NCBI GenBank assembly: GCA_023957235.1
Contig: JAMLHI010000001.1
Coordinates: 124,001 to 188,000, forward strand
Length of the DNA: 64,000 nt
Direction: 5' to 3'
Source: Chitinophagales bacterium
Lineage (GTDB): Bacteria; Bacteroidota; Bacteroidia; Chitinophagales; JADIYW01
Numbering within the stretch: the stretch's first letter is position 1; every line of letters starts with the position of its first letter. The position numbers and the translations under genes are program-made. Positions 1 to 64,000 of the stretch are shown piece after piece. The notes below the pieces were generated by a model, which was given only the letters and a program-made list of their open reading frames with translations, searched no databases and was not told where the DNA came from.

Positions 1-1
1 T

Positions 2-976
2 GCTTTTAATAGCAAAAACTATCGATTCCCTTCCATTCAAGATATTACAGTGCAAGGAAAAGCTGAAGAAATAGTAAGGTTAAGAGAAAAAGCTCAGGGC
101 GAAAATATTGATATGGATGATGTGGAAATTGGAGAAAAAATTGAAAAGCCCTACAAATATCTCGCTATCCTTCAAGCAGATGGAGACAATTTTGGAAAGG
201 TGATTTCTGCTATTAGTTCAGATGAAAGTAAAGTTACTCAGTTCTCAAAGGATTTAGTAAATTTTTCTGAAAAGGCATCAAAGATTATTCATGATTTTGG
301 TGGTACTATCATCTATATTGGTGGCGATGATATTTTGGCTTTTTGCCCATTAGTGAATTATGAAAAAAATATTTTTAATGTAGTCAAAACACTAAATGAG
401 CGGTTTCATGAGATTTTCAAGGATAATGTCTATAAGAAATATAAAGTATCACTTTCTTATGGTTTGTCCATTAGCTACTACAAGTATCCATTGAATGAAG
501 CCATGACAATAGCCCATGACCTATTATTTAATAAGGCTAAAAAAGAACCCTTGAAAAACTGTATTGCTTTTCAGGTATTGCAAAATAGTGGCTCTTTGCG
601 GGAAACTATTTTGAATTTTGAAAAGGACAAAAACTTTGATGCATTCTTAAAAATGTTTGCTGATGTCAAAGAAAAAGACCAATTGCTTCAATCCTTGACG
701 CATCAGCTTATCGAAGATGAACCACTTTTAAGAGCTTGTCTGAAGAAAAATAGAATAGATGGTTATTTTGACAACCATTATAACCCGGAAGCTAAAAAAA
801 CGGTTGTAAAAGATTTTATCGAAGCTATGAAATCCAACCTGAAAACAGGCTATACGATTTATCAGGAGGCTAATGCTAAATTAATAGCTGATGGGAAAAC
901 CCCAATTGAAAATATTGAGTTCAAAACCTTGCAGCAAATGAATACCATTGCCAAAACCATTAACTTTTTTAAATAG
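2..976 (+). CDS. cmr2: Cas10/Cmr2, type III-B CRISPR large subunit (5' end outside window)
   Basis: This is the C-terminal part of the Cas10 large subunit of a Cmr (type III-B) RNA-targeting complex. The reading frame is open to the first bases of the window, so the GTG at 50 is internal and the gene starts to the left. Upstream of it the frame gives a FPSI segment typical of Cas10. A DGD segment (codons 44-46 counted from the GTG) and an intact GGDD cyclase motif (codons 91-94, context YIGGDDILAF) mark the Palm2 domain, which in this family makes cyclic oligoadenylates from ATP when target RNA is bound. About 325 codons are visible, against 700-1000 in whole proteins, so the state of any HD DNase domain cannot be judged. 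cmr3 follows after 6 bp. A cmr1 gene, if present, must lie to the left. Confidence 0.93.
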   Translation, partial: AFNSKNYRFPSIQDITVQGKAEEIVRLREKAQGENIDMDDVEIGEKIEKPYKYLAILQADGDNFGKVISAISSDESKVTQFSKDLVNFSEKASKIIHDFGGTIIYIGGDDILAFCPLVNYEKNIFNVVKTLNERFHEIFKDNVYKKYKVSLSYGLSISYYKYPLNEAMTIAHDLLFNKAKKEPLKNCIAFQVLQNSGSLRETILNFEKDKNFDAFLKMFADVKEKDQLLQSLTHQLIEDEPLLRACLKKNRIDGYFDNHYNPEAKKTVVKDFIEAMKSNLKTGYTIYQEANAKLIADGKTPIENIEFKTLQQMNTIAKTINFFK

Positions 977-982
977 CAGATT

Positions 983-2038
983 ATGAGTCAAATAATAAAT
1001 ATCAAACTCAAACCGATAGATGACTATTTTTTCGGTAAAGAAAACTTGGATAAGAAAGGCGATGCAAATTACTTTCTCAAGAGCAATCATCTACCGCAGG
1101 TAACCACTGTTCTTGGTGCTATTCGTTACTGGTTATTGATAGCTACTAATAATTTTGAAAATAATTCTATAAAAGATAAAGCTAAAGCATCCAAAGACAT
1201 TGGTGATAAAAGCTATGTAGTCGGCAAACCTTTTCAATTAGGGAAAATAGAAAAAGTATCCAATCTTTTTTTATTAGATAAAGACAACCAAAAATTCATT
1301 CCTGCTCCATCATGGTTAGACAAGGAAGGTGCACAGTTTGACTGGAACGATGCTTTAGATGCTGCAATTTTACCAGGTTATAATGCCAAAGAATATTATC
1401 CTTCTTTATTTACCAATGGAAGTGCTGAAAAAAGTTATGATAGTATCTTCACAGAAAGTGAATATAGCCACAATAGAAAGAATGACAGAAATAATGACCA
1501 AGAAGATTCATTTTTTAAAACGCAAACATTCCGATTAAAAGACAACTTTTCCTTTGGGCTTACAGTTTGGCTTCGTGATGATTTAAAGATTAATAAAGAA
1601 TCTTGCATTTTCAAAATGGGAGGTGAGAATAAGTTGTTCCAATTGGAAATTATAGAAACAACATTACTATCGGAACAAGATATTTTAAAAAGCTATACCA
1701 ACAATCAATATCCTAAAATTGTTTTCACTTCTGATGCTTATTTACCCGAACTAAAAAAATCAGATTATTTGTTTGGTATCATCAACACCAAAAACTTTAG
1801 AAGCCTATTTGCTGAAATAGAAAAAGTTCAAAATTACAACGCCTTATCTAAAAATGATCCTGCTCAAATAGTCAAGAGTGAATTAAAACAACTCTTAGAA
1901 GCTGGCTCTGTTTTGTATTTTAAAGAGACGCAACAAGCCAATGATTTCATTTCGTGTCATCTCAAAAACCAGAGTCTAAGTAAAGCAGGTTTCAATCATT
2001 ATATTTTATTAAATCCAAAAGAAAATCAAACAATATGA
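983..2038 (+). CDS. cmr3: Cmr3, Cas5-group subunit of the type III-B complex
   Basis: Cmr3 caps the 5'-tag end of the crRNA in the Cmr complex, next to Cas10. The N-terminus reads KPIDDYFFG and is followed by LPQVTTVLGAIR. These match the family pattern of a Pro-Leu-Asp-x-x-Phe-Phe start and the segment after it that enters the first RAMP fold. The length of 351 residues is normal for Cmr3. The stop overlaps the start of cmr4 by 4 bp (ATGA), which suggests translational coupling. The assignment rests on the N-terminal motifs and on gene order (cas10-cmr3-cmr4-cmr5-cmr6). The rest of the protein is divergent, as is usual for this family. Confidence 0.88.
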   Translation: MSQIINIKLKPIDDYFFGKENLDKKGDANYFLKSNHLPQVTTVLGAIRYWLLIATNNFENNSIKDKAKASKDIGDKSYVVGKPFQLGKIEKVSNLFLLDKDNQKFIPAPSWLDKEGAQFDWNDALDAAILPGYNAKEYYPSLFTNGSAEKSYDSIFTESEYSHNRKNDRNNDQEDSFFKTQTFRLKDNFSFGLTVWLRDDLKINKESCIFKMGGENKLFQLEIIETTLLSEQDILKSYTNNQYPKIVFTSDAYLPELKKSDYLFGIINTKNFRSLFAEIEKVQNYNALSKNDPAQIVKSELKQLLEAGSVLYFKETQQANDFISCHLKNQSLSKAGFNHYILLNPKENQTI

Positions 2039-2811
2039 ATACTCAATTTTATACCATCAAAACTAAGAGCAATACCCATGTAGGTAGCGGTCAAAACAGC
2101 TACGGTATAGTGGATAACGTAGTACAAAAAGATTATAATACCGAATTGCCATGTATCAATAGCACCAGCCTCAAAGGAGCATTGAGAGAGTATGCAGATA
2201 GTGCTGGATGGGCAAACTTGGAAAGTATTTTTGGAAGTAAGCCTACTTCTACGAATGATCTCAAGCAGGGAACTCATTATTTCCAACCGGCTTATTTATT
2301 AAGCTATCCTATGCGAAGCAATCAAATGCAATTTTTCAATGTTACCTGTCCTTTGTTATTAGAGCAATTAAGCAATAGTTTGCCAACAAGTGGTTTAAAA
2401 ACAGCTGTAGATGCATTTTTAAATAGAGATGGAGTAAAAAACGTTGCAAAAAATCGCCCTCTTTCCGATGAAAAAGAGAACTGCATTATCGAAAAGCACA
2501 CCATTAAAACTATAAAAACTAATACTCCATTTGACACGGCTGTAAAGAATGTATTAGGCAATCATTTAGTCATCATGCATAATGATGATTTTAAAAATAT
2601 AGTAAAAAGATTACCGATTATTACCCGAAATCAATTAGAGAATGGTCAAAGCACAAATCTATTTTATGAGGAAGTGGTACCAAGAGAAACCATTTTTGGG
2701 TTTGTTATACAAGGAAAAGATATTGATACCGGCTTTGATAAAATAGACAATATTCAAATCGGTGCAAACGCAACAGTAGGCTATGGTTTTTGTTCACTTC
2801 AAAAAATTTAA
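2035..2811 (+). CDS. cmr4: Cmr4, Cas7-group backbone subunit and target-RNA nuclease
   Basis: Cmr4 forms the helical backbone along the crRNA and cuts target RNA at 6-nt intervals. The N-terminus reads THVGSG, then YGIVDNVVQKD, then NSTSLKGALRE, which is the typical Cmr4 order: HVGSG, the flexible loop with its catalytic Asp, and the SLKG RAMP motif. The C-terminus has the Gly-rich GANATVGYGF loop. The Asp of the VDN segment (about residue 27) is the expected catalytic residue. The length of 258 residues is close to the family norm. The ATG lies inside the last codons of cmr3, and cmr5 follows after 3 bp. Confidence 0.93.
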   Translation: MNTQFYTIKTKSNTHVGSGQNSYGIVDNVVQKDYNTELPCINSTSLKGALREYADSAGWANLESIFGSKPTSTNDLKQGTHYFQPAYLLSYPMRSNQMQFFNVTCPLLLEQLSNSLPTSGLKTAVDAFLNRDGVKNVAKNRPLSDEKENCIIEKHTIKTIKTNTPFDTAVKNVLGNHLVIMHNDDFKNIVKRLPIITRNQLENGQSTNLFYEEVVPRETIFGFVIQGKDIDTGFDKIDNIQIGANATVGYGFCSLQKI

Positions 2812-2814
2812 GTT

Positions 2815-3297
2815 ATGCAATCCATTATAGATGATTTATTAGCAGAAGCCATTACAGCTATAGCCAACATGCGAGAAATAAGAGAACATGAAAATGATGC
2901 CAATTCTAAAATAAAAGGAATTTATGAAAGCTACCTGAGCCAGTTTGGCCCTATGGCTTATCAAATTGGCATTCGAAGTACACTCGCTGTTTATTTCAAC
3001 AAAGATGGTAGCAAAAGTAAAGGCGATAGGAAATACATACTGAAATTAATTTTCAATCTATTGAAAGGTCATACGGCTTTGAGGTTTGCTTCTAAACAAA
3101 ATTTTGATCAATGGATAAATGCCATTTTAATTGACAAGGATATCAATCAAGCAGGTGAGGATTTACACGACCCGTCTTCAAACTGCAATGTTAACCCCAC
3201 GAATACCGATATCAGTCAATCAGATGAGGATTTACTATTAGATGCTTCTATTGCATTGAAAAGAGCGATTCGTACATTCTATTTAACCGATAAATAA
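2815..3297 (+). CDS. cmr5: Cmr5, Cas11-group small subunit
   Basis: Cmr5 is the small helical subunit that lines the belly of the Cmr complex and helps hold the target RNA. The product (160 residues) is predicted largely alpha-helical and contains the segment YLSQFGPMAYQIGIRSTLAVYF, which resembles the Cmr5 core pattern (a helix with a Leu-Pro or Phe-Gly-x-x-hydrophobic turn, then a Gly and an aliphatic helix). It is slightly longer than the usual 110-150 residues because of an acidic stretch near residues 103-140. Position between cmr4 and cmr6 supports the call. Without the context the sequence alone would be moderate evidence. Confidence 0.86.
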   Translation: MQSIIDDLLAEAITAIANMREIREHENDANSKIKGIYESYLSQFGPMAYQIGIRSTLAVYFNKDGSKSKGDRKYILKLIFNLLKGHTALRFASKQNFDQWINAILIDKDINQAGEDLHDPSSNCNVNPTNTDISQSDEDLLLDASIALKRAIRTFYLTDK

Positions 3298-3304
3298 GTA
3301 TATC

Positions 3305-4627
3305 ATGAGTTTACATAATCAGGTCAATTTAGGCTGGCATTTCTACCAAAACTATTTTGTGAACACTGATAATAATTCTTTAATGAATTTAACAGTTGAT
3401 GAACTAAAAAAAGATAGTACCGAAGAGTTATTCAAAAAGAAGAATAAAGAAATCACACAAAATTCTTACGATATTTCGTATTTTCAAAATAGCAAATCTA
3501 CTTTCGATTTATACACTGCTTATCCGGGTTTGCTTTTAGGTTCGGGCTATGGGCATGAAGTATCCGCAAAAGGCGAATTTAAGTTAGGTTTCTTTTTCGA
3601 TTACACAACAGGATTGCCTATCATTCCTGGCAGTAGCATCAAAGGTGTATTACGTTCCGTTTTTCCTGATTTCAAAGAGGATAAACTTAAAAATGAAATT
3701 GATAAGGTTAGAGTAGCGTGGTTAATTGGTTTATTGAATAATATCAATGACCCTGATTTTCTTAAAAAACATTACGAACCAGCTTCATTAACCAAAGTAA
3801 CAGATGAAGAAATCAAAAAATGGATAAACATCACTTTAGAAATTTTTGAAGGTGTAAAAGATAGTGCCGCCACTAAACCTAAAGACAAGTTTTACTCGAT
3901 TTACGAAAGAGATATTTTTCATGATGCCGTATTGAAATTTGCTGGAAAAGACAATCTTATTGTGGGCGAAGATGCACTAGCTCCTCATGTGAAAGATAAT
4001 ATGACTTATGAGCAAAGTATGCTTCATAATCCTGTTCCGCTTCCATTTTTGAAAGTATTACCGCAAGTAGGTTTTAGCTTCCATTTTGATGTAAAAAACA
4101 GCTCGCTCGATTCTAAACTTACCAAAGACAAAAAAATCCTCCTCTTCCAAAAAATCCTCCTCACCCTCGGCATCGGAGCCAAAACAAATGTGGGTTATGG
4201 ACAGTTTACTAATGAACTCATTAAAATTGAACAAAAAGAAGCTCCCCAGCAAACAACTAGGACTGAACACCAGCATCAGCAAGGTGGAAACTCTAAGCGA
4301 AGACCACCTGAAAAATTTGAGTCTAAATCCAAATACGAAAGACGGGCAGAACAAGTTGCGGCTCAGGATCAATCAAAAGTGATACATAATACAACTAATT
4401 ATCCTGAAGCAAATGAAAGTATGATGAATAGTATTGATGCAACAATTGTTGAAGTAAAATCTGGAACAATTGTAGTAAGTCCACATTACAAGGATAGTGA
4501 AAATATAAGTATTCAGGGTAAAACTGATAAGAAAAAAGGTGAGGTCATTAAGATTAAACCAACCGAAAAATCAGGTAAAGCTGAAAAAGGTAACTTAAAA
4601 TTTATCAAAGCTGCTCTCATCAAATAA
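3305..4627 (+). CDS. cmr6: Cmr6, Cas7-group subunit with an unusual C-terminal extension
   Basis: Cmr6 is the Cas7-like subunit at the 3' end of the Cmr backbone. It shows the RAMP motif PGSSIKGVLRS at residues 108-118 and the Gly-rich loop GIGAKTNVGYGQF near residues 290-302, the standard Cmr6 endpoints. The protein continues for about 138 more residues. First comes a Gln/Lys/Arg-rich low-complexity linker (about 310-370), then a beta-strand-rich, Lys-rich segment (about 372-440) that starts SIDATIVEVKSGTIVV. That layout is compatible with a small OB/S1-like RNA-binding fold, but this is a guess from pattern. Typical Cmr6 proteins end near the Gly loop. The nuclease gene follows after 7 bp. 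Confidence 0.9.
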   Translation: MSLHNQVNLGWHFYQNYFVNTDNNSLMNLTVDELKKDSTEELFKKKNKEITQNSYDISYFQNSKSTFDLYTAYPGLLLGSGYGHEVSAKGEFKLGFFFDYTTGLPIIPGSSIKGVLRSVFPDFKEDKLKNEIDKVRVAWLIGLLNNINDPDFLKKHYEPASLTKVTDEEIKKWINITLEIFEGVKDSAATKPKDKFYSIYERDIFHDAVLKFAGKDNLIVGEDALAPHVKDNMTYEQSMLHNPVPLPFLKVLPQVGFSFHFDVKNSSLDSKLTKDKKILLFQKILLTLGIGAKTNVGYGQFTNELIKIEQKEAPQQTTRTEHQHQQGGNSKRRPPEKFESKSKYERRAEQVAAQDQSKVIHNTTNYPEANESMMNSIDATIVEVKSGTIVVSPHYKDSENISIQGKTDKKKGEVIKIKPTEKSGKAEKGNLKFIKAALIK

Positions 4628-4634
4628 CCTTATC

Positions 4635-5552
4635 ATGCCCCACCAAAATCCACTCGTACAATCACTCTTAGAGCTTTCAGATGCTATTGAGCAGCTGGCA
4701 ACCACTATTGCCCGGCAAAAGAATAGCGACCAACAAATCCAACAAAAGCAGCTATCCGTTATTACCCAAAAATTCAAGCATGCTACGCAACTGATACACC
4801 CCGCTACGCAACAAGATAATGCGGCACTTATCCAACAAAAATATCAGAATGGATTTTTGAAAGAGCATCTAGACAATCAGGGCATTTTCATCTCCACCAC
4901 TATCGAAAATCTACGAGCCGATGAAAATCTGTATAAAGCAGTCGATTATCTGCAGGATCATTATACTTTACTAAAAGATTTTTATGCACACTTAAAAAGA
5001 AGTCAGGTTTTAAAAAAAGATTTTAATCATAAGAATACTGCGCACGCCATTCGCTATATTCAGGACTGGTGCAAAATACTGCACCATTATAAAATCATAG
5101 ATGGATTTAAAGTACTGAACCATTCAGAAATCTTTGTGGACATTGCTCAAATCGCTGAGGCTACCAGTTTTATCAACGGTTATTGGTTAGAGGTTTTGTT
5201 GAGAAGGGAAATTGCTTTGTTCCTACACGCTCATCTCTCTCAGATTCAGTCCTTCGATATTTTGAGTCAAACCACTGTTCTAAAGCAAGACAATACCAAT
5301 ACCGAACTCGATTTGTTATTGATGATCAATCAAAAAGTATATTGGTTTGAATGTAAAAGCGGTCAGATTAACAATTATTTTGAAAGATTCAAAGACACCA
5401 AAGAAGATCTGGGCATATCAGACAATCGTGCATTTTTAGTCATCCCAGCTCAAGACAACAATATTCCGCTTCATGCCAAAAAACGCTCCAATATGCTCAC
5501 ATTATTTGGCACTGAATTAGAAACACAATTAAAAAAACATCTGGATTTATAA
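4635..5552 (+). CDS. PD-(D/E)XK nuclease with DUF1887/Card1-like C-terminal domain, in the cmr operon
   Basis: The product has 305 residues. The C-terminal half has the PD-(D/E)XK pattern: WLE (E186), ELD (E224, D226), then E239-C-K241 in FECKSG, followed by a conserved-looking strand NRAFLVIP. The order FINGYWLE ... ELD ... ECKSG resembles the nuclease domain of DUF1887 proteins (Card1/Can2 type), which are CRISPR ancillary nucleases activated by cyclic oligoadenylate. Those proteins normally carry an N-terminal CARF Rossmann domain. Here residues 1-170 are Gln-rich and apparently helical or coiled-coil, with no Rossmann-type beta-alpha pattern that I can see. The gene sits between cmr6 (7 bp) and cas6 (1 bp), so it is co-transcribed with the effector. 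Substrate (DNA or RNA) and activator are unknown. The nuclease fold is likely; the role is inferred. Confidence 0.75.
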   Translation: MPHQNPLVQSLLELSDAIEQLATTIARQKNSDQQIQQKQLSVITQKFKHATQLIHPATQQDNAALIQQKYQNGFLKEHLDNQGIFISTTIENLRADENLYKAVDYLQDHYTLLKDFYAHLKRSQVLKKDFNHKNTAHAIRYIQDWCKILHHYKIIDGFKVLNHSEIFVDIAQIAEATSFINGYWLEVLLRREIALFLHAHLSQIQSFDILSQTTVLKQDNTNTELDLLLMINQKVYWFECKSGQINNYFERFKDTKEDLGISDNRAFLVIPAQDNNIPLHAKKRSNMLTLFGTELETQLKKHLDL

Positions 5553-5553
5553 C

Positions 5554-6417
5554 ATGAACTATCCTTATCAATTAAGCTTACACCGTTACAAGTTGACCTT
5601 TCAGCTTCCTGAAAATATGGACAATCAAAATTTCTTTGGCTCTAAGCTAAGAGGTATTTTAGGTGCTGTTTTAAAAGAAACAAATCCTGATGTTTTGAAA
5701 CATTTATACGAAAGACAAGCATTACCCAAAAACCACCCCGCATCGGTACATATTGGCGTAACACATAGTCCATCTCCTTTTATCATTTCAAGAATATTCC
5801 CCAAGGAATTTCAGCCGTCCCAAATTTCCTTTGTGCTGACTTTATTGGGTGACTATCATCAATATTTTATAAATATTTATCAAGCATTTGAAAATTTAGA
5901 AATTTTAGAAAACGAAAGTAAAGCCATCAAATTCATAGGTATGGAAAAACTCAATTGCTTAGAAACAGGACAACTGATTCATCATTATCAAGATATAGTA
6001 GCATTTTCAGAAAACATTGATACGACCTCTGTTACTTTGCTTTTCAAAAGTCCTTTTATTTTAGCAGATAAGAACAAAATGCCTATAGCTGATTTTTCTT
6101 TCCAAACTATCATTAAGAACTTGCACCGAAGACTAGCACTACTTTCTACTATTTTCGGACAGGCTACAACTGATATTGAAGAATGGGAAAGTGAAAACCT
6201 CAATCAGCAAGTACAACTTTCACATATTCAATTAACACCCAAAAAAATTAGTCGAGAACCAAGTGGGAAAAATAGCTATTCTAAAAATGCCTATATCGGC
6301 CAGCTCTCCTATGTTGGAGCATTAGAAAGCTACTTACCATTATTCATCATCGGGCAGTATATACATATCGGTGCTGATACTGCATTTGGATTAGGAAAAT
6401 ATAAATTAAAATATTGA
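5554..6417 (+). CDS. cas6: Cas6 CRISPR RNA processing endoribonuclease
   Basis: Cas6 cuts the precursor crRNA within each repeat, leaving an 8-nt repeat tag on the 5' side of every crRNA. The C-terminal segment YIGQLSYVGAL ... GQYIHIGADTAFGLGKYKL matches the Gly-rich RNA-binding loop and last strand of the CRISPR_Cas6 (PF10040) family. The N-terminal half has the first ferredoxin-like fold (YQLSLHRYKLTFQLPE). The length of 287 residues is normal. In this locus both repeat types have a small hairpin whose base lies exactly 8 nt from the repeat end, which fits Cas6 cleavage. The stop codon TGA overlaps the TTG start of the RT-Cas1 gene (TTGA). Confidence 0.9.
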   Translation: MNYPYQLSLHRYKLTFQLPENMDNQNFFGSKLRGILGAVLKETNPDVLKHLYERQALPKNHPASVHIGVTHSPSPFIISRIFPKEFQPSQISFVLTLLGDYHQYFINIYQAFENLEILENESKAIKFIGMEKLNCLETGQLIHHYQDIVAFSENIDTTSVTLLFKSPFILADKNKMPIADFSFQTIIKNLHRRLALLSTIFGQATTDIEEWESENLNQQVQLSHIQLTPKKISREPSGKNSYSKNAYIGQLSYVGALESYLPLFIIGQYIHIGADTAFGLGKYKLKY

Positions 6418-8642
6418 TAATAAATAAAGAACTATTACAAAACGCTTGGGAACAAATCCAATACAACAATGCACAAGGTGGTATTGACCGAATCTCTATT
6501 GATGATTTCAAAGAAAATAGTACTTCCAATTTAGAAAAAATAATTGTCAAATTACAATCTAAAACCTATTTACCACAACCCTATCTTCAAATCAAAATCC
6601 CTAAAGATAACGCTGAAAAACGAACAATCGGACTGGCTTCTATTGCCGATAAAATTGTTCAACAAGCCATCAACTCAATTCTAGAAAAAAGATTAGAAAA
6701 TACATTTTTGAATGTAAGCTACGCTTATAGAAAAGGAAAAGGAGCTCTCAAAGCCCTATCTCGTTTAAAACACCTTATTTTAAATGATAAAAATGAATTT
6801 ATTGTCAAATGTGATATAGACAATTTCTTTGACAATGTCCCTCACCATCGCTTAGAGAAAATATTAAACCCAATAGTAACAGATAAGTATTTCCTTGAAC
6901 TAATCTTAACATTCTGCAAAATGGGATATATAGAATCAGGAGTACAATGGAAAGATAGAGAAAAAGGTTTGCCACAAGGTGCAATACTATCACCGATACT
7001 TTCTAATCTATTTTTACACGCCCTAGACCAAAAGATGGTCAATAAAAAATATGCCTACATTCGCTATGCTGATGATTTTTTAATTCTTTGCAAACACGAA
7101 GAAGAGGCAAAAGCAATATTTTCAGAAACTCAAGATTATATTGTTCAAAAATTAAATTTAAAACTCAATGAGGACAATTATATAAAATCAATCCGTCAAG
7201 GCTTTAAATACCTAGGCGTTTGGGTGAATCAAGATGGCTTTTTTCTCAGACAAGAGAAAATAGAAAAAATTTGCGAAAAGATTAGAAAAGGATTTTTGCA
7301 TCCTGATTTCCCCAAAAAATATAAAGAAACAATTGCTGGCATTCAAAATTATTATGCCCAAGTTGTCCCTCAACATTACTTATTTCCTATTGATGAATTT
7401 CAAAAAGAAGTTTGGAAAGAAAAAATAAAAAAATTAAGAACTCAAAAAGAAGCAAAATTACTTTTAAACGAAATTGAATTTGTAACAGCTCATTTTAACC
7501 AAAATCAAGACTATCATATAAAACAAATTATTCGTTCAATTTTTGATGAAAAAAAAGCACCCATTATTGATACTGCAGAAAAAGCTATTCAGAAAAGAAA
7601 AAGAGAATTTGAACTGAAAGAATTTGAAAACCACGAGATCATTATTACTGGCTTTGGAAAATCATTAGGAATTGCCAAAAATCACTTAACGGTAAAAGTA
7701 GAAGGAAAACTAGTTCAAAAAGTTCCCCTACAAAACGTTGAACATATTTCTATACAATCAGAAGCTTGTAGTATCACTTCTAAATTAATTATCCATTGTG
7801 CAAAAAATAAAATACCCATTGATTTTACCGATTTTGGAGGAGAACCAGAAGCTAGATTATATGATACGATGAACGATATGTATGAACTATGGCATCAACA
7901 ATTTTTACACCTTTATTCCACAGAAGCCGTTCATACTGCCAATGCCATTATCATTGCCAAAATCAAAAATCAGAAAAAACTCATTCAATATTTCTCAAAA
8001 TATGCCAAAAAACATGAATCAGATTTGTCTGATGCACTCCCCTTTGCTTTAGAAAATTTCGATAAGCAATTGTCCAAAATTAAAGCCTTAAAGTCTAATT
8101 CAATTGATGAACACAGAGAAAAATTGATAAATATAGAAGCACAAGCATCTTTAACTTATTGGGAAATTGTTAGAATAATGATTGATGAAGAAACAAACTT
8201 TGAAACACGTACACGAAAAGGAGCAAAAGATTTAGTCAACAGCTTAATCAATTATGGCTACAGCATACTTTATCGCCACGTCTGGACATCCATTCTACAA
8301 CAAGGACTCAATCCAGCTTTTAGCTATATTCATCAACCAAGAAAATATGAAGGAACACTCATTTTTGATTTAATCGAACCCTTTAGACAGCCTATTATTG
8401 ATAGAGCCATAATTAGCTTAATTAATAAAAAAACAGAATTAAAAATCAAAGATGGAAAATTAGATAGTGCAACAATCCAAAAATTAATCGTTGCCGTCAA
8501 TGATAGATTAAGAAGATATGATACTTACTTAGGAGAAAGAAAAACAATGTTGAAAATTATAAAAAAACAAGCATGGCATTTTGTACAACACATTAAAAGC
8601 CCAGAGATTAAATTCAAACCTTATCAAATGAGTAAATGGTAA
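6414..8642 (+). CDS. cas1: Reverse transcriptase-Cas1 fusion protein
   Basis: This fusion joins a group II intron-like reverse transcriptase to the Cas1 integrase. The RT part (about residues 1-340) has NAEKRTIGLASIADKIVQQ, the motif A aspartates in KCDIDNFFD (D134, D136), GLPQGAILSPILSN and the catalytic YADD (218-221). The Cas1 part (about 408-742) has the expected metal ligands E575 (IEAQASLTYWE), H640 (SYIHQ) and D652 (FDLIEPFRQPIID). All catalytic residues appear intact. In studied RT-Cas1 systems the RT allows spacers to be acquired from RNA. No Cas6 domain is fused; cas6 is a separate gene. The start is a TTG that overlaps the cas6 stop; no in-frame ATG precedes the RT domain. cas2 follows after 43 bp, a gap that contains a heptamer tandem repeat. 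Confidence 0.96.
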   Translation: MIINKELLQNAWEQIQYNNAQGGIDRISIDDFKENSTSNLEKIIVKLQSKTYLPQPYLQIKIPKDNAEKRTIGLASIADKIVQQAINSILEKRLENTFLNVSYAYRKGKGALKALSRLKHLILNDKNEFIVKCDIDNFFDNVPHHRLEKILNPIVTDKYFLELILTFCKMGYIESGVQWKDREKGLPQGAILSPILSNLFLHALDQKMVNKKYAYIRYADDFLILCKHEEEAKAIFSETQDYIVQKLNLKLNEDNYIKSIRQGFKYLGVWVNQDGFFLRQEKIEKICEKIRKGFLHPDFPKKYKETIAGIQNYYAQVVPQHYLFPIDEFQKEVWKEKIKKLRTQKEAKLLLNEIEFVTAHFNQNQDYHIKQIIRSIFDEKKAPIIDTAEKAIQKRKREFELKEFENHEIIITGFGKSLGIAKNHLTVKVEGKLVQKVPLQNVEHISIQSEACSITSKLIIHCAKNKIPIDFTDFGGEPEARLYDTMNDMYELWHQQFLHLYSTEAVHTANAIIIAKIKNQKKLIQYFSKYAKKHESDLSDALPFALENFDKQLSKIKALKSNSIDEHREKLINIEAQASLTYWEIVRIMIDEETNFETRTRKGAKDLVNSLINYGYSILYRHVWTSILQQGLNPAFSYIHQPRKYEGTLIFDLIEPFRQPIIDRAIISLINKKTELKIKDGKLDSATIQKLIVAVNDRLRRYDTYLGERKTMLKIIKKQAWHFVQHIKSPEIKFKPYQMSKW

Positions 8643-8650
8643 TTAAAAAT

Positions 8651-8681
8651 TAACAACTAACAACTAACAACTAACAACTAA
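8651..8681. repeat. Heptanucleotide tandem repeat (TAACAAC) between RT-cas1 and cas2
   Basis: About 4.4 perfect copies of the 7-mer TAACAAC fill most of the 43-bp gap between the RT-cas1 stop and the cas2 start. It is seen directly in the sequence. Copy-number change here would alter only the intercistronic distance. Confidence 0.9.
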
Positions 8682-8685
8682 AATA

Positions 8686-8973
8686 ATGACTACAAAAACA
8701 CTGTATTTGATTTGTTATGACATACAAAAAGATAAGGCACGAAATAAAATTGCACAACTATTATCTGAAAATGGTAAAAGAATCAATTATAGTGTCTTTG
8801 AATGTTTTATTACCGAAACTAAGTTGCAAAAAATTAAAAATGAAATAGAAACACTTTGTAATGAAAAAACAGATTATATCAAAATATACCCTATTTGCCA
8901 AACTTGTTATTCTAAAAGCTTAATTATTGGAAATGAAGCATATTCCATCCAGAATCATAGTATTTTTATTTAA
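8686..8973 (+). CDS. cas2: Cas2, partner of Cas1 in spacer integration
   Basis: Cas2 is the small dimer that bridges two Cas1 dimers in the adaptation complex. The N-terminus (TLYLICYDIQKDKARNKIAQLLSENG) shows the first ferredoxin strand ending in the conserved Asp (D12) and the helix after it. SVFECFITE and IKIYPIC correspond to the next core strands. The length of 95 residues is typical. This is the last gene of the cas operon. The CRISPR leader begins directly after the stop codon, and there is no obvious terminator between cas2 and the array. Confidence 0.93.
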   Translation: MTTKTLYLICYDIQKDKARNKIAQLLSENGKRINYSVFECFITETKLQKIKNEIETLCNEKTDYIKIYPICQTCYSKSLIIGNEAYSIQNHSIFI

Positions 8974-9396
8974 AAAGACTTGCGAAAAAACATTGAGCCA
9001 TTGGATATTGATTATCATATAATTAGGAAAACCAAAGTTAAATAAATCAAATAGAATATTCGCAAAACGTAAAATAGGATAGAAAATAAAAATCTTTTGC
9101 GAAAAAACAAAAATTGAAGTTCTTTGACATACTGAAAATCAATATATTATAAATTTAAAAGCTGCATAAATTTCTCAAACATAAAAATAGGTAAGAGATA
9201 TAAAAATTATTGCGAACAATTATTCAATATAAAACTCTGATAATCAATATATATTTAGCGTCAACTCCATTTAATCAACAAATGAAAAATTCTGTTTTGC
9301 GAAAAAATAAGAAAATAAAACATTCTCCTTGAAATTCAATAAGATAGATTATCTTTGTATTGTGAGATTGAAAGTGCTGAGATTGAAAATCAAGGT
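8974..9396 (+). promoter_or_regulatory. CRISPR leader with repeated TTGCGAA motifs
   Basis: This AT-rich 423-bp stretch lies between cas2 and the first repeat. The heptamer TTGCGAA occurs four times in direct orientation (8980-8986, 9098-9104, 9210-9216, 9297-9303) and once inverted as TTCGCAA (9059-9065). Near the array an 11-mer, TGAGATTGAAA, is repeated with 15-bp period (9363-9373 and 9378-9388), ending 8 bp before the first repeat. A GTTCTTTGACAT segment lies near 9119. I see no open reading frame worth calling. The leader function follows from position; protein-binding roles of the motifs are inference. Confidence 0.8.
9329..9357 (+). promoter_or_regulatory. Predicted promoter of the CRISPR array
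   Basis: TTG (9329-9331) is followed after 18 bp by TATCTTTG (9350-9357). This closely fits the Bacteroidota promoter (TTTG, about 19 bp, TAnnTTTG). Transcription would start about 35 bp before the first repeat and run rightward through the array, giving crRNAs with the ACTGAAAC 5' tag. Confidence 0.7.
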
Positions 9397-12300
9397 GTTA
9401 CAAGAACATTTAGGCGACAGCCTACTGAAACGAATTGTACCACTTCTCCCGAAATCTGTGTCTGTTACAAGAACATTTAGGCGACAGCCTACTGAAACCT
9501 TCATAAGATTGATTTTCTAAAGAGTTTAATTGTTACAAGAACATTTAGGCGACAGCCTACTGAAACAAACTTCCAACTTGGAATAAAGTTCTTGTTTCTA
9601 GTTACAAGAACATTTAGGCGACAGCCTACTGAAACCCATTTGGTAGAGGGGTTTGTTCGTTTGTTTTTGTTACAAGAACATTTAGGCGACAGCCTACTGA
9701 AACGTTCCGCTTGGTGCTACATTCCTTGCTCTTACCCGTTACAAGAACATTTAGGCGACAGCCTACTGAAACGTTAAATCTGTTGCCATAATAAATAATT
9801 TTTTTGTTACAAGAACATTTAGGCGACAGCCTACTGAAACTTGTCAACTCTATTACTCTACCGTCTTCGTGGGTTAGTTACAAGAACATTTAGGCGACAG
9901 CCTACTGAAACGTTTGTTGCAACATTTAATAAGTAGCCCCTGTCGTCGTTACAAGAACATTTAGGCGACAGCCTACTGAAACACGCTCAATTAATTTGGT
10001 ACATTCTTTTTAGGTTACAAGAACATTTAGGCGACAGCCTACTGAAACATACCTGCGAGTAATTGGAGTTATATTCGCACTGGGTTACAAGAACATTTAG
10101 GCGACAGCCTACTGAAACGAACTCCCAACAGGCAACAACTCAAAAATTTCGTTACAAGAACATTTAGGCGACAGCCTACTGAAACCAGGAAGCGGTCCTT
10201 CAAGTTTAAAAAGATTCCACGTTACAAGAACATTTAGGCGACAGCCTACTGAAACTCGCTACACCAAAAGTGAAATCTTCCCTGTCTGTTACAAGAACAT
10301 TTAGGCGACAGCCTACTGAAACAAATTAACAACATCCCCGAATATCACAAGTTGATGTTACAAGAACATTTAGGCGACAGCCTACTGAAACAAATAAATA
10401 TCCTGTGAGAAATATAGTTGAAAAAGTTACAAGAACATTTAGGCGACAGCCTACTGAAACTTATTAGACTGTTTTAAAATTATAGTATAATCAGTTACAA
10501 GAACATTTAGGCGACAGCCTACTGAAACCTTTAAGATATTCTTCTTGAGATAACATATAAATTGTTACAAGAACATTTAGGCGACAGCCTACTGAAACTT
10601 CTTCTTCACTTAACTGCCCAAACCCGTCAAAGTTACAAGAACATTTAGGCGACAGCCTACTGAAACATTTGAAGCTACCTTTTTAAGTATGCTTTTGACG
10701 GTTACAAGAACATTTAGGCGACAGCCTACTGAAACTTATCATCTCGTATATATTCTAATTCAGCAGACGTTACAAGAACATTTAGGCGACAGCCTACTGA
10801 AACAATAGCCATAAGATGCTGGAAATGAATAGGTTTGTTACAAGAACATTTAGGCGACAGCCTACTGAAACTTATCACAACCTTCCGTAATCAATATCGC
10901 TTCTTTGTTACAAGAACATTTAGGCGACAGCCTACTGAAACATTTTGGAATTTAATAAATATCCATAGAAACAAGGTTACAAGAACATTTAGGCGACAGC
11001 CTACTGAAACCCGAGCTAACTTAAATAATTAGAACTATCAACCTGTTACAAGAACATTTAGGCGACAGCCTACTGAAACACATTTGCCAATGTTAAAAAT
11101 TTTAAATTCATGTTACAAGAACATTTAGGCGACAGCCTACTGAAACGGTCTAAATCAATATCTACAATGGTGCTAATGTCTGTTACAAGAACATTTAGGC
11201 GACAGCCTACTGAAACCACTTATCACAATATTTCATAGTCCAAGCCATTTTAGTTACAAGAACATTTAGGCGACAGCCTACTGAAACTCCCCTCCACCAG
11301 TGTGGCGGTACAGATGCACTGTTACAAGAACATTTAGGCGACAGCCTACTGAAACCTTTACCTGTTTGTTTGTTAATAATCCATCCTTGTTACAAGAACA
11401 TTTAGGCGACAGCCTACTGAAACAAAATTTCCACCAAGTAAGATTTTTTATATACCAGTTACAAGAACATTTAGGCGACAGCCTACTGAAACACAGCGTA
11501 GTAAACGCGTTTCTTGCCCCTACGGAAAGTTACAAGAACATTTAGGCGACAGCCTACTGAAACGTTTGGTTTTTGATTGTTTAAAAAATTGTTTACCAGG
11601 TTACAAGAACATTTAGGCGACAGCCTACTGAAACAGATTAAAGATAAATTTTTCATGGCTATTTTTTTAGTTACAAGAACATTTAGGCGACAGCCTACTG
11701 AAACCCCACGGGCATCATATTGCCCTGTGAATATCCTGGTTACAAGAACATTTAGGCGACAGCCTACTGAAACCTTGTTGTTGCTGTTGCAAAAAAGATT
11801 ACTGCGTTACAAGAACATTTAGGCGACAGCCTACTGAAACACGCCCGCCTCCTTTTGAAATTGAACAAAGCGAGTTACAAGAACATTTAGGCGACAGCCT
11901 ACTGAAACCTAAATCGCGGATGGTAAGTTTTACCTCATCATCGTTACAAGAACATTTAGGCGACAGCCTACTGAAACCATTAAAATCTTCCGCACAGCCT
12001 ATTTCTATTTGTGTTACAAGAACATTTAGGCGACAGCCTACTGAAACTTCCATCCATTCTTTAATTGCTTGAACTACTTCTACGTTACAAGAACATTTAG
12101 GCGACAGCCTACTGAAACTCTTTTTTTGTTGGTTAAAAATGCTTTTTAGTTGTTACAAGAACATTTAGGCGACAGCCTACTGAAACGTATTAACATCATC
12201 ATAGGATCATTGAATTTCATTGTGTGAGTTACAAGAACATTTAGGCGACAGCCTACTGAAACCTTTAGATATTTTAAAATTTTTATCTAAAAAGTGTTAC

Positions 12301-12745
12301 AAGAACATTTAGGCGACAGCCTACTGAAACTCATTACTTTAAATGACAAGTTTTTGCTTTCTCCATGTTACAAGAACATTTAGGCGACAGCCTACTGAAA
12401 CAACAATATTGAAATATATAATAATATTAACATGTTACAAGAACATTTAGGCGACAGCCTACTGAAACGCCTTTGATATTATCTCAGGCAGAAACTCTAA
12501 ATTGTTACAAGAACATTTAGGCGACAGCCTACTGAAACTAATAAAAATATTCTTCAAAATAATTATCATTATGTTACAAGAACATTTAGGCGACAGCCTA
12601 CTGAAACACGGCAAATATCATAAAAATATTTTTTTTCATGTGTTACAAGAACATTTAGGCGACAGCCTACTGAAACGAATAATCGCATGATGCGATTAAT
12701 TATTATTTCTGTTACAAGAACATTTAGGCGACAGCCTACTGAAAC
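9397..12745 (+). repeat. Type-1 repeat block of the array (49 repeats)
   Basis: Forty-nine repeats, from 9397-9431 to 12711-12745, look identical by eye. The usual period is 66-71 bp. One long spacer (41 nt, 12187-12227) follows the repeat at 12152. This is the leader-proximal and so the youngest part of the array. Confidence 0.95.
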
Positions 12746-12780
12746 GTAAGCGGATGATAAATTATCTGAGTACTCTGCAT

Positions 12781-12815
12781 GTTACAAGAACATTTAGGCG
12801 AAAGCCTACTGAAAC
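12781..12815 (+). repeat. Chimeric CRISPR repeat (type-1 5' half, type-2 3' half)
   Basis: This repeat has the type-1 5' part (GTTACAAGAACATTTAGGCG) joined to the type-2 loop base and 3' part (AAAGCCTACTGAAAC). It stands exactly at the border between the type-1 block on the left and the type-2 block on the right. Confidence 0.95.
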
Positions 12816-12849
12816 TCATGTGTTGAATTTAGAAATTAAAAAAAAGGTT

Positions 12850-13714
12850 GATTAGAACTATCAAAGGCGAAAGCCTACTGAAACTATTTACATATTTTAC
12901 AACATGCCTGTTGCTTTTGATTAGAACTATCAAAGGCGAAAGCCTACTGAAACCAAGAATTTTCATTGAAAGCGGTTTTGTGCTTGATTAGAACTATCAA
13001 AGGCGAAAGCCTACTGAAACCATAAAATAAATTTTGAAAATTAATAATATGCTAGATTAGAACTATCAAAGGCGAAAGCCTACTGAAACTATGTTATTAT
13101 GTCCTCAAAACTATTCCCTATAAAGATTAGAACTATCAAAGGCGAAAGCCTACTGAAACAATGTAAGACAAGATATAATTAATCCAGTAATGATTAGAAC
13201 TATCAAAGGCGAAAGCCTACTGAAACATTTTATTTATATTTTTGTCAAGGAACTTTTGAGAGTGATTAGAACTATCAAAGGCGAAAGCCTACTGAAACTG
13301 TCTTGTACCATTTTTTATTCTAATTTTAAGTTGGATTAGAACTATCAAAGGCGAAAGCCTACTGAAACTTTGTTCTTTTTCATAGGTATATGCGCTAAAA
13401 TCTTGATTAGAACTATCAAAGGCGAAAGCCTACTGAAACAGGGGAAAATATATAAAAAGAGGGTATTTCTACCCTGATTAGAACTATCAAAGGCGAAAGC
13501 CTACTGAAACGAGCTTTTCTTTCATTTGATAAAGTATTCATGTGATTAGAACTATCAAAGGCGAAAGCCTACTGAAACAATTTCTTCCAATTTCCTGATT
13601 CACTTTCTAAGGATTAGAACTATCAAAGGCGAAAGCCTACTGAAACCTATTTTATAAGGTTTTTCTTTTATAAAATTTTGATTAGAACTATCAAAGGCGA
13701 AAGCCTACTGAAAC
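12850..13714 (+). repeat. Type-2 repeat block of the array (13 repeats)
   Basis: Thirteen apparently identical repeats start at 12850, 12919, 12986, 13055, 13125, 13192, 13264, 13334, 13405, 13476, 13544, 13612 and 13680. They begin GATTAGAACTATCAAAGGCG and end with the same GCCTACTGAAAC as type 1. Spacers are 32-37 nt and AT-rich. Confidence 0.96.
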
Positions 13715-13750
13715 AATGTTTACATCAACAAGTGTTGAAACATCAAACAA

Positions 13751-13785
13751 GTTACAAGAACATTTAGGCGACAGCCTACTGACAT
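13751..13785 (+). repeat. Terminal degenerate type-1 CRISPR repeat
   Basis: After the type-2 block the final repeat is again type 1 and matches at 33 of 35 positions. The end is GACAT instead of GAAAC, so the 8-nt tag is damaged. Degeneration of the distal repeat is normal in CRISPR arrays. A type-1 repeat here shows that the type-2 block is enclosed by type-1 repeats on both sides. Confidence 0.95.
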
Positions 13786-14910
13786 CTTAAAGCAACCTCA
13801 ACGTCATATCGACCAACGGGAGATATCTCTAAGATTAAAGGCGTTCCCAAAAGAGACTCCTCCTATAGTCAGAGTGACGGAGTTTAGGAAAGGAGTATTC
13901 AATCAAGGCGTCATTTCGACGAGGCACGAGGAGAAATCTCTAAGATTAAAGGCGTTCCCCAAAGAGATCTCTCCCTTTGGTCGAGATGACGGTGTTCATG
14001 AAAGGAGTATTCAATCAAAACGTCATTTCGACGAGGCACAAGGAGAATTGAAAATCAGCGGAGCTAAATCTCATAAATTAACAACGTTCCTCAAAGAGAT
14101 CTCTCCCTTTGGTCGAGATGACGGCGTTCATGAAAGGAGTATTCAATCAAGGCGTCATTTCGACGAGGCACAAGGAGAATTGAAAATCAGCGGAGCTAAA
14201 TCTCATAAATTAACAACGTTCCTCAAAGAGATCTCTCCCTTTGGTCGAGATGACGGCGTTCATGAAAGGAGTATTCAATCAAGGGCGTCATTTCGACGAG
14301 GCCTGGAGAATTGAAAATCCAGCGGAGCTAAATCTCATAAACTAATAACGTTCCGAAAAGAGATCTCTCCCTTTGGTCGAGATGACGGCGTTCATGAAGA
14401 GGTATTCAATCAAGGCGTCATTTCGGCGAAGCACAGGAAAATTGAAAATCAGCGGAGCTAAATCTCATAAATTAACAACGTTCCTCAAAGAGATCTCTCC
14501 CTTTGGTCGAGATGACGGCGTTCATGAAAGGAGTATTCAATCAAGGCGTCATTTCGACGAGGCACGAGGAGAATTGAAAATCAGCGGAGCTAAATCTCAT
14601 AAACTAATAACGTTCCGAAAAGAGATCTCTCCCTTTGGTCGAGATGACGGCGTTCATGAACAGCGTTCCTTAAAGAGACTCCTCCTATAGTCGGAGTGAC
14701 GAGGTTCAGGAAAGGAGTGTTGAATGTTGAGAAATGAGAGGAACAATTTGTCCCTTTGACGGTTCGAGTATTTCGGCAAGCTCAATAACCATGCCTCACC
14801 GTCCAGTAATGCTCGGTCATTGAGGTTTGGTCATCGAGCCTGTCGAGATGCTCGAAATGACGGTTCGAGTATTTCGGCAAGCTCAATAACCATGCCTCAC
14901 CGTCCAGTCA
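13786..14910. repeat. Dispersed intergenic repeat island, family A
   Basis: About 1.1 kb of tandem and scrambled copies of a Bacteroidota-type intergenic repeat. The recurring modules are GTCATTTCGACGAGGCAC, GAGATCTCTCCCTTTGGTCG with ATGACGG, and AGAGACTCCTCCTATAGTCG with GAGTGACGG. A longer unit carrying AAAATCAGCGGAGC is repeated about four times, nearly identically (about 14040-14650). Open frames in this block are by-products of the repeats. It lies between the last CRISPR repeat and a fossil CRISPR repeat. Confidence 0.9.
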
Positions 14911-14934
14911 GTTCCAAGAGCATTTAGGCGATAG
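14911..14934 (+). repeat. Fossil type-1 CRISPR repeat outside the array
   Basis: The segment GTTCCAAGAGCATTTAGGCG and the four bases after it match the first 24 nt of the type-1 repeat at 21 positions. The 3' part of the repeat is lost. It is 1.1 kb beyond the end of the array, in the same orientation. Confidence 0.75.
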
Positions 14935-15036
14935 TGTCAACCTATTTTAGGACAAGGCACATTAACATCGATACAACTTTAACTATTTGTTTTTTCAAAT
15001 TTAAGAGAATTAGTATATTTATATCAAACCTCTATA

Positions 15037-16389
15037 ATGAAAAATATTTTAAACTACTTGTTAGCATCTACAATTGCTTTAATTCCATTGGCTGCACACG
15101 CTGGCTGCTTGTCCGGAAACTGTGAAAACGGTCAAGGGAAAGCCATCTATTACGATACAGAGAGCACTTCTTATACTTATGAAGGAAATTTTGTGAATGG
15201 ACAATGGGACGGAGAAGGATTGATTATCATTCCCAATAAATCAACCTATAAAGGCACTTTCAAAAATGGAGAAGTAACAGGAAAAGGAGAAATCACTTAT
15301 GCTGATGGTAATCAATATGTGGGCGAAGTTTTAAAATTTGCTAAAGAAGGAGATGGTCTATTCACTTATAAAAACGGACAAACATTTAAAGGCACATTTA
15401 AGGGAGACGTTGTTTGGAGTGGAGAAGGCTATATTTATATTTCTGATAAATCGTATTACAAAGGAACTGTCTTAGAAGGAAAACAAAACGGGAAAGGTTT
15501 CTTTCGCTTTGATGACGGCACAACGTATGAGGGCTCTTTCAAAAATGGTGAAATAACAGGAACTGGTGAATATGTTTATGCTGATGGTAATCAATATATG
15601 GGCGAAGTTGTTAATTCTAAAAAAGAAGGAGAAGGTCTGTTCACATATAAAAACGGACAAACATTTAAAGGCACATTTAAGGGAGATAGTTTTTGGAGTG
15701 GAGAAGGCTATATTTATATTTCTGATAAATCGTATTACAAAGGAACTGTCTTAGAAGGAAAACAAAACGGGAAAGGTTTCTTACGCTTTGATGACGGCAC
15801 AACGTATGAGGGGGATTTTAATAATGGAATAATATCAGGACAAGGAACAGTTAATTATAATGAAGGCTCAAAATATGTAGGTGCTGTTTCAAATGGAGTT
15901 CGAAATGGTTATGGGAAACTGTATGACAAATACGGAAAACTTCTTTTTGAAGGCACGTGGATGAACGATAATGCACAGCAAAATGTAGTGCAAAATGAGA
16001 ATGAACTATATAAAAAAATCTTTGACAGATGTTTTAATGGATTTGAGAGGTTAACTTTGAATGGACAAACAGGTAATGCTAAAATTAATTTATGTATCAC
16101 TGCAACAGATAATCTGAGTCTAACAGGAACTTATTCTTATACAATAAACATTAATGGAAATGATTATGTTTACAAGTCAGAAGTTTACGGAAGTATCAAT
16201 AAAAGCAAAAATAGTTTTACGTTTTATGATAAAGTAGTATTGAGAAAAGATAATGTTCCTTATGGACATTGGACTAGTTTAGATTCAGGAGTAACACTTA
16301 TAATGTATAATGACGAAAATCATAAAGGATATTTTATACTGAAAGGAAAATCTGTTAATGGCAATCCAATTGAATTATCTGATTGGTAA
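15037..16389 (+). CDS. Secreted MORN-repeat protein
   Basis: The product has 450 residues. A signal peptide is clear (about residues 1-22, ending AAHA). Residues 25-310 consist of MORN repeats of the form YxGxFxxGxxxGxGxxxxxxG (for example TYKGTFKNGEVTGKG and TYEGSFKNGEITGTG). MORN repeats form a curled beta-sheet used in protein or lipid contacts. A 279-bp (93-residue) segment is tandemly duplicated at DNA level (15361- and 15640-) with few changes, so the duplication is recent. Residues 320-450 form a separate domain with no MORN pattern, in which I recognise nothing. It is a single gene after the CRISPR and repeat region; its link to CRISPR is only positional. Localisation is likely periplasmic or outer membrane. 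Confidence 0.85.
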   Translation: MKNILNYLLASTIALIPLAAHAGCLSGNCENGQGKAIYYDTESTSYTYEGNFVNGQWDGEGLIIIPNKSTYKGTFKNGEVTGKGEITYADGNQYVGEVLKFAKEGDGLFTYKNGQTFKGTFKGDVVWSGEGYIYISDKSYYKGTVLEGKQNGKGFFRFDDGTTYEGSFKNGEITGTGEYVYADGNQYMGEVVNSKKEGEGLFTYKNGQTFKGTFKGDSFWSGEGYIYISDKSYYKGTVLEGKQNGKGFLRFDDGTTYEGDFNNGIISGQGTVNYNEGSKYVGAVSNGVRNGYGKLYDKYGKLLFEGTWMNDNAQQNVVQNENELYKKIFDRCFNGFERLTLNGQTGNAKINLCITATDNLSLTGTYSYTININGNDYVYKSEVYGSINKSKNSFTFYDKVVLRKDNVPYGHWTSLDSGVTLIMYNDENHKGYFILKGKSVNGNPIELSDW

Positions 16390-16500
16390 CTTTAGTCATT
16401 AGTCAAAAAGGCTTCATTCTCGGCTAAAAATTCTCCTGTCAAAAACTATGTCCTTTCTGCACTAGAGTATCTATTCTAATTAGGGCATTATTGAGGGCAT

Positions 16501-16534
16501 ATAAAAAAGGAGCACTTTGTACAAAATGCTCCTT
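16501..16534 (-). terminator. Terminator of the YugP-like peptidase gene
   Basis: The stem AAGGAGCA (16507-16514) pairs with TGCTCCTT (16527-16534), and the inner TTTGT/ACAAA extends it. On the minus strand a run of T follows (A run at 16503-16508 on the plus strand). It is placed 18 bp after the stop of the minus-strand gene. Confidence 0.8.
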
Positions 16535-16551
16535 AAAGTATAGTCGATTTT

Positions 16552-17226
16552 TTAATCTCTTCTATTATTCAAAATACTTAAATAATATAGCAATTGAGCT
16601 AATGAGGCCAAAGCTGCAACAACATAAGTCATTGCGGCCCATTTCAAAGCGTCTTTTGCTTTATCATGGTCTTCTCTATTGAGGATTCTAGCAGTATCCA
16701 ACCATTTTAAGGCTCGATTAGATGCATCAAATTCAACTGGAAGAGTGACAAAAGAAAAGATAGTTGTCAATGCAAACATTGCAATACCTATAATAAGTAT
16801 TAATGAATTGCCTGATGAATAGAACAAAAATATTCCTCCCATAATTAGCCAAGGCATTATTTTAGATGAAATATTTAATGCAGGAACCATTTTTGACCTA
16901 AATCCTAACCATGTATATGCATGTGCATGCTGTACCGCGTGGCCACACTCATGTGCCGCTACTGCAGCTGCTGCGACAGTATTCTGTGAATAAACCCAAT
17001 CACTGAGATTAACAGTTTTATTGGCAGGATTATAATGATCTGTCAAAGCTCCAGGTGTGGATATAACATCTACATCATTAATGCCATTATCTCTCAACAT
17101 TTTTTGTGCTACTTGAGCACCTGTCATTCCGATAGGACTCTGAGAGTACTTTTTAAATTTACTCTTCAATCTGGCGCTCACTATCATGCTGAGCCCCATA
17201 AAAACGATAATAATTATATAGTACAT
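16552..17226 (-). CDS. YugP-like neutral zinc metallopeptidase (Zn_peptidase_2)
   Basis: This is a membrane-bound zinc metallopeptidase of the YugP family (PF04298). An N-terminal membrane segment (1-18) is followed by a hydrophilic region with MTGAQVAQKMLRDNGI. The zinc motif is HECGHAVQH at 92-100 (H92, E93, H96), and three more hydrophobic segments run to about residue 210. The length of 224 residues is typical. Substrates of this family are not well known. The gene is last in a minus-strand series (TPR protein, DUF4286, this gene) with short gaps, and a strong terminator follows. Confidence 0.88.
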   Translation of the reverse strand: MYYIIIIVFMGLSMIVSARLKSKFKKYSQSPIGMTGAQVAQKMLRDNGINDVDVISTPGALTDHYNPANKTVNLSDWVYSQNTVAAAAVAAHECGHAVQHAHAYTWLGFRSKMVPALNISSKIMPWLIMGGIFLFYSSGNSLILIIGIAMFALTTIFSFVTLPVEFDASNRALKWLDTARILNREDHDKAKDALKWAAMTYVVAALASLAQLLYYLSILNNRRD

Positions 17227-17238
17227 ACTTGCTATTAT

Positions 17239-17541
17239 TTAAATTTTTTCTAAAATACTACAAAAATATAACACTTTCTCTCCATACATATTAAACAACT
17301 CTCTTTTCAACTGACTATCAATCGTCACTAAATGCTGGTTATATGTTGCCATATCTTTTAAAAAATATTGCAATGTAATTGTCATTGCTTCAGATTCATC
17401 AACATTTAATAATTTTAGCAACTTGTAATCCATCAGCTTTTCATCAAAATTCAATGACGGCAAATGTTTTTGCTGAATATATGATTTGAATGCATCAACA
17501 ACTTCCAATTCCACATTAAAGGTTATATTATAAAGAATCAT
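17239..17541 (-). CDS. DUF4286 family protein
   Basis: The product has 100 residues and matches the small Bacteroidota protein family DUF4286. It begins MILYNITFNVE, has LLxLLN...AMTITLQYF in the middle and ends with a strand-like MYGEKVLYFCSILEKI. The fold is probably alpha/beta ferredoxin-like, and the function is unknown. It lies 12 bp before the YugP-like gene and 35 bp after the TPR gene, so it is probably in one operon with both. Confidence 0.8.
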   Translation of the reverse strand: MILYNITFNVELEVVDAFKSYIQQKHLPSLNFDEKLMDYKLLKLLNVDESEAMTITLQYFLKDMATYNQHLVTIDSQLKRELFNMYGEKVLYFCSILEKI

Positions 17542-17576
17542 CTGCGCAAAAATAATGCTGATTTTATTGATTTGTA

Positions 17577-19409
17577 CTAAAGTTTATCTCCTCTTAAGAA
17601 TCTATAACGTTTTCTAGCTTCAATTGTAAAAATACTATCCGGATAATCCAGCAATATTTTCTCAAAAAAGCTCATTGCTTTATCTGGGAGATTCAATTGA
17701 TATTCATATAATTCTGCCAACTGAAACACAGCATTATCAGCAAGAATACTAGTAGGAAATTGTTCAATAATTTTGAGTAAAAATTTCTCTTTAGAGTCAA
17801 AATCTTGAAGTTTAGAACTGATTTTAGCTTTCATAAAATAAATATCATCTTCTAAAGGATGACCCGGAAAATTGAGCAACATCATATCAGCCAATTGGTT
17901 GGCTTGTTGTAATTTATTCTCGAAAAACAATAAGTCCATTTCTGAATATGACTTCATAGCCACCTTATCTTCTTCATAATCTTGATTGTAATTATCTGAA
18001 ATAAAACTTGCTAATTCAATTGCATCATTACTAATGAGTTCAAATGTATTTCCTTTTATAACTTTCAACTGTGTCAAAGCCCATTCAAAATCTCCTTTAA
18101 AATAGGACAATCTAGCATTTCTAAACTTGGCTTCTTCTCCCGTAGGAGTCCCTTTAAATTCTTTAGCTACTTGGGTATATAGCAAAATTGCTTCCCAAGG
18201 CTCTTCATTCATGATATAATAATCGCCTAAATCTAGTTTGGCATTAGCTATAATATCTTTACTAATCCCCTTTTCATGTATTAATCCATCTAAAATTGAA
18301 ATTGCAGAATCGGAATGAAAAAAATACCTAGCCTCCAAATCGGCCAAATCTATCTTCGCCATGGCAATCTGGGAAGCTTGATTGGGACTGCCGATTAAAC
18401 GCAAATAACTGCCTTTTAATTCCATTAAGTCATCCTGAGTATAGTTTTTCTTCTGTAAGACCATTGCTTTTTGAGTACTAATCAATTCTAAACTTGCAAC
18501 AGAATAATAAGGGTAATTAATGCCTCTTTCAATAATATATTTGTATGCTTTCGCAGCTGTTTTATAATCTTTTTCTCTATATGCCAATCGTGCAACTTCT
18601 AATACTTCCGCACCATTTCCATTTCTTAATAAATCCAAAGAACGTATCTGATCCAATGCAGAAGCATAATCTTCTTGCTTTTTATACAGCCAAACCAGCA
18701 TTTCTAAAGCTGCTCGATCCGCTTTATTCTTACCTATTGCAATAAGCAACTGACTTTCTAAAATCTCTGCTTTCTTAGGATCTTCTACATCTGTATCTAA
18801 CAAATGTATAATTGATGAAATATCGTTTGGATGCCCTGATAAGTACTGAATGAAAGAGATAACCATCCCTTCGTAATTTCCCATTTTCCCTTGGATATAA
18901 GCTAGTTCTAATGTATATAAATCAGGGTTTTTAAATACTTCTCTCCCTCTGAAATATACTTTTTGGGCCCATTCAAACTTCCCTAACTCTATTAGACTCA
19001 AAGTAATTTGCTGAATTTGAAAGCTGTTATTTTTAACTGCTTGTAATGATTTAGCTAGCTGCTTTTGAACATTTTTTTCATCACCTATCCGATCATATAA
19101 TAATGCAAGTTGGAAAAGGTATAATGGGTTCTTACCTGATATCAGATATGCCTTATGAATTAATGCCTCTTCTCCCTTTACATCATTCAATACTCTGAGT
19201 GACTGAATATAACTATCATAAATATCAAAAAAAGACGCTTCGCTATTCGCAAGTTTTTTAAAATAATCTATCGCTTTTGCATATTCACCTTGCTCGAAAA
19301 ATTGCATTGCAATAGCCATATCATCAGGAATTTCATCAGCTATCAAGGAAGTGTTAAAGCTGATAAAGCAGAAAAGAATAAAAATGAAATACTTTTTGAG
19401 CAGATTCAT
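17577..19409 (-). CDS. Secreted or periplasmic tetratricopeptide-repeat protein
   Basis: The product has 610 residues. It has an N-terminal signal peptide (MNLLKKYFIFILFCFISFNTS) and TPR-type helical hairpins over almost its whole length: residues 30-130, where AMQFFEQGEYAKAIDYFKKLA is a clear TPR, then many degenerate units up to YEYQLNLPDKAMSFFEKILLDYPDS near the C-terminus. The last third resembles the tol-pal/YbgF and BamD type of TPR modules (FPGHPLEDDIYFMKAKI, FPTSILADNAVFQLAELYE). No catalytic motif is seen. It is likely a periplasmic scaffold. It stands between TolC upstream (94-bp gap) and DUF4286 downstream. Confidence 0.8.
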   Translation of the reverse strand: MNLLKKYFIFILFCFISFNTSLIADEIPDDMAIAMQFFEQGEYAKAIDYFKKLANSEASFFDIYDSYIQSLRVLNDVKGEEALIHKAYLISGKNPLYLFQLALLYDRIGDEKNVQKQLAKSLQAVKNNSFQIQQITLSLIELGKFEWAQKVYFRGREVFKNPDLYTLELAYIQGKMGNYEGMVISFIQYLSGHPNDISSIIHLLDTDVEDPKKAEILESQLLIAIGKNKADRAALEMLVWLYKKQEDYASALDQIRSLDLLRNGNGAEVLEVARLAYREKDYKTAAKAYKYIIERGINYPYYSVASLELISTQKAMVLQKKNYTQDDLMELKGSYLRLIGSPNQASQIAMAKIDLADLEARYFFHSDSAISILDGLIHEKGISKDIIANAKLDLGDYYIMNEEPWEAILLYTQVAKEFKGTPTGEEAKFRNARLSYFKGDFEWALTQLKVIKGNTFELISNDAIELASFISDNYNQDYEEDKVAMKSYSEMDLLFFENKLQQANQLADMMLLNFPGHPLEDDIYFMKAKISSKLQDFDSKEKFLLKIIEQFPTSILADNAVFQLAELYEYQLNLPDKAMSFFEKILLDYPDSIFTIEARKRYRFLRGDKL

Positions 19410-19503
19410 ATTTCTAATTTAAAGCAATCCTTCCATTCATCGTATTTCTACTGGCAATTTATCTCAACCCATATCAAAGTTGGGTAGCTTATTCAAAAAT
19501 CAT

Positions 19504-20841
19504 CTAATTATTACCCATTGCTTTGTTAATGTCTGTCTTGGCAACTAATACTTTATACATAGCATTAACCAATGTAGCTTGAGTCGTATAAAGTTGTTGC
19601 TCAGCATTGGTTAATTCCAAGCTAGAACCCACTCCTTCTTTATATTTGATTTGAGCCACTTTGTAAATTTTCTCTGCAAGAATTAAATTTCTATTGACAT
19701 TATTGTATTCATTGATAGCATTGCTATAGTCCAACCTAGCCTTTTGATAGCTTAGTTTAAAACTTTCCATCAATTGTTCTCTACCAATACGGATTCTTTG
19801 TAAATCTTCTTTCGCACTATTCACTTTAGCTCTTCTTCCAAAACTATCCCAAATTGGTACGGATAATTGCACTCCAAAATATCTTACATTGAACCAAGGA
19901 TAGTTTTCTCCATATCTAAAAAAGGAAAATTTATCTCTTTGAGCTGATGAAGACAAAGAACTAAAAGCTGTCAAGGAAGGCAAATTGCTGAATTTTAATC
20001 GCTTAATATTTGTAAGATTAACTTGCTCTCTTAGATTCATAAGATGCAATTCACTTCTATTTTCAAAACTGCCTTTTTCTGGAAAAACAGCAGCGCTAGA
20101 ATCTACAAAATCTGAAAGTTCTTGTACCAATTGGATATCATTATCAATAGGATATCCCATTTGAAACTTTAATACTACTTCTGTCAGTTTAACATTGTTC
20201 TCCAATGAATTCACTTGTGTTTTAAGGTTGGCAAGTGATAAGGTTAATCGATCAACATCTATTTCTTCTACCAATCCATTATCAAATAAAATCTTTGTGT
20301 CCTTATATAATGCTTCCAGATTTTTAATATTTTTTGCAACAATCTCTGCGCTTTCTCTAGCCAACAAAACATTGTAATATGATCTTGAAACCATATCTTT
20401 CAAGTCTTCTATTTTGACTACTTTCTCTTGTTCGGTCATGTGAACAAAAATATCAGCCGCTTTGAAGCCTACTAATATCACTCCGTTAAAAATTGTTTGT
20501 GTTGCAGTGATCTCGGCAGTAACATTTTCTGGCAATCCAAATTGAATCACCTGACTCTCTGGCAAACCAAAGGTACCAGCAGGTATAATGGTAGAATTCA
20601 ATTTGCCATAATGCACATATTTCAAATCTCCATTCACTTGAGGAAGAAGATAAGAAAGAGATTCTTTGACTTTTAATCTGGCCTGATTCAATTCCACTTG
20701 TTTCAAAGCAATATCTTTTGAGTTTTGAATGGCATAATTTTTTGCCTCTTCTAAAGTAAAAGATGTCGCTTCTTGAGCATTCAGAAAACTTCCACATGCG
20801 CTTATTGCTATTACAACAAGTCCCTTAACTATTTTTATCAT
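19504..20841 (-). CDS. TolC-family outer-membrane efflux protein
   Basis: The product has 445 residues, with a signal peptide ending near SFLNA and two outer-membrane efflux protein repeats. It starts TSFTLEEAKNYAIQNSKDIALKQVELNQARLKVKESLSYLLPQ in the way typical of TolC channels, and a second long helical segment contains YKEGVGSSLELTNAEQQLYTTQ. It would form the trimeric exit duct of an efflux or type I secretion machine. The partner membrane-fusion and pump genes are not beside it. It follows the TetR gene after 7 bp, so the two form one unit. Confidence 0.9.
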   Translation of the reverse strand: MIKIVKGLVVIAISACGSFLNAQEATSFTLEEAKNYAIQNSKDIALKQVELNQARLKVKESLSYLLPQVNGDLKYVHYGKLNSTIIPAGTFGLPESQVIQFGLPENVTAEITATQTIFNGVILVGFKAADIFVHMTEQEKVVKIEDLKDMVSRSYYNVLLARESAEIVAKNIKNLEALYKDTKILFDNGLVEEIDVDRLTLSLANLKTQVNSLENNVKLTEVVLKFQMGYPIDNDIQLVQELSDFVDSSAAVFPEKGSFENRSELHLMNLREQVNLTNIKRLKFSNLPSLTAFSSLSSSAQRDKFSFFRYGENYPWFNVRYFGVQLSVPIWDSFGRRAKVNSAKEDLQRIRIGREQLMESFKLSYQKARLDYSNAINEYNNVNRNLILAEKIYKVAQIKYKEGVGSSLELTNAEQQLYTTQATLVNAMYKVLVAKTDINKAMGNN

Positions 20842-20848
20842 AAACCAG

Positions 20849-21487
20849 TTATCCCTTTTTAATCATTTGCAATTCTAATTTTTCCTTACCTTGAGATGTA
20901 CATATCGAATAAATATGCATCAATAAATGTTCTTTATAAACAGTATCTAATGTTATGTTTGTTTTCAATACACTATGCTGCACCATGACACTATCCAATA
21001 GACTAATGTAAATATATGCAACAATATGTGATTGCAAATTGGGTCTGTAATCTCCTGAAATTATTCCATCATTAATATTTTTTATCAAATACTGATGGAT
21101 GGTCTTCACTTTAAACTCATTCACCAACTCCCAAGCTTTGGGATAATACATTCTCAAATCTTGAATTGTATTTTTTGAAAATGATTTAAATGTCTCTACA
21201 TTCAATCCGCCCAGTTCAAGCATTTCAGAAATAGGCTCACCACCTTGGCTCGTCACCCGATCGATTTCTTCTTTTTTCTTGTTCAACACTTCTGAAACAC
21301 AGGCACTTACAAGTTCTTCCTTAGAAGCAAAATATTGATAAATCGTCTTTTTGGATATTCCCAACTCCTTAACAATTCTTTCAACAGTAACAGAACGTAT
21401 TCCATTTCTGATGAAAAGTTGAGAAGCAACTTCTACAATATTCAATTCTGTCTTAGAAACAAATAAATCTTTATGTTGCAAAGCCAA
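20849..21487 (-). CDS. TetR/AcrR-family transcriptional regulator
   Basis: The product has 212 residues. The N-terminal helix-turn-helix lies at about residues 14-60 (FIRNGIRSVTVERIVKELGISKKTIYQYFASKEELV), the canonical TetR_N pattern. The C-terminal ligand-binding part is not specific to a ligand. It is transcribed with the tolC homologue 7 bp downstream and probably represses the pair. A perfect 12-bp palindrome sits next to its -10-like element. A common arrangement is a TetR regulator controlling its own efflux operon. Confidence 0.9.
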   Translation of the reverse strand: MALQHKDLFVSKTELNIVEVASQLFIRNGIRSVTVERIVKELGISKKTIYQYFASKEELVSACVSEVLNKKKEEIDRVTSQGGEPISEMLELGGLNVETFKSFSKNTIQDLRMYYPKAWELVNEFKVKTIHQYLIKNINDGIISGDYRPNLQSHIVAYIYISLLDSVMVQHSVLKTNITLDTVYKEHLLMHIYSICTSQGKEKLELQMIKKG

Positions 21488-21504
21488 GATGTTTTAAAAG
21501 TATG

Positions 21505-21521
21505 CAAAAGTAAATATTTAC
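21505..21521 (-). promoter_or_regulatory. Promoter -7 element and palindromic operator candidate for the TetR-TolC unit
   Basis: On the minus strand the -7 element TACTTTTG is at 21505-21512, 18 bp upstream of the TetR start. A perfect 12-bp palindrome, GTAAATATTTAC, occupies 21510-21521 and overlaps the promoter. It is a good candidate for autorepression by the TetR protein. No clear -33 element was found. Confidence 0.5.
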
Positions 21522-21763
21522 ATTGGAAACTTTAAGGGATAAAATAGTTTTCTCAATAACAATTACAAATAAATTTTGAATCGGATAAATATTTTTACCA
21601 AAAACCTTTTAAAAACTATCAATACAAGCCACTTACTCCCCAAATAAGCATATTCTCAGTTAACAAATTGTATATTTTATTGTTACATTGTATATAGAGT
21701 AAATAAAAAATAAACTTTTGTTTAATTTAGCGCATCTTTTGAAACAACAATAAATCAAAAAAA

Positions 21764-23020
21764 ATGTCTGAGAATATTGTAGCTATACAACTTGATGGAA
21801 AAGAAATCAATTTGCCAGTCGTAATAGGGACTGAAAATGAAAAGGCTTTAGATATTGCAAAATTAAGAGCTGAATCTGGATTCATCACATTAGATACAGG
21901 ATATAAAAATACAGGTGCAACCAGTAGTGCTATTACTTTCTTAAATGGAGAAGAAGGTATTTTGCATTATCGCGGATATGATATTGCTGATTTAGCTGAA
22001 AATGCATCTTTTACTGAAGTATCATACTTATTACTATACGGAGAATTACCATCTAAAGATCAATTAGCTAATTTTGAAGCTTCACTTGCGACTAATAGCC
22101 GTCTTCCTGAAGGATTTGCAGACTTACAAAAAGCTTTCCCTTCTGAAGCACATCCTATGTCACAATTAGCAGCAGGAATTTGTTTGCTTTCCAACTATTA
22201 CAAAAGAAATACTTCAGATGCAACAGATGAGAATATTCATACTATCTTAGGAGCATTTGCTCCAGTAGCGGCAAATATTCAAAGAAACTTTTTAAACAAA
22301 GATTTTGTATCCTCTCCGGGCAAAGGTTTGGTATATGATTTTCTAGCGATGGCTTTTGATGAAGAGCCTGATGAAGTCATTGTAGATGCGATGGACAAAC
22401 TCCTTATTCTACATGCAGACCATGAACAAAACTGCTCTACTTCAACCGTAAGAATGGTTGGTTCTTCTCATGCTAATATATTTGCCTCTATAACAGGTGG
22501 CATTAATGCATTATGGGGACCTTTACATGGTGGTGCCAACCAAAGCGTACTAGAAATGTTAGAAGCTATAAAAGCTGATGGAGGAAATATTAAAAAATAT
22601 GTGGCTAAAGCTAAAGACAAAGATGATCCATTCAGATTAATGGGATTTGGACACAGAGTATATAAAAATTTTGACCCTAGAGCAAAAATTATCAAAAGAG
22701 CTGCTGATAATGTATTGAATAAATTAGGAGTGAAAGATGAGACGCTTTCTATTGCAAAAAAACTAGAAGAAATTGCACTTAGTGATTCTTATTTTGTAGA
22801 ACGCAACCTTTATCCAAACGTAGATTTCTATTCAGGAATCATCTATAAAGCTATTGGATTCCCAACTGAAATGTTCACCGTTTTATTTGCCTTAGGTCGT
22901 ATCCCTGGATGGGTATCTAACTGGAAAGAAATGCGTGACAGGAAGGAACCTATTGGTCGCCCACGTCAAGTATATACTGGAGCAACGCTTAGAAAATATA
23001 CACCAATTTCTGAAAGATAA
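21764..23020 (+). CDS. gltA: Citrate synthase
   Basis: Condenses acetyl-CoA and oxaloacetate to citrate, the entry step of the TCA cycle. All key residues are in place: H220 in LHADHEQN, H255 in GPLHGGAN, H297 in GFGHRVYK and D354 in PNVDFYSG. The segments GILHYRGYDIADLAE and GRPRQVYTG are also typical of the type II (GltA) family. The length of 418 residues is normal. It is a single gene with its own terminator downstream. The 276-bp gap upstream holds the divergent TetR promoter and an AT-rich region in which I could not settle a promoter for this gene. Confidence 0.97.
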   Translation: MSENIVAIQLDGKEINLPVVIGTENEKALDIAKLRAESGFITLDTGYKNTGATSSAITFLNGEEGILHYRGYDIADLAENASFTEVSYLLLYGELPSKDQLANFEASLATNSRLPEGFADLQKAFPSEAHPMSQLAAGICLLSNYYKRNTSDATDENIHTILGAFAPVAANIQRNFLNKDFVSSPGKGLVYDFLAMAFDEEPDEVIVDAMDKLLILHADHEQNCSTSTVRMVGSSHANIFASITGGINALWGPLHGGANQSVLEMLEAIKADGGNIKKYVAKAKDKDDPFRLMGFGHRVYKNFDPRAKIIKRAADNVLNKLGVKDETLSIAKKLEEIALSDSYFVERNLYPNVDFYSGIIYKAIGFPTEMFTVLFALGRIPGWVSNWKEMRDRKEPIGRPRQVYTGATLRKYTPISER

Positions 23021-23043
23021 ATTTTAGAAATAAATAGATATGG

Positions 23044-23069
23044 AAAGCCGACCCCACAGGTCGGCTTTT
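23044..23069 (+). terminator. Terminator of citrate synthase
   Basis: The perfect 10-bp stem AAAGCCGACC (23044-23053) / GGTCGGCTTT (23059-23068) has a 5-nt loop and ends in a short T run, 24 bp after the stop codon. Confidence 0.88.
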
Positions 23070-23094
23070 GTAATTGTGCTTAGTGGTTGTTTTT

Positions 23095-23535
23095 AGCGGT
23101 TAGGTTCTCATTTCTCAACACTCCTTTCCTGAACGCCGTCACTCCGACAATAGGAGGAGTCTCTTTTGGGAAACACTATTCCTGAACGCCGTCATCTCGA
23201 CCAAAGGGAGAGATCTCTTTTCGGAATGCTGTTAATCTTAAGGATTTAGCTCCGCTGATTTTCAATTCTCCTCCTGCCTCGTCGAAATGACTGGACGGTG
23301 AGGCTCTCGAACCGTCATTTCGAGCATCTCGACAGGCTCGATGACCAAACCTCAATGACCGAGCATTACTGGACGGTGAGGCATGGTTATTGAGCTTGCC
23401 GAAATACTCGAACCGTCAAAAGGACAAATTGAACCTCTCAATACTCCAATCATGAACACCGTCATCTCGCCCAAAGGGAGAGATCTCTTTGGGGAATGCT
23501 GTAAATCTTAGAGATTTAGCTCAGCTCTAAAAAGA
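23095..23535. repeat. Dispersed intergenic repeat island, family A
   Basis: Holds copies of the same modules as the 13.8-14.9 kb island, here mostly in inverted orientation (CGTCATCTCGACCAAAGGGA, CGTCACTCCGACAATAGGAG), with a segment AACCGTCATTTCGAGCATCTC. The rest of the gap to 23687 has no recognisable gene. Confidence 0.85.
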
Positions 23536-23687
23536 TATTATTACCTTTTGGCTAAATTTCTTATTACAAATTGATTCGTGTTTTAATGAACTACATTTTT
23601 AATATGCCGTTTATTTTATTTCATGAAGACATGAACAAATGCAGAGTGTTATATACTTACAAAAGTAGGGAGGTGTTTTCAAGCCTA

Positions 23688-24884
23688 TTATTTTAATAAC
23701 CAGTCTATTATATTTATTTTCGGTATTCCTTTGTAAGTACTTTCAGGTTCTACATCCATTGTAAGCAGGGTGCGTTTGTTGTAATCTTTTATCAATTCAA
23801 AAGGTCTCATTTCTCTTTCAAAAGTATTTTCTCCTCTTGTACTCCAAGCCACTTGAAAGTATTCCCAGTCACCTTCATTTGTCATTACTGCAAAATCTAC
23901 TTCTGTTCTATCTGCTTTGCCAATATACACACGCCTGTTTCTACGAAGCAATTCAAGGAAAACGATATTTTCTAAATTATGACCCAAATCAGAATTTTTA
24001 GTTTTCCCAAGCAATGCTTCTTTGAAACCTAAATCTACTGTGTAATATTTTTCCTGTGTACGAAGTAGATTTTTTCCTTTAATATCATAGCGTGGAACTT
24101 TGTAAAATAAATACGCCTCGGTTAGTGCATTTAAATAATTATCAATAGTATGGTAGGATATTGATTTCCCTTCGCTTTTTAGGACATTAGATATTTTTGA
24201 ACTTGAAAGCGGAGAGCCAATATTGTCCAACATAAATTTTATAACAAGTTCAAAATTTCCTTCTTTGTACCAATTATGACGAATAAAAATATCTTTTTGT
24301 GCAATATCGTTGTAAATATTTTGCAGGTATTTTTCCATTTGGTTGGATGGAAGTTCCAACATTCCAGGCATTCCTCCGTTTTGTAAATATTGTGAAAAAA
24401 GCAAATCTAATCGACTATTATCCTCAAAGGCGCTAGTATATTCTTTAAACGACAATGGATAAACAGGTATAGAAATATATCTACCTGTGAGCAAAGTTCC
24501 TAACTCACTACTTAATAAATAGGCATTTGAACCTGTAACATAAACATCAACATTGGGTTTAACAAATAAACCGTCCACAACACGTTCAAATTCTTTTACA
24601 TTTTGCACTTCGTCCAAAAACACATAACAAGGTTTGGATAAGTCCAGTTGATGAATAATGTGATAATACAGGCTGTCTATATCGTTTAAATATTTGCGAT
24701 TTTCAAAATCTTCAAAATTTAAAAAGACAGTTTGAGTATCTGAAATACCCTCTGTTTTCAGATACTCCCGAAATAATTGCATGATAGTGCTCTTGCCACA
24801 TCGGCGTACACCAACTAGCATCTTAATAAGATTTTTGTCTTTTAAGCTCTTTAATATTTCGAGGTATTCCGTTCGTTGTATCAT
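23688..24884 (-). CDS. AAA_14 ATPase with DUF4143 domain
   Basis: The product has 398 residues. Walker A is GVRRCGKST (25-33) and Walker B is CYVFLDEVQNV (86-96, D91-E92). The middle has YISIPVYPLSFKEY and NGGMPGMLEL, and the C-terminal part (about 200-370) is the DUF4143 domain, with a nuclease-like end (LENIVFLELLRRN ... EVDFAV). Such ATPases are common in Bacteroidota and archaea, often in many copies with patchy distribution. They are suspected to act in mobile or toxin-like functions, but no role is established. It lies alone between two family-A repeat islands (23.1-23.5 and 25.1-25.7 kb), which suggests an inserted cargo gene. Confidence 0.88.
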   Translation of the reverse strand: MIQRTEYLEILKSLKDKNLIKMLVGVRRCGKSTIMQLFREYLKTEGISDTQTVFLNFEDFENRKYLNDIDSLYYHIIHQLDLSKPCYVFLDEVQNVKEFERVVDGLFVKPNVDVYVTGSNAYLLSSELGTLLTGRYISIPVYPLSFKEYTSAFEDNSRLDLLFSQYLQNGGMPGMLELPSNQMEKYLQNIYNDIAQKDIFIRHNWYKEGNFELVIKFMLDNIGSPLSSSKISNVLKSEGKSISYHTIDNYLNALTEAYLFYKVPRYDIKGKNLLRTQEKYYTVDLGFKEALLGKTKNSDLGHNLENIVFLELLRRNRRVYIGKADRTEVDFAVMTNEGDWEYFQVAWSTRGENTFEREMRPFELIKDYNKRTLLTMDVEPESTYKGIPKINIIDWLLK

Positions 24885-24926
24885 AATTTCATTTTTCTAA
24901 AACCTAATTATTTATACACTTTTTAG

Positions 24927-24958
24927 CAAATTTAGAAACTCCTTTTGAATTTTACAAA
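24927..24958 (-). promoter_or_regulatory. Promoter of the AAA_14 ATPase gene
   Basis: On the minus strand TTTG (24955-24958) is followed after 20 bp by TAAATTTG (24927-24934), a good Bacteroidota promoter. The start codon is 42 bp downstream. Confidence 0.6.
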
Positions 24959-24981
24959 ACTTGTATTTTTTATCAAGTTTT
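24956..24981. promoter_or_regulatory. Perfect inverted repeat upstream of the AAA_14 promoter
   Basis: AAAACTTG (24956-24963) and CAAGTTTT (24974-24981) are separated by 10 bp and overlap the -33 element. It may be an operator or a hairpin. Confidence 0.4.
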
Positions 24982-25139
24982 AGAAAATTGAAAAAATAAA
25001 CTTTATAAGGTATTAAAGTTTTGCCCCTCTACTTCATTTTTATAGTTTTAGCCATAGTAATAATGAAATGAAACAAAACCTCGCCTCAAAAGGCGTTAGC
25101 ACCTTTTGCCTAAATTCCTAATTCTCCATTTTATACCCA

Positions 25140-25266
25140 CCATTGTTGGTTGAAAACCATGAGTATTCGGAAGATGATGAGATTACCTCTTTCGAGGTAA
25201 TGACAGTAGGAATCATTTCCTTTTTAAAAGAGCATCCTCCGTCATTAGTTTGTTGGCCAACAATGG
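25140..25266. repeat. Inverted-repeat-bounded element in the intergenic region
   Basis: The perfect 10-bp ends CCATTGTTGG (25140-25149) and CCAACAATGG (25257-25266) bound 107 bp. Inside is a perfect hairpin, TTACCTC/GAGGTAA with loop TTTC (25183-25200). It carries no reading frame. It may be a non-autonomous element or part of the dispersed repeats. Confidence 0.55.
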
Positions 25267-25735
25267 CTGAGATTTAGCTACGCTGATTTTCAATTCTCAC
25301 TCCACTACGTTGCGTTTCGAAATGACGCTATGATTGTTCCTCTCATTTCTCAACATTCAACACTCCTTTCATGAACGCCGTCACTCCGACTATAGGAGGA
25401 GTCTCTTTTGGGGACGCTGTTCATGAACATCGTCATCTCGACCAAAGGGAGAGATCTCTTTGGGGAATGCTGTTAATCTTAAGGATTTCTCACTCCACTT
25501 CGTTGCGTTTCGAAATGACGCTCTCTCTTGGGCTCTGTTCTTTAGTTAACAGACTGAAAATAAACACCGTCACTCCGACTATAGGAGGAGTCTCTTTGAG
25601 GAACACTGTTCATAAACGCCGCCATCTCGACCAAAGGGAGAGATCTCTTTTCGGAACGTTGTTAATTTATGAGATTTAGCTCCACTCATTTTCAATTCTC
25701 ACTCCACTGCGTTGCGTTTCGAAATGACGGCATTA
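25267..25735. repeat. Dispersed intergenic repeat island, family A
   Basis: Copies of the GTCACTCCGACTATAGGAGG, GTCATCTCGACCAAAGGGAG and ACTCCACTACGTTGCGTTTC modules, all also found near 55.5 kb. I see no gene between 24885 and 25869; a short AT-rich stretch (25740-25810) precedes the terminator of the next gene. Confidence 0.85.
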
Positions 25736-25810
25736 TGATACAAAATCAGCCAAGTTTGTAATACGTAAAAGAATATTTCCTATTCAAAACTGACCGATAC
25801 TCTCTAAAAT

Positions 25811-25836
25811 AAAAAAAACCTCTTCGGAAGAAGAGG
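25811..25836 (-). terminator. Terminator of the OMP/PCMD operon
   Basis: The stem CCTCTTC/GAAGAGG (25819-25836) has a GGAA loop. On the minus strand it is followed by eight T residues. It lies 34 bp after the stop of the outer-membrane protein gene. Confidence 0.88.
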
Positions 25837-25869
25837 CTATAATAACGCAATAAATAATAGCGGAAGCTA

Positions 25870-26670
25870 TTAAATTCTTCTAGAGCCACCCAATCGATAA
25901 CCTATAGTTGTTTGTAAAACAATATTTCTATATGCACTAGGAGGTGCTGTAAATTCTTTAACAAAAAAATCAATCATTCCAGCATTGACTCTTAAATCAA
26001 AATTTATTCCTGATTTCATTTCATAGTTTCCACCAATATTCAATCCGAAATCCCAATCTTTAATCTTATCACTCTCATTAAAAGGCATTGTACCTTCAGT
26101 AGGTAATCCTTCAAAATCAGGATAATTTTTACTACCGACAACAATATCCCTTGCCGTTCCTGTCATTTCTTTTTTGAAATTATAAGCAACATAACTACCA
26201 AAAGCAAAAGACCATCCTTTTCTAAAATGCAATTGAGCTGTTACTGGAACAACCAAAAATCGATTATTGAACTTGCCATCTTCCACGAAGGCATGTTTAA
26301 GAAATATTGATGAGGTTTCCCCTGGCTCAGACACTGGCTCTCCATTGATAGAGATGTATTTTCCTATATCTCCGACGTATTCAAAATCGTCATAAGGGGT
26401 TTCAAATCTAGCTTTCATAGAGTAAGTCTCAGCTCCAATTTCTATAGACCACTTCGGAGTAAATTTATAGGAATAAAACAAACCAATAGAAGGGGCAGGC
26501 AATGGAAGCCCAGAAGCTCCATCAGGAATTGCACCTGCTGGAACACCAAAAGATGCTCCTAGACGAATACCTGCATCACTTCTTCCTTTTTGAACATTCT
26601 TCGTTTTAGCTTGTACAGTGAGAACCACTAAGCTTAATGTAATAAGAAATAAAAATTTAACCTTTTTCAT
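25870..26670 (-). CDS. Outer-membrane beta-barrel protein (PorT/OMP_b-brl-like)
   Basis: The product has 266 residues. A signal peptide (about 1-21, ending VQA) is followed by alternating hydrophobic strands typical of an 8- to 10-stranded barrel (GIRLGASFGVPAG, PSIGLFYSYKFTPKWSIEIGAETYSMKARF). The final strand, RNIVLQTTIGYRLGG, is amphipathic. The exact family and ligand are not recognised. It lies 14 bp after the PCMD lipoprotein gene in the same orientation, so the pair is probably co-transcribed. Confidence 0.72.
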   Translation of the reverse strand: MKKVKFLFLITLSLVVLTVQAKTKNVQKGRSDAGIRLGASFGVPAGAIPDGASGLPLPAPSIGLFYSYKFTPKWSIEIGAETYSMKARFETPYDDFEYVGDIGKYISINGEPVSEPGETSSIFLKHAFVEDGKFNNRFLVVPVTAQLHFRKGWSFAFGSYVAYNFKKEMTGTARDIVVGSKNYPDFEGLPTEGTMPFNESDKIKDWDFGLNIGGNYEMKSGINFDLRVNAGMIDFFVKEFTAPPSAYRNIVLQTTIGYRLGGSRRI

Positions 26671-26684
26671 ACTTATTGATTTTA

Positions 26685-27440
26685 TTAATAATATTCAACC
26701 TTTACATTATCTATATATAATGTGTTGCCTAGTTGACCTGCAAAACTATCACCTGCTTCACTTGAAGAAAAATATATTACTATTCTATCTGGCTTTTCAG
26801 AACTTTTATAAACAACATCAAATTCAAATTGACCATAATCACTCTGCTCATTATAAAATATTTTCCTTCCAAAACCTAATGTGTCAATTTTGCAATTGGC
26901 ATCCATTTTTGTAACAAAACAATAAGCACTTGCACTATCGCCTAGTACAGGAAGATATTTATATTCTCCGCTTACTTTCTTAGGTCGTTTCTCAAATTTT
27001 TTCCCAAACTTTAAAGATGCCAATGGATTGGTTAAATTTGGCTCAAAAACTCCCGAAGCAACAGATCCAGCAACGATAGCCTTTTTCCCCACGAGTTTTG
27101 TTTCACCAGTTGTAAGTCTAACAGCATAGTCTCCTGTAGCACTATCTCTCAACTCCTTGAACACGGTTACTGGAACTATGGCAATAGTTAAATCACCTGA
27201 ACCCCTATTAGACGTAGCCCAGAATTCTTTGGGTGAGGGTTCATCATAAACAGTACCTGGCCCCTTCCCTGAATACCAATCATTAAAACTCAAATTAGGT
27301 ATGTCTGAAAATAAATTGCCTGTGGGTGTTTCTTTACATTCTTTAGAAGGAGTCTCTTTTGTATCTTTCTTACAAGAAACAAAAACTATTGAACCAACAA
27401 GGATAAGCGCGCAAAATTTCAAAACATTAATTAATCTCAT
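26685..27440 (-). CDS. PCMD-domain lipoprotein
   Basis: The product has 251 residues. The lipobox is in VGSIVFVSCKK (Cys near 23), so it is a lipid-anchored surface or periplasmic protein. The body fits the PCMD family (PF13201, putative carbohydrate metabolism domain): LSFNDWYSG near the start, GKKAIVAGSVASGVF and LKFGKKFEKRPKKVSGEYKY in the middle, and the end GQLGNTLYIDNVKVEYY, which is a characteristic last strand. The role is unproven. It may bind glycan or act with the barrel protein that follows. Confidence 0.75.
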   Translation of the reverse strand: MRLINVLKFCALILVGSIVFVSCKKDTKETPSKECKETPTGNLFSDIPNLSFNDWYSGKGPGTVYDEPSPKEFWATSNRGSGDLTIAIVPVTVFKELRDSATGDYAVRLTTGETKLVGKKAIVAGSVASGVFEPNLTNPLASLKFGKKFEKRPKKVSGEYKYLPVLGDSASAYCFVTKMDANCKIDTLGFGRKIFYNEQSDYGQFEFDVVYKSSEKPDRIVIYFSSSEAGDSFAGQLGNTLYIDNVKVEYY

Positions 27441-27457
27441 TTGTGACTTTTATTACA

Positions 27458-27465
27458 CAAAGTTA
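27458..27465 (-). promoter_or_regulatory. -7 element of the PCMD/OMP operon
   Basis: TAACTTTG on the minus strand fits TAnnTTTG, 17 bp upstream of the lipoprotein start. I saw no convincing -33 element. Confidence 0.4.
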
Positions 27466-27591
27466 ATTTAAAATAGCCATTCATTCTATACCCACAAACA
27501 GTTACACATAATTATCCACATTTTAAATACTCGAATTCTTTAATACTCATTGAATTTTTCTATTTTAGCAAATCATTGAATTTAACCTTAT

Positions 27592-28497
27592 ATGTTGGAA
27601 CTAATACAATACTGGATGAAGTGGTGGAAACATATAGCCATCTTTTGTGGGACGGCTATTTTACTCAGTATTATCATCACTACACCTGCAATAATGCATC
27701 CATACTATCAATCAAAAATGGTATTCTATCCTGCCAACCCAGCTACTAATGACAGAGGAGTTTTGTTCAGCGAGGGAAGTACCGTTGTGGATAATTTTGG
27801 GTCCAAAGATGACATCAACAGGTTTCTTGCAATTGCAAATTCCAAAGAATTGACAAAATTCATGGTGGACTCTTTCAATCTTAGAAAACATTATGGCATC
27901 AAAGAAAAAGGATATTACTATGTAGGGAGAGAGTTTAGTAGTAATTATAAGGCAATCCGAAATGATTTAGGTGCCATTGAGTTAAAAATATTGGATACCG
28001 ATCCTGAATTGGCTGCAAAAATGGTGAAAGCAGCAGTTAACCAAATAGACAAATCATATCGGTTAATTCTTTCTGAAAACAAAAAGACTACTTATGAAAT
28101 ATTAAATAATGAGGCAGAATGGGCAGGAAGAAAATTGAGAGCTTTAGCAGACTCCTTGAATCAGGCAAAAAAAGGAGCGGTTTTTTCTTATGATAAAGAT
28201 GGTAATCTTTTAGGAGAAGAAAAATTAAGGATGTTAGATAAAGAATTTCAAAATCAAAATGCCTATATCGGCACCTTATATTCTATTTCCAATCAATTTA
28301 ATATTAGTATGTCTGACAGGTATCCAACTATTTATGTAGTTGAAGATGCTTCTATTGCTGAGAAAAAAACAAAGCCAGTAAGATGGTTGATAGTGCTTTT
28401 TACAGCTATTGGTTCTTTTTTGGCAGCTACTATAGTGATTATCTTATTAGAATTATTAAAACATGCAAAGCTATCCAATTCAACAATGGGTAACTAA
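27592..28497 (+). CDS. Wzz-like polysaccharide chain-length determinant protein
   Basis: The product has 301 residues. It has one membrane segment near residues 15-35 and another near 265-288, with a periplasmic part between them. The region after the first membrane segment (HPYYQSKMVFYPANPATNDRGVLFSEGS) and the coiled-coil part with NNEAEWAGRKLRALADSLNQAKKG fit the Wzz/polysaccharide co-polymerase layout. There is no kinase domain, so it is the short (PCP-1-like) form. Its last 35 bp overlap the next gene, an O-antigen ligase homologue. No other polysaccharide gene is beside the two. Confidence 0.72.
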   Translation: MLELIQYWMKWWKHIAIFCGTAILLSIIITTPAIMHPYYQSKMVFYPANPATNDRGVLFSEGSTVVDNFGSKDDINRFLAIANSKELTKFMVDSFNLRKHYGIKEKGYYYVGREFSSNYKAIRNDLGAIELKILDTDPELAAKMVKAAVNQIDKSYRLILSENKKTTYEILNNEAEWAGRKLRALADSLNQAKKGAVFSYDKDGNLLGEEKLRMLDKEFQNQNAYIGTLYSISNQFNISMSDRYPTIYVVEDASIAEKKTKPVRWLIVLFTAIGSFLAATIVIILLELLKHAKLSNSTMGN

Positions 28498-29920
28498 AAA
28501 CGAAAAACTCCTATATTATTTCATTGGAGTAGCCATGCTAATAGTGATGAGCTTAGCAGTATGGATAGACAAATATTATCTAGCCATCCTTCCATTACTG
28601 GCGATTATGGCAGCCATATTTACGCTTCAGCCCTATTGGCTTTATCTAGCACTGATCATTGCTATACCATTCTCCATGGAATATGAGATAGGTTCTTTGG
28701 GACTAGACCTTCCTTCAGAGCCTATATTGATTGGACTTGCCACTCTTTCCATTTTTTGGGTATTGAACAAATTAGAGAGTGATGCAAAAAAATTATTGAC
28801 TTCTCCGATAATCTGGGCACTCTCTCTTCACTTGATATGGGCATATATATGTATTCTCTCTTCTAGTGATTCTATTATTTCCTTGAAATATGCGCTATCA
28901 AAATCTTGGACATTAATTGGATGCGTAGTGGGCTCATATTGGTTGATCAATCAATATCATCGACTAATAGTGGTGTTATCTGTATTGTTTCTTTCTACAA
29001 TTGCAACCATTTTCATTATTATGGTGAGACATGGAATGGATGGATTCACCTTTGACAGTATCAATTCGGCTTGCAATCCTATATATCGGAATCATGTCAT
29101 TTATGGAGTCTTTATAGTAATGGTTCTACCTTTTGTATGGATATTGAGAAATATATCATATAAACATTCTGTAGCCAGATTATTTATAGACTGTTCTTTA
29201 GCTTTATTTCTTGTAGCTATTTACTTTACTTATACCAGAGGAGCTTGGCTGGCACTCCCAGTCATGATCATCGTTATCTATATCATCCATCTCAAACTCA
29301 TGAGATTTGTATTGCCAATTTCAGTCGTGGCACTTATCCTATTTTTCAACTATCTTTCTAAAGATTATAGATATTTAAAGTATGCCCCTACCTATGAAAA
29401 AACAATATATCATGATGAGTTGAGCGAACACCTTGCAGCTACTTTAGAGGGGCAAGATATGTCCACGATGGAAAGATTTCATAGATGGATTGCTGCTTTT
29501 AGAATGTTTAAAGAAAAACCTCTAATGGGTGTTGGGCCCAACACTTTTGTACTGAATTACAAACCATATACCTCTACCAGCTTTGAAACTTATATCAGTG
29601 ATAATGAAGAAAAATCTACTGTACACAATTATTTCATTTATATTCTAGTTGAACAAGGAATTTTTGGTTTCGTCATCCTTCTTATATTAGTGGGTACTTT
29701 TTTTATTTATGGCGAGTATAAATATCATCAGCTTAAAGACCCTCAATATCAATTACTTTATCTTGCCTGCCTGCTCTGCGGTATTACTTTTTGGTTAAAC
29801 AATATGTTTAGTGATTTATTAGAAGCTAATAAAGTAGCCCCTTTATGGCTGTTTTCTATTGCTTGGATGCTCAGAATAGAGCAGTGGGACAACCAAAAAC
29901 ATATTTCCAAAAGTCTTTGA
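28463..29920 (+). CDS. O-antigen ligase/polymerase-like membrane protein
   Basis: The product has 485 residues with about 12 hydrophobic segments. A long periplasmic loop (about 310-390) ends with FRMFKEKPLMGVGPNTFVLNYKPYTS and then STVHNYFIYILVEQGIFGF, which is the pattern of the Wzy_C/O-antigen ligase family (PF04932). It would polymerise or ligate glycan units on the periplasmic side. The start codon overlaps the Wzz-like gene by 35 bp, so translation is probably coupled. An M at 28463 followed by a polar segment and then the first membrane helix supports this start. Confidence 0.82.
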   Translation: MQSYPIQQWVTKNEKLLYYFIGVAMLIVMSLAVWIDKYYLAILPLLAIMAAIFTLQPYWLYLALIIAIPFSMEYEIGSLGLDLPSEPILIGLATLSIFWVLNKLESDAKKLLTSPIIWALSLHLIWAYICILSSSDSIISLKYALSKSWTLIGCVVGSYWLINQYHRLIVVLSVLFLSTIATIFIIMVRHGMDGFTFDSINSACNPIYRNHVIYGVFIVMVLPFVWILRNISYKHSVARLFIDCSLALFLVAIYFTYTRGAWLALPVMIIVIYIIHLKLMRFVLPISVVALILFFNYLSKDYRYLKYAPTYEKTIYHDELSEHLAATLEGQDMSTMERFHRWIAAFRMFKEKPLMGVGPNTFVLNYKPYTSTSFETYISDNEEKSTVHNYFIYILVEQGIFGFVILLILVGTFFIYGEYKYHQLKDPQYQLLYLACLLCGITFWLNNMFSDLLEANKVAPLWLFSIAWMLRIEQWDNQKHISKSL

Positions 29921-29960
29921 GAGACTTATAAGCAGTTCATTAGCAGTTCAAACAAATCAT

Positions 29961-29968
29961 TATCTTTG
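29961..29968 (+). promoter_or_regulatory. -7 element upstream of trmB
   Basis: TATCTTTG fits TAnnTTTG, 17 bp upstream of the trmB start. The -33 region has only a partial match (TTA, 18 bp upstream). Confidence 0.5.
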
Positions 29969-29985
29969 CACCAATTTTTATAAAA

Positions 29986-30639
29986 ATGGGAAAAGCCAAA
30001 TTAGTAAAATTTGAAGCCATCAGGCACATGGACAATGTGTTTGAAAACAATCCAGAACATAGAGGAAAATGGGCAACTGAGCATTTTAACAACCATCATC
30101 CTATTGTATTGGAACTAGCTTGTGGGAAAGGAGATTATGCTCGTGGACTAGCTCAGATTTTTCCTGAAAAAAATTTTATTGGTGTTGATATAAAAGGTAA
30201 TAGATTATTTACAGGAGCCCACCTAGCCAAAAAACAGCAACTCGATAACGTGGCTTTTATCCGTACACAGATAGATCATCTCGACCAATACTTTGAACCT
30301 GGAGAAGTAGATGAAATTTGGATTACATTTCCTGACCCTTTCTTAAAAAATAGCAAACACAAAAAGAGATTAACTTCTGCAAAATTCATTGAAGTTTATA
30401 GGAAATTTTTAAAACCCAATGGACTAGTCAATCTGAAAACAGATTCTCCCTCTCTTTATGAATATACAAAAGAGGTCATCAAAGAATTGAAGCTGCCCTT
30501 AATAAAAGACTACCCTGATGTTTATGCTATGAACAAACAAGCATCTGACCTTTATGGCATTCAGACTTATTATGAAAATATGCATATAAAAGACAATCGG
30601 ACGATTCATTACCTCTGTTTTCAAATAGACGTGAAATAA
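29986..30639 (+). CDS. trmB: tRNA (guanine-N7-)-methyltransferase TrmB
   Basis: Methylates G46 of tRNAs at N7 with S-adenosylmethionine. The SAM motif LELACGKGDYARGL lies at residues 42-55. The acidic NFIGVDIKGNRLF binds the ribose, and the family signature DEIWITFPDPF...KHKKRLT follows at about residues 107-127. The length of 217 residues is standard. It stands alone with its own promoter element, ahead of gldA. Confidence 0.95.
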   Translation: MGKAKLVKFEAIRHMDNVFENNPEHRGKWATEHFNNHHPIVLELACGKGDYARGLAQIFPEKNFIGVDIKGNRLFTGAHLAKKQQLDNVAFIRTQIDHLDQYFEPGEVDEIWITFPDPFLKNSKHKKRLTSAKFIEVYRKFLKPNGLVNLKTDSPSLYEYTKEVIKELKLPLIKDYPDVYAMNKQASDLYGIQTYYENMHIKDNRTIHYLCFQIDVK

Positions 30640-30693
30640 ACTTTCAGAAATTTTAATCAATAATACTCAGTCATATTTTACTAAATTCGTATA

Positions 30694-31605
30694 ATGTCTG
30701 TACAGATTCAATCTTTATCTAAAATTTATGGTGAACAAATAGCTGTAAACAATATCTCTTTTGAAATAAAAGAAGGTGAAATATTGGGTTTTTTAGGGCC
30801 AAATGGAGCAGGTAAATCTACAACCATGAAAATGATAACAGGTTATTTGCCTCCTAGTTCAGGTCAAGTGTTGATTAATGGGATTAATATGCAGACGCAT
30901 CCAATTGAAGGGAGAAAACAGATAGGCTATCTTCCAGAAAACAATCCTTTGTACAAAGAAATGTATGTCAAAGAATATCTTCATTTCATTGCTGGCATAT
31001 ATCAACTTAAATCTTCTAGAACTGCCGTTCAGAATGTCATTGAAATGACTGGATTAGGACTGGAGCAAAACAAAAAAATCCATCAACTTTCCAAAGGATA
31101 CAAACAAAGAGTGGGTCTGGCACAAGCTTTAATTCACGACCCCAAAATATTAATTTTAGATGAACCTACTACGGGATTGGACCCCAATCAATTGGGAGAA
31201 ATCAGAAAACTCATTACTGAACTAGGAAAATCAAAAACAATTATCTTCTCTACCCATATCATGCAGGAAGTACAAGCTGTCTGTAACAAGGTGATAATTA
31301 TCCAGAAAGGAAATATTGTAGCTAACAATACTGTACAAGGATTATCACAACAACTTTTAGGAGCTAATACAATACTCTTTACATTAGAACGTCCAATCGA
31401 TACGAATCTCTTCCGTCAAATTGAATTTATCACCGCTATCACCCAAACTGATAATTCATCCTATCAAATGAGTGGAACAGATATTTTTAGAATGAAAAGA
31501 GCACTTTTTGACTTAGCATCCAAACAAGATAATGCCATTCTACAATTGTCAGATTATGGAACCAATCTAGAAGATGTTTTCAAATCATTGACCCATACCA
31601 ATTAA
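30694..31605 (+). CDS. gldA: GldA, ATP-binding subunit of a gliding-motility-type ABC transporter
   Basis: ATPase of the GldA-GldF-GldG ABC transporter, needed for gliding in Flavobacterium. Walker A is GPNGAGKST (35-43), the signature is LSKGYKQRVGLAQAL (about 133-147), Walker B is ILILDEPTTGLDP, and an H-loop is present (FSTHIMQEV). The length is 303 residues. gldF follows after 3 bp and gldG after that, so the whole transporter is one operon here. Its substrate is unknown. Confidence 0.9.
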   Translation: MSVQIQSLSKIYGEQIAVNNISFEIKEGEILGFLGPNGAGKSTTMKMITGYLPPSSGQVLINGINMQTHPIEGRKQIGYLPENNPLYKEMYVKEYLHFIAGIYQLKSSRTAVQNVIEMTGLGLEQNKKIHQLSKGYKQRVGLAQALIHDPKILILDEPTTGLDPNQLGEIRKLITELGKSKTIIFSTHIMQEVQAVCNKVIIIQKGNIVANNTVQGLSQQLLGANTILFTLERPIDTNLFRQIEFITAITQTDNSSYQMSGTDIFRMKRALFDLASKQDNAILQLSDYGTNLEDVFKSLTHTN

Positions 31606-31608
31606 TAT

Positions 31609-32337
31609 ATGTGGAGTATATACAAAAAAGATTTATCACAATTCTTTAGTTCACTGACAGGATATGTAGCTGTCAGTATTTTTTTGTTAGTATTAGGACT
31701 CAATGTATTTGTATTTGAAGGAAATGTATTTGAAACCGGATATGCCACTTTAGATATTTTCTTTACTTTAACCCCTTGGATTTTGATATTAATCATTCCA
31801 GCCATCACCATGAGAAGTTTTGCAGAAGAATTGCATAGTGGAACATACGAAATGTTGGCGACCAAACCCCTTTCTGAGACTCAGATTTTATTGGGTAAAT
31901 TCTTTGCTGCCTCTACCCTTTTTGTCATTGCACTGGCACCCACTCTCCTCTATTTTGTCGCCATCTCATCGTTGGATATTGAAGGTGCAGGTATTGATAC
32001 AGGTGCTACATGGGGATCATATATAGGGTTATTATTGATAGGATTTGTGTTTTGTTCAATAGGTATTTTATCTTCAATACTTTCATCCAATCAGATAGTC
32101 GCTTTCCTCTTGGGTGTCTTTTTATGCTATCTTACCTTTGACGCATTTTTACGGATAAGTTCATTGAGTTTCTTTTCTGGTCAAATGAGTTATATCATTA
32201 TGTCATTAGGAGCAAGCAGTCATTATGATGCAATAAGCCGAGGAGTCATCGACACTTCTGACTTATTCTATTTTTTCGGACTTACTATATTTATTTTAAT
32301 GTTGAGTCGTTTTTATCTGGAATCTAAAAAGTGGTAA
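31609..32337 (+). CDS. gldF: GldF, permease subunit of the Gld ABC transporter
   Basis: The product has 242 residues with six hydrophobic segments. It begins MWSIYKKDLSQFFSSLTGYVAVSIFLLVLGLNVFVF, and the segment AITMRSFAEELHSGTYEMLATKPLSETQILLGKF is the usual GldF/ABC-2 permease pattern. It lies 3 bp after gldA and 1 bp before gldG. It forms the membrane channel part of the transporter. Confidence 0.92.
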   Translation: MWSIYKKDLSQFFSSLTGYVAVSIFLLVLGLNVFVFEGNVFETGYATLDIFFTLTPWILILIIPAITMRSFAEELHSGTYEMLATKPLSETQILLGKFFAASTLFVIALAPTLLYFVAISSLDIEGAGIDTGATWGSYIGLLLIGFVFCSIGILSSILSSNQIVAFLLGVFLCYLTFDAFLRISSLSFFSGQMSYIIMSLGASSHYDAISRGVIDTSDLFYFFGLTIFILMLSRFYLESKKW

Positions 32338-32338
32338 A

Positions 32339-34051
32339 ATGACAAAAAAGATAAAAGCAGCCAATTGGATTCAATCTTTAAAAAGATTAAGCATAGGAAT
32401 TATATTGATTTTCACCTTATTATTGATAAGTCAAAAATATTCTTATCGTTGGGATTTAACGGCAGAAAAGAGATTTACTTTAACTAAAGCCTCTTATCAT
32501 TTGCTGAAAAATCTAAAGCAAGAAACACTCATTTCGGTCTATTTAGAAGGAGATGACCTTCCTGCAGGAATTAAAAATATCCGCAATCATACTCAATACC
32601 TTTTGCAAGACATGCAAAAAGCTTCAAATGGGAAGCTAACTTTCAATTTTATTAATATTAACTCCATAAAGAATGCTGGAGAAAAAGAATCTCTTCAGAA
32701 AAATCTTATCCAAAAAGGAGTCCTTCCTGTCAATTTAGAGGTCAACTCAGAATCAGGATACTCCGAAAAACTGATATACCCAGGAGCGATTATCACTTCT
32801 GGCAACAAATCTTTAGGATTTACAATTCTAGAAAACCAAACTATATTTGGAACTCAGGAAGCGCTCGAAAACTCATTGAACTTTCTAGAATACAAAATTG
32901 TCAATACCATTTCTAAATTGCAACAAGAGCATGTTCCTACCATTGCCTATTTGCAAGGACACGGGGAAGTATCTCCTATTCAAGTCAGTTCTTTTAATGA
33001 AAGCTTATCTAAACAAAATTTTCAAATCAAAAAAGTTGAAATCGGAATTGATCCTCTACTCGATGGAAAGACAGATGTGCTCATTGTAGCAAAGCCTACT
33101 AAAAGGTTCTCAGAAGAAGATAAATTTATCATCGACCAATATGTAATGAGAGGAGGAAAAATTCTCTGGCTTTTAGACCAAATTATTGCAGACATTGACA
33201 GCTTTCAACTTGTCCCTTCTATTTTCAGTATTCCAAGAGAAAATAATTTAGATGATTTACTCTTCAAATATGGAGCAAGAATCAATGACAACCTAGTGTT
33301 GGACTTATATTGTGCCCCGATACCTATAGTTGAACAAATAGCTGGCAATCCAGTACCAAAATTATATCCTTGGGTCTTTTATCCTATTGTCAGAGGAGAA
33401 CAAAAACATCCTATTGTCAAAAATTTAGATCCAGTCTTACTTAAATTCCCTTCTTCCATTGACACCATTCGTTCAGAAGACATCAAAAAAACAATATTAT
33501 TATCTTCCTCTAATTATTCCAAAACACAAAAGACACCTTTCCAAATATCACTAGAAGGAGCCAAGCAGAAACCTCAGCCAGCCTTGTTCAACAACAAAGA
33601 TATACCTATGGCTATCTTACTAGAAGGAAAATTTAAATCATTTTATGCTAGAAGAGCAGAGCAGTCTCAGAAAGATTTAATTCAGAAAGAAAATCAGGCC
33701 ATCCTCAATGCCCCTGAACAATCTTCGAAAATGATCATAGTTGGAGATGGAGATGTTATTGTCAATGAAATAGATCCCAATGGCAGACCCTTACCTTTGG
33801 GGTATTATCGGTTTTCTAGAGAAACCTACGCCAATAAAGATTTTCTACTCAATGCAATAGAATATTTAATCGATCAAGATGGATTAATAGAGGCAAGAAA
33901 TAGAGATATTTCTATTCGCCTTTTGGATAAAGGCAAAATTCAAGATCAGAAAAGTTTATGGCAATTTTTGACAGTGATTGCTCCCATTCCTATCCTTCTT
34001 ATCATGGGAATTATATTGAATTTAAGAAGAAGAAAAAAATACACCCGATAA
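32339..34051 (+). CDS. gldG: GldG, substrate-binding-like subunit of the Gld ABC transporter
   Basis: The product has 570 residues. A membrane segment near 16-30 is followed by SYRWDLTAEKRFTLT, the typical start of GldG and of ABC-type uncharacterised domain proteins. The centre is a large extracytoplasmic domain (VPTIAYLQGHGEVSP, RGGKILWLLDQI), and a C-terminal membrane segment lies near 543-560 followed by RRRKK. The gene ends 4 bp before a Rieske-type gene. Confidence 0.92.
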   Translation: MTKKIKAANWIQSLKRLSIGIILIFTLLLISQKYSYRWDLTAEKRFTLTKASYHLLKNLKQETLISVYLEGDDLPAGIKNIRNHTQYLLQDMQKASNGKLTFNFININSIKNAGEKESLQKNLIQKGVLPVNLEVNSESGYSEKLIYPGAIITSGNKSLGFTILENQTIFGTQEALENSLNFLEYKIVNTISKLQQEHVPTIAYLQGHGEVSPIQVSSFNESLSKQNFQIKKVEIGIDPLLDGKTDVLIVAKPTKRFSEEDKFIIDQYVMRGGKILWLLDQIIADIDSFQLVPSIFSIPRENNLDDLLFKYGARINDNLVLDLYCAPIPIVEQIAGNPVPKLYPWVFYPIVRGEQKHPIVKNLDPVLLKFPSSIDTIRSEDIKKTILLSSSNYSKTQKTPFQISLEGAKQKPQPALFNNKDIPMAILLEGKFKSFYARRAEQSQKDLIQKENQAILNAPEQSSKMIIVGDGDVIVNEIDPNGRPLPLGYYRFSRETYANKDFLLNAIEYLIDQDGLIEARNRDISIRLLDKGKIQDQKSLWQFLTVIAPIPILLIMGIILNLRRRKKYTR

Positions 34052-34055
34052 TTTC

Positions 34056-34406
34056 ATGGAATCATTGGACACCAACTATCAATGGCATCAGCTCCCCGAA
34101 GAAATTGTTCAACAGTTAAATTCACTAAAAGAACAAGAACTTATACACATAGAATGGCAAGATAAAAAGCTATGTATTAGTTTAATAAATGGTCAATTTC
34201 ATGGCATCAACGATAGATGTCCTCATGCAGGCACTCCACTATCTTTTGCAAAAACCTGCAATAAAAAAGGGGTGATTGTCTGTCCTACCCATCACTACAA
34301 ATTTGATATCAAAAGTGGGCGTAGCACTGATGGCAATAACTACAAGATTCCTAATTACCTCTTTCATCGAGTAGATGAAGCTCTGTATATAGGCACAAAG
34401 AAGTAA
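34056..34406 (+). CDS. Rieske-type [2Fe-2S] ferredoxin-like protein
   Basis: The product has 116 residues. The Rieske cluster ligands are C55-P-H57 and C76-P-T-H79, in the context DRCPHAGTPL and VCPTHHYKFD. It has no membrane segment and no catalytic domain. It resembles the small stand-alone Rieske proteins that serve as electron carriers or as subunits of nitrite-reductase-like and dioxygenase-like enzymes. The partner is unknown. It lies 4 bp after gldG and is probably co-transcribed. The stop codon is 5 bp from the stop of the convergent M43 peptidase gene. Confidence 0.85.
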   Translation: MESLDTNYQWHQLPEEIVQQLNSLKEQELIHIEWQDKKLCISLINGQFHGINDRCPHAGTPLSFAKTCNKKGVIVCPTHHYKFDIKSGRSTDGNNYKIPNYLFHRVDEALYIGTKK

Positions 34407-34411
34407 TAGTT

Positions 34412-35917
34412 TTATTCTCCTATTACCATCATTTTTGATTGGAAGATTTGAAGCTTAGTCGATAACTGTAAGATATAAGTTCCTGCAGCTAAGGATTCAT
34501 CCAACTTCAAGGATAAAATAGAAGATGGTGCAGACAAAGTCTCTTCTTTTAATACCTGACCATTTAAAGACAAAATCTTAACAACTATTGGAGAACCATT
34601 ACTCTGTAAAACAGAAGGAAGGTTGATAGTTAAAATAGACTTGGCAGAAATCGGATTAGGATAAAAATTTAAAGATTGTTCTTGATGATTTCCAATAGCT
34701 GTAGGGGTAGTCACTTTAAAACGATTAGCTGTAGGAGATACCGAACATGGTTGATGAAATTTAATTGGAATGACGCTCCATTGGTAGGTACGCCCTACTT
34801 CTTTAGCAGGAAATTCATACTCTACAAATTCAGCATTTTTTACAATTGATTGAAAATATACTTTATCAGCAATATTTGCTATTTTAAAAAGATAAGCATC
34901 TGCACCATTTACTGCAGTCCATTGAAATTTGAATTTTTCACCATAAGGCACCACAGCATCTTTGCCTATAGGTGATATTAATTGTGTGCTATCAATACCA
35001 TCAAAATCAGCGATTTGATTATCTAGATATACTTTACGATATGGATCATTATATAAAACTTCACGCATGTGAGCAATTTCCTCATCGGAAAAGCGATACT
35101 GACATACATCCTTATGGTATGACATGAGCAAAGAAACATCCGGGTTGTAAAAAGCTCCCCTCAAATCTTTAGCTGACCCAGTGTAAGGACAAGAATAGTC
35201 TAAAATATCTGCAGGCGTATCACAAAAACCATCACCAGCACTTTCACAATTTCTAATCCCTTGCTCACGAGTAACATATTCATGATAAAGAGGATTTTTT
35301 AAATCAGCTCCTTGAAAAGTATGTAATAAATCAAAATGATGTCCCAATTCATGTGCTAATGTTTTAGTTCCAGCACCAGCACACTGTTTATTCGCCTCCA
35401 TCAATACTCCAGTACGACCTTCATATCGAGTGGACCAAGAAGGGAAAGGTGCCATTCCACAAACGCCAGTCCCTAAAGTATAATAAATATTTAAAGCATT
35501 GGGTTGATAATAATGAAACAATAATTCACCTAAAAGTTTTTCAGTGTCGTCAGTAGAAGCAGTCGTAAAAATATATCTACTGTCCACTACAAAATTAATA
35601 TCTGGTATTAAATAAAAATACATTCCCACTTGAGCATACAACTCATTTAATTCGCACAATTGTTTTAATAATATTTGAACATCATATTTATTAACACCTG
35701 TACCGTCATCAATAATATGTGCTTTGACAGGAATAGTAACGAGCGTATTTTGTCTAGTTCCAAGTGAAAAATTGGATATTTCAATTTGACGTAATTGATT
35801 TCTATATTCAAAGATAGATTGGGTCTCGGTATCATTAGGATGCACACCACAAAAATCTATAGCCCAAGAAGAAGAGACTAAAAACATAGTCCATATCAAC
35901 GTAAATATATATTTCAT
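34412..35917 (-). CDS. Secreted M43-family metallopeptidase with type IX sorting domain
   Basis: The product begins with a signal peptide (MKYIFTLIWTMFLVSSSWA). The zinc motif HELGHHFDLLH lies near residue 190, followed by CESAGDGFCDTPAD and the Met-turn LLMSYHKDVCQ, the features of M43B (pappalysin-like) peptidases. A beta-sandwich module follows, with the type IX sorting domain at the C-terminus (NFYPNPISAKSILTINLP ... GTYILQLS). It is thus exported by the Por system and probably anchored at the surface. I choose the ATG at 35917 instead of a TTG two codons upstream. It lies downstream of the SusCD operon, with a terminator and a -7 element in between. Confidence 0.9.
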   Translation of the reverse strand: MKYIFTLIWTMFLVSSSWAIDFCGVHPNDTETQSIFEYRNQLRQIEISNFSLGTRQNTLVTIPVKAHIIDDGTGVNKYDVQILLKQLCELNELYAQVGMYFYLIPDINFVVDSRYIFTTASTDDTEKLLGELLFHYYQPNALNIYYTLGTGVCGMAPFPSWSTRYEGRTGVLMEANKQCAGAGTKTLAHELGHHFDLLHTFQGADLKNPLYHEYVTREQGIRNCESAGDGFCDTPADILDYSCPYTGSAKDLRGAFYNPDVSLLMSYHKDVCQYRFSDEEIAHMREVLYNDPYRKVYLDNQIADFDGIDSTQLISPIGKDAVVPYGEKFKFQWTAVNGADAYLFKIANIADKVYFQSIVKNAEFVEYEFPAKEVGRTYQWSVIPIKFHQPCSVSPTANRFKVTTPTAIGNHQEQSLNFYPNPISAKSILTINLPSVLQSNGSPIVVKILSLNGQVLKEETLSAPSSILSLKLDESLAAGTYILQLSTKLQIFQSKMMVIGE

Positions 35918-35920
35918 ACT

Positions 35921-35928
35921 CAAAGATA
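35921..35928 (-). promoter_or_regulatory. -7 element directly before the M43 peptidase start
   Basis: TATCTTTG on the minus strand ends 3 bp before the ATG at 35917 and overlaps the T run of the preceding terminator. A start site about 5 nt further on would give a leaderless or nearly leaderless mRNA. No -33 element was seen. Confidence 0.4.
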
Positions 35929-35954
35929 AAAAAAGCCATCCATAAATGGATGGC
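35928..35954 (-). terminator. Terminator after the SusCD-lipoprotein operon
   Basis: The perfect stem GCCATCCAT (35935-35943) / ATGGATGGC (35946-35954) is followed on the minus strand by seven T residues. It closes the operon that ends with the lipoprotein gene. Confidence 0.85.
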
Positions 35955-35982
35955 CTTTGTGATAATGATATCTATTATAAGA

Positions 35983-36786
35983 TTAATCTACTTTCGTTAA
36001 AACAGTTTTAACATCACCGAAAGAACCCATTCCTGGCACTTTTACTTCTAGCGTAAACTGTACTTCTGGATTACAAGCATTGAATGTTCCTTTGCCGGCT
36101 TGAATAATAGCAGGATACCCAGGACGATAATCGAAAATAGTTTGAGCAGTAATAATAGATTGGAAATTAGCTTTATTGCTAGCATCAAAAGATACTTTCA
36201 AATCAAATCCATCAACAAATAAGCCCAAGAAAATAATACCGTTTTCATTATCAGGATCTGCTATTGCTTCTACCTCATATTCGACGATATTACCACTTTC
36301 ATCTTCATTTAATTCAGACCAAACATTATACACACCGACAAACTCATCTCTAACAAAAGGGCAAAATTGTCGGATCGTTAAATCTAATTCATTTGAAAAA
36401 GTAGCTGTTTGATCTCCTTCAACTAATTTCAGTTTTAAATTAACTGCTTCTCCAAGTGTAGTAAATAACCCAACTACATCAAATTTACCTATCACTTGAC
36501 CAGCAGGAATAGTCACTTCGTGTACACCTAAAGCATAATCTTCACCATCTACCGCGGTTGAAGTAGCATCTACTTCAAAACGTAGCGTCACATCTTTATC
36601 AGTTGCTTTAGTTAAACCGATTTCTACAGTATAAGTTGAGTCTTCTGGATCTACATAAAACACATCACTAGATTTCAAAAAGTGACCGAGCGTAGGTCCA
36701 TCATAAGTCAAACTCTCTTTTTTACAACTTACAACTGTCAATGTAGCAAATAACAGTAGAAGTGTAGCATTAAATATTTTTTTCAT
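35983..36786 (-). CDS. SusCD-linked lipoprotein with Calx-beta-like region
   Basis: The product has 267 residues. The lipobox is in LFATLTVVSCKK (Cys near 21). Residues 45-145 contain a pattern like Calx-beta/DUF4843-type beta-sandwich domains of Bacteroidota (TYTVEIGLTKATDKDVTLRFEVDATSTAVDGEDYAL ... TIPAGQVIGKFDVVG). The C-terminal part is not recognised. It is the third gene after SusC and SusD, so it is probably a surface glycan- or peptide-binding accessory protein. Its ligand is unknown. Confidence 0.72.
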   Translation of the reverse strand: MKKIFNATLLLLFATLTVVSCKKESLTYDGPTLGHFLKSSDVFYVDPEDSTYTVEIGLTKATDKDVTLRFEVDATSTAVDGEDYALGVHEVTIPAGQVIGKFDVVGLFTTLGEAVNLKLKLVEGDQTATFSNELDLTIRQFCPFVRDEFVGVYNVWSELNEDESGNIVEYEVEAIADPDNENGIIFLGLFVDGFDLKVSFDASNKANFQSIITAQTIFDYRPGYPAIIQAGKGTFNACNPEVQFTLEVKVPGMGSFGDVKTVLTKVD

Positions 36787-36804
36787 AATATCCTTATTTA
36801 CTAA

Positions 36805-38271
36805 TTAGTAATTTGGTGATTGTGCAAAATTAGGATTCACTTGTCTTTCAGCAGTAGGAACTGGCAAAGTAAATTTGAAATCCTTACCAGCAATATTTTG
36901 GGTTGAAGCAGGAGCAGGAGTACCTGTCCCATCTGCATTATCACCTTCAGTTGCAGAACGGACAATACCCAAGTCTAATCTCTTCAAATCATAGAATCTA
37001 AATCCTTCAAATGCAAGCTCCAATCTTCTTTGTTTCATCACTGCAGATAGCAAAGCATTACCAGATTCATTACCAGCAACATAGTCTGAATATCTTCTAG
37101 ATCTAACTTCGTTTAATGCCTCCAATGCCGTTGCCTCATCACCAGTCCTAGCAGCAGCTTCAGCCAAAGTCAAATATATTTCAGCACCTCTCACTACTTT
37201 CACATCCACAACTCCTAAATTTGAAGCTGGACGGCTAATATATTTCACAACATGATTATAAAGTACACCAGAGAATGGTGAGGTAGCGAAATATGCACTA
37301 TATCTCACATCAGTAGTATCATACAATGAATACAACTCAAAAGTAGGCACATACTCTGAACGTGTACCTGTAGCAGGAGCAGTCTGATTGTATTCAGCTC
37401 CAACATTGATTCTATCTTGATCTCTCACTAATAATTTGAATAAAACTCCTGCATTATCAACGCTATTGTCCTTCCAAATTTTTGGGAATTCAGTAATAGA
37501 ACCGATGGCTTGATCAGCAGTACCTGCAAGACCCTTAGCTTCTATAGCTTCAGCTTTCGCAGCAGGATAATCCCCTTTATAAAGATATACTCTCGCCAAT
37601 AATGCACTTGTAGCAGCTTTATTGATAAATCCACTAGCAATCATAGAACGATCATTGGATAATAAATCTTTCGCAGCTTTCAATTCATTAATAATAAAAT
37701 CAAAAGTCTGATTCAAAGTATTTCTTGATGGTTTAGCAGAAGCGTCAACCGTCTCTTTAATTGGAATACCTGAATTAGCTGCATCTGGATCAACATTGCC
37801 AAAAGAAGGAGCAAAAGTGGTTGCTAAGTCAAAATGAGCCAAGGCTCTCACGGCTTTAGCTTGTCCCAATATATTGTTTTTAAAATCGTCGTCCTTTAGA
37901 TTATTAATATTGTCAATAATTCTATTAGCTCTATCAATCGTACTATAAGCATAGAACATCCCAGACCCCCAAGTAGAGTTAGCATCTAATTTAAACTCAT
38001 AAAAGTTTTGTAGCGATTTTCTACCATTTTGGTTGAGAATAAGGTTGTCTGATAATACATCAGCTAAAACCATTTTTCTAGGATAGTAATCACCGTCCTC
38101 TTCTCCCAACATTCTTTGATATACACCCCTAATTGCAGATGTAAAATCGGCAGGTGTGTTAAACGCATTTTCTTCTTCCAACTGATCAAAAGGAGTCAGT
38201 TCCAATTCGTCCTTGCAAGAAAACAGAAGAGTAGAGAAAGCGATTATAAATAATAATGATAATTTTTTCAT
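36805..38271 (-). CDS. susD: SusD/RagB-family nutrient-binding lipoprotein
   Basis: The product has 488 residues with a lipobox near residue 19 (FSTLLFSCKD). SusD-type start: LELTPFDQLEEENAFNTPADFTSAIRGVYQ. Helical TPR-like repeats follow, and the C-terminal part has EVRSRRYSDY, KQRRLELAFEGFRFYDLKRLDLG and the end FTLPVPTAERQVNPNFAQSPNY, the family hallmark. It binds the substrate above the SusC pore. The gene is 18 bp downstream of susC. Confidence 0.95.
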   Translation of the reverse strand: MKKLSLLFIIAFSTLLFSCKDELELTPFDQLEEENAFNTPADFTSAIRGVYQRMLGEEDGDYYPRKMVLADVLSDNLILNQNGRKSLQNFYEFKLDANSTWGSGMFYAYSTIDRANRIIDNINNLKDDDFKNNILGQAKAVRALAHFDLATTFAPSFGNVDPDAANSGIPIKETVDASAKPSRNTLNQTFDFIINELKAAKDLLSNDRSMIASGFINKAATSALLARVYLYKGDYPAAKAEAIEAKGLAGTADQAIGSITEFPKIWKDNSVDNAGVLFKLLVRDQDRINVGAEYNQTAPATGTRSEYVPTFELYSLYDTTDVRYSAYFATSPFSGVLYNHVVKYISRPASNLGVVDVKVVRGAEIYLTLAEAAARTGDEATALEALNEVRSRRYSDYVAGNESGNALLSAVMKQRRLELAFEGFRFYDLKRLDLGIVRSATEGDNADGTGTPAPASTQNIAGKDFKFTLPVPTAERQVNPNFAQSPNY

Positions 38272-38289
38272 TGTTGATTGTTTTTAAGA

Positions 38290-41200
38290 TTAGAAACCAA
38301 TATTTACACCAAATGAAAATGCTCTAAATTGAGGATAGCTATACAAAGAAGCTTCACCTGGGATACCTAAGCTACCAGTAGAAGACTCTTCAGAACCCAT
38401 ACCTACTTCCGGATCACCTTCATATTTAGTCACTGTAAATAAATTTGTTCCTTGGAAATATACTGACAAGTTAGCGATTTTTGCTTTACTTAAAATAGAT
38501 GAAGGTAGATTATAACCTACTCTTAATGAACGAAGACGTAAATAATCTCCTTTTTGCAACCATTTATCAGTAGTTCTTGATACAAAACCAGCAGCAACCG
38601 GATTAGGATATTCAGTGACATCTCCTGGTTTTTTCCAATAATTCAAAGCTTCTACTCTTTGTGGACCAGTAATATTTTCACCATCACTCAATAAATCTCT
38701 AGCAATAAGATTCATGGTGTAGTTACCACCACTATAATAGAAATCAGCATCTACGAATACTCCATAGAAATCAGCATTTAATCCAAATCCACCATACCAT
38801 TTAGGCAATACAGATTTACCTTCCAAGATGACATTATCTCCATCACTATAGACATCAGTTACATTACCATCTTTGTCGTAGTATAATGGCTTACCATTAG
38901 AAGCATCCACTCCAGCCCATCTTGTCAAATAGAAAGTATATGCTTCTAATCCTTCTTTCAAGACTGTAAGACCTAAACCTCTACCTGAGGTAGGTAAAAA
39001 TTCTTCTTCAGTAGGGATTGAAACTACTTTATTTTTGTTATATGAGAAATTACCATACAATGATAAATTTCCATTTTTCTTACGTACTGCATCCACTCTC
39101 AATTCAGTTTCCACACCTCTATTGTTCATTTTACCAATATTCTGTGTCTGAGAAGAGAAACCAGAAGTATATGACAATGCTACTGGGAACAATAAGTCAT
39201 TAGTATTTTTATCATAGTACTCAACTGATCCAGATAATCTATTATTAAAGAAACCAAAGTCCAAACCAATATTCCAGTTAAAGTTAGATTCCCATTTTAA
39301 TTTAGGGTTTGCTGGAGTAGCAGGGAAACTAGAAGTCAAGTCACCATAACTACCTAGGTTATAAGTAGAAAGATATAAGAAATCTCCAATTCTATCATTA
39401 CCTGAGGTACCCAAAGAAGCTCTCAATTTCAATTGGTTAATATTTTTCACATTAGCCAAGAACGATTCTTTGGCAATATTCCAACCAACTGAAGCTCCGT
39501 AAAAAGTACCGTATCTATTTTCTGGACCAAATGCGGTAGAACCATCTCGTCTGACTGAGATGGAAGCCAAATACTTATTCAAATAGTTATACTGTGCCTC
39601 TCCAAATAAAGAGAATAAGGCATACTTGATTTTTGTTCCTCCTACTCTCTGAGGTAAAGCTGAAATACCCAATTGCATTAAGTTTTTATTGGTAAATCCA
39701 ATCCCGGTTGCAGTAGTGCTTTCATAATCTGTCTTTAACAATTCTGTACCTGCCAATAAACTCAAATTATGTTTATCTTTAAGCGTAGTATTATAGGATG
39801 CCACATTTGACCATTTGAATAAGATATTTTGATATGATGCTTGAGTTAAAGAGCCAGGAGCAGCAGGATTACCTACATATCCATCTAAAATTGAGCCTGG
39901 ATACAAATAATTATTCCTTCTTTCACTACGGTGTTTGATACCTACATCAGTTTTCAAAGCTAGCCCTTTTACAATATCTACCTGAGCATAAACATTGCCA
40001 ATTAAGTTCAAATATTTACGAATGTTTGGAGCAGTTTTGATTCCCTCAAGTGCGTTAAATCCTTGTGTAGTATAATTCCACTCTGGATTTCCATTATCAT
40101 CATAAATAACATTACCGTCAGCATCTTGAGCATATACTGGTTCGTAAGGATTGTAAAAATACATTGCCGCAAAAGGATTTTGAGCATTGTACCTATCTCT
40201 CAATACATTATCTTCAGCTTGAGCAACAGTAAAAGAGTTGCCTACTTTCAACCATTTATTAGCTCTATAATCTGAATTAAAACGAACATTGATTCTATCA
40301 AACTTAGACTCATAAGTCAAACCATCTTCTTTATAAGAGCCAAATGACAAGTAATAGTTAAAATCTTCAGAGCTACCACTCACCGACACATCATGAGTCT
40401 CTACAGCAGCTTTTCTCAATAAGACTTTAAACCAATCTGTCCTATTTTTTGAGATAAAATCAGCGATTTCATCATCTTGTAAGGCTAAAATTTCAGCGTT
40501 TCCTTTATTTAATCCACGCTCATATCCAATCTTTTCCTCAGCAGACATTAAATCAAAATTATCTTTAGTTTTGGTTTTCACACTTCGGTTATAGCTATAC
40601 TGGATATTGAATTTTTTCATAGTAGAGCCTGTTCCTCTTTTAGTCGTTACCAAAATAACACCATTAGAAGCACGAGAACCATAAATAGCAGCAGCTGCTG
40701 CATCCTTCAATACAACCATATCCGCAATATCTGCAGGATTGATCATGGCATAATCTCTAGTAGAAATCTCCACACCATCCACTAATATCAATGGTTCTGA
40801 AGATGCATTTAAAGAGCCTGTACCTCTGATACGGATATATGCATTACCACCTGGACGACCGTTGAGTGCAGTAATCTGCACACCAGACGCTTTACCTTGC
40901 AATAAGTTATCAATACCACCAATAGGAATATTTTGCAATTTTTCTCCTTTGACTTCTGAAACAGCAGCTGTCAAATCAGATTTTTTTACAGCAGAATAAC
41001 CCATTACAACTACTTCTTCTAGTTGAACTCCAGATTTTAATTTGACATTAATAGAATTGCTAGTAATCGCAACTTCCTGAGTTCCAAAACCTACATAAGA
41101 AAACACTAATATTTTCGCATCTGCAGGAACATCTAGACGATAATCACCATCAATTCCAGTTGATGTGCCGATGGTCGTTCCTTTAACGACGACACTAACG

Positions 41201-41322
41201 CCTATTAAAGGCTGCTCATCTTCGGCATCAGTCACCACACCAGAAACAGTGCGGTTTTGAGCAAGTACTTGTGTTGTGCTAAAAAGCACTGCAAGTAGCC
41301 ACAGTAAAACGTTTTTTTTCAT
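38290..41322 (-). CDS. susC: SusC/RagA-family TonB-linked outer-membrane transporter
   Basis: The product has 1010 residues. In order: a signal peptide, a carboxypeptidase D-like regulatory domain (GVVTDAEDEQPLIGVSVVVKGTTIGTSTG), a TonB-box-like EEVVVMGY, a plug domain with LLQGKASGVQITALNGRPGG and YGSRASNGVILVTTKRG, and a long beta-barrel ending FSFGVNIGF. With SusD it imports oligomers, such as sugars or peptides, in a TonB-dependent way. No glycoside hydrolase gene lies nearby. An M43 peptidase follows, so a peptide substrate is possible (inference). Confidence 0.95.
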   Translation of the reverse strand: MKKNVLLWLLAVLFSTTQVLAQNRTVSGVVTDAEDEQPLIGVSVVVKGTTIGTSTGIDGDYRLDVPADAKILVFSYVGFGTQEVAITSNSINVKLKSGVQLEEVVVMGYSAVKKSDLTAAVSEVKGEKLQNIPIGGIDNLLQGKASGVQITALNGRPGGNAYIRIRGTGSLNASSEPLILVDGVEISTRDYAMINPADIADMVVLKDAAAAAIYGSRASNGVILVTTKRGTGSTMKKFNIQYSYNRSVKTKTKDNFDLMSAEEKIGYERGLNKGNAEILALQDDEIADFISKNRTDWFKVLLRKAAVETHDVSVSGSSEDFNYYLSFGSYKEDGLTYESKFDRINVRFNSDYRANKWLKVGNSFTVAQAEDNVLRDRYNAQNPFAAMYFYNPYEPVYAQDADGNVIYDDNGNPEWNYTTQGFNALEGIKTAPNIRKYLNLIGNVYAQVDIVKGLALKTDVGIKHRSERRNNYLYPGSILDGYVGNPAAPGSLTQASYQNILFKWSNVASYNTTLKDKHNLSLLAGTELLKTDYESTTATGIGFTNKNLMQLGISALPQRVGGTKIKYALFSLFGEAQYNYLNKYLASISVRRDGSTAFGPENRYGTFYGASVGWNIAKESFLANVKNINQLKLRASLGTSGNDRIGDFLYLSTYNLGSYGDLTSSFPATPANPKLKWESNFNWNIGLDFGFFNNRLSGSVEYYDKNTNDLLFPVALSYTSGFSSQTQNIGKMNNRGVETELRVDAVRKKNGNLSLYGNFSYNKNKVVSIPTEEEFLPTSGRGLGLTVLKEGLEAYTFYLTRWAGVDASNGKPLYYDKDGNVTDVYSDGDNVILEGKSVLPKWYGGFGLNADFYGVFVDADFYYSGGNYTMNLIARDLLSDGENITGPQRVEALNYWKKPGDVTEYPNPVAAGFVSRTTDKWLQKGDYLRLRSLRVGYNLPSSILSKAKIANLSVYFQGTNLFTVTKYEGDPEVGMGSEESSTGSLGIPGEASLYSYPQFRAFSFGVNIGF

Positions 41323-41375
41323 AAAGACTGACTTGTTTGTTAATAAATCCTAATAAACCTAATTTATGTTAAACG

Positions 41376-41405
41376 CAAGTATAAAGATTTTCTCAGACAA
41401 TACAA
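41376..41405 (-). promoter_or_regulatory. Promoter of the SusCD operon
   Basis: On the minus strand TTG (41403-41405) and TATACTTG (41376-41383) are spaced by 19 bp, a good Bacteroidota promoter with one mismatch in the -7 element. The start codon lies 54 bp downstream. Confidence 0.6.
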
Positions 41406-41694
41406 TGTTATAAGAAAAAGATTTTTTAATAATTACTTAAATAATTCAAGGATAATAAGCATTTTCAAGAATTTATAACTTAACAAATAGTATAGGAAAA
41501 CAATAAAATTTATAAAAAAACTAAATGATTTATAATGAAAAGTTAACTTTTGGTATTTAAAATGATAAATTCTATAACGCAAAGCCTCTTAAATCAAATT
41601 TAGGCTGAAATTTAAATTAAATTATTCAACAAATATTTAACAAATTTGAATAAGATGATTACAGTAAAACTTTCTTCCGATTCGATAGCTGATG

Positions 41695-42655
41695 AAGTAT
41701 GAACCTTACAGGCTAGGAAGGAGATTCTTTCAGAATGACAGAAAGGTAACATAATTGTACACAAATGTCATGCTGTAAGCATCTATATGCCATACAGTAT
41801 AGGAAGGAGATTCTTTCAGAATGACAGAAAGGCAACATAATTATACACAAATGTCATGCTGTAAGCATCTATATAGAATACAGTCTAGGAATGAGATTCT
41901 TTCGCTTCGACAAGCTCAGCGACCGCAGAATGACAGTGGCAGAATGTCATGCTGTAAGCATCTATATAGAATACTGTATAGGTATGAGATTCTTTCAGAA
42001 TGACAGCAACCCAATGCAACAGGATATCTCTTTGTCGCATATTATACTATAAACAACTATTTATAGCATCTTTTCTTCATACTTTTCTTTAGTAGAAAAG
42101 TATGCAAAAGAATCGCGCCGTGATATCTCATCTGCCTCACTATTGACTCGAAAGCTATTTCTTCAAAACTCACCTACGGTTCAAACAGTTGAAGAAATCA
42201 CGCTTCCTTCGTCAAGTGTGGCGACGATTCGATATCTTATGGCGCAGGCGCAAGCAATGTAACAGGGCAATGTTCAATCATGCTTTCTTCGTCAAATGTA
42301 GCAATGGTAGGATGTCATGCTGTAAGCATCTATATAGAATACAGTCTAGGAATGAGATTCTTTCAGAATGGCAAACTCAGCGACCGCAGAATGACAGCAG
42401 TAGAATGTCATGCTGTAAGCATCTATATAGAATACAGTCTAGGAATGAGACCCTTGCAGGGTGACAACTTCACAATAATGTCATGCTGTAAGCATCTTTT
42501 ATATAATACAGTATTGGTATGAGATTCTTGCAGAATGACATAGAGGCAACATAACTGTACAAGGATGTCATGCTGTAAGCATCTATATAGAATACTGTAT
42601 AGGTATGAGACCCTTACAGGGTGACAACTTCACAATAATGTCATGCTGTAAGCCA
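41695..42655. repeat. Dispersed intergenic repeat island, family B
   Basis: About eight copies of a roughly 60-bp unit that begins ATGTCATGCTGTAAGCATCT and ends with the motif GAGATTCTTTCAGAATGACA (or GAGACCCTTACAGGGTGACA). The unit starts with GTCAT and ends with ATGAC, so the ends are inverted. A perfect hairpin CATACTTTTCT/AGAAAAGTATG lies at 42078-42104. Parts with CTTCGACAAGCTCAGCGACC are mixed in. I see no gene between 41323 and 42748. The stretch 41410-41690 is AT-rich and featureless. Confidence 0.88.
42078..42104. repeat. Perfect 11-bp hairpin in the family-B island
   Basis: CATACTTTTCT (42078-42088), loop TTAGT, AGAAAAGTATG (42094-42104). No T run suitable for termination is adjacent. 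It is a structured part of the intergenic repeat. Confidence 0.6.
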
Positions 42656-42748
42656 CTATTTGAAAAAAATAATTGAATGATAAGTACTAAAAAAAGAAGT
42701 GGCTACCTCACCTAGATAGCCACTTTCCTTCATCCAATTTAAAAATCT

Positions 42749-43279
42749 TTATTCTCCTCCAGTACCTTTAAACTGGTCTTCTTTAAATCTAAAAAGAATA
42801 TTAAAAGAAGTCAAAGAACCATAAATTCTAGTGATATATTGTTGTAAATCTACCTTTTCTTCATCGCTTAAATTAGAGGAATTGATTTTTTGCTCCATCA
42901 CTCTAAGTCTATCTCTAACCATCACAATTTTGTGAAAGAATGTTTCAATAGGAATCTCCTTAGCTTGCAAACTGGAATTTTCTGGTTGGAGAATAAGATG
43001 ACCACCTTTCCATTTATCCCCTAAATAAATTGTTTCAGAAGGAGAAGTAATCGGCTCTAAAATATCTCTTAACAAGGATTCGACAGTATCTAAAGAAATG
43101 GCATTATCCTCTTTCTCCACTTCTTTTACAATCACATAATTATCAAAGTGTTTGCCAATTTCTTTCTCTCCGTGGTCAGAAAAATATATCTCATAATATC
43201 TTTCTTCTACACCAATAATGACGCCATTTCCATAAGTAGGATGAATCAAGCGGGTTCCTATATTCAATTCCATCATCAA
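42749..43279 (-). CDS. Conserved hypothetical protein, last gene of the rplM operon
   Basis: The product has 176 residues. The N-terminus reads LNIGTRLIHPTYGNGVIIGVEERYYEIYFSDHGEKEIG, a pattern like the Tudor/SH3-type barrel of CarD-like and DUF3553-like proteins (G-x-x-V-x-H-P-x-x-G-x-G-x-V). The rest is charged and helical with no motif that I recognise. It follows frr by 2 bp, so it is in the operon, and it is likely to act in transcription or translation, but this is only inferred from context. Confidence 0.72.
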   Translation of the reverse strand: MMMELNIGTRLIHPTYGNGVIIGVEERYYEIYFSDHGEKEIGKHFDNYVIVKEVEKEDNAISLDTVESLLRDILEPITSPSETIYLGDKWKGGHLILQPENSSLQAKEIPIETFFHKIVMVRDRLRVMEQKINSSNLSDEEKVDLQQYITRIYGSLTSFNILFRFKEDQFKGTGGE

Positions 43280-43281
43280 AA

Positions 43282-43848
43282 TTAAATAGTCATTATTTCT
43301 TCTTCTTTCAATGCCAACATTTTATCCACTTTGGTGATATAATCATTGGTCAGTTGCTGAATACTGTCTTCTGCACCTTTTGATAAATCTTCTGATAATC
43401 CTTCTTTTAATAATGCTTTAATGGCATCATTTCCTTCTTTACGTGCAGAACGTATCCCCACTTTTGAATTTTCACCAGAGGCTTTCGCTTGTTTGGCAAG
43501 GTCTCTTCTCCTTTCTTCGGTCAAAGGAGGAATCACTAAACGAATATTTTCCCCATCATTCTGAGGTGTAATTCCCAAATTGGCTTGAAAAATTGCTCTT
43601 TCAACATCTCCTATTAACTTTCTTTCAAAAGGTACAATGACTAAAGTTCTTGCATCTTGAAGTTTGACGGAAGCCACTTGCTGAAGAGGAGTGAGCATTC
43701 CATAATATTCTATTTTGATAGCAGAAAGCATGTCTGGACTCGCTTTACCAGCTCTCACTCTTCTTAAATCTTCTTCTAAATGCTTCAATGCTTTTAGCAT
43801 AGACTCTTTAGTCTCATCAATTATAAACTCTACTTCTTCATTCATCAT
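43282..43848 (-). CDS. frr: Ribosome recycling factor
   Basis: Releases 70S ribosomes from mRNA after termination, together with EF-G. The length of 188 residues is standard. Typical segments are LRRVRAGKASPDML near the N-terminus, LVIVPFERKLIGDVERAI and IRLVIPPLTEERRRDLAKQAK, the most conserved part of the family. It lies 15 bp after pyrH and 2 bp before the next gene in the operon. Confidence 0.97.
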   Translation of the reverse strand: MMNEEVEFIIDETKESMLKALKHLEEDLRRVRAGKASPDMLSAIKIEYYGMLTPLQQVASVKLQDARTLVIVPFERKLIGDVERAIFQANLGITPQNDGENIRLVIPPLTEERRRDLAKQAKASGENSKVGIRSARKEGNDAIKALLKEGLSEDLSKGAEDSIQQLTNDYITKVDKMLALKEEEIMTI

Positions 43849-43863
43849 AAAAATATTTGAATA

Positions 43864-44571
43864 CTATCTAACAATAGTTCCTATTTTTTCACCATTCAAA
43901 ATTTTCAATATATTCCCCTTCTCTTTGATAGAAAAGACCACTATTGGCAATTTATTTTCTTTACATAATGTAAAAGAGGTCTGATCCATGACACCCAATT
44001 CTCTATTAATCACTTCTTGATAGGAAATGGTGTCAAATTTGGACGCATCTTTGTTTTTCTTAGGGTCTGCAGTATAAATCCCATCTACACTTGTTCCTTT
44101 CAGCAAAGCGTCTGCTCCAAGTTCGACAGCCCGAAGGGCAGCAGCAGAATCAGTAGTAAAAAAGGGATTGCCAGTACCTGCTGCCAAAATTATCACTCGA
44201 CCTTTTTCAAGATGTCTAACCGCTTTTCTTTTGATATATGGCTCACATACTTGTTGAATAGAAACTGCTGACATTAATCTCGTTTCAATACCTCTTTTCT
44301 CCAAAACACTTTGAAGAGCCATACCATTAATCACGGTTGCGAGCATTCCCATGTAGTCGCCTTGAACTCTATCTATCCCTAAGTTTCCTGCCTGTAATCC
44401 TCTAAAAATATTTCCTCCTCCAATAACAACAGCAAGTTCATATCCTTGATTAACAACACTTTGAATTTCATCTCCAAAATGATCTATCATTTCTGCCTGG
44501 ATACCGAAATGTTCATCGCCCATCAAGGCTTCTCCACTCAATTTGAGCAAAATACGTTTAAATTGTCCCAT
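43864..44571 (-). CDS. pyrH: UMP kinase
   Basis: Phosphorylates UMP to UDP, a step in pyrimidine nucleotide synthesis. It belongs to the amino acid kinase fold: KRILLKLSGEALMGD at the start, AVVIGGGNIFRG (the UMP/phosphate loop), VRHLEKGRVIILAAGTGNPFFTTDSAAALRA and DGIYTADPKKN. The length of 235 residues is standard. It is placed between tsf and frr, the usual bacterial order. Confidence 0.97.
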   Translation of the reverse strand: MGQFKRILLKLSGEALMGDEHFGIQAEMIDHFGDEIQSVVNQGYELAVVIGGGNIFRGLQAGNLGIDRVQGDYMGMLATVINGMALQSVLEKRGIETRLMSAVSIQQVCEPYIKRKAVRHLEKGRVIILAAGTGNPFFTTDSAAALRAVELGADALLKGTSVDGIYTADPKKNKDASKFDTISYQEVINRELGVMDQTSFTLCKENKLPIVVFSIKEKGNILKILNGEKIGTIVR

Positions 44572-44635
44572 TAGGAATTGAAATTATAAAAAAAAGGAGA
44601 GAATTTCTTCTCTCCTCTACAAAATATAAATTATA

Positions 44636-45466
44636 TTATGATAAAGATACTCTCTTAAAGCTAAGAACTTTGAGTTCTTTGTCCACAGATTTCACATACT
44701 GATCGACAGTTTTACCACTATCTTTCACAAAAGGCTGACTCAACAAAGTAGATTCTTTCAACATTGAATTTACTGCACCATCAGCGATTTTATCCAAAAG
44801 ATTCTCAGGTTTACCCGCAGCAACAGCTTTTTCTCTAGCAATTGCACGTTCACGATCTTTTGTTTCTTCACTTACACCAGAAGCATCTAAAGCGATAGGG
44901 TTCATAGCAGCAATTTGCATTGCCACATCTTTACCCGCTACCGTATTTGCTTCATTTAAACTTTGGTTCAATTCAACGATAACACCCATTCTATATCCCA
45001 TGTGAATATAAGGTATCAATCCTTTACCAGAAAGTGTTTCATATTTTTTCACTTCAATCTTTTCTCCGATTTTTGCGACTGTATCCAAAAGGGAGTTAGC
45101 CACTGTAGTTCCTCTAAATGGAGTAGCATTCAAAGCTTCTATATCAGCAGCTTGAGTTTCTAAAGCCAATTGAGCAATTTCTTTAGCCAATGCGATGAAG
45201 TCTTCATTTTTAGCAACAAAATCAGTTTCAGCAGATAAATTCAATAAGATACCAAAAGTACTATCTTCATTTGTCAAGGCTATAACAACTCCTTCATTGG
45301 CTTCACGTTCCGCTCTGTTAGCTGCAATCTTGGCTCCTTTTTTACGAAGGAAATCGATTGCTGCTTCAAAATCACCATTTGTTTCAACAAGTGCTTTTTT
45401 ACAATCCATAAGTCCTGCGCCTGTTTCCTGACGTAGCTTATTTACTTCTGCAGCAGATATTGACAT
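44636..45466 (-). CDS. tsf: Elongation factor Ts
   Basis: Guanine nucleotide exchange factor for EF-Tu. The N-terminal UBA-like domain has LRQETGAGLMDCKKALVETNGDFEAAIDFLRKKG, and the TDFVAKN motif is present (ETDFVAKNEDF, about 79-89). The length of 276 residues is typical. It is adjacent to rpsB (26-bp gap), as in most bacteria. Confidence 0.97.
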   Translation of the reverse strand: MSISAAEVNKLRQETGAGLMDCKKALVETNGDFEAAIDFLRKKGAKIAANRAEREANEGVVIALTNEDSTFGILLNLSAETDFVAKNEDFIALAKEIAQLALETQAADIEALNATPFRGTTVANSLLDTVAKIGEKIEVKKYETLSGKGLIPYIHMGYRMGVIVELNQSLNEANTVAGKDVAMQIAAMNPIALDASGVSEETKDRERAIAREKAVAAGKPENLLDKIADGAVNSMLKESTLLSQPFVKDSGKTVDQYVKSVDKELKVLSFKRVSLS

Positions 45467-45492
45467 ATATTATTATTTTTTTAGATTATTGA

Positions 45493-46284
45493 TTATTCGC
45501 CGTCATTAGATTCTTCAACTTCTTCAGCATCTTCATTAGAATCCGCTTCAATTTCTTCTTCTACTACGACTTCTTCTTCTTCAGAATCTTTATCGCGTTT
45601 TCTATCAGCCAATCCTTCTTTTATCGCTTCAATTACATATTCAGTAATAATCTGGATAGATTTAGAAGCGTCATCATTTGCTGGGATAGCAAAATCTACA
45701 AGTGTAGGATCTGAATTGGTATCTACTATACCGAAAGTTTTGATACCCAAATTCTTAGCTTCAGCCAAAGCGATGTGTTCATGAGAAATATCCACCATAA
45801 AGATAGCAGCAGGGATACGCAATAAATGCTCGATACCACCTAATACTTTGTCCAACTTCGCTTGTTGACGAGCCAACATCAGACGTTCTTTCTTAGTAAT
45901 ATTATTCAATGCTCCATCTGCCAACATTTTTTCAATGTTTTGCTTCTTCTTGATAGATTTTTTGATAGTAGCAAAGTTGGTCAACATACCACCCAACCAA
46001 CGTTCGGTCACGTAAGGCATATTAACACTAGCAGCTAATTCAGCTACTATATCTTTCGCTTGTTTTTTAGTAGCGACGAAAAGGATTTTTCTTCCTGATT
46101 TTGCCATTTGGCGTAAAGCAGCAGCAGACTCTTCAAGTTTAGACTGTGTTTTATTCAAATCAATGATATGAATACCTTTACGTTCCATGAATATATATGG
46201 CAACATCTTTGGATTCCATTTTTTCTTGAGGTGACCAAAGTGTACACCTGCATCCAATAATTGTTGCTGAGATATTTTTTCCAT
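45493..46284 (-). CDS. rpsB: Ribosomal protein uS2
   Basis: Small-subunit protein S2. The start ISQQQLLDAGVHFGH, the middle VTERWLGGMLTNF and VDTNSDPTLVDFAIPANDDA are all family hallmarks. The C-terminal tail (about 230-263) is very acidic (EEEEVVVEEEIEAD...), as is often seen in Bacteroidota. It lies 30 bp after rpsI. Confidence 0.97.
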   Translation of the reverse strand: MEKISQQQLLDAGVHFGHLKKKWNPKMLPYIFMERKGIHIIDLNKTQSKLEESAAALRQMAKSGRKILFVATKKQAKDIVAELAASVNMPYVTERWLGGMLTNFATIKKSIKKKQNIEKMLADGALNNITKKERLMLARQQAKLDKVLGGIEHLLRIPAAIFMVDISHEHIALAEAKNLGIKTFGIVDTNSDPTLVDFAIPANDDASKSIQIITEYVIEAIKEGLADRKRDKDSEEEEVVVEEEIEADSNEDAEEVEESNDGE

Positions 46285-46314
46285 ATTGCAGTTACAAATA
46301 GTTCTGTGAATAAA

Positions 46315-46707
46315 TTAACGTTTACTGAACTGGAAGCTCTTACGGGCTTTCTTACGTCCAAATTTCTTACGCTCTACCATTCTAGGGTCACGAGTCAATA
46401 ATTTCTCTGTTTTAAGAGTTGGTTTGTTTTCTTCATTGATTTTCACCAAAGCACGAGAAACTCCCAAAGCAATAGCTTCAATCTGACCTTTAATCCCTCC
46501 TCCTTTTACATTGACTTTGACATCATATTGACCAACAGTATTTGTAATTTCAAAAGGTTGAGTCAATTTAATGGCTAAGTGTGGCACAGGAAAATAAACA
46601 TTTGATTCTTTGCCATTGACAGTCATCGCTCCTGTACCTGGCTTAAGATAAACTCTAGCAACAGAAGTCTTTCTTCTTCCTAAAGCATTCGTATAAGTAG
46701 TTGCCAT
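46315..46707 (-). CDS. rpsI: Ribosomal protein uS9
   Basis: Small-subunit protein S9, whose C-terminal tail reaches the P-site tRNA. The start NALGRRKTSVARVYL is typical, as is the end GRKKARKSFQFSKR. The length of 130 residues is normal. It lies 3 bp after rplM. Confidence 0.97.
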   Translation of the reverse strand: MATTYTNALGRRKTSVARVYLKPGTGAMTVNGKESNVYFPVPHLAIKLTQPFEITNTVGQYDVKVNVKGGGIKGQIEAIALGVSRALVKINEENKPTLKTEKLLTRDPRMVERKKFGRKKARKSFQFSKR

Positions 46708-46710
46708 TTC

Positions 46711-47157
46711 TTATTTAAATTTAATAATTTCAGGTTTTTGTGCAGCATAAGGATGCTCAGCACCTATACATACGTGCAATTTTTTATACATGGCTCTACC
46801 TAATCTTGTTCTAGGAAGCATGTGTCTAACAGCATTCTCAATAATAAATTCTGGCTTTTTTACTAAGGCTTCTTTTGGTGTCATAAAGCGTTGACCTCCA
46901 GGATATCCAGTGTGTCTGATATAGACTTTATCTTGTAATTTATTGCCAGTCAATACAATCTTTTCTGCATTGATAACAATTACATGATCACCAGTATCTA
47001 CATGTGGAGTATAGCTAGCTTTGTGCTTTCCTTGTAGAACCTTTGCAATTTCAGAGCTCAAACGACCTAAGGTCTGATTCTCTGCATCTACTACCAACCA
47101 TTTGCGCTCAACTGTCTGAGGGGTGGCTGATACCGTACGATAACTTAATGTATTCAC
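46711..47157 (-). CDS. rplM: Ribosomal protein uL13
   Basis: Large-subunit protein L13. WLVVDAENQTLGRLSSEIAKVLQGKHK and DHVIVINAEKIVLTG near the N-terminus and MLPRTRLGRAMYKKLHVC are diagnostic. The length of 148 residues is normal. It is the first gene of the minus-strand translation operon. Confidence 0.97.
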   Translation of the reverse strand: MNTLSYRTVSATPQTVERKWLVVDAENQTLGRLSSEIAKVLQGKHKASYTPHVDTGDHVIVINAEKIVLTGNKLQDKVYIRHTGYPGGQRFMTPKEALVKKPEFIIENAVRHMLPRTRLGRAMYKKLHVCIGAEHPYAAQKPEIIKFK

Positions 47158-47197
47158 GGAAATAATGGTTTTCTTTATCTAAATTAAAATTGGACTG

Positions 47198-47205
47198 CAA
47201 AGATA
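47198..47205 (-). promoter_or_regulatory. -7 element of the rplM operon
   Basis: TATCTTTG on the minus strand, 40 bp before the rplM start, fits TAnnTTTG. A TTTG lies 23 bp further upstream, longer than the usual spacing. Confidence 0.5.
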
Positions 47206-47304
47206 GTATTATTTTATATTGCTTGTTGCAAATCGAAAAAATTATTTTTAAAATTTTTAGTATCTAATTGATTATCAAATAAATTATGGCGCAAATATTT
47301 TTTT

Positions 47305-47479
47305 GTGAATGGTGAATGGGGAATAGTGAATAGTGAATAGTGAATGGTGAATGGGGAATAGTGAATAGTGAATAGTGAATGGTGAATAGTGAATAGTGAA
47401 TGGTGAATAGTAAATAGTGAATGGTGAATAGTAAATAGTGAATGGTGAATAGTAAATAGTGAATAGTGAATGGTGAATG
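47305..47479. repeat. Heptanucleotide tandem repeat, 25 copies
   Basis: Twenty-five 7-bp units, 175 bp in all, of consensus GTGAATR with a few GGGAATA and GTAAATA variants. The units never slip out of phase. It is a minisatellite-like tract between rplM and a family-B repeat block. The frame across it on the minus strand would give a FTIHYSL-type repetitive peptide, which I do not accept as a gene. Confidence 0.92.
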
Positions 47480-47483
47480 GAAG

Positions 47484-47745
47484 GATGTCATGCGTTCATT
47501 GAGTGCTTCGACAAAGGCTCAGCAACCACTTGTCGAAATGAGCATCTAAATAAAATACAGTCTAGGAATGAGACCCTTACAGGGTGACAGTGAGGGACTA
47601 TAATTATACCAAAATGTCATGCGTTCATTGAGTGCTTCGACAAAGGCTCAGCAACCACTTGTCGAAATGAGCATCTATATAGAATACAGTCTAGGAATGA
47701 GACCCTTACGCTTCGGAAGGTGGTACAGTGAGTTTATCGAACTGC
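47484..47745. repeat. Dispersed intergenic repeats, family B, two copies
   Basis: Two copies of a unit beginning ATGTCATGCGTTCATTGAGT and carrying GCTTCGACAAAGGCTCAG, at about 47486 and 47613. The ends TACAGTCTAGGAATGAGACC match the 41.7-42.7 kb island. Confidence 0.85.
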
Positions 47746-47784
47746 TCAGCGACGGCAGGGCGGCACCCATACAAATACATCATC

Positions 47785-47816
47785 AAAAAAATAGGCTGTC
47801 CAAAAAGACAGCCTAT
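47785..47816 (-). terminator. Terminator of the giant type IX protein gene
   Basis: The 10-bp stem ATAGGCTGTC (47791-47800) / GACAGCCTAT (47807-47816) has a 6-nt loop. On the minus strand it is followed by six or more T residues. It lies 26 bp after the stop codon. Confidence 0.88.
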
Positions 47817-47842
47817 TTAAATATTAAAAGCTAGTATCTCAC

Positions 47843-50800
47843 TTACTGTTTCACCACTTTTGCATCAAATTCTTTACCATTGATATCGGTGAATGAGATA
47901 ATATAAGTTGCTGCTGGATAATCTCCAAGGCTCAATTTGACACGATTGACACCAGCTGCCAAATCTACTTCTTTATTTCCCATCACTTTGCCGTTCATAT
48001 CCAGAATACGGATATTGACATGTTGATTGGTTTTGGAGATAATAGTAGCTTCTACTGGACCATCTGTCGGATTAGGATGTAGTGATACAAATCCTTCTCC
48101 TGCTTTAGCCACATTCAACTCTACTTGAATAATTCTTGAATAATGGTGTGTCGCATCAAAATCCACTTGTTTCAATCTGTAGTAATTAACACCTGTGAAA
48201 GGTTCATTATCCCACAATTGGTACTGATGTGGATCGCTGGTCGTACCATGACCTTTCACATTGCCTATAGCTGTCCAATTCTGAGCATCGGTACTTTTTT
48301 CAACGATGAAATAATCATTATTCAATTCGGAGGCAGTCTCCCAATTCAACAAGACCTTATCTTCTATCAATGTACCAGTGAAGTGTACGAGTGTAATAGG
48401 CAATACATTAATATCTAGACTGACTCTTACCGCGATACCTCCACCAGAGAATCCATTCCAAGCGACTTCAACAAAGTGTGTACCCATCATGTCACCAACA
48501 CCACCATAAGGCAAACTTGTTAACAGATGTCCGATATACACAAAATTATTGATGGTAGTCGGCTGAATATCGGTAGTGGATGAGTTCACAGGCACATTAA
48601 ATCCTGTAACTGGTCCAGCAACAAACTGGGAATTATCAGTATTCTTAAATACTTGAGTAGCTCCTCTCGACAATGGAACTCCACATGTCCCAGTATAAAG
48701 CGATCTCCATGCATCTGCTCTAGCTTCCGTAGCAGCTTGCTCTGCTTGTTTGAATAAGAATCTTGTCTTGACAAAGCCATTCAGGGCACCTGAAATCACT
48801 CTTACATTCCAATATCTCGGCATCACAAAATTGGCTTCACAAGCTCCCAAATCTTGAGCAAAGAACACATCATCTTGTGTAGTCGGATTGGGTGTGACTG
48901 TAATATCTACTTCAGCAGTGAATAAAGATGTATTTGCACCTGGCACGGCACTCGGCTGTTTTTGAATCGCAAAAAGATATTCATACGGTTTGGCAGTTGT
49001 AGCATACCAAGTCCAACCAGCTGTATCTACACACACTTCAACAGCAGTAGTAGTCGCTCCATCAGGTGCATAGACAGTATAAGCAGGAGTAGAAGTACAA
49101 AGACAAGTATCTATTACTGTTACTGCTTTGGACACTGCAGCTGTATTTGTACATGGTGCTGGAGCTTCGGCTCTAACATAATAGATAATATTCGAAGTAG
49201 GTGTATGAGTGAATATGCCTGTAGCGTTGCTTGCTATTTGTGTCCCGCCACTTGTAGGGTCACCATTATATAAGACCCATTGCGCTCCTGCACCTAAAGA
49301 TCCACCGTGTTGCGTAATCGTAACAGCCTCTCCATCACACACCATATCTGGAGCTGTAATAGAATCTGGAGCAACAGATGGCTCTACTATCGTTACTGTT
49401 ATAGGTGTAGGAATAGATTGACCGCATCTATTGATGATACGCACATAATAAGTCGTTGTCGCAGAAGGAGTTGGAATCTTTATCGTACGATAGGTCATCA
49501 AGGTATCTCCTTTCGGATTGCCTTTGTTACCGATATAAATCGGTGTAGGGCTTAAAGTATCAGGATCTGCATCATAGAAATAAAACTTACCATCGTTGCC
49601 GAGATTACCTCCCCATACTTGCAAAGAAATAGAGTCCGGAGCGGAAGCATCATTGCAAATCAAAGTATCAGAAGCTCGCAAGGAATCTTGCTGTACAAAT
49701 GGTATCACAGTAATCACTGTTTTTCGCTGCCAGGCACCTGAATACGTCTCTTTATTGGATGCCGCTCTAAAAGCAGCATCTGAGAAGCATCGTCCTACTA
49801 AGTTGACAAAATAAGTAGTCGTAGAATCAATAATCGTCTGTATCTGCGAGAAAGGAGGACGTTTAGTGATGATGGTATCTCCTGTAATAGTATCTATTGT
49901 TGCTACAGCCACACTATCTCCCGTATAAGAAGTATATTGCATGAACTGAGGTATATCCCCTAGCGGTGCTCTAAAACAAGCAGCAGATGTAATCAATAGT
50001 GGATTAGTACAAGTATTTCTAGTACAGAAGTTACCTGGACCAGTCCTATTATTGTAAGGACCTCCTTTCAGGCTGTACCAAGCATAGTTACTCTTGTTTT
50101 TGGCTTTTGTAGTGCCAATCGAATCTGTAGGCATCTCAAGAGTAATCACAGTACCCGGACACACCGTATCAGGAGCTATCATCATACAAGTTCCTTGATA
50201 ATCAGTAAAACTGTTTAATCCATTTGCTAAAATATTACACCAAGCCGTGGGTTGTGTAGGAGAACATAGTCCCCAATTTTGATCTCTACTGTAGATTAAA
50301 GAATAGACCTCATTGCTAGTATCTCTACATACGAAATCTCCAGGTGCCATAGAAACGATACGTCTGAAATAGACTTTCCCTGGATCGAGATTGCCCGGTG
50401 TCTGATTAAATACATTTGTAGCAGCACTATAATTAAAAAATGCAGTACCTATATCTGGATCCCAACTCTCCGCTACTGCTCCAGTCCCTTCATAAGCACC
50501 AGATGTGGTAGGCCAGCCTGCTAAGACATTGGTCCAAGTATTATTGACTAAAATCTGCCATTGGTAGTAATAAGTAGTCGGGTCACTCGGTCCTATAGGT
50601 GTATTACCCAACATATTGCCAATGTCCACATTATTTGCTGTCACATTACCAGAGTTACGAGTAGGAAGTGGTTGTGTGGTACAATCAGCAGTGGGTGGTA
50701 CCGGGAAGTCAATAAAATTGTTGCTGAAATTATCTTTCACTATGATAGTACGGATATTGGAAGTATCAGAACAGAACAGCGTAGAAGATGAAACAATTCT

Positions 50801-53800
50801 ATAAAAGCGATAGGTTCCATTTCCACTGAACACTGGAGGAAGATATTTTTCATTGACCTCTCCTGGCAAGGCGGTAAATGCCCCTCCATTGGTACTCTGA
50901 TACCATTGGAACTGCCAATTACCTCCCGGTTCATGCGCTGGCAATGGGAAAGAAGGATGAGTCTCCAAGGTATCCACTTGACCTATATTACATATATAGA
51001 CAGTATCTGCGCTTATAGGATTAGTATTGATGACATTGGTGATTTTAGGATTGACTAAAATGGTATCATAAACTGGAATAGACCATCCACAACAATTATC
51101 TCTCACTCTATATCTCACCTGATAAGTCACCGGAGCTCCACCATTATTTGGAGGCAATGACAATCCACTAGGATTGGCTACTCCATGCAACTCAATAGCT
51201 GGAATAGGGCCAGTATAAATACCAGACACGGTTGTCTTTTGAATCACCCACTCATGGTCAATAGGATTGGCCATACCAGGGGTCGAAGTCAAAGAGAAAG
51301 TAGTTCCGGAACAGAGTTTATCAGGGACAGTGATTGTAGGAGCTGGTCGTTCATATCTGATATATAATTGATTTTGATAGATACCGCCCGGTATAGTAAT
51401 CAGATTTTTAGGTCCCAAAAAGCCCGAAGGGACATAAACAAACTTAGGATTGGCACTACCACTAATTGTAGAAGACAGATTATCTCTAATATCATTATAA
51501 GGCAATACATTTTGAGGTATCAAATTTCCCCAGTTTGTTGTATTTTTTGTGATAGTCAATTTAGAATTGGTACAACCAGATGAATAATCAGATTCTACTC
51601 TATCAGGCGGATACGGGCCATCAGGAATATCTTTCACGAAAGTAGAGGATGGATTGATATACTCAGCCATATTCGAACCACTGACACCGCCAGGAGCTCC
51701 TTGACCACCTTGACCACCCATACCCCCTTGACCACCATCTCCTGCAAGTGTCACCTCTCCTGGATATCCTGGATTGCCAGGCGCACCCAATCCTCCAAAT
51801 GGAGCTGTTGGATTGGTTACAACAGATAAAAAGTTACGATTGGTCCCAGCACTCGTGCCACTGATCCACAGTCCAAATGCCCCACCACTACCAAATCCAG
51901 GTCTTCCGCCAAAGCCGCCGACACCGCCCCAGCCACCGATATAAGAAGCGTTTCCGCCACCGCCACCACCGCCACCGCCGCCGCCGCCACGGTTAGCCAT
52001 ATTCTGACCTTTAGGTGTGTAATAAGCCATTGGTGTCAAATCAGTCAATACTAATCCCGCATCTGTCAGAATAGGATCAGCATTATCCATACCAGTAGTA
52101 CCATTCGTATCAAAGGCACCACCTACACCTCGGTTAACTCCATTATTAACAATGGCAGCACCACCAGGTGTATTTATTGCCCCTTGATTACCACCAGCTC
52201 TATTGCCACAAATATTACCATAATAAGGAGGACCAGCAGTACAAGGATCGATAGAACTGGTATCGCCAGATGAGCCAACACCTGCCTGTCCTGCAGTAGC
52301 AATGACATTGATGATACGGAATCCGCTAGAATTATTGATATGAATGGCATAATTGCTCAGACCTCGACCTTTTATAGTAGGGGAATATACATCCCTATCG
52401 GGAGCATCTCCTGTCGTGATTTTCAAATCTTGGATCGTCCAATTATTGCCTATAGATCTAAATCCAATTACATGAACGCGAGCAGGATCGATTTGCTCTA
52501 TAATATTACTGGTGATATCGGTTACTGCATCAGATCGCTTGACCCAAATATTTTCACCCAAGACTGGATCAAATACTTCTACATAGCCCCCTTCAGCGAC
52601 CAAGCTATCTCTCATGACTAAAGCTGTAGTCCCTGAGAGGGTATAATTGCCAGCCAAAATCTTGATATGCCTAATGGTATTGGATGGAAGAGCTGTTACT
52701 TGAGCAAATGCCTCTTCTAAAGTATAAGGTCTGTTGATAGTACCTATACCCGTACCTGGTGTTGCCAGATGAGAGGCATATAACACCCCTGTCACACCAG
52801 CACAGCCCGGATCTTCTGTCTGAAAATAACAAGTCGTTGTATAATTGGTAGCTGTCGGACAGGTATCTGTTACCACAGTAGTCATCGTTACAGAGACATT
52901 AGTCGGAGAGGTATTAGGGAAAGACAAGGTTGTTGACCAAGGAGAACCCACTGGCACAGCAGGGTTGACTGTCCCTCCACTAGAAGCCCAAGTATATCTC
53001 ACTCCCGGTATAGGGGTAGAACCAGGAGCAGGAGGCAGGACAGGCTGCAGAACGATAGTAGCACCTGCTCTCACCTTGGTAGGAGAGCCAGCAGTACCAC
53101 AAGCCAACACTCCGGCATCTATCGGTACAATGATACTGTCCAAAACTGTGACACGGGTACATTGGGTATAGGCTTCAGCAAATTTTTCACCATTCTGAGT
53201 TTGACTTCCAGGTCCATTTCTATTGAAGACTTTCAGACGATACACTCTCGTACCAGTAAATGTACCGGTATTAAATCCGGTAGGGCAGATACCCCCTTGA
53301 GCAGCAGGAACATCTATCCATGTTGTGCCAGTAGGAGGACAAGCAGGTCCCGCCGGTGTATTGACAACGGCATATTGCCATTGATAAAAAGTAGAATTGG
53401 CAGAGCCAGTCACATTCATGTGGTGAGTTGCTCCCGGACAAATAATGACATCTCTAGGGCCATCTACCGTGCCTGCTATAGGATTGGGAATACTCCAGCG
53501 ATATTTCAGACGTGCAATATGACTTTGCATCCTACTGCCAGAAAGATGAATAGGCACATAAAGATAATTGTCCGTATTAGGAGGGCTATTCCTCCAATTA
53601 ATAGTACCGGAAGCTGTTCTTATATTATCATTATCACTAGAGCTAATTTTTGCCAATTCATTTATCGGCCATATCGGCCATACACAAAATCCCCCTAACC
53701 AAGAAGGTGCTTTCGTATCACAACAATCAGGCTTGCCATCGTACACAAGGCATCGTGTACAAGAAGTAGGAGCGTCCGTACCACAATCACTCTCCCATGA

Positions 53801-55300
53801 TTCTATTCTATAACTGAACACATTGGCATCTGTATTTGAGCCATTAAATGTTCTATTCAATAATAGCACATTGGTATTGATCCAATCTGGTTTGTCTTGA
53901 GTGGTTTTGACAGTCGCTGCATAGCCCGGTTCACCAGTAAACTGACTATCCCAAGCTTTGGCTCTGATATATTTCTCTTCGTCTTTGGTCGCTAACTGTG
54001 GACCGACAGGCACATCATTACAATCATTAGAAATAAAGCCAAAAACATCACCCAATACCGGAATATCGAGTCCATCATGGTCAGAATCAGTAAAATATCC
54101 ATCCAAGCTCACTTTCAGATTAATATTATTCATATCATCATAGTGGTCAGCACAGAGCTGTGCTTGATTTTTTACAGTAGCAGACCCCGGCTCATTAAAG
54201 CCAGATTGTGGTCCTACCCAGCTCCAACGATGAGCAAACACGAGTATATATCCCTCTCCATTGCCCATACCCCATATACCATCATCTACGTTGTCTGTTA
54301 CTTTCAATTTTTGAGTGGCAAAATAACCTACCTCACCCGGAGGGGTCCCTCTGAAATATACGGGATCTCCATTAAAATTATTTTTACCTGCCCAAGAATC
54401 ATCATAGTCAGAAATACCTATTAAAGACGCTACAATATTGACTAAGTTCAATGGGTCTAGTTCCCAACCAAAGAGATTGATACAAGCACCAATACCTGCC
54501 CCCCAAGCCAAGCCAGTCACCCCCATAGAGTCCACTATCAAAGCCGTCATGATGATATCATAAGGGAAAATATTCTTCCTTCCTTCATAATATTGAGGTA
54601 ATCCAAAAGTCGTTTTACATCCTACCCCACCGATATTCATCACTGCCTCACTTCCACTCAAATCGGCATCTGATTCGAAGGCATCTAAAAGTTGCCACTG
54701 ATATCTGTCGGGTGCCTTTCCTCCTGAAAAAGTACGATTGAACAATAAATATCCATAAGTAGCAGGCGTGTTCATCCCAACAGGTCTTGCAAAACCATCC
54801 ACAGTGGCAGGATAAGCATTAGGAGCGGCATCAGGTGTGCCTGCTGCCATATAAACACTCCCCGGATTGAGGGGCATTGTCGTTCTAGGAAAAGTAGAAG
54901 GTCTGAATGGGAAGAAGGGATTTTGAAGTCTAAATGCACCATCATCGACTCTCCAAAAACGTTGACTCTTTCCTTTTACCCTAAATCTCATATCCTGAGG
55001 ATACATGTTATTGATTAAGTTAAAAGGCGGGAAATTATCCATTTGAAAGCCCGTACCATTAGCTGCGCGAATACGTAAATTATTAAAAACAAACTTGGTA
55101 GGCCCCGTCAGTACATTCTCACTACAGTTGGCATCCGAATAGACCGCATGCAACCATACTTCCAGCTTCATATCTGCATCATTGAACACTTCACTTTGTG
55201 CATGAGCAGCTCGACCCCACAAGACTAATGACATTAAAAGCATTAGTTTGGAAATCTTGACAATAAAACCGTTCAAACAATTGGGTATATATTTTTTCAT
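47843..55300 (-). CDS. Giant secreted multidomain protein with type IX sorting domain
   Basis: The product has 2485 residues. A signal peptide (about 1-35, ending AHA) is followed by a long extracellular part with no catalytic motif that I recognise. A segment near 840-1090 looks like a parallel beta-helix (INRPYTLEEAFAQV, IKILAGNYTLSG, WTIQDLKITTG). A Gly-rich block with a run of 12 Gly lies near 1100, and Ig/PKD-like beta-sandwiches follow with repeated patterns such as TTTYYVRIINRCG and NIIYYVRAEA. The C-terminus (about 2400-2485) is a type IX domain: VSLHPNPTDGPVEATI, then YIISFTDINGKEF. It is exported by the Por system and is probably an adhesin or cell-surface matrix protein. Confidence 0.88.
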   Translation of the reverse strand: MKKYIPNCLNGFIVKISKLMLLMSLVLWGRAAHAQSEVFNDADMKLEVWLHAVYSDANCSENVLTGPTKFVFNNLRIRAANGTGFQMDNFPPFNLINNMYPQDMRFRVKGKSQRFWRVDDGAFRLQNPFFPFRPSTFPRTTMPLNPGSVYMAAGTPDAAPNAYPATVDGFARPVGMNTPATYGYLLFNRTFSGGKAPDRYQWQLLDAFESDADLSGSEAVMNIGGVGCKTTFGLPQYYEGRKNIFPYDIIMTALIVDSMGVTGLAWGAGIGACINLFGWELDPLNLVNIVASLIGISDYDDSWAGKNNFNGDPVYFRGTPPGEVGYFATQKLKVTDNVDDGIWGMGNGEGYILVFAHRWSWVGPQSGFNEPGSATVKNQAQLCADHYDDMNNINLKVSLDGYFTDSDHDGLDIPVLGDVFGFISNDCNDVPVGPQLATKDEEKYIRAKAWDSQFTGEPGYAATVKTTQDKPDWINTNVLLLNRTFNGSNTDANVFSYRIESWESDCGTDAPTSCTRCLVYDGKPDCCDTKAPSWLGGFCVWPIWPINELAKISSSDNDNIRTASGTINWRNSPPNTDNYLYVPIHLSGSRMQSHIARLKYRWSIPNPIAGTVDGPRDVIICPGATHHMNVTGSANSTFYQWQYAVVNTPAGPACPPTGTTWIDVPAAQGGICPTGFNTGTFTGTRVYRLKVFNRNGPGSQTQNGEKFAEAYTQCTRVTVLDSIIVPIDAGVLACGTAGSPTKVRAGATIVLQPVLPPAPGSTPIPGVRYTWASSGGTVNPAVPVGSPWSTTLSFPNTSPTNVSVTMTTVVTDTCPTATNYTTTCYFQTEDPGCAGVTGVLYASHLATPGTGIGTINRPYTLEEAFAQVTALPSNTIRHIKILAGNYTLSGTTALVMRDSLVAEGGYVEVFDPVLGENIWVKRSDAVTDITSNIIEQIDPARVHVIGFRSIGNNWTIQDLKITTGDAPDRDVYSPTIKGRGLSNYAIHINNSSGFRIINVIATAGQAGVGSSGDTSSIDPCTAGPPYYGNICGNRAGGNQGAINTPGGAAIVNNGVNRGVGGAFDTNGTTGMDNADPILTDAGLVLTDLTPMAYYTPKGQNMANRGGGGGGGGGGGGNASYIGGWGGVGGFGGRPGFGSGGAFGLWISGTSAGTNRNFLSVVTNPTAPFGGLGAPGNPGYPGEVTLAGDGGQGGMGGQGGQGAPGGVSGSNMAEYINPSSTFVKDIPDGPYPPDRVESDYSSGCTNSKLTITKNTTNWGNLIPQNVLPYNDIRDNLSSTISGSANPKFVYVPSGFLGPKNLITIPGGIYQNQLYIRYERPAPTITVPDKLCSGTTFSLTSTPGMANPIDHEWVIQKTTVSGIYTGPIPAIELHGVANPSGLSLPPNNGGAPVTYQVRYRVRDNCCGWSIPVYDTILVNPKITNVINTNPISADTVYICNIGQVDTLETHPSFPLPAHEPGGNWQFQWYQSTNGGAFTALPGEVNEKYLPPVFSGNGTYRFYRIVSSSTLFCSDTSNIRTIIVKDNFSNNFIDFPVPPTADCTTQPLPTRNSGNVTANNVDIGNMLGNTPIGPSDPTTYYYQWQILVNNTWTNVLAGWPTTSGAYEGTGAVAESWDPDIGTAFFNYSAATNVFNQTPGNLDPGKVYFRRIVSMAPGDFVCRDTSNEVYSLIYSRDQNWGLCSPTQPTAWCNILANGLNSFTDYQGTCMMIAPDTVCPGTVITLEMPTDSIGTTKAKNKSNYAWYSLKGGPYNNRTGPGNFCTRNTCTNPLLITSAACFRAPLGDIPQFMQYTSYTGDSVAVATIDTITGDTIITKRPPFSQIQTIIDSTTTYFVNLVGRCFSDAAFRAASNKETYSGAWQRKTVITVIPFVQQDSLRASDTLICNDASAPDSISLQVWGGNLGNDGKFYFYDADPDTLSPTPIYIGNKGNPKGDTLMTYRTIKIPTPSATTTYYVRIINRCGQSIPTPITVTIVEPSVAPDSITAPDMVCDGEAVTITQHGGSLGAGAQWVLYNGDPTSGGTQIASNATGIFTHTPTSNIIYYVRAEAPAPCTNTAAVSKAVTVIDTCLCTSTPAYTVYAPDGATTTAVEVCVDTAGWTWYATTAKPYEYLFAIQKQPSAVPGANTSLFTAEVDITVTPNPTTQDDVFFAQDLGACEANFVMPRYWNVRVISGALNGFVKTRFLFKQAEQAATEARADAWRSLYTGTCGVPLSRGATQVFKNTDNSQFVAGPVTGFNVPVNSSTTDIQPTTINNFVYIGHLLTSLPYGGVGDMMGTHFVEVAWNGFSGGGIAVRVSLDINVLPITLVHFTGTLIEDKVLLNWETASELNNDYFIVEKSTDAQNWTAIGNVKGHGTTSDPHQYQLWDNEPFTGVNYYRLKQVDFDATHHYSRIIQVELNVAKAGEGFVSLHPNPTDGPVEATIISKTNQHVNIRILDMNGKVMGNKEVDLAAGVNRVKLSLGDYPAATYIISFTDINGKEFDAKVVKQ

Positions 55301-55366
55301 AAGCCTCTTTATTAAAAAAATGTCAGATAGTTATTTCTCCACACCAATTCACCCTGACAGTTAACC

Positions 55367-55374
55367 CAAAGTTA
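55367..55374 (-). promoter_or_regulatory. -7 element upstream of the giant type IX gene
   Basis: TAACTTTG on the minus strand fits TAnnTTTG and lies 66 bp before the start codon. No matching -33 element was seen. Confidence 0.4.
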
Positions 55375-55459
55375 AATAAATATTTTCAAATCTGTAATAT
55401 TTTTAACAGAAAAGGAAAAAGAAAATATTTTAGGGGGATAGAGTAAGGGAGAGTAAAGT

Positions 55460-56480
55460 AGTTTTGTAGTCCCGTCATTTCGAAACGCAACGCAGTGGAG
55501 TGAGAAATCTCTAAGATTAACAACGTTCCGAAAAGAGATCTCTCCCTTTGGTCGAGATGACGGTGTTCATGAAAGGAGTGTTGAGAAATGAGATGTTCAA
55601 TCAAAACGTCATTTCGAAACGCAACGCAGTGGAGTGAGAAATCTCTATGATTTACAGTGTTCCCAAAGAGATCTCTCCCTTTGGTCGAGATGACGGCGTT
55701 CATGAACAGTGTTCCTCAAAGAGACTCCTCCTATCGTCGGAGTGACGGTGTTCAGGAAGGGAGTATTGAGTAGTTTTGTAATCCCGTCATTTCGACGAGG
55801 CACGAGGAGAAATCTCTTAGATTAACAGCATTCCAAAAAGAGATCTCTCCCTTTGGTCGAGATGACGGTGTTCATGAACAGTGTTCCCAAAAGAGACTCC
55901 TCCTATCGTCGGAGTGACGGCGTTCAGGAATGGAGTGTTGAGAAATGAGATGTTCAATTTGTCCCTTTGACGGTTCGAGCATCTCGACAGGTGCTACAGT
56001 GAGTTTATCGAACTGCTCGATGACCAAGCCACACCGTCGAGTAATGCTCGGTCATTGAGGTTCTCGTCCGGTCATTGAGGTTCTCGAAATGACCACTCAC
56101 AAAATGACGGTTCGAGTATTTCGGCAAGCTCAATAACCATGCCTCACCATCCAGTCATTAAGGATAGGGCATAACGAACTTTTGAAAACGTCATTTCGAC
56201 GAGGCACGAGGAGAAATCTTTAAGATTAATAACGTACCCCAAAAGAGATCTCTCCCTTTGGTCGAGATGACGGTGTTCAGGAAAGGAGTGTTGAGTAGTT
56301 TTATAGTCCCGTCATTTCGACGAGGCACGAGGAGAATTGAAAATCAGCGGAGCTAAATCTCTAAGAATTTCAACGTTCCGAAAAGAGATCTCTCCCTTTG
56401 GTCGAGATGACGGCGTTCAGGAACAGTGTTCCCAAAGAGACTCCTCCTATCGTCGGAGTGACGGCGTTCAGGAAAAAAAC
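55460..56480. repeat. Dispersed intergenic repeat island, family A (largest after 13.8 kb)
   Basis: About ten modules in tandem. A complete unit, for example 55786-55866, starts GTCATTTCGAC and ends GTCGAGATGAC, with GAGAAATCTC and GAGATCTCTC inside, so it is an imperfect inverted repeat of about 80 bp. Alternating modules with GACTCCTCCTATCGTCGG follow. I see no gene between 55301 and 56549. Confidence 0.88.
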
Positions 56481-56549
56481 TATCTTATCGAATAATAGTT
56501 TAACGATAAATAACCACTATAATCCATCAGAAGTCGCTAAATTTAATCT

Positions 56550-57689
56550 ATGAATATAGGAATCGTCTGTTATCCCACATTTGGAGGTAGTGGAGTCATT
56601 GCGACAGAACTTGGAAAAGGGCTAGCCCAGAAAGGTCATAAGGTTCATTTTATCACCTATCAGCAGCCGGCACGGCTTGATTCCTTTCATGCCAATATCT
56701 TTTATCATGAAGTCCGGCCAGCGGAATATCCATTATTTGAATATGCTCCTTATGACACTGCTTTGGCCAGTCGAATTGTAGATGTCAGCAGGCATGATCA
56801 ATTGGATTTGTTGCATGTACATTATGCTATTCCACACGCATCATCAGCATATTTGGCCAAGCAGATTTTGCGTACACACCAGATATATCTTCCAGTCATC
56901 ACTACCTTACATGGGACAGACATCACCCTAGTGGGGAAAGATCCCATCTATGAGCCCGTTGTAACATTTTCTATCAATGAGAGCGATGGAGTGACTGCTG
57001 TTTCAGAAAGTCTGAGACAGGACACCTATGATCATTTCACTATCACAAGAGATATTGAAGTGATTCCGAATTTTGTAGATTTTTCTAGGTTTAAGAAATC
57101 GAACAAGGAGCATTTTCGAAAGGCGATAGCCCCCAATGATGAGAAAATTTTGGTGCATGTCTCCAATTTTCGAAGAGTCAAAAGAGTGCAAGATGTCATT
57201 GAGATGTTCTGCAAGGTATCTAAAAGCACACCGTCCAAATTATTAATGATAGGCGATGGGCCAGAACGTCAGATGGCTGAAAACCTCGCCCGAACAAAAT
57301 GTGGGTTGGATGTTAGATTTTTGGGTAAACAAGAAGCGGTAGAAGAAGTGTTGTCCGTTTCAGATCTTTTTATCATCCCATCAGAAAGTGAGAGTTTTGG
57401 GTTAGCCGCACTAGAAGCTATGGCATGCGAAGTTCCGGTGATATCTTCAGATGCAGGAGGACTTCCAGAGGTCAATATAGATGGTGTTACAGGATATATA
57501 GTAAAAGTCGGAGATGTAGAAGCGATGGCAGATAGGGCATTAAAGCTATTAACTGATGAGAAGTTGCTGAAAAAGTTTAAAAAGAATGCCTTAATGCAAG
57601 CAAAGAAATTTGACTTGGCGAATATACTTCCGCTCTATGAATCTTACTATGAAAAGATCATCCAAACTTCTGTTTTACAAAACAGATAG
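56550..57689 (+). CDS. bshA: BshA, N-acetyl-alpha-D-glucosaminyl L-malate synthase
   Basis: Glycosyltransferase (GT4) that joins N-acetylglucosamine from UDP-GlcNAc to L-malate, the first step of bacillithiol synthesis. The start IGIVCYPTFGGSGVIATELG is the family hallmark. LHVHYAIPHASSAYLA follows, then KFKKNALMQAKKF at the end. The sugar-nucleotide site is ESFGLAALEAMACEVPVISSDAGGLPEV (about 276-303). The length of 379 residues is standard. It is a single gene; bshB and bshC are not in the window. Confidence 0.95.
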   Translation: MNIGIVCYPTFGGSGVIATELGKGLAQKGHKVHFITYQQPARLDSFHANIFYHEVRPAEYPLFEYAPYDTALASRIVDVSRHDQLDLLHVHYAIPHASSAYLAKQILRTHQIYLPVITTLHGTDITLVGKDPIYEPVVTFSINESDGVTAVSESLRQDTYDHFTITRDIEVIPNFVDFSRFKKSNKEHFRKAIAPNDEKILVHVSNFRRVKRVQDVIEMFCKVSKSTPSKLLMIGDGPERQMAENLARTKCGLDVRFLGKQEAVEEVLSVSDLFIIPSESESFGLAALEAMACEVPVISSDAGGLPEVNIDGVTGYIVKVGDVEAMADRALKLLTDEKLLKKFKKNALMQAKKFDLANILPLYESYYEKIIQTSVLQNR

Positions 57690-57780
57690 TGTCAAGCATA
57701 AAAATATGAAATAAACAAGATTCTAGAATCAAAACCATCAAAAACAACCTTTATTTTACTTATATTTATAAAATATAGAC

Positions 57781-57788
57781 TACTTTTG
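57781..57788 (+). promoter_or_regulatory. -7 element of the RloA/RloB pair
   Basis: TACTTTTG fits TAnnTTTG, 29 bp before the rloA start. The upstream region is AT-rich with only a partial -33 match. Confidence 0.5.
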
Positions 57789-57817
57789 CAGAATATTAAT
57801 CAAAAACGGACAAAAAG

Positions 57818-59092
57818 ATGCTTCTGCAATTTTCAATTAAAAACTTTAGGACATTTAAGGACAAAGCGACATTGAGCCTTATTGCTTCTAACTATGATAA
57901 AGACACCAGAGAGTACGAAAACATTGTTATGAATGACAGCTTTGGACTAAGACTTCTCAAAAGTGCAGTTATTTATGGTGCCAATGCGAGTGGCAAAAGC
58001 AAGTTACTTGATGCATTTGCATTTATGCGATATTTCGTAATCAATAGTTCTAAGGAAAGTCAGAAAGGAGAAGCAATTAAAATTGAGCCGTTTAAATTGG
58101 ACCAAAGTTCTAAAACCGAATCAACTGAATTTGAAGTAATCTTTATTCACAACCAAGTTTTATTTCGTTATGGATTTGAAGTAACAAAAGAGAGCATCAT
58201 TTCAGAGTGGTTATTTTATAAGCCAAAAACAAAAGAGGTTGAGCTTTTTTACAGAGAAGGAAATGAATATAAAATTCACAATAGAAATTTCAGCAAAGGA
58301 GACACTGTGGCAAAAGAAGGCCTTGTCAGGGACAACGCTCTTTTAATTTCAGTTGCTGCACAATTCAACGAAAAAAGCGCAATTGAAGTCTTAGAATGGT
58401 TTGAAAAGAATAGAGTAATTTCAGGTTTGTATGATGCCGAGTATAGAGACAATACGGTCAACAAGATTAGTGATAAATCATACAAAAACAGGGTGTTGAG
58501 ATTTCTAAAAGCCGCTGACATCGGTATCGAAGACTTAGAAATTTTGACCATTCATTCAGGACAGTCTAAGGAATCTCCATTCAACACTGTTCTAATCATC
58601 AAAAACATCTATGAGGATAAAATTAAAATTGGCACAACACCCTTTTTCTTATCGCTTGATGAATCAGAAGGTACTCGAAAGTATTTCTATATTTTAGGCC
58701 CTGTTATTGACGCATTAGAATACGGTGGAATCCTTATGGTTGATGAGCTAGACTCTAAATTACATCCGAATCTAGTTTGTAAAATTGTTTCGCTTTTTAA
58801 CTCTAAAGAGTTTAACAAGAAGAATGCACAGCTGATTTTCAACACACACGACACCAACTTATTAAGTTCAGGTCTATTCAGAAGAGACCAAATTTGGTTT
58901 ACAAACAAAAATAAATATGGGGAAGCTCAACTCTATTCATTAGCAGACTTTAAATCTGATGAAGTGAGAAAAAATGACCCTTTTGAAGATAATTACATTA
59001 AAGGTAAATATGGTGCAGTTCCATTTCTTGGCTTTTTTGATAACTTAAAATTTTTATTGACAGAAAATGAAAATGAAAGACAAAAAAGCTGA
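57818..59092 (+). CDS. RloA/AbiLi-like ATPase (AAA15 type), defence gene
   Basis: The product has 424 residues. It begins LLQFSIKNFRTFKDKATLSL, typical of the OLD/RecF-like ABC-type ATPases. Walker A is GANASGKS (54-61) and Walker B is GGILMVDELDSKLHP (about 302-316, E312 catalytic). An H-loop NTHDTNLLSSGL follows. The end KGKYGAVPFLG is common to this family. With the next gene it forms the RloA-RloB pair, related to AbiLi-AbiLii phage-resistance pairs and broadly similar to PARIS (ATPase plus Toprim protein). It is probably an ATP-dependent sensor. The 26-bp overlap with rloB suggests coupled synthesis. Confidence 0.85.
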   Translation: MLLQFSIKNFRTFKDKATLSLIASNYDKDTREYENIVMNDSFGLRLLKSAVIYGANASGKSKLLDAFAFMRYFVINSSKESQKGEAIKIEPFKLDQSSKTESTEFEVIFIHNQVLFRYGFEVTKESIISEWLFYKPKTKEVELFYREGNEYKIHNRNFSKGDTVAKEGLVRDNALLISVAAQFNEKSAIEVLEWFEKNRVISGLYDAEYRDNTVNKISDKSYKNRVLRFLKAADIGIEDLEILTIHSGQSKESPFNTVLIIKNIYEDKIKIGTTPFFLSLDESEGTRKYFYILGPVIDALEYGGILMVDELDSKLHPNLVCKIVSLFNSKEFNKKNAQLIFNTHDTNLLSSGLFRRDQIWFTNKNKYGEAQLYSLADFKSDEVRKNDPFEDNYIKGKYGAVPFLGFFDNLKFLLTENENERQKS

Positions 59093-59774
59093 ACAAAAAA
59101 CAGCCAAGCAAAAGCACCTTGAACAACTAAAGGCTCAACGGAGAAAAGAACCGAGTCTAGAAAGATTTGTTGCGGAGTTGACAGAAAAACCCTCAATTCT
59201 TATTGTTTGTGAAGGTGAAAATACCGAACCCTCTTATTTCAATCAATTCAGAATTACTTCAGCAAAAGTCAAATCAGTTGGTGAAGGATATAATACAGTT
59301 TCGCTAGTGAATAGGACACTGGCATTAGCCCAACAAGGGAACTACGATCAAGTTTGGTGTGTGTTTGATAAAGACGATTTTAACGACAATGATTTCAATT
59401 CTGCAATTCAAATAGCAGTAGCCAACAATTTTGGCATAGCTTATTCAAATCAATCGTTTGAATATTGGCTATTATTGCACTTTAATGACCATCAAGGCGG
59501 TGGAATGCATAGAGATAATTACAATAATAAAATCAATGAATACCTGAAACCATTCAAAGTAATGTATGACGGCAATGGGACAAAATTAATAGAAGAAGAT
59601 TTTTTTGAATTACTGGACGGAATAGACGACAAAACGAGCAGAAAAAGAGCAGAACTAGCAATTGATAGAGCAGAGAGAAATTACAATCATTTTGACCATA
59701 CAAATCCAGCTAGAGAAGAATCTTCAACGACTGTGTTCCGACTAGTAAGAGAACTTTTGAAATATGTAGATTAA
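59067..59774 (+). CDS. RloB/AbiLii-like protein with Toprim-type domain
   Basis: The product has 235 residues. The N-terminus is basic and helical (1-35). ILIVCEGENTEPSYF follows (44-58), with E49 as the expected metal ligand, and WCVFDKDDF (97-105) has D101, D103 and D104, a Toprim-like E...DxD layout. SFEYWLLLHF is the RloB family signature. In related pairs such a Toprim nuclease is released or activated by the ATPase partner upon infection. The start overlaps rloA by 26 bp. An ATG two codons further in could also be used. Target not known. Confidence 0.82.
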   Translation: MKMKDKKAEQKTAKQKHLEQLKAQRRKEPSLERFVAELTEKPSILIVCEGENTEPSYFNQFRITSAKVKSVGEGYNTVSLVNRTLALAQQGNYDQVWCVFDKDDFNDNDFNSAIQIAVANNFGIAYSNQSFEYWLLLHFNDHQGGGMHRDNYNNKINEYLKPFKVMYDGNGTKLIEEDFFELLDGIDDKTSRKRAELAIDRAERNYNHFDHTNPAREESSTTVFRLVRELLKYVD

Positions 59775-59844
59775 CAGAACGTCAGCCAAAAACAAATAAA
59801 CCTCATTTTATTGACAGTATTCCTTCATGAAAAAAGACTAAGTT

Positions 59845-60786
59845 TTGAAAAACCAAAAGAAATCTTCTAGCCTCCATCCTTCCAGTCGCTCGAACAGCAA
59901 GCCTGCACGTTCAAGGACTGAGAACACTCCTTCACAGCCGACAAAAAAGCCAAAAAATACTCTTTCTGACAAAAAAAAGAAAGAACCAATATCCAAAGAC
60001 GGCAATTCTAAAATCAATTATGGTGCTTATACAGAACAAGCCAAATACTATGTGAAAAAGAAGCCTAAAAAACAAGTGATTATCCATCAAGATGATTCTG
60101 TCAGCCTCAATAAATACATCAGTAGTTCGGGATATTGTTCAAGGCGCGAAGCAGACAGATTGATAGCAGAAGGGCGAGTAGATATCAACCAAAAACCAGC
60201 AGAAAAAGGCAACAGAGTCTATCCTGATGATCTAGTCAGAGTGGATGGAGAAACCCTCTATTCATCAAAAGCACCTGTTTATATCGCTATGAATAAACCG
60301 CTGGGTATCACCTCTACCACCGACCTCAATGACCCAGACAATATCATCAATTATCTAGGATACCCCGAACGGATTTTTCCTATAGGCAGATTGGATAAAG
60401 ATTCTGAGGGGCTGATATTATTGACCAATCATGGAGATATTGTCAACAAAATTTTGAGGGCAGGGAATCAACATGAAAAAGAATATATCGTACAAGTGGA
60501 TAAAATGATTCATTCTGATTTTATTGAAGGGATGAAGGCAGGAGTCCCTATGCTAGGTACAAAGACATTGCCCTGTAAAGTCTGGCAGGAAAAGAAAAAC
60601 ATATTTAGAATCATCCTTGTACAAGGCTTGAATAGGCAAATCCGTAGGATGTGCGAACATTTTGGCTACAAGGTGACTCATCTGAAGAGAGTTCGAATTA
60701 TGAATATCTCTTTAGGGAATACAAAATCAGGTTCCTATAGGGTATTGGACAAAAATGAAGTGGAGGAATTGCTGAAAGATTTGTAA
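59845..60786 (+). CDS. rluF: RluF-type 23S rRNA pseudouridine synthase
   Basis: The product has 313 residues. It has a basic, low-complexity N-terminal tail (1-85, Lys/Ser/Pro-rich), then an S4 RNA-binding domain ([28 protein letters not shown], about 91-118). The catalytic domain has [12 protein letters not shown] and [18 protein letters not shown], where the Asp of GRLD is the nucleophile. The C-terminal part has [11 protein letters not shown] and [31 protein letters not shown], closer to RluF (U2604) than to RluB or RluE. The start is TTG. The nearest upstream ATG runs into a stop after three codons, and there is no usable ATG before the S4 domain. Confidence 0.87.
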
Positions 60787-60817
60787 ACTACTCCTCTATT
60801 TATCTAATTCATCCATC

Positions 60818-60844
60818 AAAAAAGGCGAACATATCTGTCCGCCT
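60818..60844 (-). terminator. Terminator of mscL
   Basis: The stem AGGCGAAC (60823-60830) / GTCCGCCT (60837-60844) has one mismatch and is followed on the minus strand by six T residues. It may also stop transcripts from rluF on the other strand. Confidence 0.75.
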
Positions 60845-60855
60845 CTTATGCTGTT

Positions 60856-61236
60856 TTATTTTTTCAACAAGTCTCTGATTTCAGCCAACAAGACTTCCTC
60901 ATTGGAAGGAGCCGGAGGTGCAGCTGGAGCCGCCACTTCCTTTTTCTTAGCAGAATTCAAAATTTTGATAAATAGAAATAGAACAAAAGCTACAATGACA
61001 AAGTTGATAGTAGCAGAGAGGAATAAGCCATATTTCACAGAGCCGAAAATGGTCAACTGATCTATTTTTTCCAGATTGGCTGCTTTCAATGCTGGTTCGA
61101 GTAATAGAGGAGTAATGACATCATCAATAAAAGAGCTGATAATCTTACCAAAAGCACCACCAATGATAACTCCAACTGCCATATCTACAACGTTTCCGCG
61201 CATGGCAAAATCTTTAAATTCTTTTAACACACTCAT
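60856..61236 (-). CDS. mscL: Large-conductance mechanosensitive channel MscL
   Basis: Homopentameric pressure-relief channel in the inner membrane. It begins [42 protein letters not shown], the strongly conserved N-terminal helix and TM1. TM2 lies near 66-90 ([18 protein letters not shown]). The C-terminal part is Ala/Pro-rich, followed by the conserved [11 protein letters not shown] helix bundle. The length of 126 residues is normal. Confidence 0.96.
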
Positions 61237-61353
61237 ATTCTTAAGATTTAGTTATACCAATTTGTTTTTATATTATTACTGAAATTTAAAGGGAATTTAT
61301 GATAATTTTTCTGATTTAGTATATTTATTTGTTGAATACTCACGCATTTTTAT

Positions 61354-62127
61354 CTATTTGGTCAATAAATAAAACAAGTCAAGCGATTTGTCAAGATCAT
61401 CTGTCAAGAAAAAGTCCTTTTGCCCTATATTAGAAACCAAGCCTTCATTTGATTTTTTCAACTGATTTCTATTGAATTTATTGAGAATATCATAAGGAAT
61501 TCTCAATATAGAAGCGGGCAATCTTTTTTCTAGTCCAAAGATGTCCAGTCTTTTATACTTGGCAACAGATTTTTTATTTTGTTCATAATAGTCCCATACA
61601 TTTTGATTGCCAGAGATACCTTTTGTGGTGACATTTTGAAACACTTTTTGGCAGAGTTGCAATAATTCAGTGGGTGTATATTCTCTGACATGCCATGGAT
61701 TTCGAGTCAAAGTCCAGTTGATATTTGGAGTAGTAATCACTGCCATTCCGCCGGGTTTAAGGACTCTATAGATTTCTTGTAGATATTTCAAATCATCTTC
61801 AATATGCTCAATCACTTGAAAGCTGACGACTGTATCAAATGAATTATCTTGAATGCCTACAAAAGGAGGGATATGCATATTGAGAAATAAAATATCAGAG
61901 AATTTTTCTTTAATTGAATCTTCAATTTCGATGATTTTGTCAATAGCGGTATAAGATTTCACCAAGGGAGATAAAATTTCCACTCCCCTTCCTTCTCCAC
62001 ATCCCACTTCAAGCAGATCACCATGTACATAAGGGACAGCGAGATAATAAGCTTTTTTAAGCCTATGATGGATAGGCCCTTCAGCAATATCAGTTTCAGA
62101 TGTGATTTCAGTTGAGTAAATCGTCAT
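61354..62127 (-). CDS. SAM-dependent methyltransferase (class I, Methyltransf_11-like)
   Basis: The product has 257 residues. Motif I is LLEVGCGEGRGVEIL (39-53). FDTVVSFQVIEHIEDDLKYLQEIYRVLKPGGMAVITTPN covers motifs II-IV. The C-terminal part has no known substrate signature. A short gap (18 bp) separates it from the DUF2723 gene upstream, so it may be in the same operon. Such methyltransferases beside DUF2723 proteins may modify a lipid or polysaccharide, but the substrate is not shown. Confidence 0.85.
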   Translation of the reverse strand: MTIYSTEITSETDIAEGPIHHRLKKAYYLAVPYVHGDLLEVGCGEGRGVEILSPLVKSYTAIDKIIEIEDSIKEKFSDILFLNMHIPPFVGIQDNSFDTVVSFQVIEHIEDDLKYLQEIYRVLKPGGMAVITTPNINWTLTRNPWHVREYTPTELLQLCQKVFQNVTTKGISGNQNVWDYYEQNKKSVAKYKRLDIFGLEKRLPASILRIPYDILNKFNRNQLKKSNEGLVSNIGQKDFFLTDDLDKSLDLFYLLTK

Positions 62128-62145
62128 AAAAGTTTATTTAGTCAT

Positions 62146-63999
62146 TTATTCGGCACCGAACAAGTTAGGAGTAGCATCTTTAGCAGACACTAAATCCGGG
62201 AATTTTTCATCCAATAATTTATTTAGCTTATCGTCCTGATAGATATCAGCAAACTGTTCTAAAGACTTCACAAGGTCTTTAGCTGCTTCATATTCACCTT
62301 GGAATTTCCTAGAAAAATCATTGGATAGCTTATAAAATCTATAACAATCAGCTAAGTCTTTTATATAAAGCGTATAAATTTTTTCAGCTTTGGCTTTATC
62401 TCCATTCCTAAAATACAAGTCTATCCATCTAATATTGTAATAATTAAAGAAGCTATTATAAGGAGAATAATAAGGAGCATTGACATAAGAAAATTTGTCA
62501 TCAACCTGATTTAATATTTTCAATGCCTCCTCTTTCTTGCCTTTCAAAGTCAAATCTTCCGCTAATTTCAAGTGAGTCATTTTGGAAAGATTCATTAGTC
62601 GAGCACTATTCTCATCTACATACATTTCATGCTTGTCAATATTGCCATATTTGAATTTATTTTCAACAATATCAGCAGAACGAGTATCATTCACGGCTAT
62701 ATTTCCTCTAACATTCTCTTCAAATCTGATAGGCAAAAACCTATACATCATCCCTTCTTGAATCAGATATTTGTCAAGTCCTAAATATTTAGAAGCAGGT
62801 GTAGTATTTGAAAAACAAATCGGTCTCGTCCAATCCCCACTAGCTACCAGCATCAAAAGAGCTAGTTCGTCTTTCATGACAACTTCTCTAGGCAATTCCC
62901 AGTAGAGGGTATCTTCCACAAACTCTTCCAATCCATCAGGGATAATTCCTGCCTTAAGCACGGCTTCTCTATCTACAGGAATCATTAATTTGGTGGTAGG
63001 GAAATAGTTGACTCTTTCTCCACTTTGAACTGTCAACTTAGTTGCAGGATTATCACTAGTTACAAAACGCATCACTTTTCTGATATCAGCATATTCATTA
63101 TCTCTGACGATTTGACCTTGCGTATTGACTAAAGTATATATTCTATTATCTCCTAAATAAGTGTTGGGTAAGAAAGCATCAAAGAAAGGTAAAGGCTCAG
63201 ACTTGTTAGCCTTGCGCTTCATGCCATTGATATACCAATCTATCTGCAACAAACTTGTATTCATGACTCTCACATCTGTACGTATTCCATCTACTTCCTG
63301 AGCATACCATAGTGGATATGTGTCATTGTCACCTGAAGTGATTAAAATAGAATTTGGAGGACAAGATTCGAGATAGTTAGAGGCAAAATCTCTAGCCATA
63401 TATCTGCCATTTCTATTATGGTCATTATAATTTTCTTTGCCCATTATCAGAGGCACTAGTGCCAGTCCTGCTAATGTCAGACCGACAGACAATAATACTT
63501 TAGGCAATTTGACTTGTTTCAAACTATCATAAGCTGCCGCTACTGCAAGACCTATCCATATACAAAAGGTCATAAATGAACCTACATAGACATAATCCCT
63601 TTCTCTAGGTTCCCTAGGTGGAGAATTAAAATATATCACTAAGAATACTCCAGTAATCAAAAATAAGAAACCAAAGACAATAGCATCCTTATTATTCTTT
63701 TTAATCATAAAAGCTAGACCAAACAGACCAAATAAGAATGGTAGTAAATAATATTTATTTCTGGCTTTCTGATGTTCTATCTGAGCCGGGAGACCCTTTT
63801 GGCTTCCCAATCGAATATCATCTATAAAGGATATTCCACTGATCCAGTCTCCATTAATTTTTTGATTTTCAAATGTGCCTTGATAATCATCTTGACGACC
63901 GGAGAAATTCCACATGAAATATCTCCAATACATATACCCAAACTGATAGTTGAAAAAATAAGCTAAGTTGTCAGCAAAAGTAGGAGATCCATAAAAATT
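62146..63999 (-). CDS. DUF2723 membrane protein, 3' part (gene continues beyond the right edge)
   Basis: The frame is open to the right end of the window, with YQFGYMYWRYFMWNF, a DUF2723 hallmark, near the edge, so the N-terminal glycosyltransferase-like membrane domain is outside. The visible part has membrane segments (LLPFLFGLFGLAFMI, AIVFGFLFLITGVFLVIYF, FMTFCIWIGLAVAAAY), the motif PREPRERDYVYVGS and a large soluble C-terminal domain with SILITSGDNDTYPLWYAQEVDGIRTDVRVMN and TPR-like helices. The family is widespread in Bacteroidota and resembles protein O-mannosyltransferase-type glycosyltransferases. Here it is probably a glycosyltransferase of the envelope. Confidence 0.88.
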   Translation of the reverse strand, partial: NFYGSPTFADNLAYFFNYQFGYMYWRYFMWNFSGRQDDYQGTFENQKINGDWISGISFIDDIRLGSQKGLPAQIEHQKARNKYYLLPFLFGLFGLAFMIKKNNKDAIVFGFLFLITGVFLVIYFNSPPREPRERDYVYVGSFMTFCIWIGLAVAAAYDSLKQVKLPKVLLSVGLTLAGLALVPLIMGKENYNDHNRNGRYMARDFASNYLESCPPNSILITSGDNDTYPLWYAQEVDGIRTDVRVMNTSLLQIDWYINGMKRKANKSEPLPFFDAFLPNTYLGDNRIYTLVNTQGQIVRDNEYADIRKVMRFVTSDNPATKLTVQSGERVNYFPTTKLMIPVDREAVLKAGIIPDGLEEFVEDTLYWELPREVVMKDELALLMLVASGDWTRPICFSNTTPASKYLGLDKYLIQEGMMYRFLPIRFEENVRGNIAVNDTRSADIVENKFKYGNIDKHEMYVDENSARLMNLSKMTHLKLAEDLTLKGKKEEALKILNQVDDKFSYVNAPYYSPYNSFFNYYNIRWIDLYFRNGDKAKAEKIYTLYIKDLADCYRFYKLSNDFSRKFQGEYEAAKDLVKSLEQFADIYQDDKLNKLLDEKFPDLVSAKDATPNLFGAE

Positions 64000-64000
64000 A

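What the first reader, a model, noticed from the sequence alone, without database searches (positions are those of the whole stretch)
6414..9396. RT-Cas1 with intact active sites, leader and array: likely RNA-capable spacer acquisition
YADD, the motif A aspartates and the Cas1 Glu-His-Asp triad are all present. The array is long (63 spacers) and its leader-proximal repeats are uniform. Together they suggest an active system that can record transcripts, in a Bacteroidota host with separate cas6. RT-Cas1 itself is known; the combination with a mixed array and the unusual nuclease is not one I know.
Basis: partly seen in the sequence, partly recalled or inferred. Interest (0 to 1): 0.6.

Follow-up and report, generated by a model that had tools for sequence, protein, structure and literature searches.

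The report
RT-Cas1 adaptation module, type III-B CRISPR
This is an intact but ordinary example of a known bacterial immune-memory gene (a reverse transcriptase fused to Cas1), and although its stored spacers do look like copies of invaders' messages read backwards, relatives that lack the reverse transcriptase show the same bias, so the array does not show that it records RNA.

Summary
RT-Cas1 (6414-8642; YADD 218-221, Cas1 E575/H640/D652), cas2, a leader and a 63-spacer array are all there, in a complete type III-B operon whose upstream part, outside the window, carries DEDD, CorA, Cmr1 and an HD-less Cas10. The RT-Cas1 belongs to a well-supported Flavobacteriales/Chlorobiota group, and the CorA + DEDD + Cmr + RT-Cas1 layout is published.

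In crRNA orientation, 46 of 60 spacers are pyrimidine-rich, and stop codons are avoided in the reverse complement. Both indicate crRNAs antisense to coding RNA.

That bias belongs to type III systems in general: 68% of spacers in 71 RT-Cas1 arrays, 68% in 24 type III arrays without RT, 50% in 18 type I arrays. The RT/non-RT difference is 0.7 points (95% CI -5.6 to +6.8). Strand bias therefore cannot diagnose RNA capture. An A-tail-like end footprint is strong in a Prevotella-type RT-Cas1 clade but absent here.

The mixed array is an A-repeat array holding a 13-repeat block of a second repeat, joined by a hybrid repeat. Verdict: known kind, intact, plausibly RNA-capable, not shown.

The parts
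2..976 (+). cas10/cmr2, C-terminal part (whole gene L003:15471-16976, 501 aa; GGDD present, no HD domain found)
983..2038 (+). cmr3
   Evidence: PF09700 E 2e-25
2035..2811 (+). cmr4
   Evidence: TIGR02580 E 5e-42
2815..3297 (+). cmr5
   Evidence: PF09701 E 1.4e-4; PADLOC Cmr5 E 1.4e-13
3305..4627 (+). cmr6
   Evidence: TIGR01898 E 3.5e-27
4635..5552 (+). Card1-like PD-(D/E)XK nuclease with no detectable CARF domain
   Evidence: PF09002 E 9e-8 on residues 175-303 only; homologue beside the RT-Cas1 of L184, 44% identity
5554..6417 (+). cas6, separate gene
   Evidence: PF10040 E 2e-11; PADLOC Cas6 E 9e-36
6414..8642 (+). RT-Cas1 fusion: RT residues ~2-330, Cas1 ~409-739
8686..8973 (+). cas2
   Evidence: PF09827 E 2e-21
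8974..9396 (+). leader; holds the only three copies of TTGCGAAAAA in the window (8980, 9097, 9297)
9397..12780 (+). leader-proximal part of the array: 49 identical A repeats, spacers 1-49
12781..12815 (+). hybrid repeat: A-type 5' half joined to B-type 3' half
12850..13714 (+). 13 B repeats (GATTAGAACTATCAAAGGCGAAAGCCTACTGAAAC) with spacers; same hairpin and 8-nt 3' tag as A
13751..13785 (+). degenerate terminal A repeat
14911..14940 (+). decayed A-type repeat beyond a cluster of REP-like elements

Best explanation
This is the adaptation module of a complete, apparently intact CorA-type III-B CRISPR-Cas system. Shown from sequence: RT-Cas1 with intact RT and integrase residues, Cas2, a leader, a long array, and mostly antisense-to-coding crRNAs. 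Inferred: RT-Cas1/Cas2 integrates RNA- or DNA-derived prespacers at the leader; Cas6 cuts the shared repeat hairpin; Cmr-crRNA pairs with invader transcripts; Cas10 makes a nucleotide signal (probably SAM-AMP, since CorA and a DEDD phosphodiesterase are encoded) that opens CorA. The antisense bias is best explained by selection on spacers that work, because non-RT type III arrays show it equally. The two-repeat array arose by recombination between an A-repeat array and a block from a B-repeat array, inside the shared 3' half of the repeats.
For: Domains and active-site residues; fold; phylogeny, 100% support with Flavobacteriales/Chlorobiota RT-Cas1; DEDD, CorA (E 6e-121), Cmr1 and Cas10 upstream. 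Window spacers 46 Y-rich to 14 R-rich, p 4e-5; host mRNA-sense 34-mers 628 R-rich to 359 Y-rich; stop avoidance in the reverse complement, z 2.9 against 1.2 for the sense strand. Y-rich: RT arrays 813/1188, non-RT type III 276/408, type I 341/685. Hybrid repeat, shared hairpin, decayed B repeats in G051. Published: acquisition by an RT-Cas1 only moderately antisense (PMC5576922); selection-driven bias without RT (PMC7515739).
Against: No protospacer was found, so neither expression bias nor RNA origin could be measured. The A-tail footprint expected from the Marinomonas enzyme is absent in the window (first base T 16 of 63, expected 23.6). The strand test is a composition proxy with orientation taken from repeat ends. 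SAM-AMP rather than cyclic oligoadenylate is inferred from neighbouring genes only.
Confidence: 0.76

Rival explanations
1. The antisense bias is a direct record of RNA capture: RT-Cas1 samples mRNA and inserts it mainly in the antisense direction.
For: Bias present in the window and in 64 of 71 RT arrays. In Marinomonas the moderate antisense bias of new spacers needs the RT (PMC5576922).
Against: Type III arrays without RT show the same bias (difference 0.7 points, 95% CI -5.6 to +6.8), across three GC bands.
Confidence: 0.15
2. The module now acquires only from DNA; the RT domain is intact but unused, or serves only to fill in or tail DNA prespacers.
For: No A-tail footprint in this array; no RNA-phage match; homologues also integrate DNA (PMC11014452).
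Against: All RT catalytic residues are conserved across a divergent clade, implying continued selection on RT activity.
Confidence: 0.2
3. The array is a relic: the system is no longer expressed or adapting.
For: Decayed repeats and REP-like clusters lie at the trailer end; no protospacer is known.
Against: 49 identical leader-proximal repeats, no broken frame among the operon's genes, strand bias maintained through the array.
Confidence: 0.08
4. The two repeat types arose by gradual drift of one repeat rather than recombination with a second array.
For: The hybrid differs from A by one base.
Against: A and B differ through the whole 5' half with only one intermediate, a terminal A repeat follows the B block, and B-type repeats occur on their own in G051.
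Confidence: 0.15

Closest known systems
Bacteroidota RT-Cas1 fusions (clade 2B of Toro et al. 2018, PMC6013744; B. fragilis III-B RT-Cas1, PMC5704556)
   Same: RT-Cas1 fusion of about 750 aa without a fused Cas6, with Cmr genes, in Bacteroidota
   Different: 46-48% identity to the nearest held relatives (Flavobacteriales, Chlorobiota); CARF-less nuclease in the operon
Marinomonas mediterranea RT-Cas1 (type III-B, PMC5576922, PMC11014452)
   Same: RT-Cas1/Cas2 of a type III-B system, shown to take spacers from RNA and DNA
   Different: Marinomonas has an N-terminal Cas6 domain fused and leaves noncoded A tails; here Cas6 is separate and no such footprint is seen
Cas6-RT-Cas1/Cas2 complex 7kfu/7kft (PMC8102632)
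   Same: Best whole-protein structural match to the model
   Different: Three-domain fusion; only 18% aligned identity
CorA-associated type III-B systems with SAM-AMP signalling (PMC10600005)
   Same: CorA + phosphodiesterase (NrN or DEDD) + Cmr1-6 + cas6 + cas1 or RT-cas1 + cas2
   Different: The extra Card1-like nuclease is not mentioned in the passages read

Membership tests
RT-Cas1 fusion (CRISPR-associated reverse transcriptases) | RVT_1 and Cas1 domains in one uninterrupted frame | tested here: met
RT-Cas1 fusion (CRISPR-associated reverse transcriptases) | YADD and motif A aspartates; Cas1 catalytic E-H-D | tested here: met
RT-Cas1 fusion (CRISPR-associated reverse transcriptases) | RNA spacer acquisition dependent on the RT | not testable with these tools
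   needs an acquisition assay; no protospacers found
Toro clade 2B (Bacteroidetes RT-Cas1 without Cas6 fusion) | Tree position with Bacteroidetes RT-Cas1 fusions | tested here: inconclusive
   Falls among Bacteroidota RT-Cas1, apart from the Cas6-RT-Cas1 group, but Toro's reference sequences were not included
Type III-B CRISPR-Cas | cas10/cmr2 with cmr1, cmr3-cmr6 | tested here: met
CorA/SAM-AMP type III-B | CorA gene next to a phosphodiesterase (NrN or DEDD) | tested here: met
   L003:12140-13723 and 11568-12134
CorA/SAM-AMP type III-B | Cas10 makes SAM-AMP | not testable with these tools
   biochemical
Marinomonas-type A-tailing of RNA prespacers | A-tail footprint at spacer ends (5' T in crRNA orientation) | tested here: not met
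   Window 16/63 first-base T (expected 23.6); met in the Prevotella-type clade, 249/477 (expected 141.5)

The most novel reading that the evidence does not exclude
In natural arrays RT-Cas1 adds no measurable antisense enrichment over ordinary type III Cas1, so its benefit is not strand choice. Separately, one RT-Cas1 clade (Prevotella-type) leaves a protospacer-free tail footprint in its arrays, while the clade of this window leaves a different one (T at the 3' spacer end), pointing to clade-specific end processing before integration.
Probability: 0.45. Interest if true: 0.55.

Novelty: new member of a known kind. Interest (0 to 1): 0.3.

Why it matters
As a locus it is one more intact Bacteroidota RT-Cas1 system. 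The comparative result bears on a question left open in print (PMC8482600): whether the coding-strand bias of natural type III arrays comes from RT-Cas1 acquisition or from selection. RT and non-RT arrays being equal favours selection, and means strand bias should not be used as evidence of RNA recording.

Tried and rejected
Spacer matching: own genome (63/63 array copies recovered as a positive control, no self-target), 398 genomes of the order (one 26/27 match in a host-type gene, judged chance), phages, plasmids, five exact scans of viral contigs (52-56); spacers of other RT-Cas1 arrays against phages: nothing usable.

That the window's cas6 + RT-Cas1 is a recent split of the same-genus Cas6-RT-Cas1 fusion (G001): rejected, they lie in different clades.

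Open-frame counts without a composition null were uninformative and were replaced by dinucleotide shuffles. The spacer-end signature does not track apparent source strand (5' T 0.54 in Y-rich, 0.47 in R-rich spacers), so it is not claimed as an RNA footprint. The nuclease model was too poor to search (pLDDT 44). Rfam found nothing. The same-genome II-C array leans to purines (13 to 4), but its crRNA orientation was not established, so it was not used as the main control.

Full report
What is there. The window starts inside cas10 of a type III-B operon. With the upstream sequence (L003) the gene order is DEDD exonuclease, CorA, cmr1, cas10, cmr3, cmr4, cmr5, cmr6, a Card1-like nuclease, cas6, RT-cas1, cas2, leader, array. 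RT-Cas1 is a single 742-aa frame with motif A aspartates, YADD and the Cas1 E-H-D residues. A 17-sequence AlphaFold2 model has mean pLDDT 85.6, and its best solved match is the Cas6-RT-Cas1/Cas2 complex 7kfu, followed by Archaeoglobus Cas1 and group II intron RTs.

Relatives. RT-Cas1 was found in 31 of 395 sampled Bacteroidota genomes and among 79 named loci kept from a scan of species genomes. In the tree the window joins Flavobacteriales and a Chlorobiota sequence with 100% support, apart from the Cas6-RT-Cas1 fusion present in a member of the same genus. The literature already holds RT-Cas1 with Cmr in Bacteroidota (PMC5704556, PMC5541045, PMC6013744) and CorA loci with RT-Cas1 or DEDD (PMC10600005).

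The array. There are 64 repeats and 63 spacers: 49 A repeats, a hybrid, 13 B repeats and a degenerate terminal A. A and B share the hairpin and the last eight bases, so one Cas6 should process both. B-type repeats occur in a decayed two-repeat remnant in another member of the order. The simplest history is recombination within repeats that placed a B block inside an A array; this is inference.

Where the spacers come from. Nothing matched: own genome with a full positive control, 398 genomes of the order (its first look scores few candidates per genome, so sensitivity is limited), phages, plasmids and five exact viral-contig scans (52-56). This agrees with the failure to trace RT-linked spacers in PMC5513706.

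Strand test without protospacers. In this host coding strands are purine-rich (628 against 359 34-mers), so antisense crRNAs should be pyrimidine-rich. In the window 46 spacers are pyrimidine-rich and 14 purine-rich (p 4e-5). An independent signal agrees: stop codons are avoided in the reverse complement (z 2.9) more than in the spacer strand (z 1.2) against dinucleotide shuffles.

Is it the RT? I extracted arrays from RT-Cas1 loci, from type III loci without RT, and from type I loci. The non-RT and type I controls are Bacteroidota; the RT set is mostly Bacteroidota but also includes Campylobacterota and others. Arrays were oriented by repeat ends, which agreed with the degenerate-trailer end in 31 of 32 and 21 of 25 arrays where both were available. 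Pyrimidine-rich fractions: RT-Cas1 813/1188 (71 arrays), non-RT type III 276/408 (24 arrays), type I 341/685 (18 arrays). RT minus non-RT is 0.7 points, bootstrap 95% CI -5.6 to +6.8, similar in three GC bands. The non-RT count includes two arrays re-oriented by hand after the first tally; before that it was 261/400 (Fisher p 0.24). Stop avoidance also appears in non-RT arrays. PMC8482600 reported 65% coding-strand targeting for mapped type III spacers and left open whether RT-Cas1 or selection causes it; PMC7515739 shows selection can do so without RT; PMC5576922 shows only moderate orientation at acquisition by an RT-Cas1. Strand bias is therefore real here but not evidence of RNA capture.

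Spacer ends. Marinomonas RT-Cas1 leaves noncoded A residues on RNA-derived spacers (PMC11014452). Arrays of the FADD (Prevotella-type) clade start with T in 249 of 477 spacers (expected 141.5, p 1e-24; all 15 arrays of ten or more spacers) and carry 5' T runs of five or more in 18 of 477, against 3 of 413 in non-RT arrays (p 0.003). The window lacks this (16 of 63, expected 23.6; no run of four) and instead leans to T at the 3' end (33 of 63, p 0.02), as do the few spacers of its close kin. Many base-by-group comparisons were made here, so the window's own end signal is only a lead.

Verdict. A new, intact member of a known kind. RNA-capable acquisition is plausible by homology (about two in three), not demonstrated. 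The combination with a CARF-less Card1-like nuclease is uncommon but recurs once beside an RT-Cas1 (L184).

Noticed in passing
L100, L072, L101, L115 (RT-Cas1 loci): Four RT-Cas1 proteins of the phylum sample carry YADN instead of YADD, with the rest of the fusion intact; no paper in the library held YADN together with Cas1 and reverse transcriptase.
   Followed up: partly
L102-L126 (FADD clade arrays): Spacers start with T far above chance and often with T runs, a possible footprint of A-tailing before integration in natural arrays.
   Followed up: partly
window 4635-5552; L184:446-1357: Card1-like PD-(D/E)XK nuclease without a detectable CARF domain between cmr6 and cas6, with one homologue at the same place (44% identity). 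How it would be switched on is unknown.
   Followed up: partly
L183 and L184: Nearly identical cas6-RT-cas1 genes sit beside different effector genes (large multi-RAMP proteins suggestive of III-D, against Cmr plus nuclease): the adaptation module seems to move as a cassette.
   Followed up: partly
L003:8596-8630, 9212-9245, 10831-10866; window 14911-14940: Solitary or decayed copies of repeat A border clusters of REP-like elements on both sides of the cas operon; two share the same 13 bases between repeat and element.
   Followed up: partly
window 11011-11044 (spacer 24): The spacer contains ATTAGAACTATCAA, 14 bases of the 5' half of repeat B.
   Followed up: no
L284 (G051:C31:301200-301330): Two decayed B-type repeats around a long palindromic 'spacer' in another member of the order, with no array left.
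   Followed up: no
window 8980, 9097, 9297: All three copies of TTGCGAAAAA in the window lie in the leader (0.41 expected in the whole window).
   Followed up: no
L004 (G000:C12:173000-192000): Second CRISPR system in the genome: a 1491-aa Cas9-like protein, Cas1, a Cas2-like protein and a 48-nt repeat array with 20 spacers, with a 204-aa protein resembling a REP-type transposase between cas1 and cas9.
   Followed up: partly
window 47305-47478: About 25 tandem copies of GTGAATA, a candidate phase-variable or satellite tract.
   Followed up: no

What the first reader, a model, noticed from the sequence alone, without database searches (positions are those of the whole stretch)
12711..13785. One CRISPR array contains two repeat types joined by a chimeric repeat
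Forty-nine type-1 repeats are followed by one repeat with type-1 5' half and type-2 3' half (12781-12815), then 13 type-2 repeats, then a final type-1 repeat (13751). The two types share the last 15 nt except one base in the hairpin loop. Two histories fit. A type-2 array segment could have recombined into the type-1 array through the shared 3' half. Alternatively the leader-proximal repeat, the template for all new repeats, was converted stepwise (5' half first, then the loop base), and each stage was preserved. The type-1 repeat at the far end favours recombination, because the second model needs two switches.
Basis: partly seen in the sequence, partly recalled or inferred. Interest (0 to 1): 0.8.

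Follow-up and report, generated by a model that had tools for sequence, protein, structure and literature searches.

The report
CRISPR array with an inserted second-type block
A bacterial immune-memory array built from one kind of repeat carries, near its oldest end, a block of 13 repeats of another kind, most likely spliced in by recombination through the half that both repeats share; such mixing is known in principle, but the junction is unusually easy to read here.

Summary
The array at 9397-13785 has 64 repeats in regular phase: 49 exact type-1, one that is type-1 except for the type-2 loop base (12781), 13 exact type-2, and a terminal type-1 (13751) with two changes in its last three letters. 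The types differ at 13 of 35 columns: 12 in columns 2-15, one (the loop) in the last 20. The array follows a type III-B operon with RT-Cas1 and Cas2, so the type-2 block lies at the old end.

Best reading: a type-2 block recombined into an older type-1 array through the shared hairpin half. Junctions map to 12796-12801 and, most simply, 13702-13714. Type-1-like relics flank this locus; type-2-like relics lie 380 kb away and, as a two-repeat orphan pair, in one genome of another family. No intact type-2 donor array was found. Spacer GC differs between the two blocks as wholes (p = 0.035) but not at their edge (p = 0.73).

Recombination between CRISPR loci and mixed-repeat arrays are already reported, so this is a clear new case of a known kind.

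The parts
5554..6417 (+). Cas6, the likely processing enzyme for both repeat types (function on type-2 not tested)
   Evidence: Pfam PF10040, PADLOC Cas6
6414..8642 (+). Reverse transcriptase-Cas1 fusion
   Evidence: Pfam RVT_1 and Cas_Cas1; PADLOC Cas1_IIIb 5e-156
8686..8973 (+). Cas2
   Evidence: Pfam PF09827 2.1e-21
8974..9396 (+). 423-nt gap between cas2 and the first repeat, presumed leader
   Evidence: position; orientation inferred from the cas genes and the GAAAC 3' end of the repeats (recalled convention); not tested
9397..12745 (+). 49 identical type-1 repeats (#1-49) and the 48 spacers between them
12781..12815 (+). Junction repeat #50: type-1 at all 12 diagnostic columns of the 5' half, type-2 at the loop column 22; breakpoint 12796-12801
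12850..13714 (+). 13 identical type-2 repeats (#51-63)
13702..13714 (+). Most likely right breakpoint: shared last 13 nt of repeat #63 (outer limits 13702-13751)
   Evidence: placement inside #63 is inferred
13751..13785 (+). Terminal type-1 repeat #64 with a decayed 3' end
13786..14945 (+). Tract of dispersed intergenic repeats homologous to tracts left of the cas operon; a decayed type-1-like copy (12 mismatches) stands at 14911-14945

Best explanation
An array of type-1 repeats, served by a type III-B operon with RT-Cas1 and Cas2, received a block of 13 type-2 repeat-spacer units by homologous recombination between arrays. The crossovers fell in the 20-nt 3' half that both repeat types share, which holds the hairpin and presumably the crRNA 5' handle. 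The left crossover (or repair of the mismatch at the loop) left repeat #50 with a type-1 5' half and the type-2 loop base. The right one most simply fell in the shared last 13 nt of #63, so that spacer 63 and terminal repeat #64 are original type-1 material. New spacers at the leader went on being added with the type-1 repeat. Because the shared half is what Cas6 should read, the inserted spacers probably still give working crRNAs. Shown: the repeat layout, breakpoint intervals, phase, flank homology of #64, and type-2-like relics elsewhere. Inferred: the direction of the event, the donor, and continued function.
For: One junction repeat carries the type-2 base at the only diagnostic column of the 3' half. 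Spacing stays in phase at both junctions (34-36 nt). #64 and its downstream flank are homologous to two type-1-like copies with the same kind of downstream flank left of the cas operon. Type-1-like and type-2-like relics lie in different places: type-1-like at G000:C1:116595, 117214, 118832 and window 14911; type-2-like at C1:517527 and 517899 and in G041 at C31:301204, 301277, 285422. The G041 pair has 2 and 1 mismatches to type-2. Both types fold with the same 4-bp core hairpin (AGGC/GCCU) and close energies (-7.0 and -6.6 kcal/mol), though the outer pairs differ. Spacers 1-49 and 50-62 differ in GC as groups (0.320 and 0.243, p = 0.035), but see against.
Against: No intact type-2 donor array: none elsewhere in this genome and no match in the other two genomes of the genus. 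The shared 20-nt half (up to 1 mismatch) occurs in only 2 of 396 order genomes and 1 of 395 class genomes, the latter being this genome. Exact type-2 gave 0 in genome contigs, its first 19 nt 0 in viral contigs, and the array no plasmid match. The GC difference is not tied to the block: the best change point is after spacer 39, inside the type-1 block, and spacers 40-49 (0.227) and 50-62 (0.243) do not differ (p = 0.73). The shared tract is short (6 + 13 nt around one mismatch). A single reciprocal crossover upstream of the loop would leave the type-1 loop base in #63, which is not seen, so two crossovers, or mismatch repair toward A at both ends, are needed.
Confidence: 0.68

Rival explanations
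1. Stepwise conversion of the leader-proximal repeat: new repeats are copied from it, so a change there is recorded in all later units. The array would have gone type-1 (#64), type-2 (#63-51), type-1 with A (#50), type-1 (#49-1).
For: Spacer composition is continuous over the boundary (spacers 40-49 against 50-62, p = 0.73). Each stage would be preserved as a block of identical repeats, as seen.
Against: Needs 12 columns of the 5' half to change together twice, the second time back to exactly the type-1 sequence, which point mutation cannot plausibly do; gene conversion would be needed each time.
Confidence: 0.12
2. Fusion by deletion: an upstream type-1 array and a downstream type-2 array in the same locus were joined by one crossover in the shared half, deleting what lay between.
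For: One crossover upstream of the loop gives exactly repeat #50. Type-1-like relics flank the locus on both sides.
Against: Then #64 must already have ended the type-2 array, in phase (36-nt spacer) and with the flank of the type-1 locus.
Confidence: 0.1
3. The single-base difference in #50 is an unrelated point mutation and the type-2 block entered by some other route, for example as one long insert between two copies of a type-1 repeat.
For: The block, with spacers 50 and 63 at its ends, lies between two type-1 repeats, the topology that a Cas1-Cas2 insertion leaves (the topology is recalled knowledge).
Against: The change is the type-2 letter in the repeat that abuts the block (about 1 in 5,000 by chance, my arithmetic); Cas1-Cas2 inserts are normally of spacer length (recalled).
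Confidence: 0.06
4. Assembly artefact that joins two arrays.
For: No reads were available; the genome is in 17 contigs.
Against: The array is at 133-138 kb of a 637-kb contig, not at its end. At each of six k values tested from 21 to 55 the k-mers that cover both diagnostic parts of #50 are unique in the window, and unique spacers lie on both sides; this makes a false join unlikely but does not exclude it.
Confidence: 0.04

Closest known systems
Recombination of spacer-repeat stretches between CRISPR loci, as described for Sulfolobus (review PMC4390879, passages seen)
   Same: Blocks of repeats and spacers move between loci; recombination between direct repeats is the proposed cause.
   Different: Here the two repeat families differ at 13 of 35 columns and only the 3' half is shared; no donor locus was found in the genome.
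[quoted passage not shown]
   Same: Arrays with mixed repeats, mentioned together with recombination.
   Different: Cannot be compared in detail: the preprint was not seen.
Type III-B CRISPR-Cas with CorA, in some genomes with RT-Cas1 (PMC10600005, passages seen)
   Same: cmr genes, cas6, RT-Cas1, cas2, and corA next to a DEDD-type nuclease gene.
   Different: The passages seen do not deal with repeats.

Membership tests
CRISPR array | regular direct repeats with unique spacers of like length next to cas genes | tested here: met
   64 repeats, 63 spacers of 31-41 nt; longest stretch shared by two spacers 13 nt; cas2 ends 423 nt upstream
Type III-B CRISPR-Cas with RT-Cas1 | cas10/cmr2 and cmr genes, RT-Cas1 fusion | tested here: met
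Type III-B CRISPR-Cas with RT-Cas1 | spacer acquisition from RNA | not testable with these tools
   needs experiment
Array formed by recombination between two arrays | junction repeat with the 5' part of one type and the 3' part of the other | tested here: met
   repeat #50; rests on one diagnostic base in the 3' half
Array formed by recombination between two arrays | surviving donor array of the second repeat type, or shared spacers | tested here: not met
   no intact type-2 array found; only relics and a two-repeat pair in G041; no metagenome scan was allowed
Array formed by recombination between two arrays | change of spacer character at the junction | tested here: inconclusive
   GC of spacers 1-49 and 50-62 differs (p = 0.035), but the change comes after spacer 39 and spacers 40-49 equal 50-62 (p = 0.73)

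The most novel reading that the evidence does not exclude
The whole type-2 block entered as one very long insert through the adaptation machinery, for example as a reverse-transcribed multi-unit precursor crRNA of a type-2 array joined into a type-1 repeat by RT-Cas1 and Cas2, which would leave type-1 repeats on both sides and copy immune memory from one array into another. Nothing here excludes it, but the loop base of #50 would then be coincidence or a repair trace.
Probability: 0.03. Interest if true: 0.85.

Novelty: new member of a known kind. Interest (0 to 1): 0.42.

Why it matters
If the reading is right, it is a legible record of memory moving between two CRISPR repeat lineages, with the exchange mapped to the half of the repeat that processing depends on while the other half differs. 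If crRNAs from the type-2 block are processed by the same Cas6, it shows that an array can adopt another array's memory as long as the hairpin half matches, which can be tested directly.

Tried and rejected
Donor searches gave no intact type-2 array: exact type-2 in genome contigs 0; shared 3' half in viral contigs 0, 19-nt type-2 and type-1 cores there 0 and 0; array against plasmids no match; array against phages 50 records with short matches, best E among the 20 listed 0.03, 30 not listed. These tools may leave out records near the window's own genome. RT-Cas1 in genome contigs found no relative. RT-Cas1 relatives at E <= 1e-60 occur in 5 of 396 order genomes, this one included. Near the four others a search for three or more exact 20-mers at array spacing found an array in G065 only, with a different repeat, and none in the stretches held from G002, G269 and G149.

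Spacer targets: the 63 joined spacers against 396 order genomes gave 19 genomes besides this one with weak matches (E 1.2e-5 to 9.5e-4), some across a join between spacers; I take none as a target. That search scored only 2 of its first-look candidates in each genome (99 in this one), so it does not show that targets are absent. Against 106 kb of this genome's DNA that I held, with the array masked, the best matches were 15 nt, E 0.002 per spacer for 63 spacers, no more than chance.

Rfam matches in the region were below the gathering scores and taken as chance. By eye the type-1 and type-2 5' halves can be aligned with gaps; I did not test it and make no claim. I considered that the palindromic spacer of the G041 pair is a dispersed element; at up to 3 mismatches the full palindrome occurs once in G041, so I make no claim.

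Full report
Observation. The window lies at G000:C1:124001-188000 of a 3.0-Mb genome in 17 contigs. A script over the window found 64 repeats at 9397-13785. Repeats 1-49 are identical (type-1), #50 at 12781 differs from type-1 at one base, #51-63 are identical (type-2), and #64 at 13751 is type-1 with two differences in its last three letters. The types differ at columns 2, 4-6, 8-15 and 22. All 63 spacers are 31-41 nt long, and the longest stretch shared by two of them is 13 nt.

Setting. Upstream on the same strand are cmr genes, a protein with a Card1-like endonuclease domain, Cas6, RT-Cas1 and Cas2. Further upstream, before the window, the operon has Cmr1, a CorA-like protein and a DEDDh-type exonuclease; Cas10 starts before the window and ends at 976. 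The 423 nt between cas2 and the first repeat are the presumed leader. New units are added there (recalled), so the type-2 block is older than the type-1 block upstream of it, unless inserted later as a block, and #64 is the oldest position.

The junctions. #50 has the type-1 letter at all 12 diagnostic columns of its 5' half and the type-2 letter at the only diagnostic column of the 3' half; this puts the left breakpoint in 12796-12801. The right breakpoint lies between the loop of #63 and the second base of #64; if it fell in a repeat, it is in the last 13 nt of #63. As an unrelated point mutation the #50 change would be a coincidence of about 1 in 5,000 (35 x 3 substitutions, 50 repeats; my arithmetic). 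Both junctions keep phase, so the block looks exchanged repeat for repeat.

The terminal repeat. Aligned with two type-1-like copies left of the cas operon (L009:2596 and 4833), the similarity of the array end starts in the repeat and runs on into the downstream flank, while the upstream flanks differ. Similar tracts of dispersed intergenic repeats follow all three, and the tracts at window 13751-14945 and L009:2596-3249 both end with another decayed type-1-like copy. In the one search made, the tract matches on C13, C14 and C15 and at other C1 places outside this locus start after the repeat part of the query. #64 is therefore best seen as part of the type-1 locus, and the type-2 block as sitting inside type-1 material.

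Type-2 elsewhere. At up to 3 mismatches type-2-like sequence occurs in this genome outside the block only at C1:517527 and 517899, two copies within a duplicated, largely intergenic stretch. Of 396 genomes of the order only this one and G041 hold the shared 20-nt half with up to one mismatch; of 395 of the class, only this one. Fourteen of these class genomes, this one included, were also in the order sample, by my count of handles, so 777 distinct genomes were searched. In G041, from another family, two type-2-like repeats (2 and 1 mismatches) stand 38 nt apart around a palindrome, and a third, more decayed, lies 16 kb away. Of 30 genomes of G041's family only G041 has them. No array of three or more exact repeats was detected in the 20 kb around the pair; G041 has a Cas1 on another contig beside a short array, three copies detected, of a different repeat. 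I read these as remains of a separate type-2 repeat lineage in the order; they are not a donor.

Against. No intact type-2 array or matching spacer was found, although the spacer search was partial (2 of 99 first-look candidates scored in this genome). Spacer GC differs between spacers 1-49 and 50-62 taken whole (0.320 and 0.243, p = 0.035), but the best change point is after spacer 39, within the type-1 block, and spacers 40-49 and 50-62 are alike (0.227 and 0.243, p = 0.73). So the composition gives no sign of a foreign block as such. The shared tract is short for homologous recombination, although arrays offer many in-phase partners. A circle insertion by one crossover upstream of the loop would leave the type-1 loop base in #63, which is not seen; two crossovers, or repair of the mismatch toward A at both ends, are required.

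Mechanism. Both types form the same 4-bp core hairpin with close energies (-7.0 and -6.6 kcal/mol); the outer pairs differ. They share the last 13 nt, so the Cas6 of this operon should process both; this is inferred. The 5' half, in which they differ, would then matter for adaptation, where only the leader-proximal type-1 repeat is used.

What is known. A review of Sulfolobales states that spacer-repeat regions can recombine between different CRISPR loci in a cell and that structural changes were inferred to come from recombination between direct repeats (PMC4390879, passages). [quoted passage not shown] the work it cites was not seen. SpacerPlacer cites a finding that recombination between arrays is rare (PMC11472070, passages). 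Among the titles and abstract starts listed (searches listed none) I saw no paper on this array or on a junction repeat of this kind; the library holds open-licence papers only. The case is thus a new member of a known kind, with an unusually legible junction.

It added the p = 0.035 group difference, the limited scoring, the difference in outer pairs, and a further spacer search in held DNA.

Noticed in passing
window 11011-11044 (spacer 24): This spacer of the type-1 block contains 14 nt identical to type-2 columns 2-15, ending exactly where the shared half begins. About 0.0007 matches of 14 nt to either repeat are expected under an independent-letter model, and none of 200,000 random 34-mers of the window matched type-2 by more than 10 nt. 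It may derive from DNA with a type-2-like 5' half.
   Followed up: partly
G000:C1:119568-121723 (L009:5569-7724), upstream of the window: A DEDDh-type exonuclease gene beside a CorA-like gene in the same operon, an arrangement described for type III-B systems with SAM-AMP signalling in PMC10600005 (passages).
   Followed up: partly
window 4635-5552: A protein with a Card1-like endonuclease domain in an operon that also carries CorA, which suggests two effectors.
   Followed up: no
window 13751-14945; L009:2596-3249 and 4833-5260: Tracts of dispersed intergenic repeats on both sides of the cas locus that begin, and in two of three cases end, with type-1-like CRISPR repeats, as if the locus end had been duplicated.
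   Followed up: partly
spacers 40-63 (window 12119-13750): Older spacers are poorer in G+C than spacers 1-39; the change comes ten spacers before the repeat-type boundary.
   Followed up: partly
G041:C31:301204-301311 (L063:11205-11312): Orphan pair of type-2-like repeats whose 38-nt spacer is nearly all palindrome, found once in that genome.
   Followed up: partly
G041:C13:60401-60435 (L064:10402-10436): A single copy with the shared 3' half (1 mismatch) and a 5' half unlike either type (9 mismatches to type-2, 11 to type-1); possibly a third repeat variant or chance.
   Followed up: partly
G000:C12:175000-190000 (L065): A second Cas1 with an array of a different repeat in the same genome.
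   Followed up: no
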